Below, piece by piece: positions 1 to 64,000 of a DNA stretch of 64,000 bases. A program made the translations under genes and the position numbers. This stretch comes from Marinifilum flexuosum (GTDB lineage: Bacteria; Bacteroidota; Bacteroidia; Bacteroidales; Marinifilaceae), in NCBI RefSeq assembly GCF_003610555.1, contig NZ_RAPQ01000008.1, forward strand, positions 2,286,490 through 2,350,489, written 5' to 3'. How positions within the stretch are numbered: the first letter of the stretch is position 1; every line of letters begins with the position of its first letter. The notes below the pieces were generated by a model. It saw only the letters and a program-made list of their open reading frames with translations. It had not been told where the DNA came from and ran no database searches.

Positions 1-113
1 TAGGTTGGGCATTGCGACAGTATTCAAAATTTAATCCCGATTGGGTCAAAGAATTTATCTCCAGGTATCCTTTGTCGCCGTTAAGTATTCGCGAAGGCAG
101 TAAATATTTGTAA
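1..113 (+). CDS. C-terminal end of a DNA alkylation repair (AlkD-like) protein, partial
   Basis: The window opens inside a reading frame (codons from base 3) that ends at a TAA at 111-113. The 36 visible residues include WALRQYSKFNPDWVKEFI and LSPLSIREGSKYL. This resembles the last HEAT-like helices of AlkD-type DNA alkylation repair proteins, which end in a similar WALRxYsk...LSPLSxRE pattern. Proteins of this family excise N-alkylated bases from DNA. Only the tail is visible, so the assignment rests on a short motif and the upstream part cannot be judged. Confidence 0.6.
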   Translation, partial: GWALRQYSKFNPDWVKEFISRYPLSPLSIREGSKYL

Positions 114-142
114 ATTTCCGGCAAATTTAAAACTTATTTCAA

Positions 143-475
143 ATGCAAGACATCTATCCGGAAATGATTAAAAATTTGCCTGAAGCTGATATTCCTTTTA
201 ATGGAGTTCGCGGTTGGGTAGCGCAAGGAGAAAACCATCAGATTGTATTTTTTGATATTGAACCAATTGGAGAAGTGCCTCGCCATTCGCATGGAGCACA
301 GTGGGGAATGATGATTGATGGAGATATGGATCTAACGATTGATGGTGAAACCAAAAAATATAGAAAAGGCGATCATTATTTTATACCAGATGGGGTTTTA
401 CATTCAGCTAAATTTAATCGAAGAACCATTGTAATGGACTATTTCGCGGAAAGCGATCGATATAAGCTGAAATAA
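143..475 (+). CDS. small cupin-domain protein
   Basis: A 110-residue single-domain cupin (Cupin_2-like). The two cupin motifs are visible: PRHSHGAQWGMMIDGDMDLTIDG (about residues 46-69) and the second half GDHYFIPDGVLHSAKF (about 76-92). The histidines HSH and the later H are the likely metal ligands. The canonical glutamate of motif 1 is replaced by glutamine or tryptophan in this stretch. There is no signal peptide, so it is cytoplasmic. It starts 29 bases after the preceding stop and may be in the same transcript. Substrate unknown. Confidence 0.8.
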   Translation: MQDIYPEMIKNLPEADIPFNGVRGWVAQGENHQIVFFDIEPIGEVPRHSHGAQWGMMIDGDMDLTIDGETKKYRKGDHYFIPDGVLHSAKFNRRTIVMDYFAESDRYKLK

Positions 476-521
476 TTCTTTAAAGCTTGATATTTTTTTT
501 GATTTAACTTTTCTCGCATAA

Positions 522-556
522 GTTTACAGGCAATCAGGGGCTTTTTGCCTGTAAAC
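522..556. repeat. 12-bp perfect inverted repeat in an intergenic gap
   Basis: GTTTACAGGCAA at 522-533 is exactly inverted at 545-556, with an 11-base loop. It lies between the cupin and MATE genes. No T-tract follows on either strand, so it is not a typical intrinsic terminator. It may be a processing hairpin or a REP-like repeat. Confidence 0.6.
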
Positions 557-641
557 AAATACCACTTATCGACTTTTGATAAATTTTACTTGGAATTAGT
601 CTTTGTTGCCAGGCATTCTTGGTACATTTGTCCCACTTTCT

Positions 642-2000
642 ATGGATAAAAACAGCCAAAACGTATACGAATTAGAGAATGCCAAAGTAAGCAGCTTGCT
701 GTGGAAATATTTTTGGCCTGCATTTACAGGAGTTGTAATTAACTCACTGTATAATGTGGTTGATCGTATATTTATAGGCCAAGGTGTTGGATCAATTGCA
801 CTTTCGGGATTAAGTGCGGTATATCCTATCATGCTTATTCTTATGGCATTTGGCATGCTAATAGGGTTGGGAGCAGGTGTTCGAATCTCAATAAACCTTG
901 GTAAGAAAGACTTTAAAAGAGCAGAATGGGTTTTGGGTAACTCTTTTATCCTAATGCTTATTGTGTCAGCCATAATTACCATTTTGGGTTTTGCCATTAA
1001 AGATCCACTTTTGCAATTGTTTGGAGTTTCTGTAGACACCAAGGATATAGCAAATGAATACTTGAATATCATTTTATATGGTGCTGTTTTTAACGTGGTT
1101 GGTTTTTCTTTGAACAATTTGATTCGTTCTGAAGGGAATGCAAAAATTGCCATGTACTCCATGTTAATTAGTGCAGGAACCAATATAGTTCTCGATCCAA
1201 TATTCATCTTTCTTTTGGATATGGGAGTTGCTGGAGCAGCTTATGCGACCATTATATCTCAACTAATCTTGTGTATTTGGGTGATCAAACACTTTAGAAG
1301 TAATCGATCTGTAATTAGATTGAGTGCCACTAATTTTAAGTTGAATCCTCAAATTATTTGGTATATCATTTCCATTGGATTTGCACCGTTCTCTATGCAA
1401 ATTGCAGGTAGTTTTGTGCAAGGATTGTATAATGTACAGTTGATTAAATTTAGCAATGATGTTGCCATAGCAGCCATGGGAGTAATCAATTCGGTTGCCA
1501 TGCTAATTGTGATGACTATTGTTGCCATTAATATGGCGGCACAACCAATTTTCGGATTTAGTCATGGAGCCAAACATTTCGATAGAGTTAAAGAGACTTT
1601 AAAAATTTGTATGATTGCTGCAACAGGTATTGCTGTATTTGGGTGGATAATGGTTCAAATATTTCCTGAAACCATGGTACTAGCTTTTAATAGCACCGAC
1701 AAGGAATTATTGGAGGTGGGTGCCAAAGGACTTCAAACCTTTCTAATCGCTCTTCCGGTGGTTGGATTTCAAATTATTGTAGGAAATTACTTTCAATCCA
1801 TAGGAAAAGCAGGAGTTTCAGCATTGCTTACCTTAATGCGACAAGTAATTCTGTTGATTCCTATTCTTTTTATACTACCCAATTATTTAGGACTTGATGG
1901 AGTTTGGTTTGCAGGACCAATTTCAGATGTTGGTTCAGCTATGGTGGCAGGAATCTTTATCATCAGAGAGTTCAGAAAGCTGAATAATCAAATTGCTTAG
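642..2000 (+). CDS. MATE family efflux transporter
   Basis: A polytopic inner-membrane protein with about 12 hydrophobic segments arranged as two MatE halves. It is expected to export drugs or metabolites in exchange for Na+ or H+. Recognisable family features are the early WKYFWPAFTGVVINSLYNVVDRIFIGQGVG and, in the second half, AAQPIFGFSHGAKHFDRVKETL. An in-frame TTG exists at 603, but the ATG at 642 gives 452 residues, the usual family length, and begins MDKNSQNVYELENAKVSSL as in Bacteroidota homologues. I choose 642. It stands alone, with no regulator next to it. Confidence 0.9.
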   Translation: MDKNSQNVYELENAKVSSLLWKYFWPAFTGVVINSLYNVVDRIFIGQGVGSIALSGLSAVYPIMLILMAFGMLIGLGAGVRISINLGKKDFKRAEWVLGNSFILMLIVSAIITILGFAIKDPLLQLFGVSVDTKDIANEYLNIILYGAVFNVVGFSLNNLIRSEGNAKIAMYSMLISAGTNIVLDPIFIFLLDMGVAGAAYATIISQLILCIWVIKHFRSNRSVIRLSATNFKLNPQIIWYIISIGFAPFSMQIAGSFVQGLYNVQLIKFSNDVAIAAMGVINSVAMLIVMTIVAINMAAQPIFGFSHGAKHFDRVKETLKICMIAATGIAVFGWIMVQIFPETMVLAFNSTDKELLEVGAKGLQTFLIALPVVGFQIIVGNYFQSIGKAGVSALLTLMRQVILLIPILFILPNYLGLDGVWFAGPISDVGSAMVAGIFIIREFRKLNNQIA

Positions 2001-2122
2001 TCCCCATATTTTCAGATAGAACAGATTCATCATTCTAAATAAGCAGACTTATGAAATATTAATCTGCTCAATCCCTTGAATTTTTGTATTTTATACTTCG
2101 ATATGTCAAATGAAGGGACAAG

Positions 2123-4738
2123 ATGAGAAGTGTATTGGTATTTCTGTTTTTCTTTTTACTGTTTGGTTGTTATTCCCAGGATGTTCCACTTGTTAATGAA
2201 CAACATCCAAGGATAGAGTTGAGCCAGGAGCGCTTTGACTGGTTAAAAGCGAATATATCCAGTGGAGAGTGTCAGGAAACTTACCAGCGATTTAAAAGTG
2301 CTTACGATAGAAATTGGGTTACCAGTTCAAAAACCTATATGGTTGGATCGGATTCTACACAATGGAATTATGAGTTTGGCTCGAGCGATGCATTCCAAAT
2401 GTCGCGTATGACTGCTTTTTTGTTGAAAATGGGAACAGATGGATTGGCTTTGAAGCGTTGTGAATTCATCATTTCGAGATATGTAGAATACCTGAACTCT
2501 TTAAACTTCGACAATTACTCAGGAGATACCAAAGAGAACCTTCTTAGGAACAATTGTAATTATGGAGGAATTCTTCTCGATTGGACTTACAATGATGTTC
2601 CTCAGCGGAAGAGACAACAACTTTCAAGAGCTTTGTTCCGGGTGTTGGAATACTTTATGGACAATTATGTCCTGACTCCTTCAGGCAATAGCTACGTAAC
2701 CAGTCACAACATATACAATTGTGGAATTACCATGCATGCAGCCTTGGCTTTGCACGGAGCTGATGGTTTATCGTCAGGCCAGATGTCGGATGTAAATTCC
2801 TGGTACAAAACCTTGGTTGGCAAATGGGAAAATGGCATTCTACCAGCCTTTGCTCACTTTCGTGATGATGATGGAGGTTGGAATTGGGGCGCTGCTTATT
2901 CCATGTTTGGATTACCTCGTCAGTACCAGTTTTTTGATGACATGAAAATCGCTACCGGAACTGATTACTACCAGGAACAAGCCTGGATAAGAGAATCCAT
3001 CAATCAATACTGGTATTTCTATCGTCCGGATAACTATACCATTCATTTGGGTGATGCTGTAATTGATTTAGATCAGGCCAACAGGGTAATGTATCGTCAT
3101 GCAGCTGAGTTTGGCGACGAAAGAAGTCAGTATTTGGTTCAAAAATATGGAGCCACTCAATACCTGAACAATTCGAACCTGGTATTCCAGAAACTTCTGT
3201 TTAAGGATTTTGAAGCTGCAACGATTTCGCATCCCGAACCTCCTTTAGATTGGTGGGCCGACAAAACCGGATTGGCCGTTAGCCGAACTTCGTGGGATGA
3301 GGATGCCACCATGCTTTGGTATTACTGTGCTCCAGCCAAACGAGCCGATCATGAGCACAGAGATAACAACCATTTTGTAATTATAAGAGACAAACCCCAA
3401 ATATTGGATGCTGGTCATTACGACTCTTATGCCACAAATCATTATAACAATTACTATTCGCGCACCATTGCACACAATTCCATTTGTGTATTCGATGGAT
3501 CAGAGTCTTACCGTGCCTTTGGACGATCTGTTTCGAATGATGGCGGACAGATATGGACCGATCGATTGGAGAATGTAGGTGAGGTTACAAATAGTAATCA
3601 CAGAAGAGGAGAATGGCTCAAGTTTGCAGCTGGCGATGAGTATGCCTATTATATCAGCGATGCGGCAGATTCTTATGCATCCGATAAATTGGATCGGTTT
3701 GAACGTAGGTTGTTGTATCATAAGCCTGATAGGGTAATTGTGTTGGATCATTTGCATTTGCGAAATGTGTCGTCGAAAGAGCGAAAGGCTAAGTACATCA
3801 ATCACTTTGCCAATCGTCCTGATATAAATGGTCAGGTGGTGAATACTGCGGTTGCCAATAAAATTATCACCTACAATGGCAAGGATTATAAGGCATCACA
3901 TGGAAATGGAAATGTAGCCATTCGCACTTTGCTGCCGGAATCTACCACCACAACCTTAATTGGAGGAAGTGCTTATGAATATTGGGTAAATGGAACCAAC
4001 TATCCGCCAAATAACAGTCCTGATTTTGAATTGGCACATCCCGGAACGTGGAGAATAGAGGTTGAGCCAACGCAAGTAAGCGAGGATTTGGTTTATCTGC
4101 ATACCATTAAAATTGGAGACAATCAAAATCCGTCGAATGCAGGTGGTGAACTGTTTGAAAACGGTAGTACCATTGGTGTTGATTGGGAGAACCACCTGTA
4201 CTTGTTCCATTCTAAAGGAGATACATTAAATTCTACCTACTCGGTAAATCCGCTTGACGGAAACCGAACCATAAAGATTTTTGCTTTGGATATGCAGGCC
4301 AATACCTCTTATGGTGTGTTTATAAATGATGATTTGGCCAGAACAGGAGATTCCAACGAGGATGGTATTTTTGAGATTACGGTTGATCTGGCTGAAGGAG
4401 TGTACAATTTGGTGGTTCGTGATACCATTGCTGGAGATCCCAATCCTGGTACCGATCCTGAGCCAGATCCTACACCCGAACCAGGCGATGAGGCAGAAGG
4501 AGAGGTGAAGGTATATCCAAATCCAAGTGATGGTATTTTTACCGTATTGATTGAACACGATGAGGTGAATGAATTTCACTTGAGTGCATTCGATTCTGCA
4601 GGGAGGAAGATCATGGAATATTTAAATTCGGGAAATCGTGCTGATTTGAACCTGAATGGACTTTCTTCTGGTGTCTACTATATACTCATACGATATCTCG
4701 ATAAGCAGGTGAAGCGAAAGATTGTGCTTGTTGATTAA
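2123..4738 (+). CDS. secreted heparinase II/III-family polysaccharide lyase with type IX secretion domain
   Basis: An 871-residue exported protein. A hydrophobic leader (residues 1-17) ends in LLFGC, which looks like a lipobox. An alpha-helical toroid region (about 40-350) is followed by a heparinase II/III-type beta-sandwich. That part includes HEHRDNNHFVI near residue 410 and DRFERRLLYHKPDRVIVLDHLHLRN. A proline/aspartate-rich linker (about 772-790) leads to a C-terminal type A sorting domain starting VKVYPNPSDGIF (about 794) and ending in a Lys-rich strand, as in cargo of the Por/type IX secretion system. It probably cleaves an acidic polysaccharide by beta-elimination; the substrate (heparin-like, alginate or ulvan) cannot be read from the sequence. 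No SusCD pair is adjacent. Confidence 0.8.
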   Translation: MRSVLVFLFFFLLFGCYSQDVPLVNEQHPRIELSQERFDWLKANISSGECQETYQRFKSAYDRNWVTSSKTYMVGSDSTQWNYEFGSSDAFQMSRMTAFLLKMGTDGLALKRCEFIISRYVEYLNSLNFDNYSGDTKENLLRNNCNYGGILLDWTYNDVPQRKRQQLSRALFRVLEYFMDNYVLTPSGNSYVTSHNIYNCGITMHAALALHGADGLSSGQMSDVNSWYKTLVGKWENGILPAFAHFRDDDGGWNWGAAYSMFGLPRQYQFFDDMKIATGTDYYQEQAWIRESINQYWYFYRPDNYTIHLGDAVIDLDQANRVMYRHAAEFGDERSQYLVQKYGATQYLNNSNLVFQKLLFKDFEAATISHPEPPLDWWADKTGLAVSRTSWDEDATMLWYYCAPAKRADHEHRDNNHFVIIRDKPQILDAGHYDSYATNHYNNYYSRTIAHNSICVFDGSESYRAFGRSVSNDGGQIWTDRLENVGEVTNSNHRRGEWLKFAAGDEYAYYISDAADSYASDKLDRFERRLLYHKPDRVIVLDHLHLRNVSSKERKAKYINHFANRPDINGQVVNTAVANKIITYNGKDYKASHGNGNVAIRTLLPESTTTTLIGGSAYEYWVNGTNYPPNNSPDFELAHPGTWRIEVEPTQVSEDLVYLHTIKIGDNQNPSNAGGELFENGSTIGVDWENHLYLFHSKGDTLNSTYSVNPLDGNRTIKIFALDMQANTSYGVFINDDLARTGDSNEDGIFEITVDLAEGVYNLVVRDTIAGDPNPGTDPEPDPTPEPGDEAEGEVKVYPNPSDGIFTVLIEHDEVNEFHLSAFDSAGRKIMEYLNSGNRADLNLNGLSSGVYYILIRYLDKQVKRKIVLVD

Positions 4739-5067
4739 ATAAAAAACGATTATAAATTGTCTGATATTGATGACATCGAGCTTATGATAGCCTCAACACG
4801 ATTGAAATGAAGTTTTGATCGATTAAAATTCGCCAAACAGGCTTTATATCATTCACAAAAGAATAAAAAGTAGTTTAACAGGTTTGCTAAGTTTTGAATA
4901 AATGTTCCCAATGTATTCAACACGATTTAAACTGTTGGAAAAGATATGATAATGCTCTCGCAGAAATGTAAAGGCAAATTTGCTGCAAAAAAGATCTCTC
5001 GATGATTTGTAATCAACCAAAATCAGTTGTATGAGTAGGAAGTTCGTCAATGCCCATAATTTTCTCT
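4739..5067. other. non-coding gap, no gene recognised
   Basis: About 330 bases between the lyase and the lactonase. A 65-codon minus-strand frame (4853-5050) crosses it, but the translation matches nothing I know and has no convincing start context. I see no repeat, tRNA or strong terminator here, only a promoter-like element at its right end. Confidence 0.5.
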
Positions 5068-5075
5068 TATCTTTG
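5068..5075 (+). promoter_or_regulatory. Bacteroidota-type -7 element (TATCTTTG)
   Basis: TATCTTTG fits the TAnnTTTG -7 consensus of Bacteroidota primary sigma factors. It lies 20 bases before the lactonase start codon. I found no clear TTTG -33 element at the expected distance, so this is a half-supported promoter. Confidence 0.45.
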
Positions 5076-5095
5076 AGTGAATAAATTCAAATCTC

Positions 5096-6202
5096 ATGAA
5101 TAAATCTACAATCCTATTGGCGCTGATATCAATTTTTGCACTATCATGCAATCAATCAAAAGAGAAGAAAATGACTCAGGCAGCCTATTCTATTTATGTA
5201 GGTACCTACACCTACACCGATACCGACTCTAAGGGAATCTATAAAATCACGATGAACAAATCGGGAAAGTTTGGCGAACTGAGTTTACAAGCTGAAACAA
5301 AGAATCCATCTTTCTTGTGTTTTGCCAATAAGGGTGAAAATTTACTTGCCATTAATGAGATCAATTCATTGGATGGAGTAGGGAGTGTTGAAAGCTATAA
5401 GATAGGTGATCAGCTTGAGTTAATCAGCAGAAAATCGAGTGGAGGAGCACATCCTTGTTTTGTTACAGAAAAGGATGGAATTGTTCTAACAGCAAACTAT
5501 ACAGGTGGAAATACGGGTTTACTGCGAGTTGATGAAAAAGGAAATCTTTCTGAATTATTGGATGTAAATCAGCACGAAGGATCAGGAAGCGTTGAGGGCA
5601 GACAAGATGCACCGCATGCTCATAGCATCTGGTTTCAACCCAATAAAAATAGAGCGATTGCTGTGGATTTGGGCAGCAACGAATTGTGGATTTCTACCAT
5701 TTCGGATGATAAATTTAACAATGCAGAGCGCATTGCAATGCCTGAAGGGGCAGGGCCACGACATTTGACCTTCCATCCCAGTGGCAAGTTTATTTATGTG
5801 ATTAATGAACTAAGCAATACAATCACCATTCTAAAGGGAGAAAGCCTACAAATTATTGACAATGTGAATACCTTGTCAAAAGCTTTTGAAGGAAGTAGTT
5901 TTACTGCAGATATTCACATTTCATCCGATGGAAAGTTTCTGTACGGTTCTAATCGCGGGCACAACAGCATTGTGATATATGCAGTATTGGAAGATGGAGG
6001 ATTGGAATTGATAGGACATGAATCAACGCGTGGTGATCATCCTCGTAATTTTAGCCTGAGTCCTGATGGGAAGTTTTTGATTGTGGCCAATCAGAATACC
6101 AATAATTTGGTTTGCTTTAAGCGCAATAAAAAAACAGGTTTACTCACTTTCGTTGATGAGACAAAAGCAGCTAAACCTGTTTGTGTATTATTCCAAAAGT
6201 AA
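5096..6202 (+). CDS. lactonase-family beta-propeller lipoprotein (6-phosphogluconolactonase-like)
   Basis: A 368-residue lipoprotein: signal peptide with lipobox IFALSC (Cys18), then a seven-bladed lactonase propeller from about residue 30 to the end. Family landmarks are YVGTYTYTDTDSKGIY, PSFLCFANKGENLLAINE, QDAPHAHSIWFQPN, GAGPRHLTFHPSGKFIYVINEL and SRGHNSIVIYAV-like blades. Homologues (YbhE/Pgl, muconate-cyclase-like) hydrolyse sugar lactones, but a lipid-anchored envelope location argues against a role in the cytoplasmic pentose phosphate pathway. It is monocistronic, followed by a hairpin at 6205-6231. Confidence 0.85.
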   Translation: MNKSTILLALISIFALSCNQSKEKKMTQAAYSIYVGTYTYTDTDSKGIYKITMNKSGKFGELSLQAETKNPSFLCFANKGENLLAINEINSLDGVGSVESYKIGDQLELISRKSSGGAHPCFVTEKDGIVLTANYTGGNTGLLRVDEKGNLSELLDVNQHEGSGSVEGRQDAPHAHSIWFQPNKNRAIAVDLGSNELWISTISDDKFNNAERIAMPEGAGPRHLTFHPSGKFIYVINELSNTITILKGESLQIIDNVNTLSKAFEGSSFTADIHISSDGKFLYGSNRGHNSIVIYAVLEDGGLELIGHESTRGDHPRNFSLSPDGKFLIVANQNTNNLVCFKRNKKTGLLTFVDETKAAKPVCVLFQK

Positions 6203-6204
6203 AC

Positions 6205-6231
6205 CTGCTCCTGTAAATTTGGAATTTACAG
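6205..6231 (-). repeat. inverted partial copy of the dispersed multi-hairpin repeat
   Basis: Three bases after the lactonase stop is a stem CTGTAAATT/AATTTACAG preceded by CTGCTC. This is the reverse complement of the last hairpin (ACCTGTRAATT...AATTCACAGGAGCAG) of the longer repeats at 31444, 35180 and 62569. It may also serve as a 3' stabilising hairpin for the lactonase mRNA. Confidence 0.6.
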
Positions 6232-6249
6232 CTTGTGAGAAAAGGATTT

Positions 6250-6564
6250 TTAATCCGTTTCAATTGCAGAGAATTCAATCAACATTAAATGGTCTGTTTG
6301 TTTTAGGTCAGGATAAAAGCCAAGCAAAACAGACCATAATTCTTCTTTAGAATCAAAACCATCCTTCTTGATTTCTTCTATTGTGAGTTCATCAAAGCTC
6401 TTGTGTATCACTTTCGTGATTTGTATTTCAATTGAAGGCTTGTCATCAAATATGGCTTCGCCTTTTCCCAATTCAGGAACAGGTTCATCAACTCTTGCAG
6501 TTTGTATTTTGTTTCCGTTTTTAATGGCCTCATAAAAATCGGAATGGAAATGGATTTGGGACAT
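6250..6564 (-). CDS. ASCH-domain protein
   Basis: A 104-residue single-domain protein. The pattern FYEAIKNGNKIQTARVDEPVPELGKGEAIFDD, then IQITKVIHKSFDELTIEEIKKDGF and SKEELWSVLLGFYP, is typical of the ASCH fold (PUA-related). This domain binds RNA or acts on modified nucleosides such as N4-acetylcytidine. It is the last gene of a minus-strand run VOC-Nudix-ASCH. A CGCAAAG repeat fills the 110 bases between it and the Nudix gene. Specific substrate unknown. Confidence 0.75.
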   Translation of the reverse strand: MSQIHFHSDFYEAIKNGNKIQTARVDEPVPELGKGEAIFDDKPSIEIQITKVIHKSFDELTIEEIKKDGFDSKEELWSVLLGFYPDLKQTDHLMLIEFSAIETD

Positions 6565-6578
6565 GTATTAAATTGTTG

Positions 6579-6648
6579 GTTTCACGCAAAGATTGCAAAG
6601 GTAAAAAAAGAAAGCGCAAAGAATCATTTGAAATCTTTGCGCTGTAGT
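6579..6648. repeat. CGCAAAG-type intergenic repeat with hairpin
   Basis: The segment contains CACGCAAAG and then AGCGCAAAGA...TCTTTGCGCT forming a stem. Related sequence with the same CGCAAAG words occurs at 37463-37512 and 37641-37690. It separates the ASCH and Nudix genes and could act as a weak terminator or processing site. Confidence 0.55.
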
Positions 6649-6674
6649 ATTTCTTTAGTACTTTCGGAATGGAG

Positions 6675-7124
6675 CTATATGGTATTCACTTCTATATTTT
6701 TGTTTAAACGATTGTTTACTTCTGCAAAAACCAGGTTTTGTATATCAGGATAGGTTAAATCCTCAGGCAAGTCCTTAAAGAAACGAATTTCGGCAATCTC
6801 AGATTTCGGTAATTCTCCCAAATAAGTAATATTGGCAAAGAAGATTCTTCCATAATTGATTTCACCTTTCCAATCACATGAATAGTCTGCAATCAGTTTT
6901 AGGCTAAATTCTTTGGCTCCGGTTTCTTCGTACAGCTCTCTTCTGGCTGCCTGTAGTGCGGTTTCATTCGCTTCAATGTGACCTGCAGGCATTTCCCAGC
7001 TCTCACGCATTCTATGACGCACAAACACCCATGTGTTTTGGTATTTCGAACAAACGATAGAATACTTTAAATTTTCTTCCGGTATGCTTAAGGGATCTAA
7101 AAAATTAACGATTGGTTTTGTCAT
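6675..7124 (-). CDS. Nudix hydrolase
   Basis: A 149-residue protein. The Nudix box runs from G48 to G69: GHIEANETALQAARRELYEE then TG, matching Gx5Ex7REUxEExGU with all catalytic residues kept. It follows WEMPAGHIE. Such enzymes hydrolyse nucleoside diphosphates linked to another moiety (oxidised dNTPs, ADP-ribose, sugar nucleotides). It lies 9 bases downstream of the VOC gene, so the two are probably co-transcribed. Cytoplasmic; substrate not predictable. Confidence 0.9.
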   Translation of the reverse strand: MTKPIVNFLDPLSIPEENLKYSIVCSKYQNTWVFVRHRMRESWEMPAGHIEANETALQAARRELYEETGAKEFSLKLIADYSCDWKGEINYGRIFFANITYLGELPKSEIAEIRFFKDLPEDLTYPDIQNLVFAEVNNRLNKNIEVNTI

Positions 7125-7133
7125 GTATGTATA

Positions 7134-7559
7134 TTATTCAGAGGTTGATTTTCCTTTGTACATCTCACTAAATGGACCTTCAATGGGTTCCCAAAGTTCT
7201 ACTTTATTTCCTTCCGGATCAAGAATCCAGCCAAATTTTCCATATTCGAATACTTGCATCTCACCAACAATCTCAACACCTTCTTCTTTCAACACTTTGA
7301 GCAATTCCTCAAGGTTCTCAACACGATAATTGAACATGAAATCTTTCTTCGAAGGCTGAAAATATTCAGTGTTCTCATCAAACGGTCCCCAAATGGTAAA
7401 TCCACTCTCTTCAGGCTTACTGGTTTTCTGCCATTCAAATACGCCACCATATTCATCAGGGCATTGAATGCCCAAATGTTTGTTATACCATTCTCTTGTG
7501 CTTTTGGGATCTTTGGTTTTGAAAAAGATACCGCCTATTCCTGTTACGCGTTTTTGCAT
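7134..7559 (-). CDS. VOC family (glyoxalase/bleomycin-resistance fold) protein
   Basis: A 141-residue protein starting at the ATG at 7557-7559 (MQKRVTGIGGIFFKTKDP). The frame stays open upstream to 7787, but that part crosses a terminator and the neighbouring gene, so the inner ATG is preferred. Two beta-alpha-beta-beta-beta modules are visible: GGIFFKTKDPKSTREWYNKHLG and FMFNYRVENLEELLKVLKEEGVEIV...FGWILDPEGNKVELWEP. The C-terminal E of KVELWEP is the usual metal ligand. It is probably a small-molecule lyase, isomerase or resistance protein, first gene of the VOC-Nudix-ASCH set. Confidence 0.88.
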   Translation of the reverse strand: MQKRVTGIGGIFFKTKDPKSTREWYNKHLGIQCPDEYGGVFEWQKTSKPEESGFTIWGPFDENTEYFQPSKKDFMFNYRVENLEELLKVLKEEGVEIVGEMQVFEYGKFGWILDPEGNKVELWEPIEGPFSEMYKGKSTSE

Positions 7560-7600
7560 AGAGTAAAGATTTTCTAAGATTTCTGATTCTTTTAAAGATA

Positions 7601-7638
7601 AATAAAAAAGTCCTTTGAGTTTAAACCCAAAGGACTTT
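7601..7638 (-). terminator. intrinsic terminator after the kelch lipoprotein
   Basis: An 11-bp perfect stem, AAAGTCCTTTG (7607-7617) with CAAAGGACTTT (7628-7638), is followed on the minus strand by TTTTTTATTT. It lies just after the kelch gene stop and before the VOC gene start, separating the two transcripts. Confidence 0.85.
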
Positions 7639-7659
7639 ATCTTTTTGAAAGCTACAATT

Positions 7660-8730
7660 TTAATTGTCATTGTCATCTTGATCCATAACGGGATTGAATT
7701 CCCAAGTATCGTCAAAGTAATAACCAGAACCGGGAAGAGTACCTGTAGTGATAAAACCTCTATTATCCAGGCTAAACGCAACTGCATCTGTTCTTGAATT
7801 AATTTCCAATTCTAAAGGTGTTTTCTCTTCCCAATGATCCAGTATTGGATCGTATTCCCATACATCTCTTAATAATTTTCCGATGTGTCCGGTTGTAATG
7901 TAGCCTTTGTCATTGATTACAAATGAAACGGCTTGTGTACGCATAACATTTTCCCATCGATTATCTTTATGTAAATTTTTTTTTCTAGACCATCCGTTAA
8001 ATGTATTTGTTATAGATGCAGGATCATACTCCCATACCTGACGCATATTATTTTCACCAGAAACAATGTATGCTTTGTTGTTAATTACAAAGGCAGTCGA
8101 ATTTCTTGTCCTTTCTCCATCTTCATTATCAAAATTGACTTTGCTCCAAATTCCATTTTCGAATTTGTAGAAATCTTTAAGGTTGCATCTGTCATCATCT
8201 TCTATGAATCCATAGCCAGTTCCAACATAGCCAATGTCATTTATTGAAAAAGCAACAGCACCTTGTCTTGCTGAAGGGCCATTGGTCATGTCAATTGGAT
8301 TTGGATTCCAGATTCCAGTTGTTGGATCAAATTCATAAAAATCGGCTAGTCGTTCATCATTGATATTTACACCTGATCCAACATAAGCTTTCCCATTGGC
8401 AATAAATGCAACAGCTTCTGTTCTGGCTTCTCCTGGGAATTCACTCATTATCTTTGTCCATCCGTCCTCTAAACTGTATTTGTAAAAAGATTTTAAGCAC
8501 TTGTACTCAACAAACCAAGGAGAATCATTGGAATCACCTTCTTTGGTTCCAGTACAACCTGTTCCCACATAAGCGTAATCGCCAATAACAAAGCTCACGG
8601 CTCCACTACGTCTTTCTCCTTCAAAACTAGATGATTTGATCCAGTTGCCTTTAAGGCTTTCACTATCAGAACATGAAAATAAAGAAAAAGCTAAAATTAA
8701 AATTAGTAATATTCTTTCCGTCATAAACAT
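7660..8730 (-). CDS. kelch-repeat lipoprotein
   Basis: A 356-residue lipoprotein with lipobox AFSLFSC near residue 20. Six copies of a kelch blade motif follow, of the form R-x-x-AVAF-x-I-x-x-x-x-YVGTG: RSGAVSFVIGDYAYVGTG, RTEAVAFIANGKAYVGSG, RQGAVAFSINDIGYVGTG, then three more. Each is followed by a WEYDP/FYEFDP-type strand. Six blades predict a six-bladed propeller at the cell envelope. Such proteins bind ligands or partner proteins; I see no catalytic signature. An alternative start (MTERILL) lies two codons in. Monocistronic with its own terminator. Confidence 0.85.
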   Translation of the reverse strand: MFMTERILLILILAFSLFSCSDSESLKGNWIKSSSFEGERRSGAVSFVIGDYAYVGTGCTGTKEGDSNDSPWFVEYKCLKSFYKYSLEDGWTKIMSEFPGEARTEAVAFIANGKAYVGSGVNINDERLADFYEFDPTTGIWNPNPIDMTNGPSARQGAVAFSINDIGYVGTGYGFIEDDDRCNLKDFYKFENGIWSKVNFDNEDGERTRNSTAFVINNKAYIVSGENNMRQVWEYDPASITNTFNGWSRKKNLHKDNRWENVMRTQAVSFVINDKGYITTGHIGKLLRDVWEYDPILDHWEEKTPLELEINSRTDAVAFSLDNRGFITTGTLPGSGYYFDDTWEFNPVMDQDDNDN

Positions 8731-8871
8731 TATTTAGTTAAGATTTGTTCGGTAAAGATAATTATTACTATGGAACAATTTACCTGTCAAGTGTGTCAAG
8801 TTTAGTATAACGAAATTGTAAAGTTAAGCTTGGATATTTTTAAGATTAAAGCTAGAATGTAAAGTTTGAAA

Positions 8872-10299
8872 TCATTTATTGTAATTTATAATGCCATTAA
8901 TCATTCCTTTAAATATAAAAACATGGAAAGGATAACTCAAATACCAATACAGTCTTCCAGCCAGGCCTTTGGGTCTAAAAATGGCTTTTTGCTGCAGGAG
9001 GTTTTGATTCATTGAGAACTCGAGCCATGCTTCTCCCGGTAATTTCATTTCAGCATAGAGCAGTAACCTTTTATTTTCCTTATCGGCCAATAATACTCTC
9101 CAAAAATCCAGCGAATCACCAATCTCTATCTCCGAAGGATGTCTTCGTCCACGGTTTAGGCCAACACCCCCAAATAGTTTATCCAAAAAGCCACGAAATT
9201 GCCATAGCCAATTTGCATAATACCAGCCACGATCTCCACCTAAAGCCCAAACATTTTCCAAAACCAATGGCTTGTTGTCCACAGGAAGAATTTTAGTATC
9301 GAAATAACAGCCAAAACTAGGAGGTTCTACATACTTAAAATTCTTGTTGGATAACCTTCCGCTACTTAAGGCATCTTTCCAGGATGAGATTACCATTTGC
9401 TGTTTTATTTTACCCATGGCTTTTTCAATCGCTTCTTTGTATGAGAGTGGATTGATGTCAAGCTTTTGGGCAAAATCATTAGGTCGGCAAACGACTTCAA
9501 CTTTCATACTATTAACCAGGTTTACCGCTAGGTTATAGGATGTTGAAGTAATGAAAAATAGCCAGTAGGAAGAAAGGCGAGGTGTCATTATGGGTAAAGT
9601 GATTAGCTTCCTGTTGAGTTTACGAACCTGAGCATATTGCAGCAGCATTTCTTTATAACTTAGCACCTCGGTTCCGCCAATATCAAAGGTCTGGTTCAGG
9701 CAGTGTTTATTGTATATTACCTTGTGCAAATACTCAATTACATTACGAATGGCTATGGGTTGACATTTCGTTAATAGCCACTGCGGAGTTATCATGATGG
9801 GAAGTTTTTCTACCAGGTCGCGAATAATTTCAAATGATGCACTGCCAGATCCAACAATTATTCCGGCTCTTAAAATGGTCACATAACTGCGACTCTCTTT
9901 TAGGATTTCTTCAACTTCTTTTCTCGATTGTAAATGTTTGGATAGTTTCTCTTCATTGGCAATACCACTTAGGTAAATAATCTGTCGATTTTCCGTTTTC
10001 TTAAGGTAGTTTACAAAGTTTTGTGCACATTTTTTTTCGAGAACATCAAATCCTTCAGTACCATGAAGCATTGAATGAATCAGGTAGTAGCTTACTTGAA
10101 TATCTTTTGGGATTTTCTCTAATGATTTTGGATGTAGAAGATCTACTTCCAAAATTCTAATGTTTGGGTGTAAGTATTCTTTATGCGTAAAACGTTGCTT
10201 GTTTCGAACACAGCAATATACAATATGACCTTGTTCCAAAAGAACAGGAAGTAATCGTTTACCTATATAACCATTGGCGCCGGTCAATAAAATCTTCAT
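8872..10299 (-). CDS. SDR-family NAD(P)-binding oxidoreductase with DUF2867 C-terminal domain
   Basis: 475 residues. The N-terminal Rossmann domain starts MKILLTGANGYIGKRLLPVL (GxxGxxG at 7-13), continues with YYLIHSML and ILRAGIIVGSGSASFEIIRDLV, and is an atypical or extended SDR of the NmrA/YbjT type. The C-terminal third (about 320-475; VWALGGDRGWYYANWLWQFRGFLDKLFGGVGLNRGRRHP, then PKGLAGRLYWYLSYPFHVFIFKGM) matches DUF2867. Homologues of this two-domain form are often called YbjT-like, with unclear substrates. It follows the PD40 lipoprotein gene by 10 bases, so the two form an operon. Confidence 0.85.
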   Translation of the reverse strand: MKILLTGANGYIGKRLLPVLLEQGHIVYCCVRNKQRFTHKEYLHPNIRILEVDLLHPKSLEKIPKDIQVSYYLIHSMLHGTEGFDVLEKKCAQNFVNYLKKTENRQIIYLSGIANEEKLSKHLQSRKEVEEILKESRSYVTILRAGIIVGSGSASFEIIRDLVEKLPIMITPQWLLTKCQPIAIRNVIEYLHKVIYNKHCLNQTFDIGGTEVLSYKEMLLQYAQVRKLNRKLITLPIMTPRLSSYWLFFITSTSYNLAVNLVNSMKVEVVCRPNDFAQKLDINPLSYKEAIEKAMGKIKQQMVISSWKDALSSGRLSNKNFKYVEPPSFGCYFDTKILPVDNKPLVLENVWALGGDRGWYYANWLWQFRGFLDKLFGGVGLNRGRRHPSEIEIGDSLDFWRVLLADKENKRLLLYAEMKLPGEAWLEFSMNQNLLQQKAIFRPKGLAGRLYWYLSYPFHVFIFKGMINGIINYNK

Positions 10300-10309
10300 A
10301 TGCCTACTG

Positions 10310-11323
10310 TTAGTTCTGTTTTGCTAATGCTTCTTTCTTAAGATCCTCTATAAAATCGGTTTTTATCCAATACAAATCAAGATTACCATTTTGAGGAGAA
10401 ATAGCATTTTGCTTCATCACCTTAAGATTTGGTTTTTCCTGACGTATTTGCTTGTTATTAGAAAAGATAAAATATTTTCCATCAGGAGACAAGGAAGGTG
10501 ACAATGCAAATGTGTTTTGGAAATTTACTTTATTCCCCATATTCATTAGTGAAGTCCAATTGTCATTTCCTAAATTAAAGCTGATATAGTAATCTGCTCG
10601 ACCAATGCTATTCCCTTCAATCAAAGTACAAACAATAAGATAACTTTCATCAGGAGCAATCATCGAATTGTATTGCATATTGGTAGGATTTACTTCTTTG
10701 GGCAATCGCTCTGGTTTTTGGTATTTCCCATCAATTAATTTCGATCGATATATGACTTGTACATTTTTACTTTCTTCGTGAGTATAGTAAATGGTACCAT
10801 CATTGGTTAATGTAGGGTAATATTGCCCTGAGTCAGTATTTATTGGTCCTTCTAATTCATATGGTTCCGACCACCCCTCAACTGTTTGATCCATTACCCA
10901 AATGTTTTGATAGAACCATCCATCTTTTGCTTCCTTTCCTTTGGGTGGTCTTGTTGACATGAAGAACAATTTCTTTCCATCACGAGTAATAAATGGTTCA
11001 AGATCTTTGTAATCCGGATTCCCCGAAAAGGAAGCAAATTCAGGCTCGGTCCAAACATCATTTACCATTTTTGAAGTGGCAATATAATAGTCGGCGCCGT
11101 TTCTGATGGTATAATATATTTCTTTTCCGTCGGGACTCATGGTAAAATCTCTCTCATGCAGATGGCTGGATACAAAGTTGGGTGCAAATAACCTGGCGGT
11201 GCTGTCAGGTTTTATTTCTCCCAAATATTTTCCTTTACGGATATTTTTAAGATCTGATTGTTTTTGTTGAGTGCATGAGCAAACAATTACAAGAAGTACT
11301 ACTGTGTAAATTAATTTTTTCAT
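10310..11323 (-). CDS. PD40/TolB-like beta-propeller lipoprotein
   Basis: A 337-residue lipoprotein with lipobox VIVCSC (about Cys17). PD40 (WD40-like) repeats are visible as DFTMSPDGKEIYYTIRNG, PFITRDGKKLFFMSTRPP, YPTLTNDGTIYYTHEE, MIAPDESYLIVCTL and SPSLSPDGKYFIFSNN. It should be an envelope-anchored propeller, probably for binding rather than catalysis. It is transcribed first in a two-gene operon with the DUF2867 oxidoreductase. No closer function can be given. Confidence 0.85.
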   Translation of the reverse strand: MKKLIYTVVLLVIVCSCTQQKQSDLKNIRKGKYLGEIKPDSTARLFAPNFVSSHLHERDFTMSPDGKEIYYTIRNGADYYIATSKMVNDVWTEPEFASFSGNPDYKDLEPFITRDGKKLFFMSTRPPKGKEAKDGWFYQNIWVMDQTVEGWSEPYELEGPINTDSGQYYPTLTNDGTIYYTHEESKNVQVIYRSKLIDGKYQKPERLPKEVNPTNMQYNSMIAPDESYLIVCTLIEGNSIGRADYYISFNLGNDNWTSLMNMGNKVNFQNTFALSPSLSPDGKYFIFSNNKQIRQEKPNLKVMKQNAISPQNGNLDLYWIKTDFIEDLKKEALAKQN

Positions 11324-11587
11324 TGAGTTTTAGGTTAAAGTTGGTAGATATCTAAAATACTAAAATATTATTCATTTGTATCTTAAAAAAGATGCTCTGA
11401 TAATGTTGAAGTCATTAATTGGTTTTAGAGATCCATTATTTTAGATTAAATCTGAAAAAAATGATACAGCTTTTGTGTGAATTGTAGGATATGAATGCTC
11501 GTTTTGTTTATATTTGGAGCATATTTCCAAAAGCCAATTTACTATTTACATCTTCTGATTAATCTTGGAAGATAAACTTTACTTATT

Positions 11588-13771
11588 ATGAGATTATTAG
11601 CCTTCTGTTTGGCAATGATTGGTCTTTTTGCGTGCAGTAATGAGCAGGCAGAGCCTCGGAAATTAACTAGCTATGTAAATACTTTCGTTGGTACCGATGG
11701 ACCTGGTAATACTTACCCTGGAGCAGTAATGCCTTTTGGTATGGTACAGCTGAGTCCCGATAACGGTTTGCCGGGTTGGGACAGAATTGCAGGGTATTTT
11801 TGGCCTGATTCAACCATTGCAGGATTTAGTCATACACATTTATCGGGAACTGGAGCTGGGGATATGTATGATATTCTTTTGATGCCTTTAAATAGTCGTT
11901 TTACTGATAATTTAACACCAGAAGGAGATTACCGTCCATACTCTAAATTTTCTCATGAAAAGGAGGAAGCTTCACCGGGCTATTATAAAGTGGAATTATT
12001 GAGTTCTGGAATTACTGCTGAGCTTACCGCTACAAAACGTGTAGGTTTCCATAGATACAGTTTTCCTGAAGATTCGGATTCTAAAATCATACTAGATTTG
12101 GGATACAAATTGAATTGGGATAATCCGTACGATACTAAAATAATTATTGAAAATGATTCGACCATATCGGGGTACAGAAAATCAAATGGTTGGGCAAGAG
12201 ATCAACATCTGTATTTTACGGCACAATTTTCAAAATCTTTTAAATCTGTAGAATTGTTCGAAGGAGATAATAAGTCAGCAAATATGATGGTTAACTCTCC
12301 TAAAACCAAATTGATTGCAAATTTTGAAACAGAAAAACCAGAAGAAATTTTGGTGAAAGTTGCCTTATCTTCTGCTTCAATTGAAGGAGCAAAAAAGAAT
12401 ATGGAGGCAGAGCTAACTCATTGGGATTTTGATGGTGTAGTAAAGCAAGCCGATCGGGATTGGGAGAACTTATTATCTCAAATTGAGATTGAAGCCAGCG
12501 AAGAGCAAAAGGAATTGTTTTATACCAATTTGTATCATTTATATCTTACTCCTAGTTTGCACTCAGATATTGATGGAATGCACAAAGGTGCAGATGGAAA
12601 ATATCACAAAGCAGAGGGTTTTGATCGCTATGATACCTTTTCATTGTGGGATACATACAGAGCAGCACATCCATTATACACCATTCTATGTCCTGATAAA
12701 GTGGAAGATTTTATCAAATCTTTTCTAATTCATTACGATGAAACAGGTTTGTTGCCAGTGTGGTCAATGGCAGGAAACGAAACCAATATGATGATTGGAT
12801 ATCATGCGGTTCCGGTAATTGTTGATGCCTATTTTAAAGGCATTGAAATGGATGTTGAAAAAGCTTACAAAGCTTGTAAAGAGTCAGCAATGGAGAAAGG
12901 CCGACAGATTGATGAGTATATGCATTTGGGCTATGTTCCTACTGATGAGGAAGGAGAAAATTGGTCTGTTTCAAAGACATTGGAGTATGCTTATGATGAT
13001 TGGTGTATTGCACAGTTTGCAAAAGCTTTAAACAAAGAAGCAGACTACAAATATTTCTTAAAACGAGGAGAAAATTGGAAAAACCTGTATGATCCAAAAT
13101 CAACTTTTTTCCGACCTAAAGATCCTAAAGGGAACTTTGTTTCTCCATTCGTACCTAAGGAGTATACCAATTACTTTTGTGAGAGTAATGCCTGGCAGTA
13201 TTTCTGGTATGTACCACAAGATGTGCCAGAGTTTATAAAAACAGTAGGCGAGGAAAAGTTTTCAGCCAAGCTTGATTCCATGTTTAGCTATTATCCTACA
13301 GCAGATGATAAACTGCCTATTTTCAGCACGGGAATGATTGGTCAATATGCCCATGGAAACGAACCTAGTCATCATGTTGCCTATTTGTACAATTATATCA
13401 ATCAGGCAGAGAAAACACAGGAAATGGTTCGTAGAATTATCAATACCCAATACACTACTCAACCCGATGGATACTGTGGGAATGAGGATTGCGGACAGAT
13501 GTCTGCATGGATGGTATTTTCATCTTTAGGAATATATCCGGTAAATCCGGCAAATGGAGTTTATGATATTACTTCACCTTGGGTTGACAAGGCTGTACTT
13601 CATTTGCCAAATGGAAAAAGTTTTGCCATTTCTACCGAAAATCAAGGAAAAGAAAACCACTACATCGAAAAGGTATTGCTAAATGGTGAAGAGTACAAGG
13701 AATTAACCATTACTCATCAGCAGATCATGCAAGGAGGAGAATTGCATTTTGTACTTAGCTCATCTAAATAA
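11588..13771 (+). CDS. GH92 family alpha-mannosidase lipoprotein
   Basis: A 727-residue lipoprotein (lipobox GLFAC) with the full GH92 architecture. The N-terminal beta-sandwich starts YVNTFVGTDGPGNTYPGAVMPFGM and contains FSHTHLSGTGAGDMYDILLMP. The (alpha/alpha)6 catalytic domain carries WSMAGNETNMMIGYH, GNEPSHHVAYLYN and YCGNEDCGQMSAWMVFSSLG. GH92 enzymes are Ca2+-dependent, inverting exo-alpha-mannosidases, mostly alpha-1,2, that trim N-glycans or mannans. Length is normal for the family. The lipid anchor puts it at the cell surface or in the periplasm. The following gene encodes an exported EEP-fold protein; no SusCD or other mannosidase is next to it. Confidence 0.93.
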   Translation: MRLLAFCLAMIGLFACSNEQAEPRKLTSYVNTFVGTDGPGNTYPGAVMPFGMVQLSPDNGLPGWDRIAGYFWPDSTIAGFSHTHLSGTGAGDMYDILLMPLNSRFTDNLTPEGDYRPYSKFSHEKEEASPGYYKVELLSSGITAELTATKRVGFHRYSFPEDSDSKIILDLGYKLNWDNPYDTKIIIENDSTISGYRKSNGWARDQHLYFTAQFSKSFKSVELFEGDNKSANMMVNSPKTKLIANFETEKPEEILVKVALSSASIEGAKKNMEAELTHWDFDGVVKQADRDWENLLSQIEIEASEEQKELFYTNLYHLYLTPSLHSDIDGMHKGADGKYHKAEGFDRYDTFSLWDTYRAAHPLYTILCPDKVEDFIKSFLIHYDETGLLPVWSMAGNETNMMIGYHAVPVIVDAYFKGIEMDVEKAYKACKESAMEKGRQIDEYMHLGYVPTDEEGENWSVSKTLEYAYDDWCIAQFAKALNKEADYKYFLKRGENWKNLYDPKSTFFRPKDPKGNFVSPFVPKEYTNYFCESNAWQYFWYVPQDVPEFIKTVGEEKFSAKLDSMFSYYPTADDKLPIFSTGMIGQYAHGNEPSHHVAYLYNYINQAEKTQEMVRRIINTQYTTQPDGYCGNEDCGQMSAWMVFSSLGIYPVNPANGVYDITSPWVDKAVLHLPNGKSFAISTENQGKENHYIEKVLLNGEEYKELTITHQQIMQGGELHFVLSSSK

Positions 13772-13778
13772 AATTATA

Positions 13779-13808
13779 TAAGGCCGTGCAATTGTACAGC
13801 CTTTCTTT
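13779..13808 (+). terminator. hairpin with T-rich tail after GH92
   Basis: AAGGC...GCCTT arms with partly complementary inner bases are followed by TCTTTT, directly after the GH92 stop. Imperfect but terminator-like; the next gene starts just after it at 13820. Confidence 0.55.
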
Positions 13809-13819
13809 TAATGTATATC

Positions 13820-14638
13820 ATGAAAAAAATAATCATAAGCACCATACTTTTTGCATTCTGCTATAGTTTGCATGCTCAAAAATTAATGACTTATAACCTC
13901 CGATACGATAATCCAAATGATGGGATTAACAAATGGGAACTTCGAAAAGAAAATATCATTAATCTAATTAATGGATATTCTCCTGATGTGTTTGGCACAC
14001 AGGAAGGCCTGTGTCACCAGCTGGAGTTTTTAGATGAAAATTTACCAGACTATTCTTACCTTGGTATTGGAAGAGACGATGGGAAAAAGAAAGGTGAATA
14101 TTGCGCTATTTTTTATAAACATTCGACTTATAAAATTATAAAAGAATCAACATTTTGGTTGTCAACAAGTCCGAAAAAAATATCGGTTGGCTGGGATGCT
14201 GTACTTGAAAGAATATGCACATATGTTTTATTTGAGGATAAAAAATCAGGAAAGCAATTTTGGGTGTTTAATGCTCACTTCGATCATATTGGAAAAAAAG
14301 CTCAATATAAAAGTGCTAAGTTAATTTTGAAGCAAATTCAAAAATTGAATCAAAATAATTTACCGGTTGTATTAATGGGTGATTTAAACCTAAAACCAGA
14401 GAGTGAAGCCATAAAGTATTTGGCAGAAAATATGATTGATTCTCACCTTACGGCAGAAAAAAAATCAAACCTTGGAACCTTTAACGCCTTCAAGCACAAC
14501 GAAGCTGTGACAGATAGAATCGATTATATCTTTGTGGATAAATCAACCAAGATCCTCAATTACAAAATTATTGATCTTAAAGTAGAGGGTAGGTATCCTT
14601 CGGATCATTTGCCAGTAATGATTGAAATACAAAAATAA
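13820..14638 (+). CDS. exported endonuclease/exonuclease/phosphatase-family protein
   Basis: 272 residues from the ATG at 13820; an ATG three codons upstream is less likely. A signal peptide ends at CYSLHA before QKLMTYNLRYDN. The EEP fold residues are present: N in MTYNLRYDN, E in FGTQEG, H in NAHFDH, D and N in VLMGDLNLKPES, and the SDHLPVM end motif. This family includes sphingomyelinases, inositol phosphatases and nucleases; an exported member in Bacteroidota is usually a phosphodiesterase of unknown substrate. It lies 48 bases after the GH92 gene, possibly as part of phosphorylated-glycan breakdown, which is inference. Confidence 0.88.
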   Translation: MKKIIISTILFAFCYSLHAQKLMTYNLRYDNPNDGINKWELRKENIINLINGYSPDVFGTQEGLCHQLEFLDENLPDYSYLGIGRDDGKKKGEYCAIFYKHSTYKIIKESTFWLSTSPKKISVGWDAVLERICTYVLFEDKKSGKQFWVFNAHFDHIGKKAQYKSAKLILKQIQKLNQNNLPVVLMGDLNLKPESEAIKYLAENMIDSHLTAEKKSNLGTFNAFKHNEAVTDRIDYIFVDKSTKILNYKIIDLKVEGRYPSDHLPVMIEIQK

Positions 14639-14733
14639 ATTTGAAAGTTTCTGATTGTATCCTTTAGTCCAATTCACTCTTTTTCTTATCTTGAATCAAT
14701 AATTAAGAGGGGGAGGATAATAATAAAAAGCCT

Positions 14734-17283
14734 ATGCAATCAGAAACATTTCAAAACGAAGTTGAACTTCGGTACAAATTGTACAATAGTATCTTTCTAA
14801 CGCTTCCGTTAGATGGAATTCATGGAACAGGTATTCTTATTCCCCTTATGAAGGATGAGTGTCGTAAGGGATTAGAAGAAGGAAAATCTCCTGTTGAGAT
14901 TTTAGATCATTTTTTCGAAAAGCAAACCAACTTTAAGAGCGAAACGGAACAACTGGACTTCATGTTTCGGGTGATTAGCTACATTGAGCGCCAGGTAGTA
15001 TTACTGGATGCATTGGAAGATGCAGCTTTCCTGGATTTACATGATGCTCGACGAGTTGGCAAAATAGAGTCTATTAAGAGTCGATTATCAAGTGATGAAA
15101 GAAAAGAGAAGATTGGAGAAGCGCTAAAAGATTTGGCAGTTCGTATTGTTTTAACAGCACATCCAACTCAGTTTTATCCAAGTACAGTATTGGCAATTAT
15201 TAATGATTTAATTGATGCCATTCAGAAAAATGATCTATTACAGATTAAAATGTTGCTCACCCAATTGGGTAAAACACCTTTCTTTAAAAAGGAACGACCA
15301 ACTCCTTATGATGAGGCAAAAAGTTTAAGTTGGTATCTCGAAAATATATTCTATCAATCAGCTTCGGAACTGTATGGCGATCTTATGAAAGAAGTGAGTA
15401 ATCCGGAAGAGCAGGATGGGAATATACTTGCTTTTGGATTTTGGCCTGGGGGTGATCGTGATGGGAACCCATTTGTGAAGGTGGATACAACCATTGCTGT
15501 TGCTGACAGATTGAGAAGCATTCTGCTTGCAAATTATTACAAGGATATTAGAAAACTACGAAGAAGATTAAGTTTTAAAGGAGTTTATGAGAAAGTAGTA
15601 GCCTTGGAAGAGAGAATACTTCAGGCGGTTAATGGAGAAGATACTTCTTCCAGGATTCAGCAGGCAGAGATTCTACAATCTTTAGCAGTGATCGAAAAAC
15701 AATTGATAGAGGAGCACGATGGTTTCTTCGTGGAACTATTGCATGAATTTAGGAATAAGGTTTTGTTATTTGGGACTCATTTTGCAGGAATAGATATCAG
15801 GCAGGATAGTAGAATTATAAAACAAGCATTTGATGTACTTTGCTCCACAGCTCCGGAATTGAAGGATCAAAATTATAGCTTGACATTTGAAGATCTAACA
15901 AAACTAAATACTCCGGTTTCTTTATTTCAGTCTGATGATGAAGTTGTAAAAGATACTTTAAGCCTTTTTGGAACGATTAAGGAAATTCAGAATAGAAATG
16001 GAGAGAAAGCTTGTAATCGAATAATTATCAGCAATTGTAGAGGGGAGGATGATGTAGCAAGAGTTTTTGCTATGGCTAGAATGTGTGCTTGGCAGAATGA
16101 AATTCCTTTGGATATTATTCCACTTTTTGAAACCATTGATGATTTAGAGAAAGCTGCACTTACCATGCGAAAGCTGTATGAGAATGAAGAGTATGCAGAG
16201 CATCTTGAATTCAGAGGCAAGAAGCAGACCATTATGTTGGGATTCTCTGATGGAACAAAAGATGGAGGATATTTTTCGGCCAACTGGAACATTTACAAGG
16301 CCAAGGAGAATATTACCAAACTGTCGCGCGAGATGGGAATTACAGTTGCATTTTTCGATGGTCGTGGAGGACCTCCTGCTCGTGGAGGTGGAAATACCCA
16401 TAAGTTTTATTCATCATTAGGAAATACGATAGAGAATCGAGAGATCCAAGTGACCATACAGGGACAAACCATTAGTTCAAAATTTGGTACGCATGACTCT
16501 GCAAGATTTTACCAGGAAAGATTACTATCGGCTGCACTTGAAAACAGCTTGTTCGATGATCCTGAGAAATTACTTTCTGATACGGATCGTGTGATAATGG
16601 AAAAGCTTTCGGAGTATAGTTTGGCAGAATACCAGAGGTTCAAGTCTTCGGATAAATTTGTGCCGTACCTGGAAAAAATGAGTGCGCTTAATTATTACGG
16701 AAAGGCAAATATTGGAAGTCGACCTGGCAAAAGAAAGCAATCGGAGAAGTTGAATTTCGAAGACCTGAGAGCGATTCCATTTGTTGGAGCCTGGAGCCAG
16801 ATGAAGCAAAATGTACCAGGATTTTTTGGTGTAGGTTCATCTTTAAAGAAACTTGAAGAAGAAGGCTTGTTTGAAGATGCCAGGAAGTTGTACCAATCAT
16901 CGCTATTTTTTAAAACTTTGGTGGCAAATAGTATGCAATCCATATGTAAGTCGTACTTTAATTTAACCGAGTACATGAAGAATGACGAAGAGTTCGGCGA
17001 ATTTTGGTGTTGGATTCATGATGAATATCAATTAAGCATAGAAATGTTACTGAAGGTATCTGATCAGGATGAGTTGATGCAAACCGCTTTATTCTTAAAA
17101 GATTCGATTAATCTTAGAGAAGAAATGGTATTGCCATTGATTACAATTCAACAGTATGCTCTTATAAAAATTCGAGAATTAGAGAAAAAAAATGTAACAA
17201 ACGCTACAAAATACAGTATATTGCAAAAGTTGGTCATCAGATCTCTTTATGGTAACATAAATGCAAGTCGAAATTCTGCTTAA
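14734..17283 (+). CDS. ppc: phosphoenolpyruvate carboxylase
   Basis: An 849-residue cytoplasmic enzyme that carboxylates PEP with bicarbonate to oxaloacetate, an anaplerotic entry to the TCA cycle or succinate fermentation. Signatures seen are VLTAHPTQFYPSTVL (catalytic His), FWPGGDRDGNPFVKVDTT, DIRQDSR, LGFSDGTKDGGYFSANW and FFDGRGGPPARGGGNTHKF (glycine loop with catalytic Arg). The C-terminus NINASRNSA corresponds to the usual (G)I-x-AG(L)RNTG end but lacks the last glycine. The glycine loop PPARGGGN differs from the enterobacterial TVGRGGGP. A purine-rich GGGGGAGG lies upstream of the start, unusual where Shine-Dalgarno use is weak. Confidence 0.93.
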   Translation: MQSETFQNEVELRYKLYNSIFLTLPLDGIHGTGILIPLMKDECRKGLEEGKSPVEILDHFFEKQTNFKSETEQLDFMFRVISYIERQVVLLDALEDAAFLDLHDARRVGKIESIKSRLSSDERKEKIGEALKDLAVRIVLTAHPTQFYPSTVLAIINDLIDAIQKNDLLQIKMLLTQLGKTPFFKKERPTPYDEAKSLSWYLENIFYQSASELYGDLMKEVSNPEEQDGNILAFGFWPGGDRDGNPFVKVDTTIAVADRLRSILLANYYKDIRKLRRRLSFKGVYEKVVALEERILQAVNGEDTSSRIQQAEILQSLAVIEKQLIEEHDGFFVELLHEFRNKVLLFGTHFAGIDIRQDSRIIKQAFDVLCSTAPELKDQNYSLTFEDLTKLNTPVSLFQSDDEVVKDTLSLFGTIKEIQNRNGEKACNRIIISNCRGEDDVARVFAMARMCAWQNEIPLDIIPLFETIDDLEKAALTMRKLYENEEYAEHLEFRGKKQTIMLGFSDGTKDGGYFSANWNIYKAKENITKLSREMGITVAFFDGRGGPPARGGGNTHKFYSSLGNTIENREIQVTIQGQTISSKFGTHDSARFYQERLLSAALENSLFDDPEKLLSDTDRVIMEKLSEYSLAEYQRFKSSDKFVPYLEKMSALNYYGKANIGSRPGKRKQSEKLNFEDLRAIPFVGAWSQMKQNVPGFFGVGSSLKKLEEEGLFEDARKLYQSSLFFKTLVANSMQSICKSYFNLTEYMKNDEEFGEFWCWIHDEYQLSIEMLLKVSDQDELMQTALFLKDSINLREEMVLPLITIQQYALIKIRELEKKNVTNATKYSILQKLVIRSLYGNINASRNSA

Positions 17284-17381
17284 AAAATTGTTTAAGAAAA
17301 AATGAACAGTTGGCAATTTTAAGACATGTTGATCGTTTAATTGTAATCAGAGCTTAAATTAATAATAGAAACCCAATTAAA

Positions 17382-17999
17382 ATGCACAAATCAATTCTTA
17401 CGTACTGTTTACTGTTTTTATTTTCGTTAACATTATCGGCACAGGAAACTGAACCGACTAAAGCGGAAGCGAAGCCATCATTGGATCATGGTACCATAAG
17501 TAGCCAATTCCAATATTTGACAAAAAAATCGAGTAATTGGCAAGGTCATGAAGTGATTAAGGTTGAGATGTTGAATAAATATCAGTCAAATGTTCAAGAT
17601 TCTTTAAACCAGTTAAAATCAATTCTTAAAAAATCTGAAGCGAAAGTCGGTAATCAAGGAGGTGAAATCGATAATCTTAATACAGAAATTCAGAATTTAA
17701 AAAAGCAGTTGGATGAAACCATACGTATGAAGGATAGTATGAAGTTTTTGGGCATGGAGTTGCCTAAATCTACTTACAATACTTTAATGTGGGTACTTAT
17801 TTTAGGTTCTCTGGTAGTTGCTGGTGTTTGCTTTATGATGTTTAAACGTAGCAATGTTGTGACTGTTGAAACCAAGCAAACTTTGGAAGAGGTTAGAGAA
17901 GAATTTGATACTCACAGAAAAAACGCCTTGGTAAGAGAGCAAAAGTTAGCTCGTCGTCTTCAGGATGAGGTAATAAAAAATAAAAATTTAGGATTGTAA
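17382..17999 (+). CDS. exported coiled-coil membrane protein of unknown function (often misnamed tRNA (guanine-N1)-methyltransferase)
   Basis: 205 residues: signal peptide (1-21, LTLSAQ), conserved LDHGTISSQFQYLTKKSSNWQGHEVIKVEMLNKYQSNVQDSLNQL, a coiled coil (about 65-115), one membrane helix (about 132-155, TLMWVLILGSLVVAGVCFMMF) and a charged C-terminal coil (TKQTLEEVREEFDTHRKNALVREQKLARRLQDE). The layout matches a Bacteroidota family that carries the label tRNA (guanine-N1)-methyltransferase in databases. Nothing here resembles a SPOUT methyltransferase, so I treat that label as an error. It is probably an inner-membrane scaffold. A strong terminator follows. Confidence 0.75.
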   Translation: MHKSILTYCLLFLFSLTLSAQETEPTKAEAKPSLDHGTISSQFQYLTKKSSNWQGHEVIKVEMLNKYQSNVQDSLNQLKSILKKSEAKVGNQGGEIDNLNTEIQNLKKQLDETIRMKDSMKFLGMELPKSTYNTLMWVLILGSLVVAGVCFMMFKRSNVVTVETKQTLEEVREEFDTHRKNALVREQKLARRLQDEVIKNKNLGL

Positions 18000-18021
18000 A
18001 TACACTCCTTAAAAAATAGAA

Positions 18022-18064
18022 AAAACGAGGCTGTACACCATTTGGTGCAGCCTCGTTTTTTTTA
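18022..18064 (+). terminator. strong intrinsic terminator
   Basis: A stem AAAACGAGGCTG/CAGCCTCGTTTT, extended by ACACCA/TGGTG on each side of the loop, is followed by a run of T. It ends the 17382-17999 transcript. Confidence 0.9.
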
Positions 18065-18088
18065 AAGTGTTTTGTGATATGCCTGACT

Positions 18089-18301
18089 TTATAAAGCGTT
18101 ATTCACAAGTTTCTTGGCGCAATAAAAACCTCCAATTACAGATAAAGTAATTAGACTTAATGCAAACTTGCAGTAAAAACCGCAGTAAAAGCCTTCTTGA
18201 GCTCCACATTTAAATGCAGAACATCCTACAGCTATTAAAATCAGGTAATCTATAAAAAGAATACAAGCTAACAGAGATGTTGTAAATAACAATTTTTTCA
18301 T
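18089..18301 (-). CDS. small Cys-rich two-helix membrane protein
   Basis: 70 residues starting at the ATG at 18299-18301. Two hydrophobic helices (about 3-25 and 45-63) flank a short Cys-rich loop, CSAFKCGAQEGFYCGFYCKF, with five cysteines in a 20-residue span, plus others in the helices. The cysteine spacing suggests disulfides or metal binding, but I do not recognise the family. It lies alone between a terminator and the FNR-like regulator, divergent from the latter. A translated gene is likely but not certain. Confidence 0.55.
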   Translation of the reverse strand: MKKLLFTTSLLACILFIDYLILIAVGCSAFKCGAQEGFYCGFYCKFALSLITLSVIGGFYCAKKLVNNAL

Positions 18302-18404
18302 TTTTCTAATTATTAGATTTCTGAATCAAAATGAATAGTTCCCAATACAAAGTTACGATAGGCTGTTATGCATATATTCAATAAGGAATGTGATTGTTTT
18401 ATCT

Positions 18405-18426
18405 TATCTTTGTGATATATATCACA
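18405..18426 (+). promoter_or_regulatory. promoter -7 element overlapped by a perfect CRP/FNR-type operator
   Basis: TATCTTTG at 18405-18412 fits the Bacteroidota -7 element. It overlaps a perfect 16-bp palindrome TGTGATATATATCACA at 18411-18426, of the TGTGA-N6-TCACA class. The palindrome ends 12 bases before the start codon of the Crp/Fnr gene. Binding there should block RNA polymerase, so negative autoregulation is inferred. Confidence 0.75.
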
Positions 18427-18438
18427 TTACCATTTAGC

Positions 18439-19143
18439 ATGTTTTATCAGCCAGATTATAAGATCTTTTCTAATTGTCAAACCTGTGACGATCGCTCGTG
18501 TGCTTCACAAACTTTATCAGTATCTGAGTTGGAATTGCTAAGCAAAAATTGTAACGAAGCTAAGTTTGAACAAGGAGAAACTATTCTGGCTGAAGGTTCA
18601 AGAACTTCTCATATTATTTATTTAAGAGAAGGTTTGGTAAAAGAATATGGAAAGAGCGGATTGCAGGAAGAGTATATTTTACAGGTTGTTAAGCCACATT
18701 CTTATTTGGGGTTACATTCTATTTATAGCGACACCAACAATCATTATTCTTATGCAGCATTAACTCCAGTGCGTGTTTGTTATATTGATTTGAATGTATT
18801 TTCTCAATTTATAAAAGAGAATGGGCGTTTTGGATATGAAATACTTTCTTCGGTATGTAATGATAGTTTGAACAATTACCATCGATTTATAGATCAGCAC
18901 CAGAAGAAAATTAACGGAAAACTAGCAGATGCAATACTCTATTTTGCGATCGTTATTTTTGGAAAAAATAAATTCGATTTGCCATTAAGCCGTAAAGAAC
19001 TTGCATACTTAATTGGCACAAGTAGAGAAAGTGTTTCCAAGCAAATAAGTGTGTTTGTAAAAGATAAAATCATATCAGTTGATGATAGAAATATAAAAAT
19101 TCTTGATATGAACCGTTTGCAGAATATTAGTAAGGTGGGATAG
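18439..19143 (+). CDS. FNR-like Crp/Fnr family regulator with probable Fe-S cysteines
   Basis: 234 residues from the ATG at 18439; an upstream in-frame start at 18394 would read through the operator. A cyclic-nucleotide-type beta-roll (about 35-130) is followed by a dimer helix and a C-terminal winged helix-turn-helix, LSRKELAYLIGTSRESVSKQI. Cysteines 13, 16 and 21 (SNCQTCDDRSC) and Cys114 (VRVCYID) match the spacing of the four cluster ligands of E. coli FNR (20, 23, 29, 122): the last gap is 93 residues in both. It is probably an oxygen- or redox-responsive regulator. The recognition helix has R-E in the CRP position, which agrees with the TGTGA half-sites upstream. Confidence 0.85.
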   Translation: MFYQPDYKIFSNCQTCDDRSCASQTLSVSELELLSKNCNEAKFEQGETILAEGSRTSHIIYLREGLVKEYGKSGLQEEYILQVVKPHSYLGLHSIYSDTNNHYSYAALTPVRVCYIDLNVFSQFIKENGRFGYEILSSVCNDSLNNYHRFIDQHQKKINGKLADAILYFAIVIFGKNKFDLPLSRKELAYLIGTSRESVSKQISVFVKDKIISVDDRNIKILDMNRLQNISKVG

Positions 19144-19263
19144 AATACTACATTTTTTAAGGCAATAAATACCAACATCTAGGTATTTACATCCTCAATA
19201 ATAAATCCCAATTTTGAACTATTCTAAATAAATCAGAAAGATTTTACAAGTATAGTTCGTATT

Positions 19264-19971
19264 ATGAGTTTATTGCAGAAGAATTGGTCGTGGTTGATTG
19301 TGTGTGTGTTAGCATTATTTCCTTTAATTGAGATTTTTTCATTGGTTAGTTTTAACTTAGAATACCCTGAATTTGACTTTATTCTTTTTGATGATATTGA
19401 ATTATCGGAACAAGTTGCCCTAAAAACAGGAAGAGACATTATTCCTGGAATTGAGATAGCAATTGAACAAACTGGTCAATGGGCTATACGATGGCTAATA
19501 GCTGTTTTAATGATTACACCATTTAAGATTGTATTTGGCACAAAAAGTAATCTATTTGTACGACAAGCAATGGGAATATCATGTGGTGTTTATGTATTTT
19601 TGCATGCTTTCTTCTTTATGTATCACGAAGGGTTCTTTTCGATTTTTTCGGATTTACCTTTAATCTTTTCTGGAATTTCTGCGATAATAATATTGGCACT
19701 AACAATTACTTCAAATCGTCGATCAATGAAGTTTTTGAAGAGACATTGGAAAACATTACACCGATTGGTTTATTTTGCTGCTATTTTGACTATAGCCCAT
19801 GTTGTTCTTCTAAATAAAGATTGGGAATTGTATTCAAGCTTGTTCTGTATAGGCTTAATTGTTAGATTTGGTCCAGTGCGTCAATTTTTTCAAACACAAA
19901 ACCTAAAAGTTGTATTGTTGAATCAATTTAAGGCAGCTGGTTTTCTTACCAAGATTCGTCGCCTGTCATAG
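19264..19971 (+). CDS. MsrQ/YedZ-like haem-binding membrane protein
   Basis: 235 residues with about six membrane helices. Family landmarks are EQTGQWAIRWLIAVLMITPF, RQAMGISCGVYVFLHAFFFMYH and FLKRHWKTLHRLVYFAAILTIAHVV. The histidines are the likely haem b ligands of the ferric-reductase-like domain. MsrQ delivers electrons from the quinone pool to the periplasmic methionine sulfoxide reductase MsrP, a molybdoenzyme. No msrP is in this window, although modABC is close by. An extra segment of about 40 residues between helices 1 and 2 (LEYPEFDFILFDDIELSEQ) is unusual. Its 3' end overlaps the convergent Crp gene by 49 bases. Confidence 0.75.
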   Translation: MSLLQKNWSWLIVCVLALFPLIEIFSLVSFNLEYPEFDFILFDDIELSEQVALKTGRDIIPGIEIAIEQTGQWAIRWLIAVLMITPFKIVFGTKSNLFVRQAMGISCGVYVFLHAFFFMYHEGFFSIFSDLPLIFSGISAIIILALTITSNRRSMKFLKRHWKTLHRLVYFAAILTIAHVVLLNKDWELYSSLFCIGLIVRFGPVRQFFQTQNLKVVLLNQFKAAGFLTKIRRLS

Positions 19972-20597
19972 GTAATCACGCCATCTCGTTCTAATTCATT
20001 TAGCGTTGTTGTTACTGTTTGACGAGTTGTGGCAGCCAAGTTAGCTATGTCTTGATGAGTTAGGTTTAAGCGAATTTCTCTTTCATCACCAATTTTAATT
20101 CCATGCTCTTCAATCAAATCGAGTAATAAGCATTTTACTCTTTCGGGAGCCGATTTAAACCACATTCGCTCCAATCTGCTTCGAACTTTCTTTAGCCTGA
20201 AACCAATTAGCTTGGTAACCTTTAAACTAAGGCGAGGATGCGTTGCCAGGAAATGCTCAAAATCTTGAATATTCACATAGCAAATTTCAGCATATTCTGT
20301 TGTTGCTGCAATTTGTTCTCGTTTGCTCTGCCCTGTAATTGCCAATTCTCCAAATATTTCACCAGGACCAAGAATGGCATAAATTAACTCTTTTCCATCA
20401 TCCGAAAAAGACGAAATTTTAACCTTCCCTTTTTTAAGAAAGTATACTGAGTTTGCTTCATCATTTGGTAGATAAATGGTTTGGTTTTTTGTAGCCTCTA
20501 GCATTTTCACTTTTTTTCTTAAATCCATTTTTTCAAGAATAGATAATGATCCTAAAAAATTGAAGTTTTCGAAATACCATAGGATTCTGTCCTGCAT
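19923..20597 (-). CDS. Crp/Fnr family transcriptional regulator
   Basis: 224 residues from the ATG at 20595-20597; the longer frame to 20633 would need a TTG start. The cNMP-binding beta-roll (about 15-125) includes SVYFLKKGKVKISSFSDDGKELIYAILGPGEIFGELAI, followed by a helical linker and a winged HTH, LTHQDIANLAATTRQTVTTTLNELERDGVI. It lacks the N-terminal cysteine cluster of the regulator at 18439, so it is CRP-like rather than FNR-like. Its gene is divergent from modABC with about 190 bases between the starts, which makes modABC a possible target (inference). The 3' end overlaps the MsrQ-like gene tail to tail. Confidence 0.88.
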   Translation of the reverse strand: MQDRILWYFENFNFLGSLSILEKMDLRKKVKMLEATKNQTIYLPNDEANSVYFLKKGKVKISSFSDDGKELIYAILGPGEIFGELAITGQSKREQIAATTEYAEICYVNIQDFEHFLATHPRLSLKVTKLIGFRLKKVRSRLERMWFKSAPERVKCLLLDLIEEHGIKIGDEREIRLNLTHQDIANLAATTRQTVTTTLNELERDGVITYDRRRILVRKPAALN

Positions 20598-20783
20598 AAC
20601 TGGTTGATTTGTTGGATTAATAGGTGTAATCAAGATACGAAATTTATCTAAAATGAATTAAAATAAGGCTTGCTAATTATTTGTTAATTATAAGTTAGTG
20701 AAGATGAATTAGGAATCATATTGTTTTGAGTGGTTCATATTCTTCAAAAATTACTATTTTCAAGTTTTGCTAAGTATTTCTGC

Positions 20784-21554
20784 ATGAATAAAACCGTAAT
20801 TGTAATCATACTATCGATGTTTGTTCTTTCTTGCTCGAGTAGAAAGAATAAAAATAGTGTAGTCACCTTATTTGCAGCTTCCAGTGTGACAAATGTTGCT
20901 CAAGAAATTGCTGAAAGCTTTGAAAGGGAAACAGGTATTAAGGTCAAACTCAATATTGCATCGTCAGGAATACTGGCCAGACAGATTGAAAGTGGAGCTG
21001 ATTTTGATTACTACATCTCTGCCAATAAGAAATGGATGGATTACATAGACAGTTTAAACATGGTTGAAGAGAGCACAATAAAGAATTTGGCCACGAACCG
21101 ATTGGTTGCTATTGTTCCTTTAGGAAAGGATAAAAAGCCAAATACAGATGAGATTGAAAACAATTTTTCGAATTTATTTACTGGTCGTTTATCTATTGGT
21201 GATCCGAAGCATGTTCCAGCAGGTAAATATGCTATGCAGGCCATTAAGTTTTATGGATGGAAAGAAGATCTTGTTGATAGATATTTGCCAGCAAAGAATG
21301 TTAGAGATGCATTGTTGATGGTTGAAATGGGTGAAGCCGAAATGGGTATCGTTTATGAAACAGATGCAATGAAATCTGAAAAGGTCAATATTGTTTATCG
21401 ATTCCCTCTTATTGTATGTGAATCCATTGCATATGTGGGAGCAGCAAAAAAGGAAAGGTCTGAAAGTTTAAATTCATTTTTGTTGTACCTTCAATCGGAA
21501 GAGGTGAAAAGTATATGGAGAACAAACGGTTTCAATCTGGAAGAGTATGAATGA
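20784..21554 (+). CDS. modA: molybdate ABC transporter substrate-binding lipoprotein
   Basis: 256 residues from the ATG at 20784, chosen because it begins a proper lipoprotein signal (MNKTVIVIILSMFVLSCSS); the frame also has an upstream ATG at 20730. The mature part is a type II periplasmic-binding fold starting VVTLFAASSVTNVAQEIAESFERETGIKVKLNIASSGILARQIESGADFD, with GDPKHVPAGKYA and GEAEMGIVYETDA, all typical of ModA. It captures molybdate or tungstate and hands it to ModB. modB overlaps its last 8 bases. Confidence 0.93.
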   Translation: MNKTVIVIILSMFVLSCSSRKNKNSVVTLFAASSVTNVAQEIAESFERETGIKVKLNIASSGILARQIESGADFDYYISANKKWMDYIDSLNMVEESTIKNLATNRLVAIVPLGKDKKPNTDEIENNFSNLFTGRLSIGDPKHVPAGKYAMQAIKFYGWKEDLVDRYLPAKNVRDALLMVEMGEAEMGIVYETDAMKSEKVNIVYRFPLIVCESIAYVGAAKKERSESLNSFLLYLQSEEVKSIWRTNGFNLEEYE

Positions 21555-22242
21555 ATTGCTAAACTTTAGTGAAGATGAATTGCTGGCAATCGGACTTTCG
21601 TTTCGTGTTGCCTTTTGGTGTGCTATTTTCATTCTTCCTCCATCGGTTTTCTTGGCTTGGTGGTTGGCTCGCAAACAATTCAGAGGAAAATCAATTGTAG
21701 AAGGTTTTTTGAATTTGCCTTTGGTTCTGCCGCCTGTTGCTACCGGATTTATCCTTTTGCTGTTGCTGGGAACAAACGGATTAATTGGCAAGTATTTGGA
21801 TGAATGGTTTGGAATAAAGTTGGCATTTAGTTTTTATGCAGCTGTAATTGCTTCAATGGTAGTTTCGTTTCCTTTGGCAATTCGAGCCATTCGCCTGTCA
21901 ATCGAAATGGTGGATCCAGGTTACGAGGAAGCAGCAAAAACCCTTGGAGCAAATTCATTACAGACTTTTATTCGTGTTACTTTACCATTGGCCCTTCCTG
22001 GAATTATAAGTGGTTTTGTATTGGCTTTTGCCAGATCATTAGGAGAGTTTGGTGCCACCATAATTTTTGCTGGAAATATATCTGGTGAAACCCAAACCAT
22101 ACCCTTGGCACTTTTTAATGAAATTCAGGTTCCTGGACATGAAACAGCAGCTTTTCGATTACTTTTGGTAGCTGTGGTATTTTCATTTGCAGCCATGTCT
22201 TTTTCCGAGATTTTGGTAAAAAAACTTCATCATCGTAAATAA
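21547..22242 (+). CDS. modB: molybdate ABC transporter permease
   Basis: 231 residues with five to six membrane helices and the permease EAA loop EEAAKTLGANSLQTFIRVTLPLALPG that docks on ModC. The fragments FVLAFARSLGEFGATIIFAGN and ETQTIPLALF are diagnostic of ModB. Its ATG lies inside the end of modA (8-base overlap), implying translational coupling. Inner membrane. Confidence 0.95.
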   Translation: MNELLNFSEDELLAIGLSFRVAFWCAIFILPPSVFLAWWLARKQFRGKSIVEGFLNLPLVLPPVATGFILLLLLGTNGLIGKYLDEWFGIKLAFSFYAAVIASMVVSFPLAIRAIRLSIEMVDPGYEEAAKTLGANSLQTFIRVTLPLALPGIISGFVLAFARSLGEFGATIIFAGNISGETQTIPLALFNEIQVPGHETAAFRLLLVAVVFSFAAMSFSEILVKKLHHRK

Positions 22243-22265
22243 TTAATCAAGATATATCACTTAAT

Positions 22266-23360
22266 ATGCATGCATTATCGGCCAGATTAAAAGTTCAAAA
22301 AGGAAATTTTTCTCTTGATGTAGAGGTTAATTTTTTGAAGGAAATTACTGGGATTTTTGGTCCTTCAGGATCGGGAAAAACAACTTTAATGCATTTGATT
22401 TCAGGCCTGGAAAAACCAGATGAAGGGCATATCGAGATTGATGATAGCTTGATATTGGATACCTCTAAAAATTGGAATTTAAAATCCCGTAAAAGAAAGA
22501 TTGGATACGTATTTCAGGAAGGAAGATTGTTTCCTCACATGACAGTGCAAAAGAATCTCTTGTTTGGAAGTATTTATGCCGATAAAGATCAACAAAACAT
22601 TCATTTTGATGAGGTAGTGGATCTATTGGAAATACGTGGATTATTGGAGAAAAGACCAAAGAGTTTATCGGGAGGTGAAAAGCAACGCGTAGCCATTGGA
22701 AGAGCTTTGTTAAGCGCTCCCAAATTACTCCTTATGGATGAGCCATTCTCTTCTTTGGATGTTGCCTTAAGAAGACAAATTATTCCCTACCTGATCCGTA
22801 TCAATAAAAAACTTGGTATTCCAATGCTGGTAGTGAGTCATGATTTGCCTGATTTGCTTAGTTTGACACAGGAGTTGTTTTTACTACGAAATGGCAGGGT
22901 AGAAGGGCATGGCAATTATTTTGATTTGATACAGTCTGAAAAATCGCTGGAAATCATGCGCGGTGCTGGTTTAATGAATGTAATTCCTTTTAAAGTGGAA
23001 TTGCATGATGTGGAGAATGGATTAACGCATTTAATTAATCGTGATGCCAGTCATGAAATTCATGTAGAACGCGAATTAATTAACGATTGCTGCAAAGTGG
23101 GAGATGAGTTGAATGTCTCTTTACGTCCAGAAGATATAGCGATTACTTTGAATGAAATAAGCGATATTTCTATTCGCAACCAATTGAAAGGAAATATTAC
23201 TAAAATCATCAAAAAGGAAAACAGAACCTATTGTCTTGTAGATGTTGGATTTCTTTTAATTGTGTCCATTACACAGGCTTCTCAACAAAAAATGAATCTG
23301 GCTGTCGGAACCGAGGTGTATTGTTTGTTTAAATCTATGGCCTTACAAATTAACATTTAA
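22266..23360 (+). CDS. modC: molybdate ABC transporter ATP-binding protein
   Basis: 364 residues. The ABC domain carries Walker A GPSGSGKTT (32-40), Q-loop GYVFQEGRLFPHMTVQKNL, signature LSGGEKQR, Walker B LLLMDEPFSS and the H-loop VVSHD. The C-terminal part (about 290-360; NQLKGNITKIIKKENRTYCLVDVGFLLIVSITQAS) is a TOBE/Mop-type molybdate-sensing domain. It energises molybdate import and can sense internal molybdate. It lies 23 bases after modB, as the last gene of the operon, ahead of a palindrome at 23372. Confidence 0.95.
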   Translation: MHALSARLKVQKGNFSLDVEVNFLKEITGIFGPSGSGKTTLMHLISGLEKPDEGHIEIDDSLILDTSKNWNLKSRKRKIGYVFQEGRLFPHMTVQKNLLFGSIYADKDQQNIHFDEVVDLLEIRGLLEKRPKSLSGGEKQRVAIGRALLSAPKLLLMDEPFSSLDVALRRQIIPYLIRINKKLGIPMLVVSHDLPDLLSLTQELFLLRNGRVEGHGNYFDLIQSEKSLEIMRGAGLMNVIPFKVELHDVENGLTHLINRDASHEIHVERELINDCCKVGDELNVSLRPEDIAITLNEISDISIRNQLKGNITKIIKKENRTYCLVDVGFLLIVSITQASQQKMNLAVGTEVYCLFKSMALQINI

Positions 23361-23371
23361 ATGTATAATTG

Positions 23372-23397
23372 TAGAGACGCAAGGTCTTGCGTCTCTA
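23372..23397. repeat. perfect 26-bp palindrome between convergent genes
   Basis: The arms TAGAGACGCAAG (23372-23383) and CTTGCGTCTCTA (23386-23397) are exactly complementary around a 2-base centre. It lies between the convergent ends of modC and the DUF3820 gene. A related, degenerate copy lies at 23671-23698. It resembles GAGACGCAAG-type dispersed palindromes common in Bacteroidota and may work as a terminator. Confidence 0.8.
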
Positions 23398-23408
23398 ACG
23401 GTATAATT

Positions 23409-23651
23409 CTATTGGTGTTTTTTGCACAACGGACGCAACATTCCCTCCAGTCCATTCAATTTAATTTCGTACATAGATGCTAGCATTTCGCCTAATTTTC
23501 CAGGAGGAAATCCTTTCTCACGAAACCAAACCAAATAAGGCTCTGGTAAGTCAATAAGGTATCGACCTTTGTATTTGCCAAAAGGCATTCGCATTTGAAT
23601 CAATTTGATCAATTCTTCGTTTAGTTCTGTTTTATTGATTTCGTCAGTCAT
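23409..23651 (-). CDS. DUF3820 family protein
   Basis: 80 residues with the DUF3820 pattern MPFGKYKGRYLIDLPEPYLVWFREKGFPPGKLGEMLASMYEIKLNGLE. This family is a short nuclease-associated or nucleotide-metabolism fold of unknown role; the PFGKYKG motif is its hallmark. It is flanked on both sides by GTAGAGACGC palindromes. It could be read together with mnmA upstream (57 bases between them), with the second palindrome in the gap. Confidence 0.85.
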   Translation of the reverse strand: MTDEINKTELNEELIKLIQMRMPFGKYKGRYLIDLPEPYLVWFREKGFPPGKLGEMLASMYEIKLNGLEGMLRPLCKKHQ

Positions 23652-23670
23652 TTATACTATCGTTAGTACT

Positions 23671-23698
23671 GTAGAGACGCATGGCCATATGTCTTTAC
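23671..23698. repeat. degenerate copy of the GTAGAGACGC palindrome
   Basis: The arms GTAGAGACGCATGG and CCATATGTCTTTAC pair with two G-U wobbles and one mismatch as RNA. The left arm shares its first ten bases plus A with the palindrome at 23371. It sits between mnmA and the DUF3820 gene. Confidence 0.65.
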
Positions 23699-23707
23699 AA
23701 AGTGTGA

Positions 23708-24808
23708 TTAATCGTTATATTCGGCAAAGCCACCGCCAATAAGTTTGTTGCCAATGTAAAAAGCTACTGGTTGACCAGGCGCCATTGCCCAAGCTGGGTT
23801 TTCCAAATCCACCAATAGTTCATTATCGTCCAAAATTGTAATCTTTGAATAGCCATCAGGATTTAAACCAAGACCTCTTACCACTGTTGTAATATTGTTT
23901 TGCTTGATATCCTCAATGTTATGGAAATAGTAGCCAGAGATTCTAAGCTGTAGCTTATTTAAATCGGCTTTTTTCTCCAGAATTAGGGTGTTGTTCTTGG
24001 CATCAATTCGACTGACCATTAAACCCGTTTTTTCTTCTAGCTCAATACCACGCTTTTGGCCTACGGTGTAGTAAGGATAACCATCGTGTGTTCCCAACAC
24101 TTCACCATTTACATTCACAGCCTTACCTTGTCCAATTTTTTCATTCAAATCCGGGATCATTTCCTGAAGAAAATCACGGTAATCTTTTCGATCCATAAAG
24201 CAAACACCCATGCTTTCCTTTTTCTTGGCAACTTCTTCGAATCCGTAAGATTTTGCAATTTCCCGAACTTCAGGTTTTGTGTATTTTCCAAGAGGAGTTA
24301 GTGTTCTGGAAAGAATGTTTTGTTGAAGATTCCAAAGAAAGTAGGATTGATCTTTGGCAGGATCTTTCCCTTTATTGATGTAGAACAATCCGTTCTCATC
24401 CTCAATGGTAATGTAATGACCTGTTGCAATGTGATCACAATTCAGTTCATCGGCTTTTTCGAGCAATAATTTCCATTTCAAATTAGGATTGCATTGGATA
24501 CACGGACTAGGTGTACGACCAGCCAAGTATTCATCTAAAAAGAATTGGATGATTATATCCCTAAACTCTTTTCGCGCATCGATAACATGATGTTCTAAGC
24601 CAAGTTTATTTGCAAGTTTTTGAGCATCCAAAATAAAATCAGGATAATTATCATTTTCATCATAAGAATGATTGTTGGTATAAAACCAAAGCGATACACC
24701 AATTACTTCATATCCCTGATCTTGTAACATCATTGCAGTAACCGAAGAGTCGGTTCCACCACTCATTCCCAAAATCACTCTTCCTCTTGCCTTATCTGCA
24801 TCACTCAT
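23708..24808 (-). CDS. mnmA: tRNA-specific 2-thiouridylase
   Basis: 366 residues. An N-type ATP pyrophosphatase PP-loop GMSGGTDSS (14-22; most homologues have GGVDSS) is followed by SPCIQCNPNLKWKLL with the catalytic-pair cysteine and ESMGVCFMDRKDYRDFL with the second catalytic Cys. A central PYYTVGQKRGIEL motif precedes the C-terminal beta-barrel ending WAMAPGQPVAFY. MnmA thiolates U34 of tRNA Lys/Glu/Gln using sulfur from a relay. Normal length, cytoplasmic. Bacteroidota often carry more than one MnmA-type protein, so this may be one of a set. Confidence 0.93.
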   Translation of the reverse strand: MSDADKARGRVILGMSGGTDSSVTAMMLQDQGYEVIGVSLWFYTNNHSYDENDNYPDFILDAQKLANKLGLEHHVIDARKEFRDIIIQFFLDEYLAGRTPSPCIQCNPNLKWKLLLEKADELNCDHIATGHYITIEDENGLFYINKGKDPAKDQSYFLWNLQQNILSRTLTPLGKYTKPEVREIAKSYGFEEVAKKKESMGVCFMDRKDYRDFLQEMIPDLNEKIGQGKAVNVNGEVLGTHDGYPYYTVGQKRGIELEEKTGLMVSRIDAKNNTLILEKKADLNKLQLRISGYYFHNIEDIKQNNITTVVRGLGLNPDGYSKITILDDNELLVDLENPAWAMAPGQPVAFYIGNKLIGGGFAEYND

Positions 24809-24989
24809 ATCGTGAATGTAATTATGTTTTTAAAATTTGGCCTGTAACTTTTTAAAATACTTGTTCGTCTTGTCTTTAATATTACATAAAATATTCGGCC
24901 TAAGTTTTGCCAAATATGAGAAAAAGATAAGAAATAGACAATGTGTAAGGGTTACAATCCTTAAAATTCATTAACTCAATAGAATTGAA

Positions 24990-27371
24990 ATGAAAAACAA
25001 GATTTTACCAATAGTTTTCCTCCTGTTATTACAAAATGTCTACGCCCAAAACTGTAAAATCACAGGAAAAATAATTGATGAACAGAATTCAACTCCACTT
25101 CCATATGCCAATGCCATTTTAACTTCTTTAAGTGATTCTACCATTTTATTGGGAGCAATTTCGAATGATGATGGAGTTTTTGAGATTGAAAAAATAAAGA
25201 AGGGTAAATATAACTTGATGTTAAGTTTTATTGGCTATCAATCAGTGGAATTTAAGGATGTTAATGTATTTAAGGGAACACGAAACTTTGGAGATGTGAA
25301 ACTAAAGGTATTAAGTGAAAATTTAAATGAGATAAGCGTAAAAGCAGTTAGGTCTCCCGTGAGTTATAAGGTTGATCGTAAAGTGATTAATGCTTCCAGT
25401 TTTCCTGAAGCAAGTATGGCTTTAGATCTTTTGGAGAATGTTCCATCATTGGAAGTTAGCTTTGGAGGAGAGTTGACCTATAGAGGAGATGGAACCTTTA
25501 AAGTGTTTATTAACGGACATCCTGTGAGAAATGGGGTAGAGAAAATGCAACAACTGGATGCATCGAAAATTGATAAAATTGAGGTAATTACAAATCCATC
25601 TGCAAAGTATGATGCTGAAGGAACTGCTGGTATTATTCAAATTATCTTGAAAAAGAACCGCTTGGAGGGATATGCAATTACTTCAAGTGCTCAGTTTTCT
25701 ACCAATGGAACCAGACGTTTTTCTTTATCAATCGATAAGCAATCGGAAAAAGGGGGATGGTATATTAATGGTAATGACAGTAAAAATTATTGGAGTGATG
25801 TTGAGATTAATGGCAGTAAGATCAATAATTATGCGAACCAACAATTCCTTGTAGATTACCAATTGGATCGAAAACAATCAGGAACCAATGGATATGTAGA
25901 GTTTGGTTTCAATTATGATCTTACGGATAAAGACTGTATCGATTTTAATATCAATGTAAACCCAATACTATTGGGTAATGATCATGAAGCAAGCGGACAT
26001 TTTGAGGAGCGAACCATACAGGATGGAAATGTATTAAAATATGAAGGTTACGATTTGAAGAACAGAAACAAAAGTGAATATCAATACCTTGGAGCAACAT
26101 TTGAATATGAACACAGTTTCACAAAAGATAAAGATCATTTGTTATCTTTTTATGCCGATTATTCTACCTACTTACATCAATACATTGGGGAAGCGATTGA
26201 TACAAAAACATACGCCGATAGAGTTGAAAGAATAGGCTCAAGAGATACGGAAAGCAACGAAACTTTTGTAAGCCTGAAACTGACTTACGCCAATAAACTA
26301 AGTGAAAACTCTTCCTTTGAAATAGGCGGACAGGTAGATACCGACCACATTCCTAAAATGACGGTTATAAATGGTACATACGATTCCAATGATGTGTTTA
26401 CTCCTATCCCAAATGATCCGATAGATCAGGAGGTGGTGTATAAGAGAGATATTTATGCTGGATTCGTAACACTTAAGAGTAAAATTGGCAAGTTTGAATA
26501 TAAATTGGGAGCTCGAGTGGAATGGACCGACCGACAATCGGATTATGAATATACCAATCAACAAGGGGAAAGAATCAAACAACCATCTAGCAAAGATTTT
26601 TGGGATTTTTTTCCAAGTGCTCATTTCTTATATAATTTTACCGACAAGCATCAAATTGGAGCCAGTTATTCGCGTCGAATCAGGAGACCTAACTACTGGC
26701 CTTTATCTCCTTTTAGGACTTACGAAGATAGTTACTCCTATGTGGAAGGAAATGCAAATTTAAAGCCTTCTTATTCCAATTCGTATGAAGTGAATTATAA
26801 AAAATCTTGGAACAAAGATTTTATTGGACTAGAACTATTTGTGCATGAATCCTCTGATGTGATACAGGATTATTATCGATTAGAATCAGAAACTGTGAGT
26901 GTTTCTTCACAAGATAATATTGGTAGTTCCTTGAGTGTAGGTTGTGAATTTATGGGAGGTATAGATCTGTTTTCCTGGTGGAATATAAACCTATCCACAA
27001 ATATGTATCATTACCGATTGAATGTTGACTATGAAAATCAAGATTCAAGTGAGGAGCAATTCAAAGTTGATTCGAGGTTGAATAATATTATTAGCCTACC
27101 GAAGAATTTTACCTTTAAGTGGGATGTGAAATACAAGAGTCCTCACATTTCAGCACAATCGAAACGTGAAGCTTATATTTTTTCAAACATGGCCTTAAAG
27201 AAATCCATTAAGGATGATCAGTGGCAGATTTTGCTATCAGTAAACAATGTATTTAATAGTATTAAATACAAGAGCACCACCAAGGGCGATAATTTTATTT
27301 TCGAGAATCATTATCGAAATAAACCATCGGTAATGTTAAAGTTGACTTATAATTTTGACAACCAAAAATAG
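24990..27371 (+). CDS. outer-membrane beta-barrel protein with carboxypeptidase-like domain (TonB-receptor-like)
   Basis: 793 residues: signal peptide (1-19, NVYAQ), a CarboxypepD_reg-like domain (about 22-105; ITGKIIDEQNSTPLPYANAIL, GKYNLMLSFIGYQS), a plug-like domain (about 115-215; LDLLENVPSLEVSFGGELTYRGDGTFKVFINGHPVRN, then DKIEVITNPSAKYDAEGTAGIIQIILKK) and a large C-terminal barrel ending in KLTYNFDNQK. The plug with ITNPSAKYDAEGTAGII is typical of the outer-membrane beta-barrel family 3 receptors, usually lacking a SusD partner. Substrate unknown. Monocistronic. Confidence 0.88.
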   Translation: MKNKILPIVFLLLLQNVYAQNCKITGKIIDEQNSTPLPYANAILTSLSDSTILLGAISNDDGVFEIEKIKKGKYNLMLSFIGYQSVEFKDVNVFKGTRNFGDVKLKVLSENLNEISVKAVRSPVSYKVDRKVINASSFPEASMALDLLENVPSLEVSFGGELTYRGDGTFKVFINGHPVRNGVEKMQQLDASKIDKIEVITNPSAKYDAEGTAGIIQIILKKNRLEGYAITSSAQFSTNGTRRFSLSIDKQSEKGGWYINGNDSKNYWSDVEINGSKINNYANQQFLVDYQLDRKQSGTNGYVEFGFNYDLTDKDCIDFNINVNPILLGNDHEASGHFEERTIQDGNVLKYEGYDLKNRNKSEYQYLGATFEYEHSFTKDKDHLLSFYADYSTYLHQYIGEAIDTKTYADRVERIGSRDTESNETFVSLKLTYANKLSENSSFEIGGQVDTDHIPKMTVINGTYDSNDVFTPIPNDPIDQEVVYKRDIYAGFVTLKSKIGKFEYKLGARVEWTDRQSDYEYTNQQGERIKQPSSKDFWDFFPSAHFLYNFTDKHQIGASYSRRIRRPNYWPLSPFRTYEDSYSYVEGNANLKPSYSNSYEVNYKKSWNKDFIGLELFVHESSDVIQDYYRLESETVSVSSQDNIGSSLSVGCEFMGGIDLFSWWNINLSTNMYHYRLNVDYENQDSSEEQFKVDSRLNNIISLPKNFTFKWDVKYKSPHISAQSKREAYIFSNMALKKSIKDDQWQILLSVNNVFNSIKYKSTTKGDNFIFENHYRNKPSVMLKLTYNFDNQK

Positions 27372-27635
27372 CGATCTGTTTTTTTATTCGCTGTATTTGA
27401 ACAATTACAGGATACTTAATGCAGACAGTATGAGATTTGCGACTTGAGTTGGTAAAAATCAAATGAACAATTTTAGGTAATTCATGTTTTTATCTTTTTA
27501 CTTAAAATTCGCAATGAGTCTTATCCCGAGATTTGTCCTGCTTGTCGAAAAAATAGGCGTTTTGTTCGGAATTTTTATAAATTCGACAGCTTTAAGAAAA
27601 CCAAGAATCAAAACTAAACTATAAAAACAGTAAAC

Positions 27636-29675
27636 ATGAAAAAACTAGCATGGGGAGCATTAGGCCTTGGAGCCGCTCTTGCTATTACAGTTGCATGTTC
27701 ACAGCAAGCACAAAAAGGCATTGGTGTGATCAAAAAAGAGGACATGAACTTATCTGTTAAACCAGGTGAGGATTTCTTTGAATACGCTAACGGAACCTGG
27801 ATGAAAAATACTCCAATTCCTGCAGATAGAAGTCGTTACGGCGCTTTTGATATCCTTGGTGAAAAAGCCAACGAAGCAGTTCACACTTTGTTGGAAGATG
27901 CAGCGAAAGCTGAAAATGCAGAAGAAGGAAGTAATCTGAAAAAGATTAAAGATTTCTATGCAACTGCAATGGATGTAAAGAAAATTGACGAAGTTGGTAT
28001 CAAACCATTGTTGCCAGAGTTTGAAAGAATTGCAAACCTAAAGAATGCAACAGATCTTCGTAAGGAATTAGTTCACATACACCAATTGGGAATTAGTGCT
28101 TTATTTGGTGCTGGTGTTGAGCAGGATATGAAAAATACTGAGGTAAACCGCATGTATTTGTCAGAAGATGGTCTTTCATTATCCGATCGTGATTACTACG
28201 TGGTTGATAACGAAACCAACCTGAACATCCGTAAAGAGTTTGTGAAGCACGTTGCCAAAATGTTTGAATTGATTGGCGAAAATGCTGATGTTGCTGCAAA
28301 AAATGCAGAGAGAATCATGAAGTTTGAAACTCGCATGGCAGCTAAATTCAACACTCGTTTAGAGAATAGAAATTATCCAGCAATGTACAACCCTAAGCCG
28401 GTTGAAACATTGATGAAAGAATATCCAAACTTCGATTGGGCAACATATTTCAAGGAAAGAGGCGCTGATATCAAAGAGTATGTTATTACAACTCATCCAA
28501 GATATATGGCTGAATTGAACCAGATGTTGGTTGATGAGAAAATGGATGATATCAAATTGTACCTAAAATGGAAAGTTTTAGATGATGCAGCAGGTTCTGT
28601 TGGAACTGAATTGGAGAAGCAAAACTTTGCTTTTTACGGAACAACCTTAACTGGAGCTACAGAACAAAAGCCACGTTGGAGACGCATGTCTAGTGCTACA
28701 GGTAGCGTATTGGGCGAAGCAGTTGGTCAATTGTACGTTGCAAAATATTTCCCACCTGAAGCGAAAGAAAGAATGGACAAGTTGGTAAGCAACTTGAAAA
28801 TTGCTTTGCGCGGAAGAATTGAGAAATTGGATTGGATGAGCGATTCAACAAGAACACAAGCATTGGCTAAGTTAGATGCTTTTGGTGTGAAGATTGGTTA
28901 CCCAAGCAAATGGGAAGATTACTCAAAATTAGAAGTAGGTACTGATTCTTACATCCAAAACTTGTGGAGATCAGCTAAATTCTATGATGCTAAAAACATT
29001 GCAAAATTAGGACAGCCAGTTGATACAGAGAAATGGGGTATGACTCCACAAACTGTTAATGCATACTACCACCCATTGTTGAACGAAGTGGTATTCCCAG
29101 CTGCAATTCTGCAGCCTCCATTCTTCTATTTAGATGGTGATGATGCTGTAAACTACGGTGCAATTGGTGTAGTAATTGGTCACGAAATGACTCACGGTTT
29201 CGATGATTCTGGTCGTAGATTCGACAAAGATGGTAACATGAGAGACTGGTGGACAGCTGAAGATACAGAGAAGTTTAATGCAAGATCAGAGAAGTTGGTT
29301 GAGCAATTCAACGGATTCTACGCATTCGAAGACCTTCATGTTGATGGTAAACTAACGCTTGGTGAAAATATTGCTGATTACGGTGGATTAACTGTTGCTT
29401 TGGAAGCTTACAAAATGGCTTTAAACGGTGATCAGCCAGCAGATATCGAAGGTTTCACCAACATGCAGCGTTTCTTCCTGGCTTACTCGAAAGTTTGGAG
29501 AGGAAACACTCGCGACAAGTACCTAAGAAAATTGATCAAGGAAGATGTTCACTCACCAGGTAAATACCGTGTAAATGGTGGATTGTTCAACATTCCTGAA
29601 TTCTACGAAGCATTCGAAATTGCTGAAACAGATCCATTGTACCGTACCGAAGAACAACGTGCAGTAATCTGGTAA
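27636..29675 (+). CDS. M13 family metallopeptidase lipoprotein (neprilysin/PepO-like)
   Basis: A 679-residue lipoprotein with a signal ending in ITVACSQQ. The M13 N-terminal domain starts VKPGEDFFEYANGTWMKNTPIPADRSRYGAF. The zinc site is VIGHEMTHGFDDSGRRFDKDG (HExxH near residue 515) with the third ligand in GENIADYGGL (about 575), and substrate-side NAYYHPLLNEVVFPAAILQPPF. It should cleave oligopeptides in the periplasm. Codon usage looks more biased than in its neighbours (many AAC, TAC and GGT codons), suggesting high expression. A strong terminator follows. Confidence 0.95.
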   Translation: MKKLAWGALGLGAALAITVACSQQAQKGIGVIKKEDMNLSVKPGEDFFEYANGTWMKNTPIPADRSRYGAFDILGEKANEAVHTLLEDAAKAENAEEGSNLKKIKDFYATAMDVKKIDEVGIKPLLPEFERIANLKNATDLRKELVHIHQLGISALFGAGVEQDMKNTEVNRMYLSEDGLSLSDRDYYVVDNETNLNIRKEFVKHVAKMFELIGENADVAAKNAERIMKFETRMAAKFNTRLENRNYPAMYNPKPVETLMKEYPNFDWATYFKERGADIKEYVITTHPRYMAELNQMLVDEKMDDIKLYLKWKVLDDAAGSVGTELEKQNFAFYGTTLTGATEQKPRWRRMSSATGSVLGEAVGQLYVAKYFPPEAKERMDKLVSNLKIALRGRIEKLDWMSDSTRTQALAKLDAFGVKIGYPSKWEDYSKLEVGTDSYIQNLWRSAKFYDAKNIAKLGQPVDTEKWGMTPQTVNAYYHPLLNEVVFPAAILQPPFFYLDGDDAVNYGAIGVVIGHEMTHGFDDSGRRFDKDGNMRDWWTAEDTEKFNARSEKLVEQFNGFYAFEDLHVDGKLTLGENIADYGGLTVALEAYKMALNGDQPADIEGFTNMQRFFLAYSKVWRGNTRDKYLRKLIKEDVHSPGKYRVNGGLFNIPEFYEAFEIAETDPLYRTEEQRAVIW

Positions 29676-29680
29676 AATAC

Positions 29681-29712
29681 ACCTGCCAGCGTCTATAGAC
29701 CTGCCAGCGTTT
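29681..29712. repeat. 12-bp direct repeat ACCTGCCAGCGT, two copies
   Basis: ACCTGCCAGCGT occurs at 29681-29692 and again at 29699-29710, between the M13 stop and its terminator. Significance unknown. Confidence 0.6.
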
Positions 29713-29720
29713 TAAAATAT

Positions 29721-29752
29721 AGCCATCTCCATTGTGGAGATGGCTTTTTTTT
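29721..29752 (+). terminator. strong intrinsic terminator after the M13 peptidase
   Basis: The stem AGCCATCTCC/GGAGATGGCT with an ATTGT loop is followed by eight T. Confidence 0.92.
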
Positions 29753-30188
29753 GTGATTCATAAATTAGGTAAGGGGCTTTAGCCCTAAAATCTTCGTAGA
29801 AAAATAAACATTGGAATTGCCAGAGGGGGCATAGCCCTGGCATATAAAATCAATAATATATTTAAGAATCAGGTAATGATATTTTGATATCAGCACTACG
29901 TCCCTAATATGTATATGAAACATTATATTCCTACGAAGAAAACAGGACTACGTCCCTTTATTCTCTGCTTTAGCTGGAAATCACCTCATCCCTCGGTCCC
30001 TTCTCCTTAAGGAGAAGGGAAGTTCTCCAGATCATCGCCGCGAGTGTATTTGTTATAATTCTCTACTAATTTAATTCGTAGATATTCCCTCTCCTTCAGG
30101 AGAGGGCAAGGGTGAGGTGTTTTCATGGTTGAGGTAATTTTGCCAACCAAAACACAAGCTATATCAATCCTAAAGCTTAAATTGCAGA
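29753..30188. other. non-coding, hairpin-rich intergenic region
   Basis: About 430 bases without a credible gene. It holds short hairpins (GGGGCTTTAGCCCT, GGGGGCATAGCCCT, and two GGACTACGTCCC-like words), an inverted pair CTTCGTAG/CTACGAAG near 29794 and 29931, and the larger inverted pair of CTCTCC elements at 29982-30119. It looks like accumulated REP-type repeats rather than decayed coding sequence. Confidence 0.6.
29982..30119. repeat. inverted pair of CCCTCTCC hairpin elements
   Basis: The left copy (29982-30020) runs CACCTCATCCCTCGG then a TCCCTTCTCC/GGAGAAGGGA stem. The right copy (30085-30119) runs the TCCCTCTCC/GGAGAGGG stem then GGGTGAGGTG. They are reverse complements in layout. 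A third copy in the right-hand orientation is at 35375-35406. Confidence 0.75.
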
Positions 30189-30977
30189 ATGGATGTAATC
30201 AAAGTCATGCTACAAATAAAATCCATAAATGGAGATCAGGTAGAATGTTTCCTCTCAGATGAGGATGAAAAAATTCACCTGATATATAATTCTACAAATG
30301 GGAAAATAGAAATTGATGAAGAATCAAATTTAGCTGCAACGATTTGTAAGCTGAAGTTTCAGTTTGAAAAGGTGATGCGCTCTGCCATTAAAGGAAACTT
30401 AGAACCCAACCAAACCATCAACTGTGTGTTTATAGAAGATTTTCGATTTTTAGAGGAGGCCGATTTTAATACCTACATCAGGGTTGACAGGCGAACGGAT
30501 GAGCTACAAATTACTACCTGCAAGACCGAAACCAAAGACATTCATAAAATTTATGCCGATGGATCGCACTCCACGGAATTTAATCAATCAGCCTATGGCG
30601 GATTTACCGAAGATCCGGATGGTACACAGCAGATCTACTCCCGGATGATTGAAGGAGGAAGCAGCAATATGATGGAGCTACTTGCCGTATTAGATGGGTT
30701 ACAGCGCTTACAATCGGTCGAGAAAATACAGATTAATACCGATAGCCGTTTTGTAATTCGAGGCTTGGTACAATGGGTGCATTTTTGGCAACACAATAAC
30801 TGGCAAACCGCCTTTGGTCGCGATGTTCAATTTTCTGAATACTGGCAAGAGGTGAACGAGCTATGCAAGGGAAAATTCATGGAGTTCAACTGGATAAAAG
30901 GACACTCAGGAAATGAGAAGCAAGATTTCTGTCATCGTTTGGCACATGAATTGGTGAATGTGAATAAAAAAGCCTGA
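30189..30977 (+). CDS. ribonuclease H-like protein with unknown N-terminal domain
   Basis: 262 residues. The C-terminal half (about 118-258) is RNase H type 1: KIYADGSHS (first Asp about 123), SNMMELLAVLDGL (Glu), INTDSRFVIRGLVQWVHFWQHNNWQTA (Asp plus the tryptophan-rich handle) and FNWIKGHSGNEKQDFCHRLAHE (His and last Asp). All four acidic catalytic positions are present, so it should cleave the RNA strand of RNA-DNA hybrids. The first 115 residues (IKSINGDQVECFLSDEDEKIHLIYNS...) match no domain I recognise and are not the usual caulimovirus VI-type hybrid-binding domain. Flanked by repeats on both sides. Confidence 0.82.
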   Translation: MDVIKVMLQIKSINGDQVECFLSDEDEKIHLIYNSTNGKIEIDEESNLAATICKLKFQFEKVMRSAIKGNLEPNQTINCVFIEDFRFLEEADFNTYIRVDRRTDELQITTCKTETKDIHKIYADGSHSTEFNQSAYGGFTEDPDGTQQIYSRMIEGGSSNMMELLAVLDGLQRLQSVEKIQINTDSRFVIRGLVQWVHFWQHNNWQTAFGRDVQFSEYWQEVNELCKGKFMEFNWIKGHSGNEKQDFCHRLAHELVNVNKKA

Positions 30978-31045
30978 CTCAATTGCCAAGAAAACTCATG
31001 AAAGACTCAAATGAATTGCAATAGCAGAGAAAATACTCATGAAAT

Positions 31046-31333
31046 GATCGTTTTTGTGCAAATATGAATGTTTCAAGAGAGGAAATCTGCATATTTGTGC
31101 AAATACCTGCATTGAAATAAAATAAATTGATGTTTTTGTGCAAAAACATGAATTGAAAGACAAGAAATGAGTGATTTTCCAACAAAAACGAGTATTTCAA
31201 ATGAGTAAATCATCATATTTGCACAAATACGGCCTTTTCCAGAGGTGAAACGCTCATATTTGTACAAATATGGCTTTTGAAAGAGGTGAAAAGCTTGTAT
31301 TTGTGCGAATACAAGGACTTAAAATAATTCAAC
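31046..31333. repeat. array of seven dyad-centred units with 41-bp period
   Basis: Seven units start at 31046, 31087, 31128, 31169, 31211, 31252 and 31293. Six are exactly 41 bases and the fourth is 42. Each has a palindromic core like CATATTTGTGCAAATATG; in unit six (31255-31272) it is a perfect 18-bp palindrome with TAC in the centre. The rest is a purine-rich spacer such as TTTGAAAGAGGTGAAA. The period is not a multiple of three, so it is not coding. Units vary, so it is old or selected for pattern. Confidence 0.88.
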
Positions 31334-31443
31334 GCCTCTTTTAGCGCTGCTTTTGATATTTAAAATAAAATTAATAGCGTATTTGTCTTAAATATACTCA
31401 TCTAAAGAGTTGATACAGTCAATTAACACACAAGAATCTCGCT

Positions 31444-31551
31444 AGTCCTGATTTGTAATCAGGACTCATGGTGTAAAGAATTTACAATTCGATTTTTGAG
31501 GATTAAAAATCCCAAACCCGAAACCTGTAAATTGAAAATTCACAGGAGCAG
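31444..31551 (+). repeat. dispersed multi-hairpin repeat, copy A
   Basis: About 107 bases with consecutive hairpins: AGTCCTGA...TCAGGACT, GAATTTACAATTC, GGATTAAAAATCC and CCTGTAAATT...AATTCACAGG followed by AGCAG. Copies B and C share the same order at 35180-35287 and 62569-62674, all in the same orientation. In the first stem, A has AGTCC/GGACT where B and C have AGCCC/GGGCT, so both arms change together. Confidence 0.85.
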
Positions 31552-31613
31552 AACAGCTCAGTTGGTAAGCATTTTGTTCGTGTTTTGCTGTTAGCAACAG
31601 AATTGTTGGTTTA

Positions 31614-31791
31614 ACTCCTACGGAGTATTGATGCTAATAAGAACATATTGCTACAATCATTTATGTCCTACGGACTATATTTGCAGAGAGAATACCGCGT
31701 AGCGGTTATATGATTGTAGCCTGATATGTATGATAAAAAATGATTCCTCGTAGAGGATAAACTTTTCAAATCCTTGGGTTAAAACCCAAGG
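31614..31791. repeat. cluster of mini-hairpins with a nested three-way-junction-like element
   Basis: Hairpins with a TAC or GTA loop and different stems lie at 31614-31626 (ACTCC/GGAGT), 31665-31675 (GTCC/GGAC), 31694-31706 (ACCGC/GCGGT) and 31745-31757 (TCCTC/GAGGA). The middle two are enclosed by an 11-bp outer stem, GCTACAATCAT (31650-31660) with ATGATTGTAGC (31710-31720). A last hairpin CCTTGGG/CCCAAGG is at 31772-31791. Likely a REP/BIME-type mobile repeat or structured RNA. Confidence 0.75.
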
Positions 31792-31865
31792 CAAGAGGAT
31801 TCATTTTACACAAGCCTTTTCCATATGTCCACTGCTTTAGCTGATGGCTTTTTATTTATACCCAA

Positions 31866-31911
31866 AAAAAGCTGTAATTTTGAGGCTCTCATTTTAGTTG
31901 AGGGTATCAAT
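31866..31911 (+). promoter_or_regulatory. duplicated 46-bp leader, left copy, with -7-like TAATTTTG
   Basis: This segment matches 34138-34183 at 43 of 46 positions. It includes TAATTTTG (31875-31882), fitting TAnnTTTG, then CTCTCATTTTAGTTGAGGGTA with a short CTCA/TGAG dyad. It lies 120 bases before the zincin gene. It is either a shared promoter/leader or one of two direct repeats flanking a 2.3-kb segment. Confidence 0.7.
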
Positions 31912-32030
31912 TGAAAAGGAGAAATAGCCTTCGCAGCTTCATGAATTCTTGCGTGTAGCTTGTTGAAATTTTTTATTAGTGAAATAAAGCAAGTGTAGGG
32001 TATCCTAAACTTGCAACAAATTAGAACAAA

Positions 32031-32798
32031 ATGAAACCATTCAAATTATTACTTGTCTTTCTTATTTCGATAAGCAGTATAATATGTATATCACAAACAT
32101 CAAAATCTCGAATTGAAATTACACAAGCCAGCGTAGGACAAGAAGCAACTTCAATTTGGAGAACAATAAACGATATTGCCTTTTTTGAGAAGCAAGGGTA
32201 TGCCATTCATCTTCCAAAAGATTCATTAATCGACTCGTTAATCGTGAAATCTAAAAAGGGAGTTTTTGGAAATGAAGATTTTCCTGGCATTTATACGTTT
32301 GTAGAGAGCAAAGTCTTCAACCAGAACAATTATAAGCAAGCGATAGAAAAAGTTGAAAGTCAGATTGACCTTATGAACAATCTGATTAATGAGATAGATT
32401 CTAAGAAAGATCAATGGGATTGGAAATTCAAAATGTTTGATAAATACAAACTTATATTCACACTATATGGAACGGGAGGTAGTTATTCTCCTGATGAAGG
32501 GACAATAACTTTGCTGACTAATGAAGAGGGGGGATTTATGAATTATGAAGAACCTGCGAATACAATAATTCACGAAATCACCCACATTGGAATGGAATAT
32601 TCTATTGTACAAAAGCACAAGCTTTCGCATGCTTTAAAAGAAAGGTTGGTAGATACATTTGTTTATCTGATGTTTAAAGAGGAGCTGCCTGAATATACAA
32701 TTCAAAATATGGGAAACACTAAAATTGATAAATACATTAAAAAAGAGAAGGACATAGGTTCTTTAAACGGCATCATGTTAGAATTTTTGAATGAATAA
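32031..32798 (+). CDS. exported putative zinc metallopeptidase (HEITH), family unknown
   Basis: 255 residues with a signal peptide (1-22, SIICISQ). A zincin motif IIHEITHIGMEYSIVQ lies near residue 181, followed about 19 residues after the second His by a glutamate in LKERLVDTFVYLMF, which would be the third ligand of a gluzincin. The preceding GGSYSPDEGTITLLTNEEGG resembles the strand before the active helix in minigluzincins. I do not recognise the family. Between two repeat-rich regions; the next gene is 180 bases away. Confidence 0.7.
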   Translation: MKPFKLLLVFLISISSIICISQTSKSRIEITQASVGQEATSIWRTINDIAFFEKQGYAIHLPKDSLIDSLIVKSKKGVFGNEDFPGIYTFVESKVFNQNNYKQAIEKVESQIDLMNNLINEIDSKKDQWDWKFKMFDKYKLIFTLYGTGGSYSPDEGTITLLTNEEGGFMNYEEPANTIIHEITHIGMEYSIVQKHKLSHALKERLVDTFVYLMFKEELPEYTIQNMGNTKIDKYIKKEKDIGSLNGIMLEFLNE

Positions 32799-32978
32799 AC
32801 TTACAACTATAATGGATATGAAACCATAGTATCTTTTGACAATGAGAGAATTCTGTTAGTGTTCTGTGTGTTTTGATTCGTCTACGAAGTGTGAGTGTCT
32901 TCTCCATATCTAAAATATCTTACATAAATGGCAATAAAGAAGCGTTAAAATGAGTTAGTATTCTAAAATTAAGGAGTT

Positions 32979-34139
32979 ATGAATAATAGAACAGAGTTGA
33001 AAGAGTGTGAATTTGAATCCTTATCCTATAAAATACTTCCTGGAGTTATCGACTACCATTGTGTATCTCATCATATGGATTTAAAACATGAATCGCCTTT
33101 TTATACAGAGGTAGGAACCATTAACCACAATGTTCATGTTAAGGATATTTCTATTGAAGAAAATCGATTTTTCAAGTATCATATTATAAAGCCTGCAGGA
33201 GTAGAATCTACCAAAAAAGTAGTGTTTCTTTTTCATGGTTTTAACGAGAAAGACTGGGATAAATATCTGCCTTGGGCCGAATCGATTTGTGAAGGTACAG
33301 GAAGCAGCGTAATATTATTTCCAATTGCTTTTCACATGCAGCGAGCACCAAAACATTGGAGTAACAAAAGAGGCATGTACAAGTTAAGCGAGGAGCGAAA
33401 AAAGAGATATCCTAATGTTGTGAATTCTACGCTGTCGAATGTTGCCATAAGTATGCGATTGCACTCAATGCCACAACGTTTTATTTGGTCAGGCTTGCAG
33501 ACTTATTATGATATCATCCAGTTTGTTGAAGAGTGCAAAGAAGGCAAGCATGATTTTATCAGCAAGGATTTTGAGTTTGATATTTTTGCCTATTCAATAG
33601 GAGGCTTTCTGGCTCAAATCTTAAAATTTAGCAATTACAAGAATTATTTCTCCAATACAAAGGTATGTCTGTTTTGCAGTGGTGCTACCTTTAATCGTTT
33701 ATCCCCGGTTTCTAAATTTATTCTTGATAGTGAAGCTAATGTTGCCCTGTATTCATTTTTGGTTGAGCATTTTGAGAAAATGTTACAAAAAGACAACTTG
33801 CTACATCATTATATAGAGGAAGATCATTTGGAAGGAAAAATATTTTATGCGATGTTGGATTACCAGAAAATGAGATGCTTTAGAGAGGAGTTGTTTAAAA
33901 AATATGAAGATCAAATTTATGCAATCACACTAAAAAAAGATGTTGTAATTCCTTCCTACGAAGTAATGAATACTTTGAAAGGAGCCTACCATGATATTGA
34001 TATAAAAGTTGATGAGTTGGATTTTGACAGAGAATATACCCATGAAAATCCATTTCCTTCAAATGGCAAGCCATCACAGGAACTCACCAACGATTTTGAT
34101 ACTGTATTTAATAAGGTTTGTTATTTTTTCAACCACTAA
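32979..34139 (+). CDS. alpha/beta-hydrolase-fold protein, probably DUF6051
   Basis: 386 residues without a signal peptide. VVFLFHGFNEKDWDKYLPWAESI (about 83-105) gives the HGF oxyanion region of an alpha/beta hydrolase, and FDIFAYSIGGFLAQILKFS (about 200-218) the nucleophile elbow A-Y-S-I-G-G. A possible acid and His follow in KKDVVIPSYEVMNTL and EYTHENPF. The overall pattern fits the DUF6051 family as I remember it; that name is less certain than the fold. Substrate unknown. AAGGAG is visible only two bases before ATG, too close to be a normal ribosome site. The stop codon lies in the duplicated 46-bp leader of the next gene. Confidence 0.7.
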   Translation: MNNRTELKECEFESLSYKILPGVIDYHCVSHHMDLKHESPFYTEVGTINHNVHVKDISIEENRFFKYHIIKPAGVESTKKVVFLFHGFNEKDWDKYLPWAESICEGTGSSVILFPIAFHMQRAPKHWSNKRGMYKLSEERKKRYPNVVNSTLSNVAISMRLHSMPQRFIWSGLQTYYDIIQFVEECKEGKHDFISKDFEFDIFAYSIGGFLAQILKFSNYKNYFSNTKVCLFCSGATFNRLSPVSKFILDSEANVALYSFLVEHFEKMLQKDNLLHHYIEEDHLEGKIFYAMLDYQKMRCFREELFKKYEDQIYAITLKKDVVIPSYEVMNTLKGAYHDIDIKVDELDFDREYTHENPFPSNGKPSQELTNDFDTVFNKVCYFFNH

Positions 34140-34183
34140 AAAGCTGTAATTTTGACGCTCTCATTTCAATTGAGGGTATCAAT
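34138..34183 (+). promoter_or_regulatory. duplicated 46-bp leader, right copy, with -7-like TAATTTTG
   Basis: Right copy of the element at 31866-31911 (three substitutions). TAATTTTG is at 34147-34154. The copy begins within the stop codon of the DUF6051-like gene and ends 13 bases before the DUF3859 start. See the left copy for the alternatives. Confidence 0.7.
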
Positions 34184-34196
34184 AAAGACATTAAGC

Positions 34197-34622
34197 ATGA
34201 AAATAAAAATAGTTGATTACGGAATTTGTAAAGCCATAGGGAAAACGAAGAAGGAATATGTACCTGGCAGTTCAACAGGCTACTTTTTGCATTCCGACGA
34301 TATGGAATTTCAGGAAAGAACCCATATCATTAATCCTGAGAAAGGTTTGAGCTTCGGAATCAGCTATCGTTTTGAAACAGGTTCAGAAATTGCAGAGCGT
34401 GTTGATTTTGTGTGTAGAATCAAGCATCCTAAATTGGTTAATCCTGAAAGCAATGAAGCATTTATAGAAACCATCGAGGAAAAAGACGAATACAGCGACG
34501 AGCTAGGCTTCGACTTCTACACCTTCGAATTCGACTGGGAAATGCAACTGGGCGAATGGATTTTTGAGATCATCCATGAAGGTGAGGTGATGTGTAGTAA
34601 GACTTTTGTGCTGGAAGAATAG
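34197..34622 (+). CDS. DUF3859 family protein
   Basis: 141 residues from the ATG at 34197; the open frame upstream to 34152 is the repeated leader, so the inner start is preferred. The pattern KIVDYGICKA, EKGLSFGISYRFETGSEIAERVDFVCRIKHPKLVNPES and QLGEWIFEIIHEGEVMCSKTFVL is that of DUF3859, a small all-beta domain of unknown function. No signal peptide. Its leader is shared with the zincin gene region. Confidence 0.75.
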   Translation: MKIKIVDYGICKAIGKTKKEYVPGSSTGYFLHSDDMEFQERTHIINPEKGLSFGISYRFETGSEIAERVDFVCRIKHPKLVNPESNEAFIETIEEKDEYSDELGFDFYTFEFDWEMQLGEWIFEIIHEGEVMCSKTFVLEE

Positions 34623-34642
34623 ACCTGTAAAAAATTAATTTA

Positions 34643-35170
34643 ATGAGTTTATGGAAATTACTTTCTCTTTTCTTTGATCGAAAATACTTCTTAGTCACTA
34701 CAATATTTTGTATGGGTTCCATTTTATTCATTCATACACATTTTACTACACAAAGAATTGAGTCGATAAAGGAATTGGAAACGATAGAAGGTAGCTATAG
34801 CTCGCATTCCTTTATTCATGGTGCAAAAAGTACAAGAATGTACTATTTCAAGTTACAGGAATACGCATGCACTTTTCAAGTTGCAGCAAATCATCTGGAT
34901 TATTTTGGAATTGGTGAGTTCGTAGGTATGGTTTATCCGGGCTGTAATGTAAGAGTACTTGTTCCTAAATCGGAATTGAACGAACTTCAAGCAGATGAAA
35001 AGATATGCGTCTACCATGTAAGTGTGGAGGAATTTAATGTTCTAAGCACCCGAAACACCATTCAAAAAGAAAAAGACAGGTCTTCTCTATATATTGCTCT
35101 TGGCTTTTTTCTTGCTGGGATTTTATTCTTTGTTATTAGATGGAATATTTGGATTCGGTATAATCTTTAA
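34643..35170 (+). CDS. two-helix membrane protein of unknown function
   Basis: 175 residues: an N-terminal membrane helix (about 14-32, YFLVTTIFCMGSILFIHTHF), a soluble domain of about 110 residues and a C-terminal membrane helix (about 147-168, LYIALGFFLAGILFFVIRW). The middle part (IEGSYSSHSFIHGAKSTRMYYFKLQEYACTFQV...FVGMVYPGCNVRVLVPKSEL) looks like a small OB- or NfeD-like beta domain. I do not know the family. It starts 20 bases after DUF3859 and is probably co-transcribed with it. Confidence 0.65.
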   Translation: MSLWKLLSLFFDRKYFLVTTIFCMGSILFIHTHFTTQRIESIKELETIEGSYSSHSFIHGAKSTRMYYFKLQEYACTFQVAANHLDYFGIGEFVGMVYPGCNVRVLVPKSELNELQADEKICVYHVSVEEFNVLSTRNTIQKEKDRSSLYIALGFFLAGILFFVIRWNIWIRYNL

Positions 35171-35179
35171 AAATCTCCT

Positions 35180-35287
35180 AGCCCTGAATTGTAATCAGGG
35201 CTCATGGTGTTAAGAATTTACAATTCTATATTCGAGGATTGGAAATCCAAAACTCGAAACCTGTGAATTTCAAATTCACAGGAGCAG
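35180..35287 (+). repeat. dispersed multi-hairpin repeat, copy B
   Basis: Same hairpin order as copy A: AGCCCTGA/TCAGGGCT, GAATTTACAATTC, GGATTGGAAATCC and CCTGTGAATTT/AAATTCACAGG then AGCAG. It lies just after the membrane-protein stop and could act as its 3' hairpin. Confidence 0.85.
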
Positions 35288-35374
35288 AAATTTGCATAAG
35301 GTCCGAGTTGCAAATTCGAACCAGCAAGTGTAACCACAAGTAATTTACCATCCAAAAAACTTGGTAGTTCAAAT

Positions 35375-35406
35375 TCCCTCTCCTTGAGGAGAGGGGTGGG
35401 GTGAGG
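35375..35406 (+). repeat. CCCTCTCC hairpin element, third copy
   Basis: The stem CCCTCTCC/GGAGAGGG around TTGA is followed by GTGGGGTGAGGT, as in the right copy at 30085-30119. It lies just before the convergent end of purU. Confidence 0.75.
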
Positions 35407-35411
35407 TAATA

Positions 35412-36275
35412 TTAATCAAAAACAATCGTCCTCGTACCATCCACAATAATACGATGCTCTGCCTTGTAGCTAAGTGCACGAGCCAGAACAATACGTTCTA
35501 AATCACGACCTTTACGGATTAAATCGGGAATGGTATCCTTGTGGGTAATGCGCATGATATCCTGCTCGATAATAGGTCCCTCGTCTAGATCTTCGGTAAC
35601 AAAATGGCTGGTTGCGCCAATCATTTTTACACCGCGTTCGTAGGCCTGCTTGTATGGGTTTCCGCCCACAAATCCCGGAAGGAAAGAGTGGTGAATGTTG
35701 ATGATTTTATTGCGATAGGCTTCGATGAAACTCGGTGATAATACCTGCATATAGCGAGCCAACACCACCAAATCGATATCATGTTCCTTCAAAAGAGCAA
35801 TTTCTTTAGCTTCCTGTTCCTGTTTGTTTTCCTTGGTAATTGGGAAAACATGATAAGGAATGTTATGAGCATCGGCAATGTGTTTCAAATCGGGATGATT
35901 GGAGATGATCAGAGGAATTTCAATCTCGTACTCGTTCATGTTGTAGCGCCATAAAATCTCTTGCAAGCAATGATCGTATTTGGATACAAAAATGGCCACA
36001 CGTTGTTTCTGTCCCGAAAACTCGATTCTCCAATGTGCCATAAACTCTTTGGCAAGCGGCTCGAAGGCAGCATGCAATTCTGAGGCCGGAATATTAGAGT
36101 TTTTCATGTTCCAAACCACACGAAATGAAAAGAATTCCTGGTTTTGATTTACATGCTCATCTAGTGCAATAATATTGCCACCACTTTGGTAGATAAACTG
36201 TGTGATTTTAGCTACAATCCCGTTCTGATCGGGACAAGTAAGAAGCAAATAAGCATTTACATTATTTTCAGACAT
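35412..36275 (-). CDS. purU: formyltetrahydrofolate deformylase
   Basis: 287 residues. An N-terminal ACT domain (about 8-85; LLTCPDQNGIVAKITQFIYQSGGNIIALDEHV) is followed by a formyltransferase-type domain with IAIFVSKYDHCLQEILWRY-like start, LVVLARYMQVLSPSFIEAYRNKIINIHHSFLPGF and SHFVTEDLDEGPIIEQD, carrying the catalytic Asn/His/Asp equivalents. PurU hydrolyses 10-formyl-THF to formate and THF, balancing one-carbon pools and feeding PurT. Normal length. Divergent from the radical SAM gene. Confidence 0.93.
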   Translation of the reverse strand: MSENNVNAYLLLTCPDQNGIVAKITQFIYQSGGNIIALDEHVNQNQEFFSFRVVWNMKNSNIPASELHAAFEPLAKEFMAHWRIEFSGQKQRVAIFVSKYDHCLQEILWRYNMNEYEIEIPLIISNHPDLKHIADAHNIPYHVFPITKENKQEQEAKEIALLKEHDIDLVVLARYMQVLSPSFIEAYRNKIINIHHSFLPGFVGGNPYKQAYERGVKMIGATSHFVTEDLDEGPIIEQDIMRITHKDTIPDLIRKGRDLERIVLARALSYKAEHRIIVDGTRTIVFD

Positions 36276-36504
36276 ATTCGTGCGTTTAATCGGATATTCC
36301 CGATGGTTAATTACTTAAAATTTACGAATTGTCCGTTAGAATTTGATAGGTGTGTCATGCAAAAATAGAAATTTTGTTGAAAGAGAGAAAATCCTAAGAC
36401 ACTGTTTAAATTCTGAAGGATAATTTTAATCAGTTTCTAATATATTTCATTAGGTTTGCTATGTAAAATCACGGTTTGAAAGAGAACTGTAAGTTTAGTA
36501 AAAG

Positions 36505-37455
36505 ATGACAAAGGAAAGAATGTATAAATATTTGTTTGGGCCAATCCCATCGAGACGTTTAGGCATGTCGTTGGGGGTAGATTTGGTGCCCAAAAAAGTG
36601 TGCTCCATTGATTGTGTGTATTGCGAAGTTGGAAGAACAACGCAATTGTCGGTACAACCAGAAGATTATATTGCTGCAGATATGATTAAGGAAGAGTTGA
36701 ACCACTATTTGCAGCACAATCAGGCTCCCGATTATGTGACCATAACGGCATCGGGTGAGCCAACCTTAAATGCCAATTTGGAAGAGATCATTGCTTTTGT
36801 AAAGCAGAATGAGGCAAATATTCCAGTCTGTGTTATCACCAACGGAACCCTTTTACATGATAAGAAGGTAAGAGAAGCGCTAAATAAAGCAGATTTGATT
36901 CTGCCATCATTAGATGCGGCAACAGAGCCTGTATTCCGAAAGATAAACCGTCCGCACAAGGAGATCAATTTTGAAGCTTACATTCAGGGAATGATCGATT
37001 TTAGTGCCGAGTTTAAGGGTGAAATTTGGCTGGAAGTATTCATCTTGCCAAATTATAACGACAGCAAGGAAGAGTTATTAGCCCTAAAGGAAATCATCTT
37101 AAAAATTAATCCTGATATCGTTCAGTTGAATACCCTGGATCGTCCGGGAACTGTTGCCAATCTTTGTGGTGCAACACAAGAAGAGTTGCAAGCGGTAATG
37201 GATTTATGGCAATTGGATAATGTGAGAATCATTGCCAAAGCCAAGCAGTCGACACAAACGCAATTTCGTTCGGATACCGAAACGGCAATCAAAGAAACCA
37301 TATCGCGCAGACCTTGTACGGTTGAAGATCTAATTACAATGCTGGGACTGTGTGAAGAAGAAATTGATAGATGCCTGGGAAATCTGGCCAGCCTGAAAGG
37401 ATTCGAAAAAGTGGAACAGGAGAGAGGTGTGTTCTATCAGATTCGTGAGCAGTAA
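36505..37455 (+). CDS. radical SAM protein (COG0731-like) with C-terminal winged helix
   Basis: 316 residues. The cluster motif is C33-x3-C37-x2-C40 (VCSIDCVYCEVGRTTQ) after YLFGPIPSRRLGMSLGVDL, a start typical of COG0731 Fe-S oxidoreductases. ITASGEPTLN is the GGE-like SAM-binding motif. The last 70 residues (AIKETISRRPCTVEDLITMLGLCEEEIDRCLGNLASLKGF) look like a winged helix. The substrate is unknown; relatives include wyosine-type tRNA enzymes, but none of their other domains is here. A second ATG lies five codons downstream. Confidence 0.85.
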   Translation: MTKERMYKYLFGPIPSRRLGMSLGVDLVPKKVCSIDCVYCEVGRTTQLSVQPEDYIAADMIKEELNHYLQHNQAPDYVTITASGEPTLNANLEEIIAFVKQNEANIPVCVITNGTLLHDKKVREALNKADLILPSLDAATEPVFRKINRPHKEINFEAYIQGMIDFSAEFKGEIWLEVFILPNYNDSKEELLALKEIILKINPDIVQLNTLDRPGTVANLCGATQEELQAVMDLWQLDNVRIIAKAKQSTQTQFRSDTETAIKETISRRPCTVEDLITMLGLCEEEIDRCLGNLASLKGFEKVEQERGVFYQIREQ

Positions 37456-37764
37456 AATATTTCACGCAGAGTCCGCAAAGAATTTATACGGAAAGAACGC
37501 AAAGAATCTCTGAGGCCAGAACAAATCATTTAATACTTGAAATTGTATTAATACATTTAATTATACGATAAAAATAAAGGCAGTTGAATCATTTCAATTG
37601 CCTTTACTTTATTTAGTAAATAGTACTAAAAACATTAGCAAAAGAACGCAAAGATTAAATATACAATGATATCCTCTTTGCGTTCTTCCCATATAAATTT
37701 TTTGCGCACTTGGCGTGGAACAACTTTCAATTATTAATTACTCATTACTAATCGTACATTAATT
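37456..37764. other. intergenic region with terminator and CGCAAAG repeats
   Basis: Three elements fill this gap. CACGCAGAGTCCGCAAAG/GAACGCAAAG words lie at 37463-37512. A terminator is at 37576-37610. A 13-bp inverted pair AAGAACGCAAAGA (37641-37653) and TCTTTGCGTTCTT (37675-37687) follows. No gene is supported. Confidence 0.65.
37576..37610 (+). terminator. intrinsic terminator between convergent genes
   Basis: AAAGGCAGTTGAAT/ATTTCAATTGCCTTT forms a long stem with a small loop and one wobble, followed by ACTTTATTT. It lies after the radical SAM gene and may also work for the converging phosphofructokinase transcript. Confidence 0.75.
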
Positions 37765-38985
37765 TTAATTCCAATTCAAAATATTTTTGAAGATATAATT
37801 TTCTGGATCCGGAAGGTACTCCTTAGCTGCTTCCATATCTTCCTCAGTTAGATAATGTAAGTTGTAATTCACTACATTTTGAACTTTATCGCTGTTTACA
37901 TCTACCAAACGAGGTTTTACTTTTCCATTTTCATCTTCAACATCTTTTAAGAAAAGTGGAGCTACATCACCTTTAGGATCAACAGTCACCATACATTTCG
38001 AATGGCCTTGCTTGAATAAAGTGTAAACACCATCGCCAAGAAGAGTACAAAGGCTCAAGTCGAATCCGATAGGACGACAACAACGCAAACCGAAACCTAA
38101 TTCTACCGGACGAGTTCCAATGTTTAGTCCGTAAGATTTGATTTTGCGCTGAATCAGCATGTTAAATACGTGAGATTTACTAACGTTGAACAACTCAGGA
38201 TGACCGTGAGCATCGTAGGTAAAGTTCACACCGGTACTTTCAATTTCTTCGTCGCTCATAAAGTGGAAAACACCTTCACTAATTACAGCAGCACCATAGT
38301 TCAATCCTAAAATTCTACGTTTGATGATAGATGAGATCACCAATTGTGCAATCTTCTCTGCCGAGATATCAGTTTTGTTGAACATCTCAGGGATGATAAT
38401 CATTGGGAAATGACATGCAGCACCAATTCCGAATGCCAGGTGACCCGCTTCACGACCCATGGCAGCCAATACGAACCAGTTCTGAGAAGTTCTAGCATCT
38501 TCGTAAACCGTTGTTGCAATCTTAACCCCTTCGTCTTTTGCCGAGTGGAATCCGAATGTTGGGGTTCCTTCTGGCAATGGAAGATCGTTATCGATGGTTT
38601 TTGGTACGTGAATGTTTGAAATGTTCACATTGTTATCAGCCAAATATTTGCTGATTCTGTTTGCAGTAGATGCAGTATCGTCGCCACCAACGGTAACCAA
38701 TAGTTTTACGTTGTTATCAATAAAGAATTTGGTTGTAAAATCGCTGTCTTTTGGCTTAAAACGACTCATCTTTAGGTGTGAACCACCTTTGGTGAAAATT
38801 GCATCAAGAGTTACAAAGTCTAATTCCTCCATTTTACGATCTTCAGAGAAAAGACCTTTATAACCTTCGTGTAAACCAATAACTCGGTAACCATTTCTTA
38901 AAAATACTTTACCAACGCTACTAATTACAGTATTAATTCCTGGTGCTGGACCTCCACCACACAAAATAACAACAGATTCTTTCAT
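37765..38985 (-). CDS. phosphofructokinase, diphosphate-dependent type by motif
   Basis: 406 residues from the ATG at 38983-38985; five codons upstream is only a TTG. PFK motifs are LCGGGPAPGINTVI, VTVGGDDTASTANRI (100-110) and HVPKTIDNDLPLPEGTPTFGFHSA (127-150). In the family, Asp after GGD (G-G-D-D) and Lys before T-I-D-N-D mark PPi rather than ATP as phosphoryl donor, and both are present. It should interconvert fructose 6-phosphate and fructose 1,6-bisphosphate reversibly with PPi. A TATATTTG -7-like element (39024-39031, minus) lies upstream without a clear -33. Confidence 0.88.
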   Translation of the reverse strand: MKESVVILCGGGPAPGINTVISSVGKVFLRNGYRVIGLHEGYKGLFSEDRKMEELDFVTLDAIFTKGGSHLKMSRFKPKDSDFTTKFFIDNNVKLLVTVGGDDTASTANRISKYLADNNVNISNIHVPKTIDNDLPLPEGTPTFGFHSAKDEGVKIATTVYEDARTSQNWFVLAAMGREAGHLAFGIGAACHFPMIIIPEMFNKTDISAEKIAQLVISSIIKRRILGLNYGAAVISEGVFHFMSDEEIESTGVNFTYDAHGHPELFNVSKSHVFNMLIQRKIKSYGLNIGTRPVELGFGLRCCRPIGFDLSLCTLLGDGVYTLFKQGHSKCMVTVDPKGDVAPLFLKDVEDENGKVKPRLVDVNSDKVQNVVNYNLHYLTEEDMEAAKEYLPDPENYIFKNILNWN

Positions 38986-39200
38986 ACTATTTAGTCTCAA
39001 ATATCATTTTTAAAAAGATTGGGCAAATATAGAGCTTTTGAATTGAATTGATTGATTGCAAAAGCTAATTCTTGTGCAGAATTAAATGATTTGAACCACA
39101 TATAAATATTTTGTAAAGCCGAAACAATGTTATAAATTTATATCCGACACCACTCTCAATACTTAATTCAAAAAGTATTTCTAACCTTCATTTTAAAAAT

Positions 39201-41120
39201 ATGAAACGTAATTATCTGATTTTATTGATTTTTGTTGTTGCTCTTGTGTCTTGTGAGCCAGCAAAAGAAAAGATTACGGTACCATCGTACAGTATCGAGC
39301 AATTCTACAAGAACATTAGTGTAAGCGGAGGATCATTTTCTTCTGATAAATCGAAGTTATTGGTAAGCAGTAACGAAACAGGTATCTATAACCTGTTCGA
39401 GATTCCTGTTGATGGCTCAGGTCAGAAACAATTAACTTCCTCCGAAAAAGAGTCCTATTTTGCCATTTCCTATTTTCCAAATAGCGATAAGGTCTTGTTC
39501 TCGGCTGATCAGGGTGGAAATGAAAACAATCACATCTACATGAGAGACGAAGAAGGGAATATTACTGATTTAACTCCATTCGAAAATGCAAAAGCAAGTT
39601 TCTGGGGATGGGATCGTGATGAAAAATCTTTCTTTTATCAATCGAACAAGCGCAATCCTAAGTTTATGGATTTGTACCAGGTAAGTGTTGAGTCGGTTCT
39701 TAATGGCAAGCCAAATCCTAAGTTAATTTACACCAACAATGATGGTTTTGATGTTGAAGCTAAAAGTAAGAATAACAGATATCTGGCGTTAACACAAAGT
39801 CTGACTACTACTAATAATGAGATGTATTTGTACGATAGAAGAACAGGCAAACGTACACACATCTCGGAGCATTTTGGTGATGCAAGCTATAATCCACAAT
39901 TCTTCAGTTTAGATAACAAATACTTGTATTATTTGTGTAATGAAGATTCTGATTTTGTTTATCTAAACAAGTATGATATTGAAACAGGAGAGAAAAGTTT
40001 GGTTTATAAAACCAATTGGGATGTTTGGTATGCATATCACAGCTACAATGAAACCTATAGGATTATTGGTATCAATGAAGATGGAAAAACCAATATTAAA
40101 GTAGTTGAGATTGCAAGTGGAAAAGAGGTTCAATTGCCTAAGATTCCTAGTGCTGATATCAAATCGATTCGCATAACGAAAGATGAGCAAAGAGGAAGAT
40201 TGGTTGTTGGAACATCTGTATCGCCAAATAATATTTATGTGTTTGATATGGGAGATACAGAAGCCAGAAAGCTTACCAATACGTTAAATCCTAAAATTGA
40301 TCCTGCAAACCTTGTTGAAGCTGAAGTGGTTCGTTATGAATCGTTTGATGGTCTTCCAATTCCTGCCATTTATTATCAACCAAAAGTGGCAAGCACCGAT
40401 AACAAAGTACCTGCTTTGGTTTGGGTACATGGTGGTCCGGGTGGGCAATCGCGTGTTGGTTACTTCTCACTAATTCAATATATGGTGAACCAAGGCTATG
40501 CAGTTTTGGCTGTAAACAACCGAGGAAGTAGCGGTTATGGTAAGAAATTCTTTGCTATGGACGATAAAAAGCATGGCGATGTAGATTTGAAAGATTGTAT
40601 CTGGGGAAAGAAATTCCTGATTAATACAGGTGTTGTTGATCCTGATAAGATTGGTATTATTGGTGGATCGTATGGTGGATATATGACCATGGCTGCACTT
40701 ACCTATACACCAGATGAGTTTAAAGTGGGTGTAAATATTTTTGGAGTAACCAATTGGTTGAGAACTCTAAAATCAATTCCTCCGTATTGGGAGTCGTTTA
40801 GAAAAGCTTTATATGCTGAAATGGGTGATCCTACAACTCAGGATTCTGTAGCATTATATAATAAATCTCCATTGTTTTTCGCTGATAAGGTAACTAAACC
40901 CTTAATGGTACTTCAGGGAGCAAATGATGTTCGTGTTCTTCAGGTTGAATCGGACGAAATTGTTGAAGCTGTTAAGAAAAATAATGTTCCTGTAGAATAT
41001 ATCGTTTTCCCGGATGAAGGTCATGGTTTCCGTAAGAAGGAAAATGAAATCAAGGGATATGGACAAATTGTAAATTTCTTGGATAAATATTTAAAAGAGA
41101 AGAAAGATCAAAAAGAATAA
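39201..41120 (+). CDS. S9 family peptidase lipoprotein (prolyl oligopeptidase type)
   Basis: 639 residues with lipobox VALVSC. The N-terminal beta-propeller (about 40-370) has TolB/PD40-like blades. The C-terminal alpha/beta hydrolase has PALVWVHGGPGGQSR, the nucleophile IIGGSYGGYMTMAALTY (Ser about 490), the acid in QGANDVRVLQVESD (about 575) and His in FPDEGHGFRKKENE (about 607). It should act in the periplasm on short peptides, as a dipeptidyl or acylaminoacyl peptidase. A bidirectional terminator separates it from the superoxide reductase gene. Confidence 0.93.
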   Translation: MKRNYLILLIFVVALVSCEPAKEKITVPSYSIEQFYKNISVSGGSFSSDKSKLLVSSNETGIYNLFEIPVDGSGQKQLTSSEKESYFAISYFPNSDKVLFSADQGGNENNHIYMRDEEGNITDLTPFENAKASFWGWDRDEKSFFYQSNKRNPKFMDLYQVSVESVLNGKPNPKLIYTNNDGFDVEAKSKNNRYLALTQSLTTTNNEMYLYDRRTGKRTHISEHFGDASYNPQFFSLDNKYLYYLCNEDSDFVYLNKYDIETGEKSLVYKTNWDVWYAYHSYNETYRIIGINEDGKTNIKVVEIASGKEVQLPKIPSADIKSIRITKDEQRGRLVVGTSVSPNNIYVFDMGDTEARKLTNTLNPKIDPANLVEAEVVRYESFDGLPIPAIYYQPKVASTDNKVPALVWVHGGPGGQSRVGYFSLIQYMVNQGYAVLAVNNRGSSGYGKKFFAMDDKKHGDVDLKDCIWGKKFLINTGVVDPDKIGIIGGSYGGYMTMAALTYTPDEFKVGVNIFGVTNWLRTLKSIPPYWESFRKALYAEMGDPTTQDSVALYNKSPLFFADKVTKPLMVLQGANDVRVLQVESDEIVEAVKKNNVPVEYIVFPDEGHGFRKKENEIKGYGQIVNFLDKYLKEKKDQKE

Positions 41121-41125
41121 AAAAG

Positions 41126-41156
41126 AAAAGGGAAACCATTTGGTTTCCCTTTTTTT
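41126..41156. terminator. bidirectional intrinsic terminator
   Basis: The stem AAAAGGGAAACCA/TGGTTTCCCTTTT, with A-tract on one side and T-tract on the other, lies between the convergent S9 peptidase and superoxide reductase genes. Confidence 0.9.
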
Positions 41157-41173
41157 ACAAATCTATGAAATTG

Positions 41174-41554
41174 TTATTCTGAAACTTCAACTAGTTTCTC
41201 ATCTGAGTGCCACAATCCGTGCTTAGTACAGAATGCTGTAGCAGTTAATTTCATTTTACGAGAAGGAACCACGTAAAAATCAACTTCGGTTTGGTTTGCT
41301 ACTCCACCAAGAACTCCTGTTGAGAAGTTAGCCTGGGTTAACATTTTTTCACCGTCCCAAAGTTGTACCCATGCTACATAGTGATCGAAATCATCTGGAT
41401 GTGCATAAGCATCACCTATTTTCACTTTAACCTTGAATTTTTCACCTTTCTTTGCTGATTCATCACAGTGAATAAAAGCTGAATGTCTATCGATATAATC
41501 TTTTTTTGCTTCGCCTTCGATAGTAGTGATATCTTGATATGTATTAATTTTCAT
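41174..41554 (-). CDS. superoxide reductase (class II, neelaredoxin-type)
   Basis: 126 residues made of the SORL iron domain only, without the N-terminal desulforedoxin domain. Candidate ligands of the Fe(His)4Cys site are visible: His24 (DRHSAF), His52 (AHPDDF), His58 (DHYVAW), Cys109 and His112 (AFCTKHGLWH). The C-x2-H end motif is diagnostic. It reduces superoxide to hydrogen peroxide without making oxygen, the usual strategy of anaerobes. It lies 62 bases downstream of the peroxiredoxin gene in the same direction, with a short ACCAC/GTGGT dyad between, so co-expression is likely. Confidence 0.88.
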   Translation of the reverse strand: MKINTYQDITTIEGEAKKDYIDRHSAFIHCDESAKKGEKFKVKVKIGDAYAHPDDFDHYVAWVQLWDGEKMLTQANFSTGVLGGVANQTEVDFYVVPSRKMKLTATAFCTKHGLWHSDEKLVEVSE

Positions 41555-41616
41555 GATATTGTATTTTTTTGATTTTAACCACCTAAGTGGTATAGAGATT
41601 AATTTGTTTCTTATTC

Positions 41617-42249
41617 TTAGTTCTTGCTTAAGTATTCTGCAACACCTTCAGCAGTAGCTTGCATAGCTTCTTCACCTTTGCTCCAGTTAGCTGGACATAC
41701 TTCACCATTTTCTTCGAAGTGGTGTAGTGCATCAACCATACGGATTGCTTCATCAACGTTACGTCCCAATGGAAGGTCGTTAATTACAGAGTGACGAACA
41801 ACACCTTGCTTGTCGATAAGGAATAATCCACGGTAAGCAACAGGAGCACCAGTCGAAACTGCATTTCCTTCAGCATCATAATCATACTCAGAAGCCAATA
41901 CACCAAAGTTTTCTGAAATTGTTTTAGACAAGTCAGCAACAAGTGGGTAAGTAACACCTTCGATACCACCTTTGTTTCTTGGAGTATTTAACCAAGCAAA
42001 GTGAGAGAATTCTGAATCAACAGAACAACCTACTACTGCTACATTTCTTTTTTCAAATTCTGCTAATTTGTCCTGGAAAGCGATTAACTCAGTTGGACAA
42101 ACAAAAGTAAAATCAAGAGGGTAGAAGAAGAATACTACTTCTTGTTTTCCCACGAATTGATCTAAAGAAAATCCTTCAACAATTTGATTTCCGTTTACTA
42201 CAGCGCTAGCCTGAAATGATGGAGCTTTTTTTCCGATTAAAGTTTGCAT
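41617..42249 (-). CDS. typical 2-Cys peroxiredoxin
   Basis: 210 residues. Peroxidatic Cys51 is in YPLDFTFVCPTELIAF, resolving Cys185 in GEVCPANWSKGE. The active-site Thr/Arg context and the C-terminal helix EAMQATAEGVAEYLSKN are typical of AhpC/Prx1 enzymes. It reduces H2O2 and organic peroxides with thioredoxin or AhpF as donor (no ahpF here). Paired with superoxide reductase, it removes the peroxide that enzyme makes. A near-ideal Bacteroidota promoter lies 48 bases upstream. Confidence 0.94.
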   Translation of the reverse strand: MQTLIGKKAPSFQASAVVNGNQIVEGFSLDQFVGKQEVVFFFYPLDFTFVCPTELIAFQDKLAEFEKRNVAVVGCSVDSEFSHFAWLNTPRNKGGIEGVTYPLVADLSKTISENFGVLASEYDYDAEGNAVSTGAPVAYRGLFLIDKQGVVRHSVINDLPLGRNVDEAIRMVDALHHFEENGEVCPANWSKGEEAMQATAEGVAEYLSKN

Positions 42250-42296
42250 CTTAGATTTATTTTAAAGTTTATTTTTCTTTGTTTTTGTAACTGACA

Positions 42297-42328
42297 CAAA
42301 TGTAGAATTGATTTGAATAACGCACAAA
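42297..42328 (-). promoter_or_regulatory. Bacteroidota-type promoter of the peroxiredoxin gene
   Basis: On the minus strand, TTTG (42328-42325), a 20-base spacer and TACATTTG (42304-42297) form a full TTTG-N19-21-TAnnTTTG promoter. It is 48 bases before the peroxiredoxin ATG. It probably drives peroxiredoxin and superoxide reductase together. Confidence 0.75.
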
Positions 42329-42553
42329 TTATATTAATCAGTAATTTTTATACCTATATAGAGAGAATTAATAATGGGGAACTGAAAGCATTTAAATATG
42401 CAGTGTTTCAGGCAAAACCAAAATTTGGAGAGTTCATGTGCTTCGAATAATTTTTTATTGAGTGATAATTTTTAGTTTTGTAGAAGTTACAACATTATTC
42501 TGATAATTACTTGCACTTAAAGTACATTTTAAAAGAAAGATAATATATTGAAT
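42329..42553. other. remaining divergent intergenic region, nothing recognised
   Basis: The divergent gap between peroxiredoxin and the esterase runs from 42250 to 42553. Beyond the promoter at 42297-42328 I see no repeat, hairpin or small gene. Confidence 0.5.
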
Positions 42554-43378
42554 ATGAATGCCTCTAAATACTGTTTCGAAAGCTATAATGAAATAAAAGA
42601 TACATTAACTAAGGATGGAAAAATTAGTTTTTTTGTTTTTAATAGTAGTTCACGTTGCTGGGTACCATACTTTGTTTATTTGCCACCCAATTTTTCTAAA
42701 GCTAAGAACTATCCATTGGTACTTTTTATGCATGGACAAGGAGGTGATGAAACAACTTTTAATAAATACGTAAAAGAAGAGCAGCTTAACAAATGGATAC
42801 TGGGTGGTGAAATTGAACCAGTTGTAATTGCTGGAATTCGGGGTGATAATGATAGAGAGAATGTGCAATGGTTTACCCCAGAGAATGAAAGTCTAATTGC
42901 AGGATATAGTCTGGGAGAGTTTATCCAATATTGTCAGGACAACTTTAATGCCGGTGTTGAAAGGAATGATATTTCAATAGAAGGGCATTCGCGTGGAGCA
43001 GCAGGAGCCATTCATTATTACCTGAAGTATCCAGGAAAGTTTGCTTCCATTGTAGGTATGGGATATGTAAGTGATTATACATTACCATCAAATAAAAAGT
43101 TAGCAGCACAAAATCTGGAATCATTAAAAGAGTTACAAATTCCTTTGCGATTGGAGATTGGCACAGAAGATAGTTTTGTGCTTACCAAGAATCGCAGATG
43201 CATTTATGATCTGCATGATTATATGAATGAATTGGAATTGAATCATGAATTTGAAGTCCTACATGGAGTAGAGCATAGGTTCGATTACTTTTGGCATTAT
43301 TATACCGATGAAGGATTGATTAATGGTTTGCGGCATTTAAAATTTCATGAGAATGCCAGAAAACTTTTAAAGAAGTAA
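42554..43378 (+). CDS. alpha/beta hydrolase, esterase-like
   Basis: 274 residues from the ATG at 42554; an in-frame TTG lies at 42548. No signal peptide. The fold landmarks are VPYFVYLPPNFSKAKNYPLVLFMHGQGGDETTF (oxyanion HGQGG), ISIEGHSRGAAGAIHYYLKYP (nucleophile Ser in GHSRG, about 145), LRLEIGTEDSFV (acid) and LHGVEHRFDYFW (His). It resembles the esterase D/PHB-depolymerase-type putative esterases. Substrate unknown; it may be the first of a run with the two genes downstream. Confidence 0.82.
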   Translation: MNASKYCFESYNEIKDTLTKDGKISFFVFNSSSRCWVPYFVYLPPNFSKAKNYPLVLFMHGQGGDETTFNKYVKEEQLNKWILGGEIEPVVIAGIRGDNDRENVQWFTPENESLIAGYSLGEFIQYCQDNFNAGVERNDISIEGHSRGAAGAIHYYLKYPGKFASIVGMGYVSDYTLPSNKKLAAQNLESLKELQIPLRLEIGTEDSFVLTKNRRCIYDLHDYMNELELNHEFEVLHGVEHRFDYFWHYYTDEGLINGLRHLKFHENARKLLKK

Positions 43379-43421
43379 CTTTAGGAATGAATATTGCTGC
43401 ATCCATTCAAAACAAATTACT

Positions 43422-44504
43422 ATGAGACCACATCTACTTTTATTCTTTAGTTTGATGATTTTTTCCTCCATAAGTTATGGGCAAAAAACAGTTTATTTCG
43501 ATGATAATTGGCTTTCTATAGAAAAAGCTGAAGCCAAATACTATAGTGTTATTTACCCTATTTCAGGAGGCAAATACCAGGTTAAAGACTATACCATTTC
43601 GGGTACTTTGCTATCTGAAACAGATTACCTGCCTAAAGCCGATTTTATTGAGTGGGAAAGATTGTATGAAGAAGGTTTTCAGGATTCAGCAATAGAGGAT
43701 GGCAAGTGTATTGAGTATTTTCCCAATGGAAATAAAAAGAAGCAGTTTTCCTATACAAAAGGAGTTCAGGAAGGAAATATTCGTCTATGGACGCAAGATG
43801 GTAAATTATTACGTGATTTTATTGCACAAAATAAGCTCGCCAATGGTTTGTATCTTGAGTATTATCCGAATGGCAAGGCTAGTTTATCGGTAAACTTTAA
43901 AAATGATACTTTAAATGGACCAGCAGCCTATTATTATTCAAATGGTGCATTATCACAAAAAGGTAGTTTTAAAAATGGTAAAAAACTTGGGAAGTGGACT
44001 TACTGGGCAGAGAATGGAGATGTAATTGGAATAGAAACCTATCGGAATAGTTTTTTTATTGAAGGGCCAGGTATCAATATCGGTTTTCCAAAAGGAAATT
44101 GGTGTCTGGAAGATCAATATAAAGAAGGTAAGCTGATGAATTTTGTTTTTTCCAGAACAGGAGATGGTAAAACACTAAAAAGTGGAGTAGTCCCATCTTG
44201 TATTTTGACTTTGGAATATATTGGTAAAGAGAATACTCTGCTAGACTACTCTTCCTTTAAAAGAAGAAGATTAAGCGTTGATATTCATAAAGTAATTGCA
44301 AAAGAGCAAGAGTTATTTTCATTAGAGAATTCAATGGGGTATTTGGGTTCTTATATTGATGATAATAAGAAGAAAAATACCGTTGTAGTTTTTCATACAA
44401 TTCAAAATGGAATTGGCGTCGAAATGATTCTTGATATCAGACAAGAGGACTATGAGAGTCTAAAAAAAGAGGTAGTATATATTTTAAGATCCATTAAAAA
44501 ATAG
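43422..44504 (+). CDS. exported YwqK/MORN-like repeat protein
   Basis: 360 residues, signal peptide ending SSISYGQ. The centre (about 90-220) holds five YwqK/MORN-like repeats of the form G-x-x-x-E-Y-x-P-N-G-x: CIEYFPNGNKKKQFSYTKGVQEG, RLWTQDGKLLRDF, GLYLEYYPNGKASLSVNFKNDTLNG, AYYYSNGALSQKGSFKNGKKLG and KWTYWAENGDVIGIETY. The C-terminal 130 residues match nothing I know. Databases label such repeats toxin-antitoxin YwqK antitoxin, but no toxin is adjacent and the protein is exported, so I do not adopt that role. It lies 5 bases before the MOSC gene. Confidence 0.8.
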   Translation: MRPHLLLFFSLMIFSSISYGQKTVYFDDNWLSIEKAEAKYYSVIYPISGGKYQVKDYTISGTLLSETDYLPKADFIEWERLYEEGFQDSAIEDGKCIEYFPNGNKKKQFSYTKGVQEGNIRLWTQDGKLLRDFIAQNKLANGLYLEYYPNGKASLSVNFKNDTLNGPAAYYYSNGALSQKGSFKNGKKLGKWTYWAENGDVIGIETYRNSFFIEGPGINIGFPKGNWCLEDQYKEGKLMNFVFSRTGDGKTLKSGVVPSCILTLEYIGKENTLLDYSSFKRRRLSVDIHKVIAKEQELFSLENSMGYLGSYIDDNKKKNTVVVFHTIQNGIGVEMILDIRQEDYESLKKEVVYILRSIKK

Positions 44505-44509
44505 TTGCT

Positions 44510-45136
44510 ATGAAAGTAGTGTCGACTAATAAAGGAACATCGGTAGAAATCAATTATCATGGAAAGGTAGTGAATACCGGCATGTATAAATTTCCGGTTG
44601 ATGAAGGAATTTATTTAGGCAAAGAGGATGTTAAAGATGATTCTGTAATTGACAGAAGGTATCATGGAGGAGTGGACAAGGCGTGCTATTGGTATTCTGC
44701 AAAGCATTATGAATTTTGGAAAAACAGATTTCCTGATTTGGAATGGGATTATGGAATGTTTGGTGAAAATTTAAGCATTTCGGAATTGGATGAAGGAGAG
44801 GTTAAAATTGGTGATGTTTATGAGATTGGTGAATGTTTGGTTCAAGTTACACAGCCCAGACAACCATGTTTTAAGCTGAATTATCGATTTTCTTGCGATA
44901 CTATGGTAAAAGAGTTTATTACAGCAGGATTTCCTGGCGTATACATTCGCATTTTACGTGAAGGAACCATAAATAAAGGAGATGAACTGATACTGAAAGA
45001 ACGAAACGAACAAAGTTTATCAATCCGTGAAGTATATCGATTGCTTTATCAAGCAGATAAAGATCCTTTGCTACTTCAATTGGCAATTGAAGATATGGCA
45101 TTAGCTGCCAATTGCAGGAAAGATTTAAGCAAATAA
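44510..45136 (+). CDS. MOSC-domain protein (YiiM-like)
   Basis: 208 residues. The MOSC domain (about 20-165) has DRRYHGGVDKACYWYSAKHYEFW, MFGENLSISELDEGEVKIGDVYEIGECLVQVTQPRQPCFKL (conserved Cys) and GFPGVYIRILREGTINKGDEL. A C-terminal 3-alpha segment (IREVYRLLYQADKDPLLLQLAIEDMALAANCRKDL) completes the YiiM architecture. YiiM relatives use molybdenum cofactor to reduce N-hydroxylated compounds, so a link with the modABC genes of this window is plausible. It starts 5 bases after the YwqK-like gene; a terminator follows. Confidence 0.9.
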   Translation: MKVVSTNKGTSVEINYHGKVVNTGMYKFPVDEGIYLGKEDVKDDSVIDRRYHGGVDKACYWYSAKHYEFWKNRFPDLEWDYGMFGENLSISELDEGEVKIGDVYEIGECLVQVTQPRQPCFKLNYRFSCDTMVKEFITAGFPGVYIRILREGTINKGDELILKERNEQSLSIREVYRLLYQADKDPLLLQLAIEDMALAANCRKDLSK

Positions 45137-45166
45137 AAAAAGGACAGTTAACCGTCCTTTTTTTTT
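45135..45166. terminator. bidirectional intrinsic terminator
   Basis: AAAGGAC/GTCCTTT arms extended by the inner GTTAAC dyad, with A- and T-tracts, lie between the convergent MOSC and lipoprotein genes. Confidence 0.9.
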
Positions 45167-45187
45167 ATTATTGGGAATATAATATCT

Positions 45188-45949
45188 CTAGCTGGCAAGT
45201 ATAATTTTTCTAACCAAAGCTTCAGCATCAACAGTACTAATATCCATATTGAAACCGATTTTATAGATCAAACCATTGTACCAGGCGTAATATTGGTAAG
45301 AGCCTGTAGATTCTTTATAAATTCTTTTGTCTGCTTCTACATATTTGTAATAGTCAAACATTCGTGGCCACATGTTATCATCCGACTTAGGCAAATAGTA
45401 TAAAGTATCTGTATCGGTCAATTTTAAGTTCTGGTATCTTCTTTTTCCCAGATCTTCTTTCAAAGTTTCCAATTCCTTTTCACTCATTTCATCAAATGGA
45501 TTGTTTGGATATTGAGTTACTGAAATTGTAAAGAAATCTTTGAAATTTGTCGCATAACTTTCAGCATTCTCCAAATATGAGATTTGAATTTGAAATACGA
45601 GTTGATTTTTGTCATTCCAAGAGGTAACAATATTTGCTTTTTGAGTATTTACATCAAAAGGCAATTCTGATGTAGAAATAAGATTGATTTTATTTCTCAT
45701 TTCGGCAGGAATTCTATTTAAAGCCTGACCAATACTTACAGGAATATAATAATCAACACTTTCCCTTTCTTTCAATATGTTAAAATCGTAATTGTAAGTG
45801 TGATCGTAACCTTCAACTTCGCTTAAACCAACTAATAATTCTTCATTCGGATCGATAAAACCAGTGTGCTTGTCATTTTCCGAACAAGATATCATTCCCA
45901 TGAATAATAGCGCAATACTAAGGTATTGGCATGATTTTTTGATATTCAT
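45188..45949 (-). CDS. lipoprotein of unknown function
   Basis: 253 residues with a clear lipobox, FMGMISC (Cys about 22). The mature part begins SENDKHTGFIDPNEELLVGLSEVEGYDHTYNYDF and ends FNMDISTVDAEALVRKIILAS. It has no repeat, catalytic motif or membrane helix beyond the signal. I recognise no family. Its own transcript, divergent from nothing close. Confidence 0.75.
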   Translation of the reverse strand: MNIKKSCQYLSIALLFMGMISCSENDKHTGFIDPNEELLVGLSEVEGYDHTYNYDFNILKERESVDYYIPVSIGQALNRIPAEMRNKINLISTSELPFDVNTQKANIVTSWNDKNQLVFQIQISYLENAESYATNFKDFFTISVTQYPNNPFDEMSEKELETLKEDLGKRRYQNLKLTDTDTLYYLPKSDDNMWPRMFDYYKYVEADKRIYKESTGSYQYYAWYNGLIYKIGFNMDISTVDAEALVRKIILAS

Positions 45950-46086
45950 AATTGTATGCTTATAGAATTCATAATGAACAATACAAACTTACGTAAAAAA
46001 TGAATTTATGTTTTCTTTTTGTTTAAGTTTTAATAATCTTCCTCAAAAAATACGATTACGAACTTCGTGTGAATGCTTCTAATTTA

Positions 46087-47601
46087 CTATTGATTAGCTA
46101 ATTCTATGGCAGTAAGAAAAATTAAGCTACTTACTTTTTTTATGGCGTCATAATCTATTTTATCCGGAGTATCGGTGGTTTTGTGATAGTCATTGTGTAA
46201 TCCGTTAAAATAAAAGATTGCAGGGATGTTTCTTTTTACAAATGACGCTTGATCTGATGCAGAATATAGAAAACTATCAGCAGTATCGTAGGAATAATCC
46301 AATTCTAGTTTTGGATATTGATTGTTGATACTATCCGTAATTGTTTTAAGCTTTGGGTTCAGATCGTTTGTACCCAGTAGATACACAAAATTAAGGTCAT
46401 CATGACGATTGTCCTTTCTACCAAGCATATCAATATTTAAATTCGTTTTAATGTTGTCATGTGGAAACGTTTTATTTTCGACAAAATATTTTGATCCCAG
46501 CAGGCCTTTTTCTTCACCTGTAAATGCAGCAAACACAATACTTCGTTTTAGTTTTAAACCAGCATCCACAGCTTTTTTTAGCTTTCGGGCAATCTCCAAC
46601 AAAGCCGCAGTTCCTGAGGCATTGTCATTTGCTCCATAATATATTTTTTGCCCATTCATTCCAACATGGTCGTAATGAGCAGATAAAATAATGTACTCCT
46701 CTTTTTTGTCGGTACCCGGTAAACAGGCAATTACATTTTCGGTTGATTGCGAATTGTATTCATTTTTAAGTTCTACATCAATTTTCAGGTTTCCATCATT
46801 TTTTATTTTCAAAGGATTATCGTTGATACATTTTTTAAGATCTTTTACTTTCACTTTTAGGATTTTAGTAAGAGATTTAGCACTGATAGGACCTTGATAG
46901 GTACTCAACATTCTATTGTACTTCTTATATCGTTCAGGTTGAGTTAGAGAGTCAAAAGGAATACTTAAAGGAAATTTTTGTGGGTGAAGAATCTGCCTTT
47001 TACTAAACATCCGTTTTTGTCTTTGCATAACTGTTTGAATTTGATGAGGATTCAGCGGGTTACTATAAAAAACGATATTACAATTAGTTTTATTAATGAT
47101 ATCGAGAGCCTTTACGGGGCCAGCAAATAAATTGGAGGTAAGAAAGCATACCGCTTTATTGGAAAGGTCTTTATTAATATATGAACTATCAGGAGCAGTA
47201 CCCAAATAAATTAAATCAAGGCCATCAGCTTTATAGCTTTTATATCCAAATAATGCAAAATCGTCATACGGATTAAGTTTTTTTCCGTTCACAGAAAGAT
47301 TTAAATCGGGAACTGTTTTGGAGTATATTGAAAAGTTTTGAAAATAACTTAAACTGTCTGATTGCATTTGGTAGCCAATTAGTCCAGCTTTTTTGAACTG
47401 TTTGTAGATGTATACAGCTGCCAATTTTTGACCTTCCTTAGCTGTTTCTCTGCCTTGCATTTTTTTCGATGCCAATTCATAAACATCATTTTTAATGTTT
47501 TCTGCCGATATATTTTGAGAAAAATCTACAAGATTGAATTGTTGCGCAATTAGTTTTAATGAAACAAGAAAACAGATAGATAGGATTGTAAACTTCTTCA
47601 T
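46087..47601 (-). CDS. exported M28 family aminopeptidase
   Basis: 504 residues from the ATG at 47599-47601, which begins a signal peptide (MKKFTILSICFLVSLKLIAQ); the open frame extends to 47742 but that part is not signal-like. Zinc ligands of the M28 di-zinc site are visible: LSAHYDHVGMNG (His, Asp), GANDNASGTAALLEIA (Asp), AFTGEEKGLLGSKYF (Glu pair), NLNIDMLGR (Asp) and FNGLHNDYHKTTDTPDKID (His). The middle (about 120-250) is a long inserted region of the PA-domain position. It should trim peptides in the periplasm. Divergent from the PCMT gene. Confidence 0.92.
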   Translation of the reverse strand: MKKFTILSICFLVSLKLIAQQFNLVDFSQNISAENIKNDVYELASKKMQGRETAKEGQKLAAVYIYKQFKKAGLIGYQMQSDSLSYFQNFSIYSKTVPDLNLSVNGKKLNPYDDFALFGYKSYKADGLDLIYLGTAPDSSYINKDLSNKAVCFLTSNLFAGPVKALDIINKTNCNIVFYSNPLNPHQIQTVMQRQKRMFSKRQILHPQKFPLSIPFDSLTQPERYKKYNRMLSTYQGPISAKSLTKILKVKVKDLKKCINDNPLKIKNDGNLKIDVELKNEYNSQSTENVIACLPGTDKKEEYIILSAHYDHVGMNGQKIYYGANDNASGTAALLEIARKLKKAVDAGLKLKRSIVFAAFTGEEKGLLGSKYFVENKTFPHDNIKTNLNIDMLGRKDNRHDDLNFVYLLGTNDLNPKLKTITDSINNQYPKLELDYSYDTADSFLYSASDQASFVKRNIPAIFYFNGLHNDYHKTTDTPDKIDYDAIKKVSSLIFLTAIELANQ

Positions 47602-47778
47602 ATTATGGTGTTTTAGTAAAGAGATAAAGGTCAATTGTGAATTTAATAAAATAAATCTCCTTTTTGGTATATCAGCAATAAAAAGATGTATAGCTAGATA
47701 TTTCGCAGAGCACTTATAAAGTCGTAAATTTATAGTATACAATCATTACGGTTTGTTTCAATATCAAAAAGGTATAAT

Positions 47779-48498
47779 ATGAACTTTGGTTTAATATATG
47801 GTTTAGGATTACTGATTATTGGTATTGTTGTTCCTGTGAGGCAAAATGTTCAGGATATGGATTTTAAAGAGAAAAGGTTTAAAATGGTGGCTGAGCAGAT
47901 AAAATCCAGGGGAATAAATGACTCGGATGTTATTAAAGCCATGCAAATAGTAGAACGACATTTGTTTGTACCTAACTATTTGAAGAAGTATGCTTATCAG
48001 GATCGTCCACTTCCAATTGGGCATGGACAAACCATTTCACAACCCTATATTGTTGGCTTAATGTCTCAACTTCTAGAGGTGGAAGAAGGAGAGAAGCTAT
48101 TGGAAATAGGGACAGGATCAGGTTATCAGGCTGCAGTTCTTGGAGAGTTGGGAGGAGAGGTTTATAGCATAGAAATTGTGAAGCCATTGCAGAAAAGAGC
48201 AGCTTTTGTTCTGGATTCTTTAAACTATAAAAATGTTAATACCCGATATGGAGATGGATATATAGGCTGGCCGGAAAAAGCACCTTTCGATGGCATTATT
48301 GTAACCTGTTCGCCAACAAAAATACCCCAAGCTTTAATTGATCAGTTGGCTGAAGGAGGTAAACTTGTAATTCCTGTTGGTTTAAAATATGTAAAGAAAT
48401 TGGTTCTTTTGGAAAAAAAGAAAGGCAAAGTGGTACAACACAATGTTATACCCGTAAGGTTTGTGCCAATGGTTGACATAGATGGAAATCTGTATTGA
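47779..48498 (+). CDS. pcm: protein-L-isoaspartate O-methyltransferase, possibly membrane-anchored or exported
   Basis: 239 residues. The methyltransferase domain has RHLFVPNYLKKYAYQDRPLPIGHGQTISQPYIVGLM, motif I LLEIGTGSGYQAAVLGEL, YSIEIVKPL and FDGIIVTCSPTKIPQALIDQL. It methylates L-isoaspartyl residues for repair of aged proteins. The first 20 residues (MNFGLIYGLGLLIIGIVVPV) are a hydrophobic leader, odd for a SAM-dependent enzyme. An alternative start at MDFKEKRF (residue 27) would remove it. The start decides whether it is cytoplasmic. Confidence 0.88.
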   Translation: MNFGLIYGLGLLIIGIVVPVRQNVQDMDFKEKRFKMVAEQIKSRGINDSDVIKAMQIVERHLFVPNYLKKYAYQDRPLPIGHGQTISQPYIVGLMSQLLEVEEGEKLLEIGTGSGYQAAVLGELGGEVYSIEIVKPLQKRAAFVLDSLNYKNVNTRYGDGYIGWPEKAPFDGIIVTCSPTKIPQALIDQLAEGGKLVIPVGLKYVKKLVLLEKKKGKVVQHNVIPVRFVPMVDIDGNLY

Positions 48499-48509
48499 AC
48501 GAACTTTAC

Positions 48510-49016
48510 TTAAGGATTTGATTTTTTATAGATCCCTTGAAATTGAATATTCCAACTTTTCCCATTATCGGTAGTTGATTCCCAAACTTGTTTTACATTG
48601 CCATTGGTTAGATGTGTCCATGTTATTCTGTGTATAGAGTTTGGTTCACCCATATTAGAGTCCAAATCACTTGAAAGAATCATTTTGCCATCAGAAAATG
48701 TTCCTTCAAGAAGCAGGTTGTTACCATTCTTATCGATCCATATTTGATGCCATTTGGCTGTTTTTGGATTGTAGAAACTGTAGCTGGTACCAGTGAAGTT
48801 TTCCTTCTCAGAAACCCAATTCTCCTGAATTACATTTTTGTTTTGCAGAAAGACAATTGTATTCTTACCCACTAAATTTTCTTCGGTATAAACATCCCAC
48901 TCTCCAACCCAAAAGTCAAACTGTCGAGTTGGATCAATAGTTTTCTTTTCTTCTTGCGCCAATATAGAGTTGGGAATGCACACTACTGCAATAGTTAGGA
49001 TCAGAAATGATTTCAT
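48510..49016 (-). CDS. exported DUF1579-like protein
   Basis: 168 residues from the ATG at 49014-49016, which starts a signal peptide (MKSFLILTIAVVCIPNSILAQ); the frame upstream overlaps the DUF302 gene. The mature part has the lipocalin-like pattern RQFDFWVGEWDVYTEENLVGKNTIVFLQNKNVIQENWVS and GKSWNIQFQGIYKK, as in DUF1579-type proteins. Function unknown; these small barrels may bind ligands. Last gene of a minus-strand run of three small proteins. Confidence 0.75.
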   Translation of the reverse strand: MKSFLILTIAVVCIPNSILAQEEKKTIDPTRQFDFWVGEWDVYTEENLVGKNTIVFLQNKNVIQENWVSEKENFTGTSYSFYNPKTAKWHQIWIDKNGNNLLLEGTFSDGKMILSSDLDSNMGEPNSIHRITWTHLTNGNVKQVWESTTDNGKSWNIQFQGIYKKSNP

Positions 49017-49035
49017 AGTTAAGGGGCTTTGTTGA

Positions 49036-49428
49036 TTAATCATCAAGATAGGTAAGACAACGCTCAAGTTTCATTTTTAGCTCGATGGCAAAAGGTTGCA
49101 ACTCTTCGTTTTCAATTACATTAAAAGCTGCAGTAGGATCCATAATTGAAATGTCAACATGACCATTATCTTGTTCTATTACAGTAATATTACATGGCAT
49201 CATTATTCCAATTTGATCTTCAACCTGTAATGCTTCATAAGCAAATGTTGGATTACAGGCTCCCAGTATTCGATATTTTTTGAAGTCAACATTAATTTTC
49301 TCTTTTAAGGTTGATTTTACATCAATATCGGTAAGAATACCAAAACCTTCCGTTTGCACAGCTTTGATAACCCGTTCAATGGCTTCATCGAATCCAAAGT
49401 TTGTACTTCGTTTAATATAGTAGCTCAT
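49036..49428 (-). CDS. DUF302 family protein
   Basis: 130 residues. The DUF302 pattern is clear: FGFDEAIERVIKAVQTEGFGILTDIDVKSTLKEKINVDFKKYRILGACNPTFAYEALQVEDQIGIMMPCNITV and a C-terminal helix. The C-N-P and M-P-C-N cysteines are conserved in many members, suggesting redox or metal binding. No signal peptide. It lies between the DoxX-like membrane gene (26 bases) and the DUF1579-like gene (19 bases), so the three are probably an operon. Confidence 0.85.
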   Translation of the reverse strand: MSYYIKRSTNFGFDEAIERVIKAVQTEGFGILTDIDVKSTLKEKINVDFKKYRILGACNPTFAYEALQVEDQIGIMMPCNITVIEQDNGHVDISIMDPTAAFNVIENEELQPFAIELKMKLERCLTYLDD

Positions 49429-49454
49429 ATTATAAATTTTAGGTTTGTAATTGT

Positions 49455-49949
49455 TTAAATATCATGCTTAAATCGATTGGTTTGAAGTCCCTTTCTTGGA
49501 GACAAATCACAAACTTTAAATAAAGTCCATATCAATAAGGGGAATGATAGTATTCTAACATATCCAAGAATGGGTTCATATTCCGGTCCCAATGGTCCGG
49601 GAATGTAATCCATCATCATAAAAATGCTTAATGGTATAAATAAGGCGAGAAGAATCATTAGCAATATGGCAGCTTCCTTGTATACTCGTCTGATTAATAA
49701 GCCAACTCCACAAATGATTTGGATAAATCCTGAAACGCTGGTAGCCGTATAGGTCGATTTAAAAATGGTTGAGAATAGGTGACTGAAAAATGTTGGAAAC
49801 ATAATATGTAATGCACCTACTACAATTGCAGCAATACCAAAAGCAAAACGAAAGTGCTCGTTTCTGGAAAAAGCCTTTAGATAATTGCTGAATATTGAAA
49901 TTATTCTAATAAGGATATAGGATGATAATATCACCAGAATTAGAAGCAT
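49455..49949 (-). CDS. four-helix membrane protein, DoxX-like
   Basis: 164 residues with four to five hydrophobic helices (about 1-20, 34-55, 70-88, 92-112, 127-145). The pattern FRFAFGIAAIVVGALHIMFPTFF and GFIQIICGVGLLIRRVYKEAA resembles DoxX/DoxD-type quinone-associated membrane proteins, but the match is loose. First gene of the three-gene run with DUF302 and DUF1579-like. Confidence 0.6.
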   Translation of the reverse strand: MLLILVILSSYILIRIISIFSNYLKAFSRNEHFRFAFGIAAIVVGALHIMFPTFFSHLFSTIFKSTYTATSVSGFIQIICGVGLLIRRVYKEAAILLMILLALFIPLSIFMMMDYIPGPLGPEYEPILGYVRILSFPLLIWTLFKVCDLSPRKGLQTNRFKHDI

Positions 49950-50078
49950 GATTGCAAATTTTTATATTCCCATCATTAAGTTACGAATTTGTTGTTCTGC
50001 TTGCAAATCAGAGTGTATTATAAAAAAGGAAGGATCACTTTAAAGTGACCCATCTTTATACTATTACTATGATAGTTG

Positions 50079-52730
50079 TTACTTTTTTAAATGAATTTCA
50101 ACAACACCATTTTTGGCTTTTCTTCCATATTTTTCCAATGCTGTTGTATCTTTCAAAACGGTTATACTTTCAATATCATCTGACGATATTTTATTTACAG
50201 CTTTAGCATTTGTTCTTTTTCCATCAATTATGAATAATGGTGCATCTTTTCCAGAAAAGTTTTCTAAACGAAACTGGTTTGACATCTCTTTCGCTTCATC
50301 TTTACTTGTAATAACAATAACTCCATTTTCAGCAGCTTTTCCATAAAGATCAGTTGCAGATGCGTCTTTTAATATTGTTATGCTTTTAAAACTGTTTGAA
50401 TCCAACTTTTTAAATTTCTCATATTCCATTGATTTTCCATCCAAAATGATGAGGGGATTTTTATTGTTTGAAACTCCTTTTACTTGAACCAAATGCGCTG
50501 ATTTTCTTTTGCTTTCGATGCTATTAATAATTATGACTCCGTTTGATGCCTTTTCACCATATAATTCGGTTGCAGTTTTTTCTTTTATTACCTTAATAGA
50601 ATTAATGGTATTTGGGTCTAAAGAACTAAATGTGTTTTTGTCAATTGTTTTTCCGTCAAGAATAATAAGTAAATTATCAGATTCAGGAAAACCCTTAATT
50701 CGAACGGAATGATTCTTCTTGTTTTTCTCTCCTTCAATTTGCTCTTCAAGTTCTTTTCTATACTGAGGAGTATTTAGCTTTTCCAAATGCTTTTGAATGC
50801 TTTCCTTGCTTCTTTCAAGTTTCTCTTGAAGTTCTTTCTGGTATTTTTGAGAGTTGAATTTTTCGATTTGCTTTTTTAAGGATTCTCTTTGTTTTTGAAG
50901 TTGTTTTTCAAATTCTCCTGATTCCATTTTTTTTAGATGCTCTTGAAGCGATTTTTGCGATCTTTCGATGTTTTGCTTCAATTGCTCTTTAAATTCTTTG
51001 GAATTAACTCTTTCAATTGTTTCCTGAATCCTTTTCTTAATTTCAGCTTTTTCTTTTTCACTAAGCTTCTTGTCAGACTCAATTTCTTTCAGCTCTTTAC
51101 TCAGTTCTTCTTTCTGAAGTTCTTTTTCCAATTCAAGCTGCTTGATTAAATTCTGGTTCGTTAACTCTTTAAGCTCTTGTCTTAGTTCGGACTGTTGCTC
51201 TTGCATTTCTTTCTTAATCTGCTCAACATCCAAATCTTTCAGAGCATTTTCCATCTTCAGTCGCATTTCATCAAAGTTCATTTCTACTTTGACTTCTTCT
51301 AATTCCTTAGCTGCTTTTTCTAATTCAATTTTTTGCTCCTTAATTATTTCATTTACCTTTTTTTGCAACCATTTTTTTGATTTTAAAGAATCTTGAGGAA
51401 AGTCAAAATCAACATCAAAATCCATTGGTGCTTCCACATCATGATCCACTTCAGCAACAGGTTCTGCTTCCACTTCAGGAGCCACTTCCATTACATCTTC
51501 CAGTTCTACTTCAGGAGCCACTTCAACTACATCTTCAACTTCTGATTCTACTTCAACAATTTCTTTTAATTCAAGTTTCTCATTCGCTTTTTTACTCTTT
51601 TTAGATTTCTTTTTCTGCTTAATAGGAGCAAGCATCATGGCATCAGATCCATTTTGTTGATTTTGATCTAAAACATTAATCTTCGAAAAGAACTGTTTGC
51701 CGGTTAATGCATTGCCTGAAATGGCAAAATTCGAAATCAAGATTAATCCGCTAAGTAGAAAAACAAATAAACCACTAAAAACTATTTTGTTTGTCTTTTT
51801 AGCTGATACTTTTGGTCTTACAATTCGTTGTACTCGATTAAAAAGATTATCCTTTTTACCTGATAATCCCAATACCAATTCGAATCTCTTTTTTCTAATT
51901 GCTTCCATATTATTTAATGCTTTAATTAGGGTTAAGGATTCACCACAAACCTTTACCGCCAGATCATCACATATGTGTTCTCTTTCGGTATTAACCACAG
52001 AAGATAGCCACCAAACAACAGGATGATAGAAAAATAACAACTCTATTATGCCTTGAATAAATTGAAATAAATAATCGTGACGCTTGATGTGCGCCAACTC
52101 GTGTGCTATAATAATTTCCAATTGATTTTCCGGTATTCCGCTTAGCATGCTTACCGGTAATAAAACCACTGGTTTAAAATATCCTACCAGGGATGGAGTT
52201 TGAACATAGCCAGACTCTAATATTGTAATTTTTTGTTTTAAGTTGATCTTTTGAATGAGCTTATCAGCAATGTTTTGCGTTTGTTTCGATACAGGATAGG
52301 TGAGGTGTTTGCGCAATTTAATGGATTGCAGATAATTGAATGTCATGTGACAAGAAAGAATACAAACGCCAATAATCCAGAAGTTCACCATTATTGGAAA
52401 ATACCTGTCGATCTGTAAATATTCAAAGCTAAACTGATTTAGAGTTTCAGGACTATTAAGAAGGTATAATAATAGCTCAGGGCTTAAATTTAAAGCGGAA
52501 CCATTACCATGACCTGATAATGGGAGATAATGAAAAAAGGTAATGGCGAAACTCACAAATATAAATGCCAAAGCCAAGCTTGCTACACCATATCTTAGTT
52601 TAGCATTGTCTTTTGATATAAATCGAAACAGAAGCCAAGTGATAAGGCCAAAAATTACGATTTGCCATACCGAATGCAGTAAAGCCCAGCCTACGGCATC
52701 AACCAACTCGTATATACTAAAATTATTCAT
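50079..52730 (-). CDS. M56 (BlaR1-like) membrane peptidase with long coiled coil and three plug-like repeats
   Basis: 883 residues from the ATG at 52728-52730, which overlaps the blaI stop by 8 bases. The N-terminal M56 domain has about four membrane helices and the zinc motif IIAHELAHIKRHDYLFQ (HExxH at 210-214). A further helix (about 313-333) is followed by an acidic linker of VEVAPEVE-type repeats (about 380-425), a highly charged coiled coil (about 430-670) with repeats ending KHLEKLNTPQY-like, and three copies of a TonB-plug-like mini-domain (LLIILDGKTID...IKVIKEKTATELYGEKASNG, PLIILDGKSME, PLFIIDGKRTN). The protease should relieve BlaI repression on a signal sensed outside. The plug-like repeats may hold that signal or dock to envelope proteins. 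Confidence 0.88.
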   Translation of the reverse strand: MNNFSIYELVDAVGWALLHSVWQIVIFGLITWLLFRFISKDNAKLRYGVASLALAFIFVSFAITFFHYLPLSGHGNGSALNLSPELLLYLLNSPETLNQFSFEYLQIDRYFPIMVNFWIIGVCILSCHMTFNYLQSIKLRKHLTYPVSKQTQNIADKLIQKINLKQKITILESGYVQTPSLVGYFKPVVLLPVSMLSGIPENQLEIIIAHELAHIKRHDYLFQFIQGIIELLFFYHPVVWWLSSVVNTEREHICDDLAVKVCGESLTLIKALNNMEAIRKKRFELVLGLSGKKDNLFNRVQRIVRPKVSAKKTNKIVFSGLFVFLLSGLILISNFAISGNALTGKQFFSKINVLDQNQQNGSDAMMLAPIKQKKKSKKSKKANEKLELKEIVEVESEVEDVVEVAPEVELEDVMEVAPEVEAEPVAEVDHDVEAPMDFDVDFDFPQDSLKSKKWLQKKVNEIIKEQKIELEKAAKELEEVKVEMNFDEMRLKMENALKDLDVEQIKKEMQEQQSELRQELKELTNQNLIKQLELEKELQKEELSKELKEIESDKKLSEKEKAEIKKRIQETIERVNSKEFKEQLKQNIERSQKSLQEHLKKMESGEFEKQLQKQRESLKKQIEKFNSQKYQKELQEKLERSKESIQKHLEKLNTPQYRKELEEQIEGEKNKKNHSVRIKGFPESDNLLIILDGKTIDKNTFSSLDPNTINSIKVIKEKTATELYGEKASNGVIIINSIESKRKSAHLVQVKGVSNNKNPLIILDGKSMEYEKFKKLDSNSFKSITILKDASATDLYGKAAENGVIVITSKDEAKEMSNQFRLENFSGKDAPLFIIDGKRTNAKAVNKISSDDIESITVLKDTTALEKYGRKAKNGVVEIHLKK

Positions 52731-53121
52731 GGGGTTCAGACTTTTGTGACGATTCAATATCATCAATTAAATTGCGAATTTTATTCAGTTCCTCGGCGCT
52801 ACATTTTTTATTGCCAAGGGCTTGCAACACCATTCCCGATGTTGATCCGTTGAATAGGGTAGATATGAATTTATCAATGAGAAGATTTTTGGTTTCTTTT
52901 TCTTCCACAATAGCCTCATAAATATGAGTTCGAGAGTTTTTTTCTCTTCGAAGCATATTTTTTTCCGTCATGATTTGCATCACCTTTAGAGTTGTTGTGT
53001 ACCCAACATCTCTACCGGTTTTTAATTTTTCGTTTACAAAACGTACTGTCGACGGACCATAAGTCCATAATACTTGCAAAATTTCTAGTTCTGCTTCGGT
53101 TGGCTTAATCTTCTTTGGCAT
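52723..53121 (-). CDS. BlaI/MecI/CopY family repressor
   Basis: 132 residues. Winged HTH: PTEAELEILQVLWTYGPSTVRFVNEKLKTGRDVGYTTTLKVMQIMTEKNMLRREKNSRTHIYEA, then a C-terminal dimerisation part with LLIDKFISTLFNGSTSGMVLQALG. It represses its own operon until cut or displaced through the M56 partner encoded next. Three 16-bp dyads lie in front of it. There is no beta-lactamase in this window. Confidence 0.93.
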   Translation of the reverse strand: MPKKIKPTEAELEILQVLWTYGPSTVRFVNEKLKTGRDVGYTTTLKVMQIMTEKNMLRREKNSRTHIYEAIVEEKETKNLLIDKFISTLFNGSTSGMVLQALGNKKCSAEELNKIRNLIDDIESSQKSEPHE

Positions 53122-53140
53122 TTTGTGGTGAATTCCGTTA

Positions 53141-53212
53141 TACGATTAATTTCGTAGATAAAATTATACGAAAGATTTCGTAATACAAAATATTAGTACG
53201 ATAAATTTCGTA
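53141..53212 (-). promoter_or_regulatory. three BlaI-type operator dyads
   Basis: TACGATTAATTTCGTA (53141-53156), TACGAAAGATTTCGTA (53167-53182) and TACGATAAATTTCGTA (53197-53212) share TACGA...TTTCGTA. All lie 20-91 bases upstream of the blaI start codon. BlaI-family proteins bind such short dyads; negative autoregulation is inferred. Confidence 0.88.
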
Positions 53213-53449
53213 GAAAGCCCTGTTTTTTCGTTTTTTTAACATTTGGATAATTTCTATAGATTCTTTATTTAAAACTTTTTACCCTTTACTTCCATCTTTT
53301 TTTTTCGTATTTTAATAGTTCCCCCTCTTAGTTGTTAAAGTGGGATCGAAGTGAGAAAAGAAAAGGAATAAAACTCAATCGGCATGACCGATTAAAGGCG
53401 ATAGAGCCTTATGCGGATTGCAAATTTTAAACCATAGAACTAGAACGCT
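53213..53449. other. divergent intergenic region with a two-hairpin leader of ybaK
   Basis: Two adjacent hairpins precede the YbaK gene by about 40 bases: AATCGG/CCGATT (53377-53393, loop CATGA) and AAGGC/GCCTT (53395-53410, loop GATAGA). A purine-rich stretch (53341-53370) lies before them. I do not recognise a known riboswitch. No gene is supported. Confidence 0.5.
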
Positions 53450-53923
53450 ATGCCTATCCGAAAGTTAAAGCAATATTTAGATGAACGACAGATAAAATAT
53501 GTTACGATTCGGCATTCTTCAGCTTATACAGCTCAACAGATTGCGGCATCGGCCCACATACCCGGGAAAATGCTTGCAAAAACCGTAATGATTAAAATTG
53601 ATGGTAGAATGGCAATGGCTATATTACCAGCATCTTATTTGATCGATTTTGATTTGTTAAAGCAAATGTTAGGTTGTAAAAAAGTTGAATTAGCCCACGA
53701 ACAGGAGTTTAAAGATATATTCCCTCAGTGTGAAGTAGGAGCAATGCCTCCTTTTGGAAATCTTTATAACCTGGAAGTTTATGTGTCAGAAAGTTTAGTA
53801 GAAGATGATGATATCGTATTCAACGCAGGAACTCATACCGAATTAATCATGTTATCGTATGAAGATTTCCACAACAGTGTTGAACCAGTAGTTTTGAAAT
53901 TTACACATAAGTGTTACGCTTAG
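53450..53923 (+). CDS. YbaK/EbsC family aminoacyl-tRNA deacylase-like protein
   Basis: 157 residues. The domain starts MPIRKLKQYLDERQIKYVTIRHSSAYTAQQIAASAHIPGKMLAKTVMIKIDGRMAMAILPAS (with the conserved catalytic Lys), then LAHEQEFKDIFPQCEVGAMPPFGNLYNLEVYV and AGTHTELIMLSYEDFHNSV. Relatives hydrolyse mischarged tRNAs such as Cys-tRNA-Pro. Free-standing and cytoplasmic. The amino acid specificity is not clear. Confidence 0.9.
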   Translation: MPIRKLKQYLDERQIKYVTIRHSSAYTAQQIAASAHIPGKMLAKTVMIKIDGRMAMAILPASYLIDFDLLKQMLGCKKVELAHEQEFKDIFPQCEVGAMPPFGNLYNLEVYVSESLVEDDDIVFNAGTHTELIMLSYEDFHNSVEPVVLKFTHKCYA

Positions 53924-53963
53924 AATTTATATAAATGATTAAAAATAAAACACTTTTCTTTTC

Positions 53964-54950
53964 TTACTTTTTCTTTTGTCCCTTATAATCATCAATAATT
54001 CCTTCGCATAGCCATTTTGCCAAAGCTTGTCTGTTATCAGTTTTGGTAAATCTAATCTGATCCCTGTAATTGTTAATATTTCCAAGCTCTACGAATACCG
54101 ATGGAGGTGTAGTGGTTTTTAGCATGTACAACCTTCTTGAACCAACGGTTCCTGTATATTTTCTGTTGGGTTGGTATTTTGCATATTTGACTTTCATCTT
54201 TTTTTGAAGTGTTAATGCAAGCTTTTTCCCTTTCGTACTATTGGCATGGTGATAAAAGTATACATCGGTTCTGTTTCTTTTACTTCTTGAATCGAGATGC
54301 AATACAATTAAGCGTTGATAGCTTCCTGGTTTTTCTTTTCTGGCTAATATGTTTACGGCAGCTGCTCTTTGTCTTAAGCGCGGTGTTTGTTTTCTCGGAA
54401 TTACCTGAGAAGGATAGCATTTTTCATCTTTATCGGGCTTTAGAAAAGCCGCATTTCGAATTCCATCATTGGCATCTCTAATAATGAAATGCACTTTTGC
54501 GCCACGTGATATGAGTTCTTTGCCCAATCTTAACACAATATCATAAGCATACTCATCTTCACAAATTTTATTGCCTGATACTTTACCTACAGCACCAGGA
54601 TCAGGACCTCCATGACCGGCTACCAAATGAATTACTGCACCTTCCAATGAATTGTTGACTTGCTTTACGCTTGCGTGTTCTTTTCCTAGCAGGGGAATGG
54701 AATGAACGGAATATCGCAATGGAATTTTGTATTTTCTACCAGCAATTAAATGACCACTTTTTGTAAAACGACCTGGGTTTAAGGCTTTGAATTGTGTGGT
54801 ATGTTTGGCTGGAGTGAGTTGGTTTCTGTATAAAAAAGCATTGAATCCTTCACCTTTTTTTACAGTTACCCATTTGAAATTTTCTTGTGAAAATATTGGA
54901 TTGCTTAGGCTTAGTATAAATATTATTAAGAGAGGAAGGTATTTTGACAT
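53964..54950 (-). CDS. exported N-acetylmuramoyl-L-alanine amidase
   Basis: 328 residues with a signal peptide (1-20, SNPIFSQ). A LysM-like N-terminal region (about 27-80; VKKGEGFNAFLYRNQLT, then RKYKIPL) precedes an Amidase_3 domain with AGHGGPDPGAVG (zinc His), ICEDEYAYDIVLRLGKEL (zinc Glu), LIVLHLDSRSKRNRTDVYFY (zinc His; the usual S-I-H-x-N is replaced) and FVELGNINN (catalytic Glu). It cuts the amide bond between MurNAc and the stem peptide in the periplasm. An insertion of about 45 residues (NDGIRNAAFLKPDKDEKCYPSQ) is present between the second and third ligands. Confidence 0.88.
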   Translation of the reverse strand: MSKYLPLLIIFILSLSNPIFSQENFKWVTVKKGEGFNAFLYRNQLTPAKHTTQFKALNPGRFTKSGHLIAGRKYKIPLRYSVHSIPLLGKEHASVKQVNNSLEGAVIHLVAGHGGPDPGAVGKVSGNKICEDEYAYDIVLRLGKELISRGAKVHFIIRDANDGIRNAAFLKPDKDEKCYPSQVIPRKQTPRLRQRAAAVNILARKEKPGSYQRLIVLHLDSRSKRNRTDVYFYHHANSTKGKKLALTLQKKMKVKYAKYQPNRKYTGTVGSRRLYMLKTTTPPSVFVELGNINNYRDQIRFTKTDNRQALAKWLCEGIIDDYKGQKKK

Positions 54951-55018
54951 TGAAAAGCGTTTAATTTTGGTTCAATAAAAATAGATCAATTTTTAATATA
55001 ACCCTCAAGGTCATTTAA

Positions 55019-55885
55019 TTATTGTTTGGATACAATTTTATAATCCAAAGCATAACTTGAGAAAATGCCAAAAGCTTCTTCAACATTGGAATAGAGATTT
55101 GTTTTATTAGAAAATAGGATGTCGTCTTTGTTTTGGAGAGATACAAAGGATCTTTCGTAATTGAAATAATCTTCGTTTAGGTGATACAATTCAATTTTAT
55201 ATTTTGGATAATCTACAAAAAAATCATTATTCAAAATATAAAATGAAATCTCAACTTGTGAACTTTCAAAGTTTTTATCAGAAAAGCTTCGGCTACCACG
55301 AAGCATATTTTGATCAAAGTCATTATCATTTACATTCAAATTTCCTTCAAATACAATATCGTTGCTATAATATTGAATCACATTCGACTTATTATTTGCG
55401 ATGCCTTTTACTAGCAGCATATAGTAATTGTTTTGTGAGGCATCATCAGTAAATTTTAAATGAAAAGTGGTTTTGCCTTCTGATTCATCATTCACAAGTT
55501 TGATGTCATTGATCGATACTTTTTCTGGCGCAAAGGTGTTTGTTGTGATTTTTTTGAAACTTGGATGTGTTACTGTAATTTGATACTTGGATTCACTCGC
55601 CAGGTATTGACCTGGGAGTTCATAAATACCATTTTGTCGATAAATGAATTCGCCTAATTCTTTATCGTTTTTTTGGGCTGTAATTCTTGCGTCAGAAATA
55701 TATTTGATTTCAACAGATGTTCCAGTACTCTTTGATAATTTTACCTGAATTAAACTATCTACACCAATTAATGAATTGACAGAAATGATCTGATGGGATT
55801 TTGCTTCAGGAAGCTCTTCTTCCTCTTCGCATGAAACAAGTAGTAAGAATAAAATTAAGCTGGTTAATAGTTTAAAATAATTCAT
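55019..55885 (-). CDS. DUF4249 family lipoprotein
   Basis: 288 residues with lipobox LLLVSC followed by an acidic EEEEELPE tract, which in Bacteroidota may direct surface exposure. The DUF4249 pattern is seen in IISVNSLIGVDSLIQVKLSKSTG, ELPGQYLASESKYQITVTHPSFKKITTNTFAPE and the C-terminal YERSFVSLQNKDDILFSNKTNLYSNVEEAFGIFSSY. DUF4249 proteins are encoded next to STN-type TonB receptors, as here (10 bases), and probably form the lipoprotein partner of the receptor. Ligand unknown. Confidence 0.88.
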   Translation of the reverse strand: MNYFKLLTSLILFLLLVSCEEEEELPEAKSHQIISVNSLIGVDSLIQVKLSKSTGTSVEIKYISDARITAQKNDKELGEFIYRQNGIYELPGQYLASESKYQITVTHPSFKKITTNTFAPEKVSINDIKLVNDESEGKTTFHLKFTDDASQNNYYMLLVKGIANNKSNVIQYYSNDIVFEGNLNVNDNDFDQNMLRGSRSFSDKNFESSQVEISFYILNNDFFVDYPKYKIELYHLNEDYFNYERSFVSLQNKDDILFSNKTNLYSNVEEAFGIFSSYALDYKIVSKQ

Positions 55886-55895
55886 GATTAAAGGA

Positions 55896-58481
55896 TTAAA
55901 ATTTATAGGAATAGCTTACACTTGGTATAAATGAGAACAGGTGGATTTTTTTTAATTTAGGGTCAGTATATGTATTATTATCAGTAGATACATACATAAA
56001 GCTAGTGTTTTTTCTATTGTAAAAATTATAGATGCTTATATCCCAGGATCTGGTTCCATGTTTCTTTTTCTTTGTAAAGCTAATTGACAAATCCAAACGA
56101 TGATAGTCTGGAAGTCTGTAGGAATTTCTTTCTGTAAAGACGGTTTTCGTTTCAAAGGAGGAAGGATCATATGGAGATATGGCTGAAATGTTGGAAGTCG
56201 ATAAGGTTGCGGGAAGTCCGGTTCCATAAGTCCAGAAAGCAGAAAACTTAGTTTTATTGCTAATGAACTGATTGACTTGAATGGAAAAATTGTGTCGACG
56301 ATCATAAGGAGAAGCATAGGCCTTGCCATTATTAATGCTTTCAAATTTTACTCTTGATCGAGATAGAGTATAAGCAATGTTTCCATTTGTTTTTCCCTTA
56401 CTTTTACTCAACTCTATTTCCAATCCTTTACTCCATCCTTTGCCATTTTCAACCATATATTCCCAATCAGAACTAACATCTTGAAAGTATGATGTTTCTT
56501 TTAAATCCAATAGGTTTCGACTTAGTTTGTGATAAATTTCGATGTTTAATTTTACTGATTTGTTAAATGAATAATGTGTTCCAGCTGTATATTGGAAAGA
56601 ATCGATTGGTTTAATTTTTTTGGTTACCGGAAACCATAAATCAGTTGGCAAACTTAAGGTGCTGGTTCTTACCAAATGAAGGTATTGTGTCATTTGAGAA
56701 AAACTACCAGTAAGTGACCATTTAGGGGTTAGGAAATATTGCGAATTTAATCTAGGTTCAATTGTAGAGTAGTAGGTATTATCCACAAAGAAACTGCTCC
56801 AGCGAGTTCCCATATTAACCAGTAATTTCTTACCAAATCTAATTTGTGCTTCACCATATAAATTAACCTCTTTTGATTTGATCAGTTCATCAGTTGAAAT
56901 TCCAGGGTTATTATCTCTGGTGTTTTTGAGAAAATCACTACCCGGTTTGGTATGATGAAGCGAAGCTTCCAGTCCAAATTTTAAATAATGTTTATAATCG
57001 GGGATAAAGTCAAACTCTGTCTTAAATGAGAAATCACGAATACCGGATTTAAATTCATGATTATAGTTTTCAATATAGTCTGAATCATTGTTTTTTTCAC
57101 TTCTCTTTTCTTTCAACAAGAAGGTATACCTGCTTAATATCAGAGTTGTGTTACCAAATAAGTGATTGTTGTACACATGATTCCAGCGCAGTGAGTTGGT
57201 GAAATTTCCCCAGCCTAGTTTATATCGAACTTTTTCTCTGATGTTTGTAGAAATATCTTCTGAGCTTTTTATACTGTACAAATCACCTCCCCAGTACGTA
57301 CTGAAGTATAATTTATCTCGTTGAGAAAATCGGTGCACAATTTTCCAGTTTAAATCACCAAAATAGTAGCCGGCATTAACATTGCTACCTGAAAGGTCCA
57401 GAATCCCATTAATCAAAAGATCAAGATAGGTCCTTCGGATAGATAAGTTGAATGTAGTTTTATCTTTTTTGATTGGCCCATTTAGATTGAATTTTGCAGT
57501 AAGTAATCCCAAACTATAGCCTCCCTCCAATTTCTTGGTATTTCCATCTTTCATGCGAATGTCTAAAACTGAAGATACTCTTCCTCCATAATGAGCAGGA
57601 AAACCTCCTTTAACCAGCTTCACCTGGTTGATGGCATCCTGATTAAAAACAGAATATAGGCCCATTAAGTGCGAAGAATAATAAACAGGAACATCATCTA
57701 GTAGGATAAGGTTTTGATCGGGTGAGCCATTCCTGATATTTAAGCCACCTAAACCTTCGTTGCTGTTTTGCACACCCGGCAAATGTCTTAAGTTTTGGAA
57801 TAAATCATTTTCACCAAAAACACCCGTTTGTTGCATGTTTTTGGCCTGGAAACTATTCGAACTAACAAACAAATGATTAATGTTGTTTGTTCTCTCGTCT
57901 GCGGTTACTTTAACTTCCTGAAGAATGGTTTTGGGTTGCAAGGATATGTTAATGGTAGTATCTCTCTCCAGCTCAACATCTAGAAGTACCTCTTTGTAAC
58001 CCACAAAAGAAAACTGCAAAAGGTGTGTTTTGTTTTTTAAGCTCAGGCTGTAAAAACCAAAATTATTACTAACTGTTCCTGTGAAGTTGCTCAGGTTTGC
58101 TACAGTTGCATTGATTAATACTTCACCAGATTTGGCATCACTAATGTATCCACTAATTCTGTATTTTCTATCGTAGGGTGGAATAGAGATAATGAAGATT
58201 TTATTGCCTCTTGCCTGTATCTTAAAATTTTTCAGGTTAATGGACTGATTTAGGATATCTCTAATGGATGAAACTGAATCAGATAGTTGAACCCTTTTAT
58301 TGGTGTTTAGTTCACTGGTAAAACTAAACTGGGCCTTGGTTTGGTCTGTAATTTCTTCCAGTAGTTCGGATAATTGATAACGACTTTTTGGAAGGCTAAT
58401 TTCTTGTTGCAGATTGACATTCTGACAATAGGCCGATAGAAAACAGAGCAATAATGAAAAAGTAAAAATAAATTTTACCAT
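55896..58481 (-). CDS. TonB-dependent receptor with STN signalling domain
   Basis: 861 residues: signal peptide (1-19, SAYCQ), STN/secretin-like domain (about 22-100; YQLSELLEEITDQTKAQFSFTSELNTNKRVQLSDSVSSIRDILNQ), CarboxypepD_reg-like domain (about 108-190; KYRISGYISDAKSGEVLINATVANLSNFTGT), plug (about 205-310; VFGENDLFQNLRHLPGVQNSNEGLGGLNIRNGSPDQNLILLDDVPVY) and a 22-strand-type barrel to the C-terminal FIPSVSYSYKF. The STN domain should contact the FecR anti-sigma factor encoded upstream. It probably imports a bound ligand together with the DUF4249 lipoprotein. Confidence 0.93.
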   Translation of the reverse strand: MVKFIFTFSLLLCFLSAYCQNVNLQQEISLPKSRYQLSELLEEITDQTKAQFSFTSELNTNKRVQLSDSVSSIRDILNQSINLKNFKIQARGNKIFIISIPPYDRKYRISGYISDAKSGEVLINATVANLSNFTGTVSNNFGFYSLSLKNKTHLLQFSFVGYKEVLLDVELERDTTINISLQPKTILQEVKVTADERTNNINHLFVSSNSFQAKNMQQTGVFGENDLFQNLRHLPGVQNSNEGLGGLNIRNGSPDQNLILLDDVPVYYSSHLMGLYSVFNQDAINQVKLVKGGFPAHYGGRVSSVLDIRMKDGNTKKLEGGYSLGLLTAKFNLNGPIKKDKTTFNLSIRRTYLDLLINGILDLSGSNVNAGYYFGDLNWKIVHRFSQRDKLYFSTYWGGDLYSIKSSEDISTNIREKVRYKLGWGNFTNSLRWNHVYNNHLFGNTTLILSRYTFLLKEKRSEKNNDSDYIENYNHEFKSGIRDFSFKTEFDFIPDYKHYLKFGLEASLHHTKPGSDFLKNTRDNNPGISTDELIKSKEVNLYGEAQIRFGKKLLVNMGTRWSSFFVDNTYYSTIEPRLNSQYFLTPKWSLTGSFSQMTQYLHLVRTSTLSLPTDLWFPVTKKIKPIDSFQYTAGTHYSFNKSVKLNIEIYHKLSRNLLDLKETSYFQDVSSDWEYMVENGKGWSKGLEIELSKSKGKTNGNIAYTLSRSRVKFESINNGKAYASPYDRRHNFSIQVNQFISNKTKFSAFWTYGTGLPATLSTSNISAISPYDPSSFETKTVFTERNSYRLPDYHRLDLSISFTKKKKHGTRSWDISIYNFYNRKNTSFMYVSTDNNTYTDPKLKKIHLFSFIPSVSYSYKF

Positions 58482-58616
58482 GAATTAAAGGATGTGATTG
58501 GTTAAGGCCGTAAAAATAATTATTGTCATTATAAACAACAAAAGGAAGCCCATAAGGCTTCCAATTTAATGCATTTTATTTGAATCTTTTATAATTTCAT
58601 TTGGTTAGAAGGGATA

Positions 58617-59078
58617 TTAATTATTATTCAACCTCTTAAAGATATATCTGGTAATGAATATCCCTTTACCATCACCTTTACCACTATCACTTTCAACACC
58701 ACTGGCAACAAATGCCAATTCCCATCCTTCGTTGGTAAGTTTGTTAATTTTCGACGATAACAATGCATCGTTAGAAGCAATATTCTGGAAGTTAATACCT
58801 GCAATACTATAGAAGTTTAGCAATTTGGTCTCTGAGAAAAGGTTCACTTTTGCATCCGATCTTTTCACCGCTTTTTGTTTGCTTTTCTTACCATCGGTTC
58901 TTTCAGTGGTGAAATTTGCAGCTTCAATTGGATCTTTCTCTTCAATGATTCTTGAACGACCAATTCCCATAGGAACGATTGACTCTACTGAAGTAATCAC
59001 TTTATATTCTACTTTTTGTGCATTTGATGTTGAGAAAAATCCGAATGCAATTGCTGCAATAATTAATAATCTTTTCAT
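58617..59078 (-). CDS. small exported protein, DUF4177-like C-terminus
   Basis: 153 residues with a signal peptide (1-20, FFSTSNAQ). The C-terminal half (SSKINKLTNEGWELAFVASGVESDSGKGDGKGIFITRYIFKRL) has the N-x-x-x-x-EGWEL...T-R-Y-x-F-K-R layout of DUF4177-type small domains. The middle contains a basic stretch (ERTDGKKSKQKAVKRSD). Function unknown. It sits within the sigma/FecR/receptor locus and may be under the same sigma factor. Confidence 0.7.
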   Translation of the reverse strand: MKRLLIIAAIAFGFFSTSNAQKVEYKVITSVESIVPMGIGRSRIIEEKDPIEAANFTTERTDGKKSKQKAVKRSDAKVNLFSETKLLNFYSIAGINFQNIASNDALLSSKINKLTNEGWELAFVASGVESDSGKGDGKGIFITRYIFKRLNNN

Positions 59079-59174
59079 GTTTATTTATTTGTTTAATTAA
59101 TTTTTAGACACAAGTTGGGCCTTTCACTCAAATTCTCGAGTAAATATTTTTTTCTTTAAAACGTTTTTTGATTT

Positions 59175-59708
59175 TTAAAATGCAATCCCCAAGGTGATTC
59201 CTGCACGCAAGGTAAAGCCATCCCAGCTACCGGTATCAAAGTCATCTTCAGCACCTGATTCTACATCCAAATCAATATTGGTATACCCCGGACCAAAGAA
59301 CCATTCGAAGCTAACTCTTTCTTTGAAAATGTATTGCTGACCAATAATTAAACCAGCTCCCAATCCATTCATTTTTGCTTCGTTATTGGCTTCATTTTCC
59401 AATTCAAAATGTAAATACCTGGCGTAAGGAGCAACAAAAAAACCTTTTGGAGCAGGTGAGTCTGAAAGATAGAATCTGTATTCAGGAGTTACACCCCAGC
59501 CTCTAATTTGTGTATCATCCCAGGTTTTTCCGGTATACAGTAAGCCCAACTGTATACTGCTATTATCGTTTAATTGATGTTCTACAAAGAATGATCCTGT
59601 TCGTACCAATGGACTAAGCATATTGGCTTTTACTACTGTTTTCTGTGCCTTTGCAAATGAAACGCTTAACAATAGAATGAATGATATAAGTGTAATTTTA
59701 TTTTTCAT
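59175..59708 (-). CDS. DUF3575-like outer-membrane protein
   Basis: 177 residues with a signal peptide (1-21, SFAKAQ). The mature part, VVKANMLSPLVRTGSFFVEHQLNDNSSIQLGLLYTGKTW, WGVTPEYRFYLSDSPAPKGFFVAPYARYLHFE, GLGAGLIIGQQYIFKERVSFEWFFGPGY and LRAGITLGIAF, is an eight-strand-type barrel with the DUF3575 layout and terminal Phe. It lies 18 bases after fecR and 97 before the next gene. It is probably an outer-membrane component controlled by the locus. Confidence 0.8.
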   Translation of the reverse strand: MKNKITLISFILLLSVSFAKAQKTVVKANMLSPLVRTGSFFVEHQLNDNSSIQLGLLYTGKTWDDTQIRGWGVTPEYRFYLSDSPAPKGFFVAPYARYLHFELENEANNEAKMNGLGAGLIIGQQYIFKERVSFEWFFGPGYTNIDLDVESGAEDDFDTGSWDGFTLRAGITLGIAF

Positions 59709-59726
59709 TGGTTCTTACTTTTAGAT

Positions 59727-60704
59727 TTAATTATGCTTTTCTGAAATAATGAGATGCTTGCCCCTTTTCACTGTTTTTACATTCAGATGCAATTCCAGTT
59801 CTGATATCACATCTTTGATATCATCATTATTGAATATGCTGTTAAATGTCAGCGTATCTATTCTTTCGCATCTGTTGGTAATTTTCACACCATAGTAGTC
59901 TTCTATGTATTTAAAAACTACAGGTATTGGTGTCTTGTTAAATCTTAGAATTCCAGTTTTCCAGGCATCAAAATTTGGTTCATCATTTTCCGACTCGCTA
60001 AGATTGGAATTGTGCAAAATTCCCTTTTCACCTTTGGTCAGGTAAACAACTTTTTTAGATTTCTGATCTGTTAAACTTACTTTTCCAGATTGAACGGTTA
60101 CTATGGTTCTTCCATACTCATCGTTGCGAACATTAAAGGCGGTACCAAGTACTTCAATTATCGCATTTCCAGAAGTGATTATAAATGGTTTGGATGGATC
60201 TGATTTTACCTGAAAGTAAGCTTCACCTTCCAATTTTACATTTCGTTTTTTACTACCAAATTGGTTTGGATATACCAATCGGCTATTCTGATTCAAATAA
60301 ACTTGTGTTCCATCAGCCAAAAGAACCTGATCTTTGTTTATTTCTGTCTTTTGCTGAGCCAATTTTCCAAATCCAGGAGTGGTTTCATAAAGCAACACAA
60401 AACTCAATCCGATTAAAAGCACAACTGAAGCTGCATATCGCATGAAAACCCTAAGTTTTCTTGATTTAACCGATGCACCACTTTTTGATTTTACCAGTTT
60501 CCAGTCCGCTGCTACATCAATTTTATCGAATACCTCAATTTCAGAACTCTTTTCCCAAATCTTACGCATCTTATCAAAAATAGCTTTGTTTTCTGGATTT
60601 GATGCCATCCATTTTTCGAATGTTTCTACATCTTTTTCCGAAGCCTTTTGATTTAAAATGCTTAATAATATTTGCTCGTCGATATGTTGTTTGTTCTCGT
60701 TCAT
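59727..60704 (-). CDS. FecR-type anti-sigma factor
   Basis: 325 residues. The N-terminal cytoplasmic helices (about 1-80) include EKWMASNPENKAIFDKMRKIWEKSSE, one membrane helix follows (about 89-107, FMRYAASVVLLIGLSFVLLYE), then a FecR beta domain (about 125-225; LADGTQVYLNQNSRLVYPNQFGSKKRNVKLEGEAYFQV, IEVLGTAFNVRND) and a DUF4974 C-terminal domain (about 250-325; ILRFNKTPIPVVFKYIEDYYGVKI). It holds the ECF sigma factor until the receptor STN domain signals. It is 64 bases after the sigma gene. Confidence 0.94.
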   Translation of the reverse strand: MNENKQHIDEQILLSILNQKASEKDVETFEKWMASNPENKAIFDKMRKIWEKSSEIEVFDKIDVAADWKLVKSKSGASVKSRKLRVFMRYAASVVLLIGLSFVLLYETTPGFGKLAQQKTEINKDQVLLADGTQVYLNQNSRLVYPNQFGSKKRNVKLEGEAYFQVKSDPSKPFIITSGNAIIEVLGTAFNVRNDEYGRTIVTVQSGKVSLTDQKSKKVVYLTKGEKGILHNSNLSESENDEPNFDAWKTGILRFNKTPIPVVFKYIEDYYGVKITNRCERIDTLTFNSIFNNDDIKDVISELELHLNVKTVKRGKHLIISEKHN

Positions 60705-60768
60705 TTTCCCTTTTCTAATAGTAAGACAAGTAAGAATATCCTCACACGTATTTAAATTTGAAAAAAAA

Positions 60769-61341
60769 TCACATTTTTTCCATAAGCCATAAAATCAGCA
60801 GGCTAGCTAGCATTGGTCCTATCTTGTTTCGTAGGATTTTTAATGCTTTACTGATTTGTGTTTCTACGGTTCTCTTCGATATGCCTAACTGATCGGCAAT
60901 TTCCTGATTGGTAAAACCATCAAAACGATTCATTTTAAAAATACGCTGGCATTGTTCAGGCAATTCATCAATGGCTTGATACAATTCATACTCTAATTCG
61001 GTTTGCTCCAAAATTTTGTCAACACCAGTTCCAATATCCGAGTTCAAGTACTTGATATTCTCATGATGCTTGGCATGCGTGTTTTTTTGTTTGATTGCAT
61101 TTAAACATGCATTCCGAACAGAGGTATACAAATGTGCTTTTGCCGAGGTGTGAATTTTAACAGTGTCTTTGTGGTCAATTAACTGAACAAATACATTTTG
61201 GACAATTTCCCGGGCATCATCCAAATCGGAAAGAAATTTATGGGCATAGGCCGTCAAAACCGCATAGTGTTCCTTAAACAGTTCCTCAATTCTTTTTTCA
61301 GTAAGTAATTCTATAGAATAGTTGGTAGAGCTTTGTGTCAT
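60769..61341 (-). CDS. ECF RNA polymerase sigma-70 factor (Bacteroidota FecI-like)
   Basis: 190 residues from the ATG at 61339-61341; the frame upstream to 61386 would need TTG. Region 2 has EELFKEHYAVLTAYAHKFLSDLDDAREIVQNVFVQLID and region 4 has IDELPEQCQRIFKMNRFDGFTNQEIADQLGISKRTVETQISKALKIL. A short hydrophobic C-terminal tail (GPMLASLLILWLMEKM) is common in Bacteroidota ECF factors. It should direct transcription of the downstream receptor genes and is held by the FecR protein. Confidence 0.93.
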   Translation of the reverse strand: MTQSSTNYSIELLTEKRIEELFKEHYAVLTAYAHKFLSDLDDAREIVQNVFVQLIDHKDTVKIHTSAKAHLYTSVRNACLNAIKQKNTHAKHHENIKYLNSDIGTGVDKILEQTELEYELYQAIDELPEQCQRIFKMNRFDGFTNQEIADQLGISKRTVETQISKALKILRNKIGPMLASLLILWLMEKM

Positions 61342-61482
61342 CGATATCGCGCTTGTTATTCCCTTTATTTTCAATTCATATATCAAGTAGGTATATATTG
61401 GTGATGAATTTAATGTTTTTATAGCAATATTACCTACCCTCAGTTATTAGACAATTAATTATTGTACTACACGTACTCATAA

Positions 61483-61522
61483 TAAAAAAAAAGATCATTG
61501 CGTTTGCAATGATCCTTTTTTC
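61483..61522 (-). terminator. intrinsic terminator of the 61537-61893 gene
   Basis: The stem AAAGATCATTGC/GCAATGATCC around GTTT is followed, on the minus strand, by a long T-run. It lies directly after the stop of the small coiled-coil gene. Confidence 0.9.
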
Positions 61523-61536
61523 ATAAGTGTGGTGGT

Positions 61537-61893
61537 TTAAGCAGGCTCTTCAATTTTCGCTTTAGTCGTTTCGTCAACTGTGAAACCCCAGCCACCCAAT
61601 TTCTTTAAATCTTCCGGGTAATGAGCCTTTAGAAGGTTACGGATTTGAATAATATCTTTTCTTACCGCTTTTGCTTCTTTGTTTTTCTGCTCATTCATTT
61701 CTTCTTTTAAACGATTCGCATCATCAGCTTTTTGCTCATATTCCTGCATTTTAGCCAATCGTGTTTGTAAAGAAGCAAAGTTTGGAAAATCTTTCAGAAG
61801 ACTTGATTCACCATCTGTGGTGTTTTTAGCGATGATCTTGCTTGCCAAATCAGCAAGTTCATGCACTTTCGATGAAACTTTAACTCTTGACAT
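61537..61893 (-). CDS. small helical protein of unknown function
   Basis: 118 residues, cytoplasmic, mostly helical. The central part (QTRLAKMQEYEQKADDANRLKEEMNEQKNKEAKAVRKDIIQIRNLLKAHYPEDLKKLGGWGFTVDE) reads as a coiled coil ending in a conserved-looking GGWGF motif. Similar short proteins occur in Bacteroidota, but I know no function. Its own terminator supports it as a real single-gene transcript. Confidence 0.7.
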   Translation of the reverse strand: MSRVKVSSKVHELADLASKIIAKNTTDGESSLLKDFPNFASLQTRLAKMQEYEQKADDANRLKEEMNEQKNKEAKAVRKDIIQIRNLLKAHYPEDLKKLGGWGFTVDETTKAKIEEPA

Positions 61894-62208
61894 ACTTTGT
61901 GTTTTAAAAATAATTATTTAACAATTGTTAAGTTAATAAAACTTGCTTGTCGTAAGAACAGGTTAGCTGTTGAATTTTAAAATTTATAATCGTTTTAAAT
62001 AGTATGTTAAGAGATATTGATGTTTAAAATAGTTCTGTGTAGTATTAATGAGCTTATAAACATGGGTATTGAAATCTCTTGTATTGCCTGAGTGCACAGG
62101 AGTATATAGTTTTATAGTAAGTTTGAGAAGGGGGATGATTTACCGTTAAATGATGAACTTTTAATGCGAAGTAAGTGAGGTCATACCTAGGGTGTGTATG
62201 ACATAAAT

Positions 62209-62485
62209 GTAGGAAAAGATGAGCTGAACACGGAAATATATGAAGCTGACGTAGGAAAAGCTCATCTGAACATAGGAAAATATGAACTTGACCCTAATTT
62301 TTGAGATATTTTTGTGGAAATGGATGTCATATTCTTACAAAAATATGATGTGAACTTACCCAAAATGGACCAAAAAATGCGTTGATGTGATTCCGACGCG
62401 CGTCAGGCTCATCTTTTCCTACGTTTGTCTCAGGCAAACATGCGTTCAGATCAAGTAAACCTAGGTCAGCGTCACATCTACCTAG
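62209..62485. repeat. array of 21-bp units, first direct then inverted
   Basis: Direct units start at 62209, 62230, 62251 and 62272, with exact 21-base spacing. They are of the type (G)TAGGAAAA-n5-CTGAAC. Weaker in-phase units follow at 62314 and 62335. Inverted units are contiguous at 62402-62422, 62423-62443 (weak), 62444-62464 and 62465-62485. On the minus strand the first starts GTAGGAAAAGATGAGC and ends CTGAC, and the third ends GATCTGAAC. Unit one (62209-62223) and 62408-62422 are exact reverse complements over 15 bases. Confidence 0.85.
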
Positions 62486-62568
62486 GAATGGAACTCATCT
62501 ATGCGCGTAGGGGAGAGGGTGACGCATGAAAGTATCTTATTACTATGGACAATGTTCATACCCTTGCT

Positions 62569-62674
62569 AGCCCTGATTTGCAATCAGGGCTCATGGCGTT
62601 TAGAATTTAAATTCGATTTTGAGGATTGGAAATCCCAAACTTGAAACCTGTGAATTACAAATTCACAGAAGCAG
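62569..62674 (+). repeat. dispersed multi-hairpin repeat, copy C
   Basis: Same order as copies A and B: AGCCCTGA/TCAGGGCT, GAATTTAAATTC, GGATTGGAAATCC and CCTGTGAATT/AATTCACAG then AAGCAG. It is in the plus orientation, like A and B, and lies downstream of the DUF819 gene on the minus strand. Confidence 0.85.
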
Positions 62675-62700
62675 GAAATTGTCATTGGCGTTAGTCAATA

Positions 62701-62730
62701 AAAAAGGCCTTACAATCCTGCAAAGCCTTT
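62701..62730 (-). terminator. terminator of the DUF819 gene
   Basis: On the minus strand, AAAGGCTTTGC...GTAAGGCCTTTTTT forms an imperfect stem followed by a T-run, 26 bases after the DUF819 stop. Confidence 0.7.
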
Positions 62731-62755
62731 CTCCAATGTGTGGTTATAAATATAT

Positions 62756-63922
62756 CTAACTCAGATAGATGGCAATGGATACGCCAATAAAAGTACCAAT
62801 TACATAGCCTAGAATTCCGACTAAAATACCAGGTGTAACCAGTTTCTTTTGTCCCATGGATGCAGCCATAGGAGCAGCAACCGACGGGCCCATGATATTG
62901 GCAGCCGAAGAGATTACCACTTCGTAAACATCAAGTTTGAACAGTTTGGCCAATGACAGTAGAAACAAGAAGTGGAAAACCATAATGGTTAGGTAGAAAG
63001 CCAATACTGCTGGTCCGATACTGAATATCTGCTGAATATTGGTAGCGGCACCAATTACTGCCAAAAACACATACATCATCCATAAACCAACCGAGAATGC
63101 GGTGTTTTCGAGAGGTTGTAAGAGTTTAGGAAACAGGTTGGCTGCCAGCACGGCAAAAACCGTAATGATTAGGATGCTTAAATTGATATCTGTATTTAAA
63201 AGACTTTGCAAATAAGGCGATACAAAGCTACCTGCACCTGCAATGAAAGCTGCAATAAATACCGAAACGGCAATTCGCTCCATGGTGATAGGATATTCTG
63301 CTTTTTTTGCTGAGCTTTCTTCTACGCGATTTTCGGCCTTAGGCTTTACAAAAAAGCGAGCCAAAAATAGGAGAGAAGGAGTTAAAAACAGGAATAGGGT
63401 GTACAGGTTGGAAACAAAGTTATCAACAGCAATGGTAGCTGTAAACAATGGGTTTGTACTAAAATTAAGCGCTTCGGCAGCAGCTATAAAATTTACACTT
63501 CCACCAACAAGCGTTGCCGCAATAACCCCGGCAGTTTTTCCCGAATCAGGACCTAAATTGATAATGTTGAAGGCTAAAAAACAACCCAAAACAATCCCAA
63601 TGGCTCCTAAAATGTAAGCAACAAGCAATTTGCCACTTTCCTTTACAATTTTTACAATGTTAGAACTAAACAGGAGCATAGGAATGGAAATGGGAATGAA
63701 GTACGAAAATACCAATTCGTAAACATCTACCTTAATGTTTGGGTTCGATGCTACCGGAACAACTCCAGCCATTGCCAATAAGGACATGGAAATCATGGTA
63801 ACCAAGATACCTGATAGTTTTCCAAACCATTTTTTGTGTTCTGAATAGATTCCAAAGGCGGCAGCACCTGCCACAACGAAAAACAACACCATGTTGCTTT
63901 CGGGAGAGATAAGTGATTGCAT
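62756..63922 (-). CDS. DUF819 family membrane protein (YjcL-like)
   Basis: 388 residues with about ten to eleven hydrophobic helices and few soluble parts. DUF819 landmarks are PMLLFSSNIVKIVKESGKLLVAYILGAIGIVLGCF, KTAGVIAATLVGGSVNFIAAAEAL and VISSAANIMGPSVAAPMAASMGQKKLVTPGILVGILGYVIGT. A short charged loop (about 190-212, KPKAENRVEESSAKK) splits two halves. The family is transporter-like with unknown substrate. A near-palindrome lies 30 bases upstream. Confidence 0.9.
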   Translation of the reverse strand: MQSLISPESNMVLFFVVAGAAAFGIYSEHKKWFGKLSGILVTMISMSLLAMAGVVPVASNPNIKVDVYELVFSYFIPISIPMLLFSSNIVKIVKESGKLLVAYILGAIGIVLGCFLAFNIINLGPDSGKTAGVIAATLVGGSVNFIAAAEALNFSTNPLFTATIAVDNFVSNLYTLFLFLTPSLLFLARFFVKPKAENRVEESSAKKAEYPITMERIAVSVFIAAFIAGAGSFVSPYLQSLLNTDINLSILIITVFAVLAANLFPKLLQPLENTAFSVGLWMMYVFLAVIGAATNIQQIFSIGPAVLAFYLTIMVFHFLFLLSLAKLFKLDVYEVVISSAANIMGPSVAAPMAASMGQKKLVTPGILVGILGYVIGTFIGVSIAIYLS

Positions 63923-63951
63923 GTATAAGATATTGAAATTAGTGTATTAGA

Positions 63952-63979
63952 CCATTTTGCTTGAGTTCAAACAAAATGG
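63952..63979. repeat. 28-bp near-perfect dyad upstream of the DUF819 gene
   Basis: CCATTTTG (63952-63959) and CAAAATGG (63972-63979) flank an inner TTGA/TCAA pair, with one mismatch between. It is either an operator for the DUF819 gene or the end hairpin of a gene beyond the window edge. Confidence 0.6.
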
Positions 63980-64000
63980 CTTACCGAATTTAATAAATAA

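Follow-up and report, generated by a model that had tools for sequence, protein, structure and literature searches.

Helically phased intergenic arrays in Marinifilum: a 320-base stretch of 21-base units, forward then backward, and the class it belongs to

An intergenic stretch of 320 bases in Marinifilum flexuosum is built of 21-base units, each two turns of DNA long, set first forward and then backward. It lies at positions 62188-62506 of the window, the 64,000-nucleotide stretch of DNA that was analysed. The element is one of two copies and belongs to a genome-wide class of intergenic arrays that have their geometry in common and not their sequence. The existence of this class is much better supported than its function.

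The array divides into fifteen successive 21-bp frames. Five direct units (62188 to 62292) lead into a weaker in-phase centre and then into five inverted units, which read backward from 62506 to 62402 and are followed by a weaker sixth at 62401-62381. These features, and an unrelated array elsewhere in the window, are as follows.

31020-31400, plus strand: unrelated array of like geometric class with a 41-bp period and palindromes such as GTATTTGTGCAAATAC and GTTTTTGTGCAAAAAC
62188-62208, plus strand: outer direct unit, in phase; starts the stretch common to copies a and b (from about 62183)
62209-62292, plus strand: four direct 21-bp units of GTAGGAAAAGATGAGCTGAAC type, starting at 62209, 62230, 62251 and 62272 in exact 21-bp steps
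62291-62306, plus strand: ACCCTAATTTTTGAGA, unchanged in 7 of 7 copies
62314-62355, plus strand: two weaker direct units in phase, starting at 62314 and 62335
62381-62401, minus strand: weaker inverted unit, in phase
62402-62485, minus strand: four inverted 21-bp units of GTAGGAAAAGATGAGCCTGAC type
62486-62506, minus strand: outer inverted unit; identity between copies a and b is high to about 62509, then weaker and patchy to about 62540

A sequence-only reading of the window had described the four contiguous direct units, the weaker in-phase units up to 62355 and the four opposite-strand units at 62402-62485. All were recovered, and one more in-phase unit was found on each outer side. That reading had also allowed that the whole might be only a short tandem repeat. 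The top three autocorrelation lags over 62209-62485 were however 21, 42 and 63, and the identity at lag 21 (0.44 vs 0.26 in Markov shuffles) was reached at any lag by none of 2000 shuffles. At lag 21 the left arm alone was not significant (P = 0.35; its lags 42 and 63 were higher) and the right arm alone was borderline (P = 0.03), indicating that the strength of the periodicity comes from the whole array. Tandem Repeats Finder, run on the window, did not report it. An inverted match of 33 nt (82% complementary) was found together with a perfect 12-mer, their axes 42 apart, and the inverted matches share the 21-bp register of the direct units. In the alignment of seven copies, no axes other than those spaced by exactly 21 columns had a Watson-Crick fraction above 0.36 (0.36-0.51). 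The array is more than a short tandem repeat, and its proposed two-turn phasing is supported.

The A-tracts are also in phase, as had been suggested, with an AA/TT power of 25 at 10.5 bp where about 1 is expected by chance. The accompanying idea that such phasing bends the DNA did not extend to a general principle: over 34 arrays the 10.5-bp AA/TT harmonic had no clear advantage over other harmonics, and general DNA bending was rejected as the explanation of the class. A promoter and terminator scan inside the array gave chance-level results only, with no terminator-like site in the region.

A nucleotide search of the window's own genome (G000; 5.17 Mb in 16 contigs), as the sequence-only reading had advised, found a second full copy at G000:C1:824969-825300. 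This copy b is 78% identical to the array in the window (copy a) over 332 bp, in a gap-free alignment with 70 substitutions and no indels. Beyond copy b, the same genome gave only chance-level pieces. Copy a lies between a gene for a 118-aa protein and one for a 388-aa membrane protein, both on the minus strand, and translations of the neighbours also gave FecI/FecR-like genes; copy b lies upstream of hisS. Both copies occur at matching gene neighbourhoods in two other Marinifilum species. A pattern scan of genome contigs found copy a in M. breve JC075 as well, and no match outside Marinifilum. In Marinifilum D714 (L026 8240-9172) a 310-aa gene adjoins copy a, with no counterpart there in the other two species. 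The hisS site holds a short spacer in G003, a single short palindrome in G005 and an unrelated array of 41-bp units in G004, and at locus a G004 carries a 42-bp (2 x 21) array of GTAGGAAAAGGGAATCGATTA / GTAGCAAGAATGAATGGGTAA.

The spacing of the units is conserved. Orthologous copies showed 212 pairwise substitutions and no indels, against 631 substitutions and 124 indels in the flanks and neighbouring intergenic DNA at these loci. Being pairwise, the counts lack independence, and the flank indel figure is inflated by gappy, poorly aligned stretches. In the three flanks adjoining the elements alone there were 297 substitutions, and with 23 indels these too were well above zero. Substitution was also slower in the array than in the flanks. 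Invariance among the seven copies depended on position in the 21-bp unit (permutation P = 0.008; 21 was the best of periods 15-29) and was strongest at the A-tract, at TGA and at an A near the unit end. In related copies of other array families some indels were whole units (21, 41), and some comparisons were indel-free inside the array. Part of this lack of indels may be due to the arrays being young and rapidly copied.

The wider class was surveyed by local autocorrelation of intergenic gaps in 864 kb of the own genome, window included, and 400 kb of G004, with simple open reading frames as gene calls. Over this 1.26 Mb of Marinifilum, sampled as stretches mostly from one contig, 33 of 51 intergenic periodicities fell at 2, 4, 6 or 8 helical turns (lags 21, 41-42, 62-63 and 82-84; P = 9e-14). 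Which lags count as helical was decided once an initial 400 kb of G000 and 400 kb of G004 had been surveyed; a further 400 kb of G000 and stretches of G016 and G027, taken later, showed the same lags. The two-turn period fitted to 28 Marinifilum arrays was 20.3-21.4 bp except for one at 22.2, with a median of 21.0 and an interquartile range of 20.6-21.0. By extrapolation from about 20 arrays per 800 kb, the own genome would hold somewhat over a hundred. In a sister genus of the same family (G016) 5 of 6 periodicities were at helical lags, and a second genome of that genus had two 41-bp arrays. G010 and G034 showed no excess at two-turn lags; G034 (L087-L106) favours lag 11 and G012 (L180, L181) has two 44-bp (2 x 22) arrays. 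These 11-bp and 44-bp intergenic arrays, in other genera of the family, are also near whole helical turns.

Within the class the motif is specific to each array (TCTGAGTTA, TAGGCTATGG, TCCAAGACA, GGAAAACTTCAACCGAGC and others). The array at 31 kb, whose 41-bp period had been noted as close to twice 21, is among the 33 at helical lags; it is of like geometry and unrelated in sequence. In some 41-bp arrays two palindromes alternate about 20.5 bp apart, for example TTCAGACGCTCTGAA and TGCCACAAATGGCA, and in many arrays a number of inverted axes share a register. By eye, a conserved core and a variable spacer can be made out within arrays. Genome searches for further copies covered three of the other arrays, each queried singly. 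Dispersed copies of the TCTGAGTTA family keep the direct-then-inverted order, so the layout seen at 62188-62506 recurs with a different motif.

Several other repeats were seen alongside these arrays. In the window, a weaker intergenic 41-bp periodicity at 4764-4963 (z 4.2) is perhaps a further class member, and an intergenic 26-bp tandem array at 53138-53214 is off the two-turn multiples. Arrays of 23 and 46 bp in G004 (L067-L086) form a second period class in Marinifilum. A repeat with small palindromes of differing stems (CCTGATTTGCAATCAGG, GGATTGGAAATCC, GTGAATTACAAATTCAC) stands beside both window arrays, at 62565-62690 and about 31430-31480, and twice in G001:C47; it has the look of a REP-like family of hairpins distinct from the arrays. 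In G004 and G002 the site of the 98-kb array is occupied by an acetyltransferase-like gene in place of the array (L173, L174 vs L051 18150-18880).

The arrays are concentrated between convergent genes. Helical arrays were present in 18 of 60 convergent gaps, and in 20 of 396 gaps of other kinds (odds ratio 7.6, P = 1e-7). Those in tandem gaps tended to lie closer to the end of the upstream gene (median about 170 bp) than to the next start (264 bp).

We compared the class with known repeat systems. Iteron arrays of plasmid and phage origins consist of direct units of about 18-22 bp in helical phase, some with inverted copies, and the arrays described here resemble them in both respects. They differ in being chromosomal, with two to four copies per family and many unrelated motifs in one genome, and no replication initiator gene was found among the translated neighbours of copy a or copy b. 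TAACTGA heptamer repeats of Beggiatoaceae, Cyanobacteria and some Bacteroidetes are likewise abundant intergenic direct repeats, of unknown function (PMC4679880). They consist however of a single invariant heptamer that frequently precedes start codons directly (PMC4679880), and lack the two-turn spacing of variable motifs. REP/BIME arrays (GTAG- and CGTC-tagged) are intergenic, dispersed, alternating in orientation and enriched between convergent and unidirectional genes (PMC3733652). The Marinifilum arrays are also intergenic, dispersed and of alternating orientation, and enriched between convergent genes. A role in supercoiling via gyrase has been proposed for REP/BIME, and REPs have a conserved tagged hairpin sequence in common, with G:T pairs in their stems that point to RNA (PMC3733652). 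By contrast, in Marinifilum the sequence differs per array, G:T pairs are not in excess and the two-turn spacing is constant. GTAG occurs in some units of copy a and is not retained in copy b, and the motifs of other arrays are unrelated; as the defining tagged hairpin is absent, the arrays are not members of the BIME family. Literature searches, mainly of journals outside subscription, on intergenic arrays with helical spacing and on repeats in Marinifilum returned nothing relevant, and an earlier description may exist. The earlier statement that no known element type explains the array thus holds within the scope of our literature and Rfam searches. The class is apparently undescribed; no described family combines varying sequence with a common geometry.

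We have established the geometry, register, spacing conservation, dispersal and location of these arrays. A spacing common to unrelated sequences, inversion in register and resistance to indels together suggest that some factor reads double-stranded DNA by its helix face. Our favoured reading, held tentatively and at somewhat less than even chances, is a phased protein-binding scaffold at gene ends, BIME/REP-like in action, with both the binding and the mechanism predicted. Each array would be a row of putative protein contact sites on double-stranded DNA, one dyad-symmetric module per two helical turns (21 bp), a spacing that would put every module on one side of the DNA. Arrays of this kind, which occur in Marinifilum and in one or more sister genera of its family, have the geometry in common (two-turn period mostly 20.3-21.4 bp) and not the sequence. 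A protein or protein complex may bind them cooperatively and form a compact nucleoprotein structure at gene ends, mostly convergent ones. Such a structure may buffer transcription-driven supercoiling or insulate adjacent genes, as is thought for REP/BIME arrays. Against this, the array at 62188-62506 is itself not in a convergent gap, and tolerated insertions would give the same enrichment there. The main puzzle is the array-specific motif, as a single sequence-specific protein would not explain motifs that vary from array to array in one genome. Units might turn over family by family while a protein of low sequence specificity binds them, or each family might have a cognate protein of its own; either would fit the variety.

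The main rival to the scaffold is that the arrays are non-autonomous, MITE-like elements, which we consider unlikely. Multi-site transposon ends (Tn7, Mu, Tn5053) carry sites of about 20-22 bp, whose orientation is direct at one end and inverted at the opposite one; the direct units would be one such end and the inverted units the other, each motif family having had its own, now absent, recombinase. Dispersed families of two to four copies, with different motifs and a common direct-then-inverted layout, are what this would produce, as are arrays present at some orthologous sites and missing or replaced at others, and convergent gaps would be safe landing sites. However, the arrays have no internal genes, run to as many as 18 units and include 41-bp palindrome arrays unlike a pair of ends. 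Neither a clean empty site nor a target-site duplication was readable, as the flanks have diverged too far at hisS and the 98k locus; at the latter G001 has a shorter array and not an empty site. The own genome has only two full copies of the array, and nucleotide searches of it and of phages and plasmids found neither a larger relative nor a related autonomous element. A phage or plasmid origin was itself rejected, no match being found in either. The mobile-element explanation thus accounts for dispersal and motif families, but with no readable target duplications and no partners found.

Neutral minisatellites are a rather improbable source of the class. Here slippage or template switching, with a preference for whole helical turns, would enlarge local palindromic seeds, which would then be copied elsewhere and decay without function. 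Motifs are indeed locus-specific, indels of whole units do occur, and the unit of the G004 array at the hisS site resembles the single short palindrome of G005 there, as if expanded in place. Neutral decay is nevertheless hard to reconcile with zero indels at 212 substitutions, with substitution slower than in the flanks, with conservation that depends on the 21-bp phase, or with a conserved core beside a variable spacer in place of uniform change. We know of no slippage rule that yields steps of 20.5-21 bp. Minisatellites therefore account for local expansion and not for the phase rules.

An RNA element would have the array transcribed as a 3' UTR or small RNA, with a long hairpin or string of hairpins that protects or ends transcripts; we judge this quite improbable. 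The large hairpin foreseen in the sequence-only reading can form, with good RNA folding scores on both strands (z -3.4 on plus, -5.0 on minus), as any such symmetry would give. Arrays do lie near gene ends, a few pairs show compensating changes and true small palindromes make up some arrays. RNA hairpins read off one strand are expected to favour G:T mismatches over A:C. On the main axis of the seven copies these numbered 101 and 112, and in other arrays 390 and 391 (convergent) and 372 and 341 (tandem). From this balance, the symmetry is best taken to belong to the DNA double helix and not to an RNA hairpin. With several registers equivalent as well, the large hairpin is probably a by-product of DNA symmetry. 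A single RNA hairpin was rejected, with double changes in only 4 of 83 consensus pairs and a covariation term of -0.05 in addition to the missing G:T excess. The lack of a terminator-like site in the region and an Rfam search that matched no family also tell against an RNA element.

That the array is the remnant of a heptad-repeat gene (21 bp being seven codons, one frame being open through both arms and the left arm reading as VGKDELN-like heptads) is extremely improbable and largely refuted by the codon-position test, in which substitutions were equal over the three positions with no third-position excess, so that the array is not a gene, while class lags of 41, 62 or 82, not multiples of 3 and found in half of the class, rule out a coding reason.

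Taken together, our results suggest, with rather less than even confidence, that Marinifilaceae genomes may contain around a hundred intergenic elements whose identity lies in their geometry and not in their sequence: dyad modules of two turns, self-similar within an array and unrelated between arrays, renewed or replaced at gene ends. Either a protein machine would read helical phase and internal self-similarity, or a copying process would lay down DNA in whole-turn steps. Dispersed bacterial repeats have so far been recognised by sequence, and a class defined by spacing and symmetry only would escape repeat finders, as the array did here. If true, this would mean that DNA geometry is sensed by a system that organises the chromosome or acts at transcription ends, or that there is a mechanism of duplication in whole helical turns, and either possibility is testable in culturable marine bacteria.
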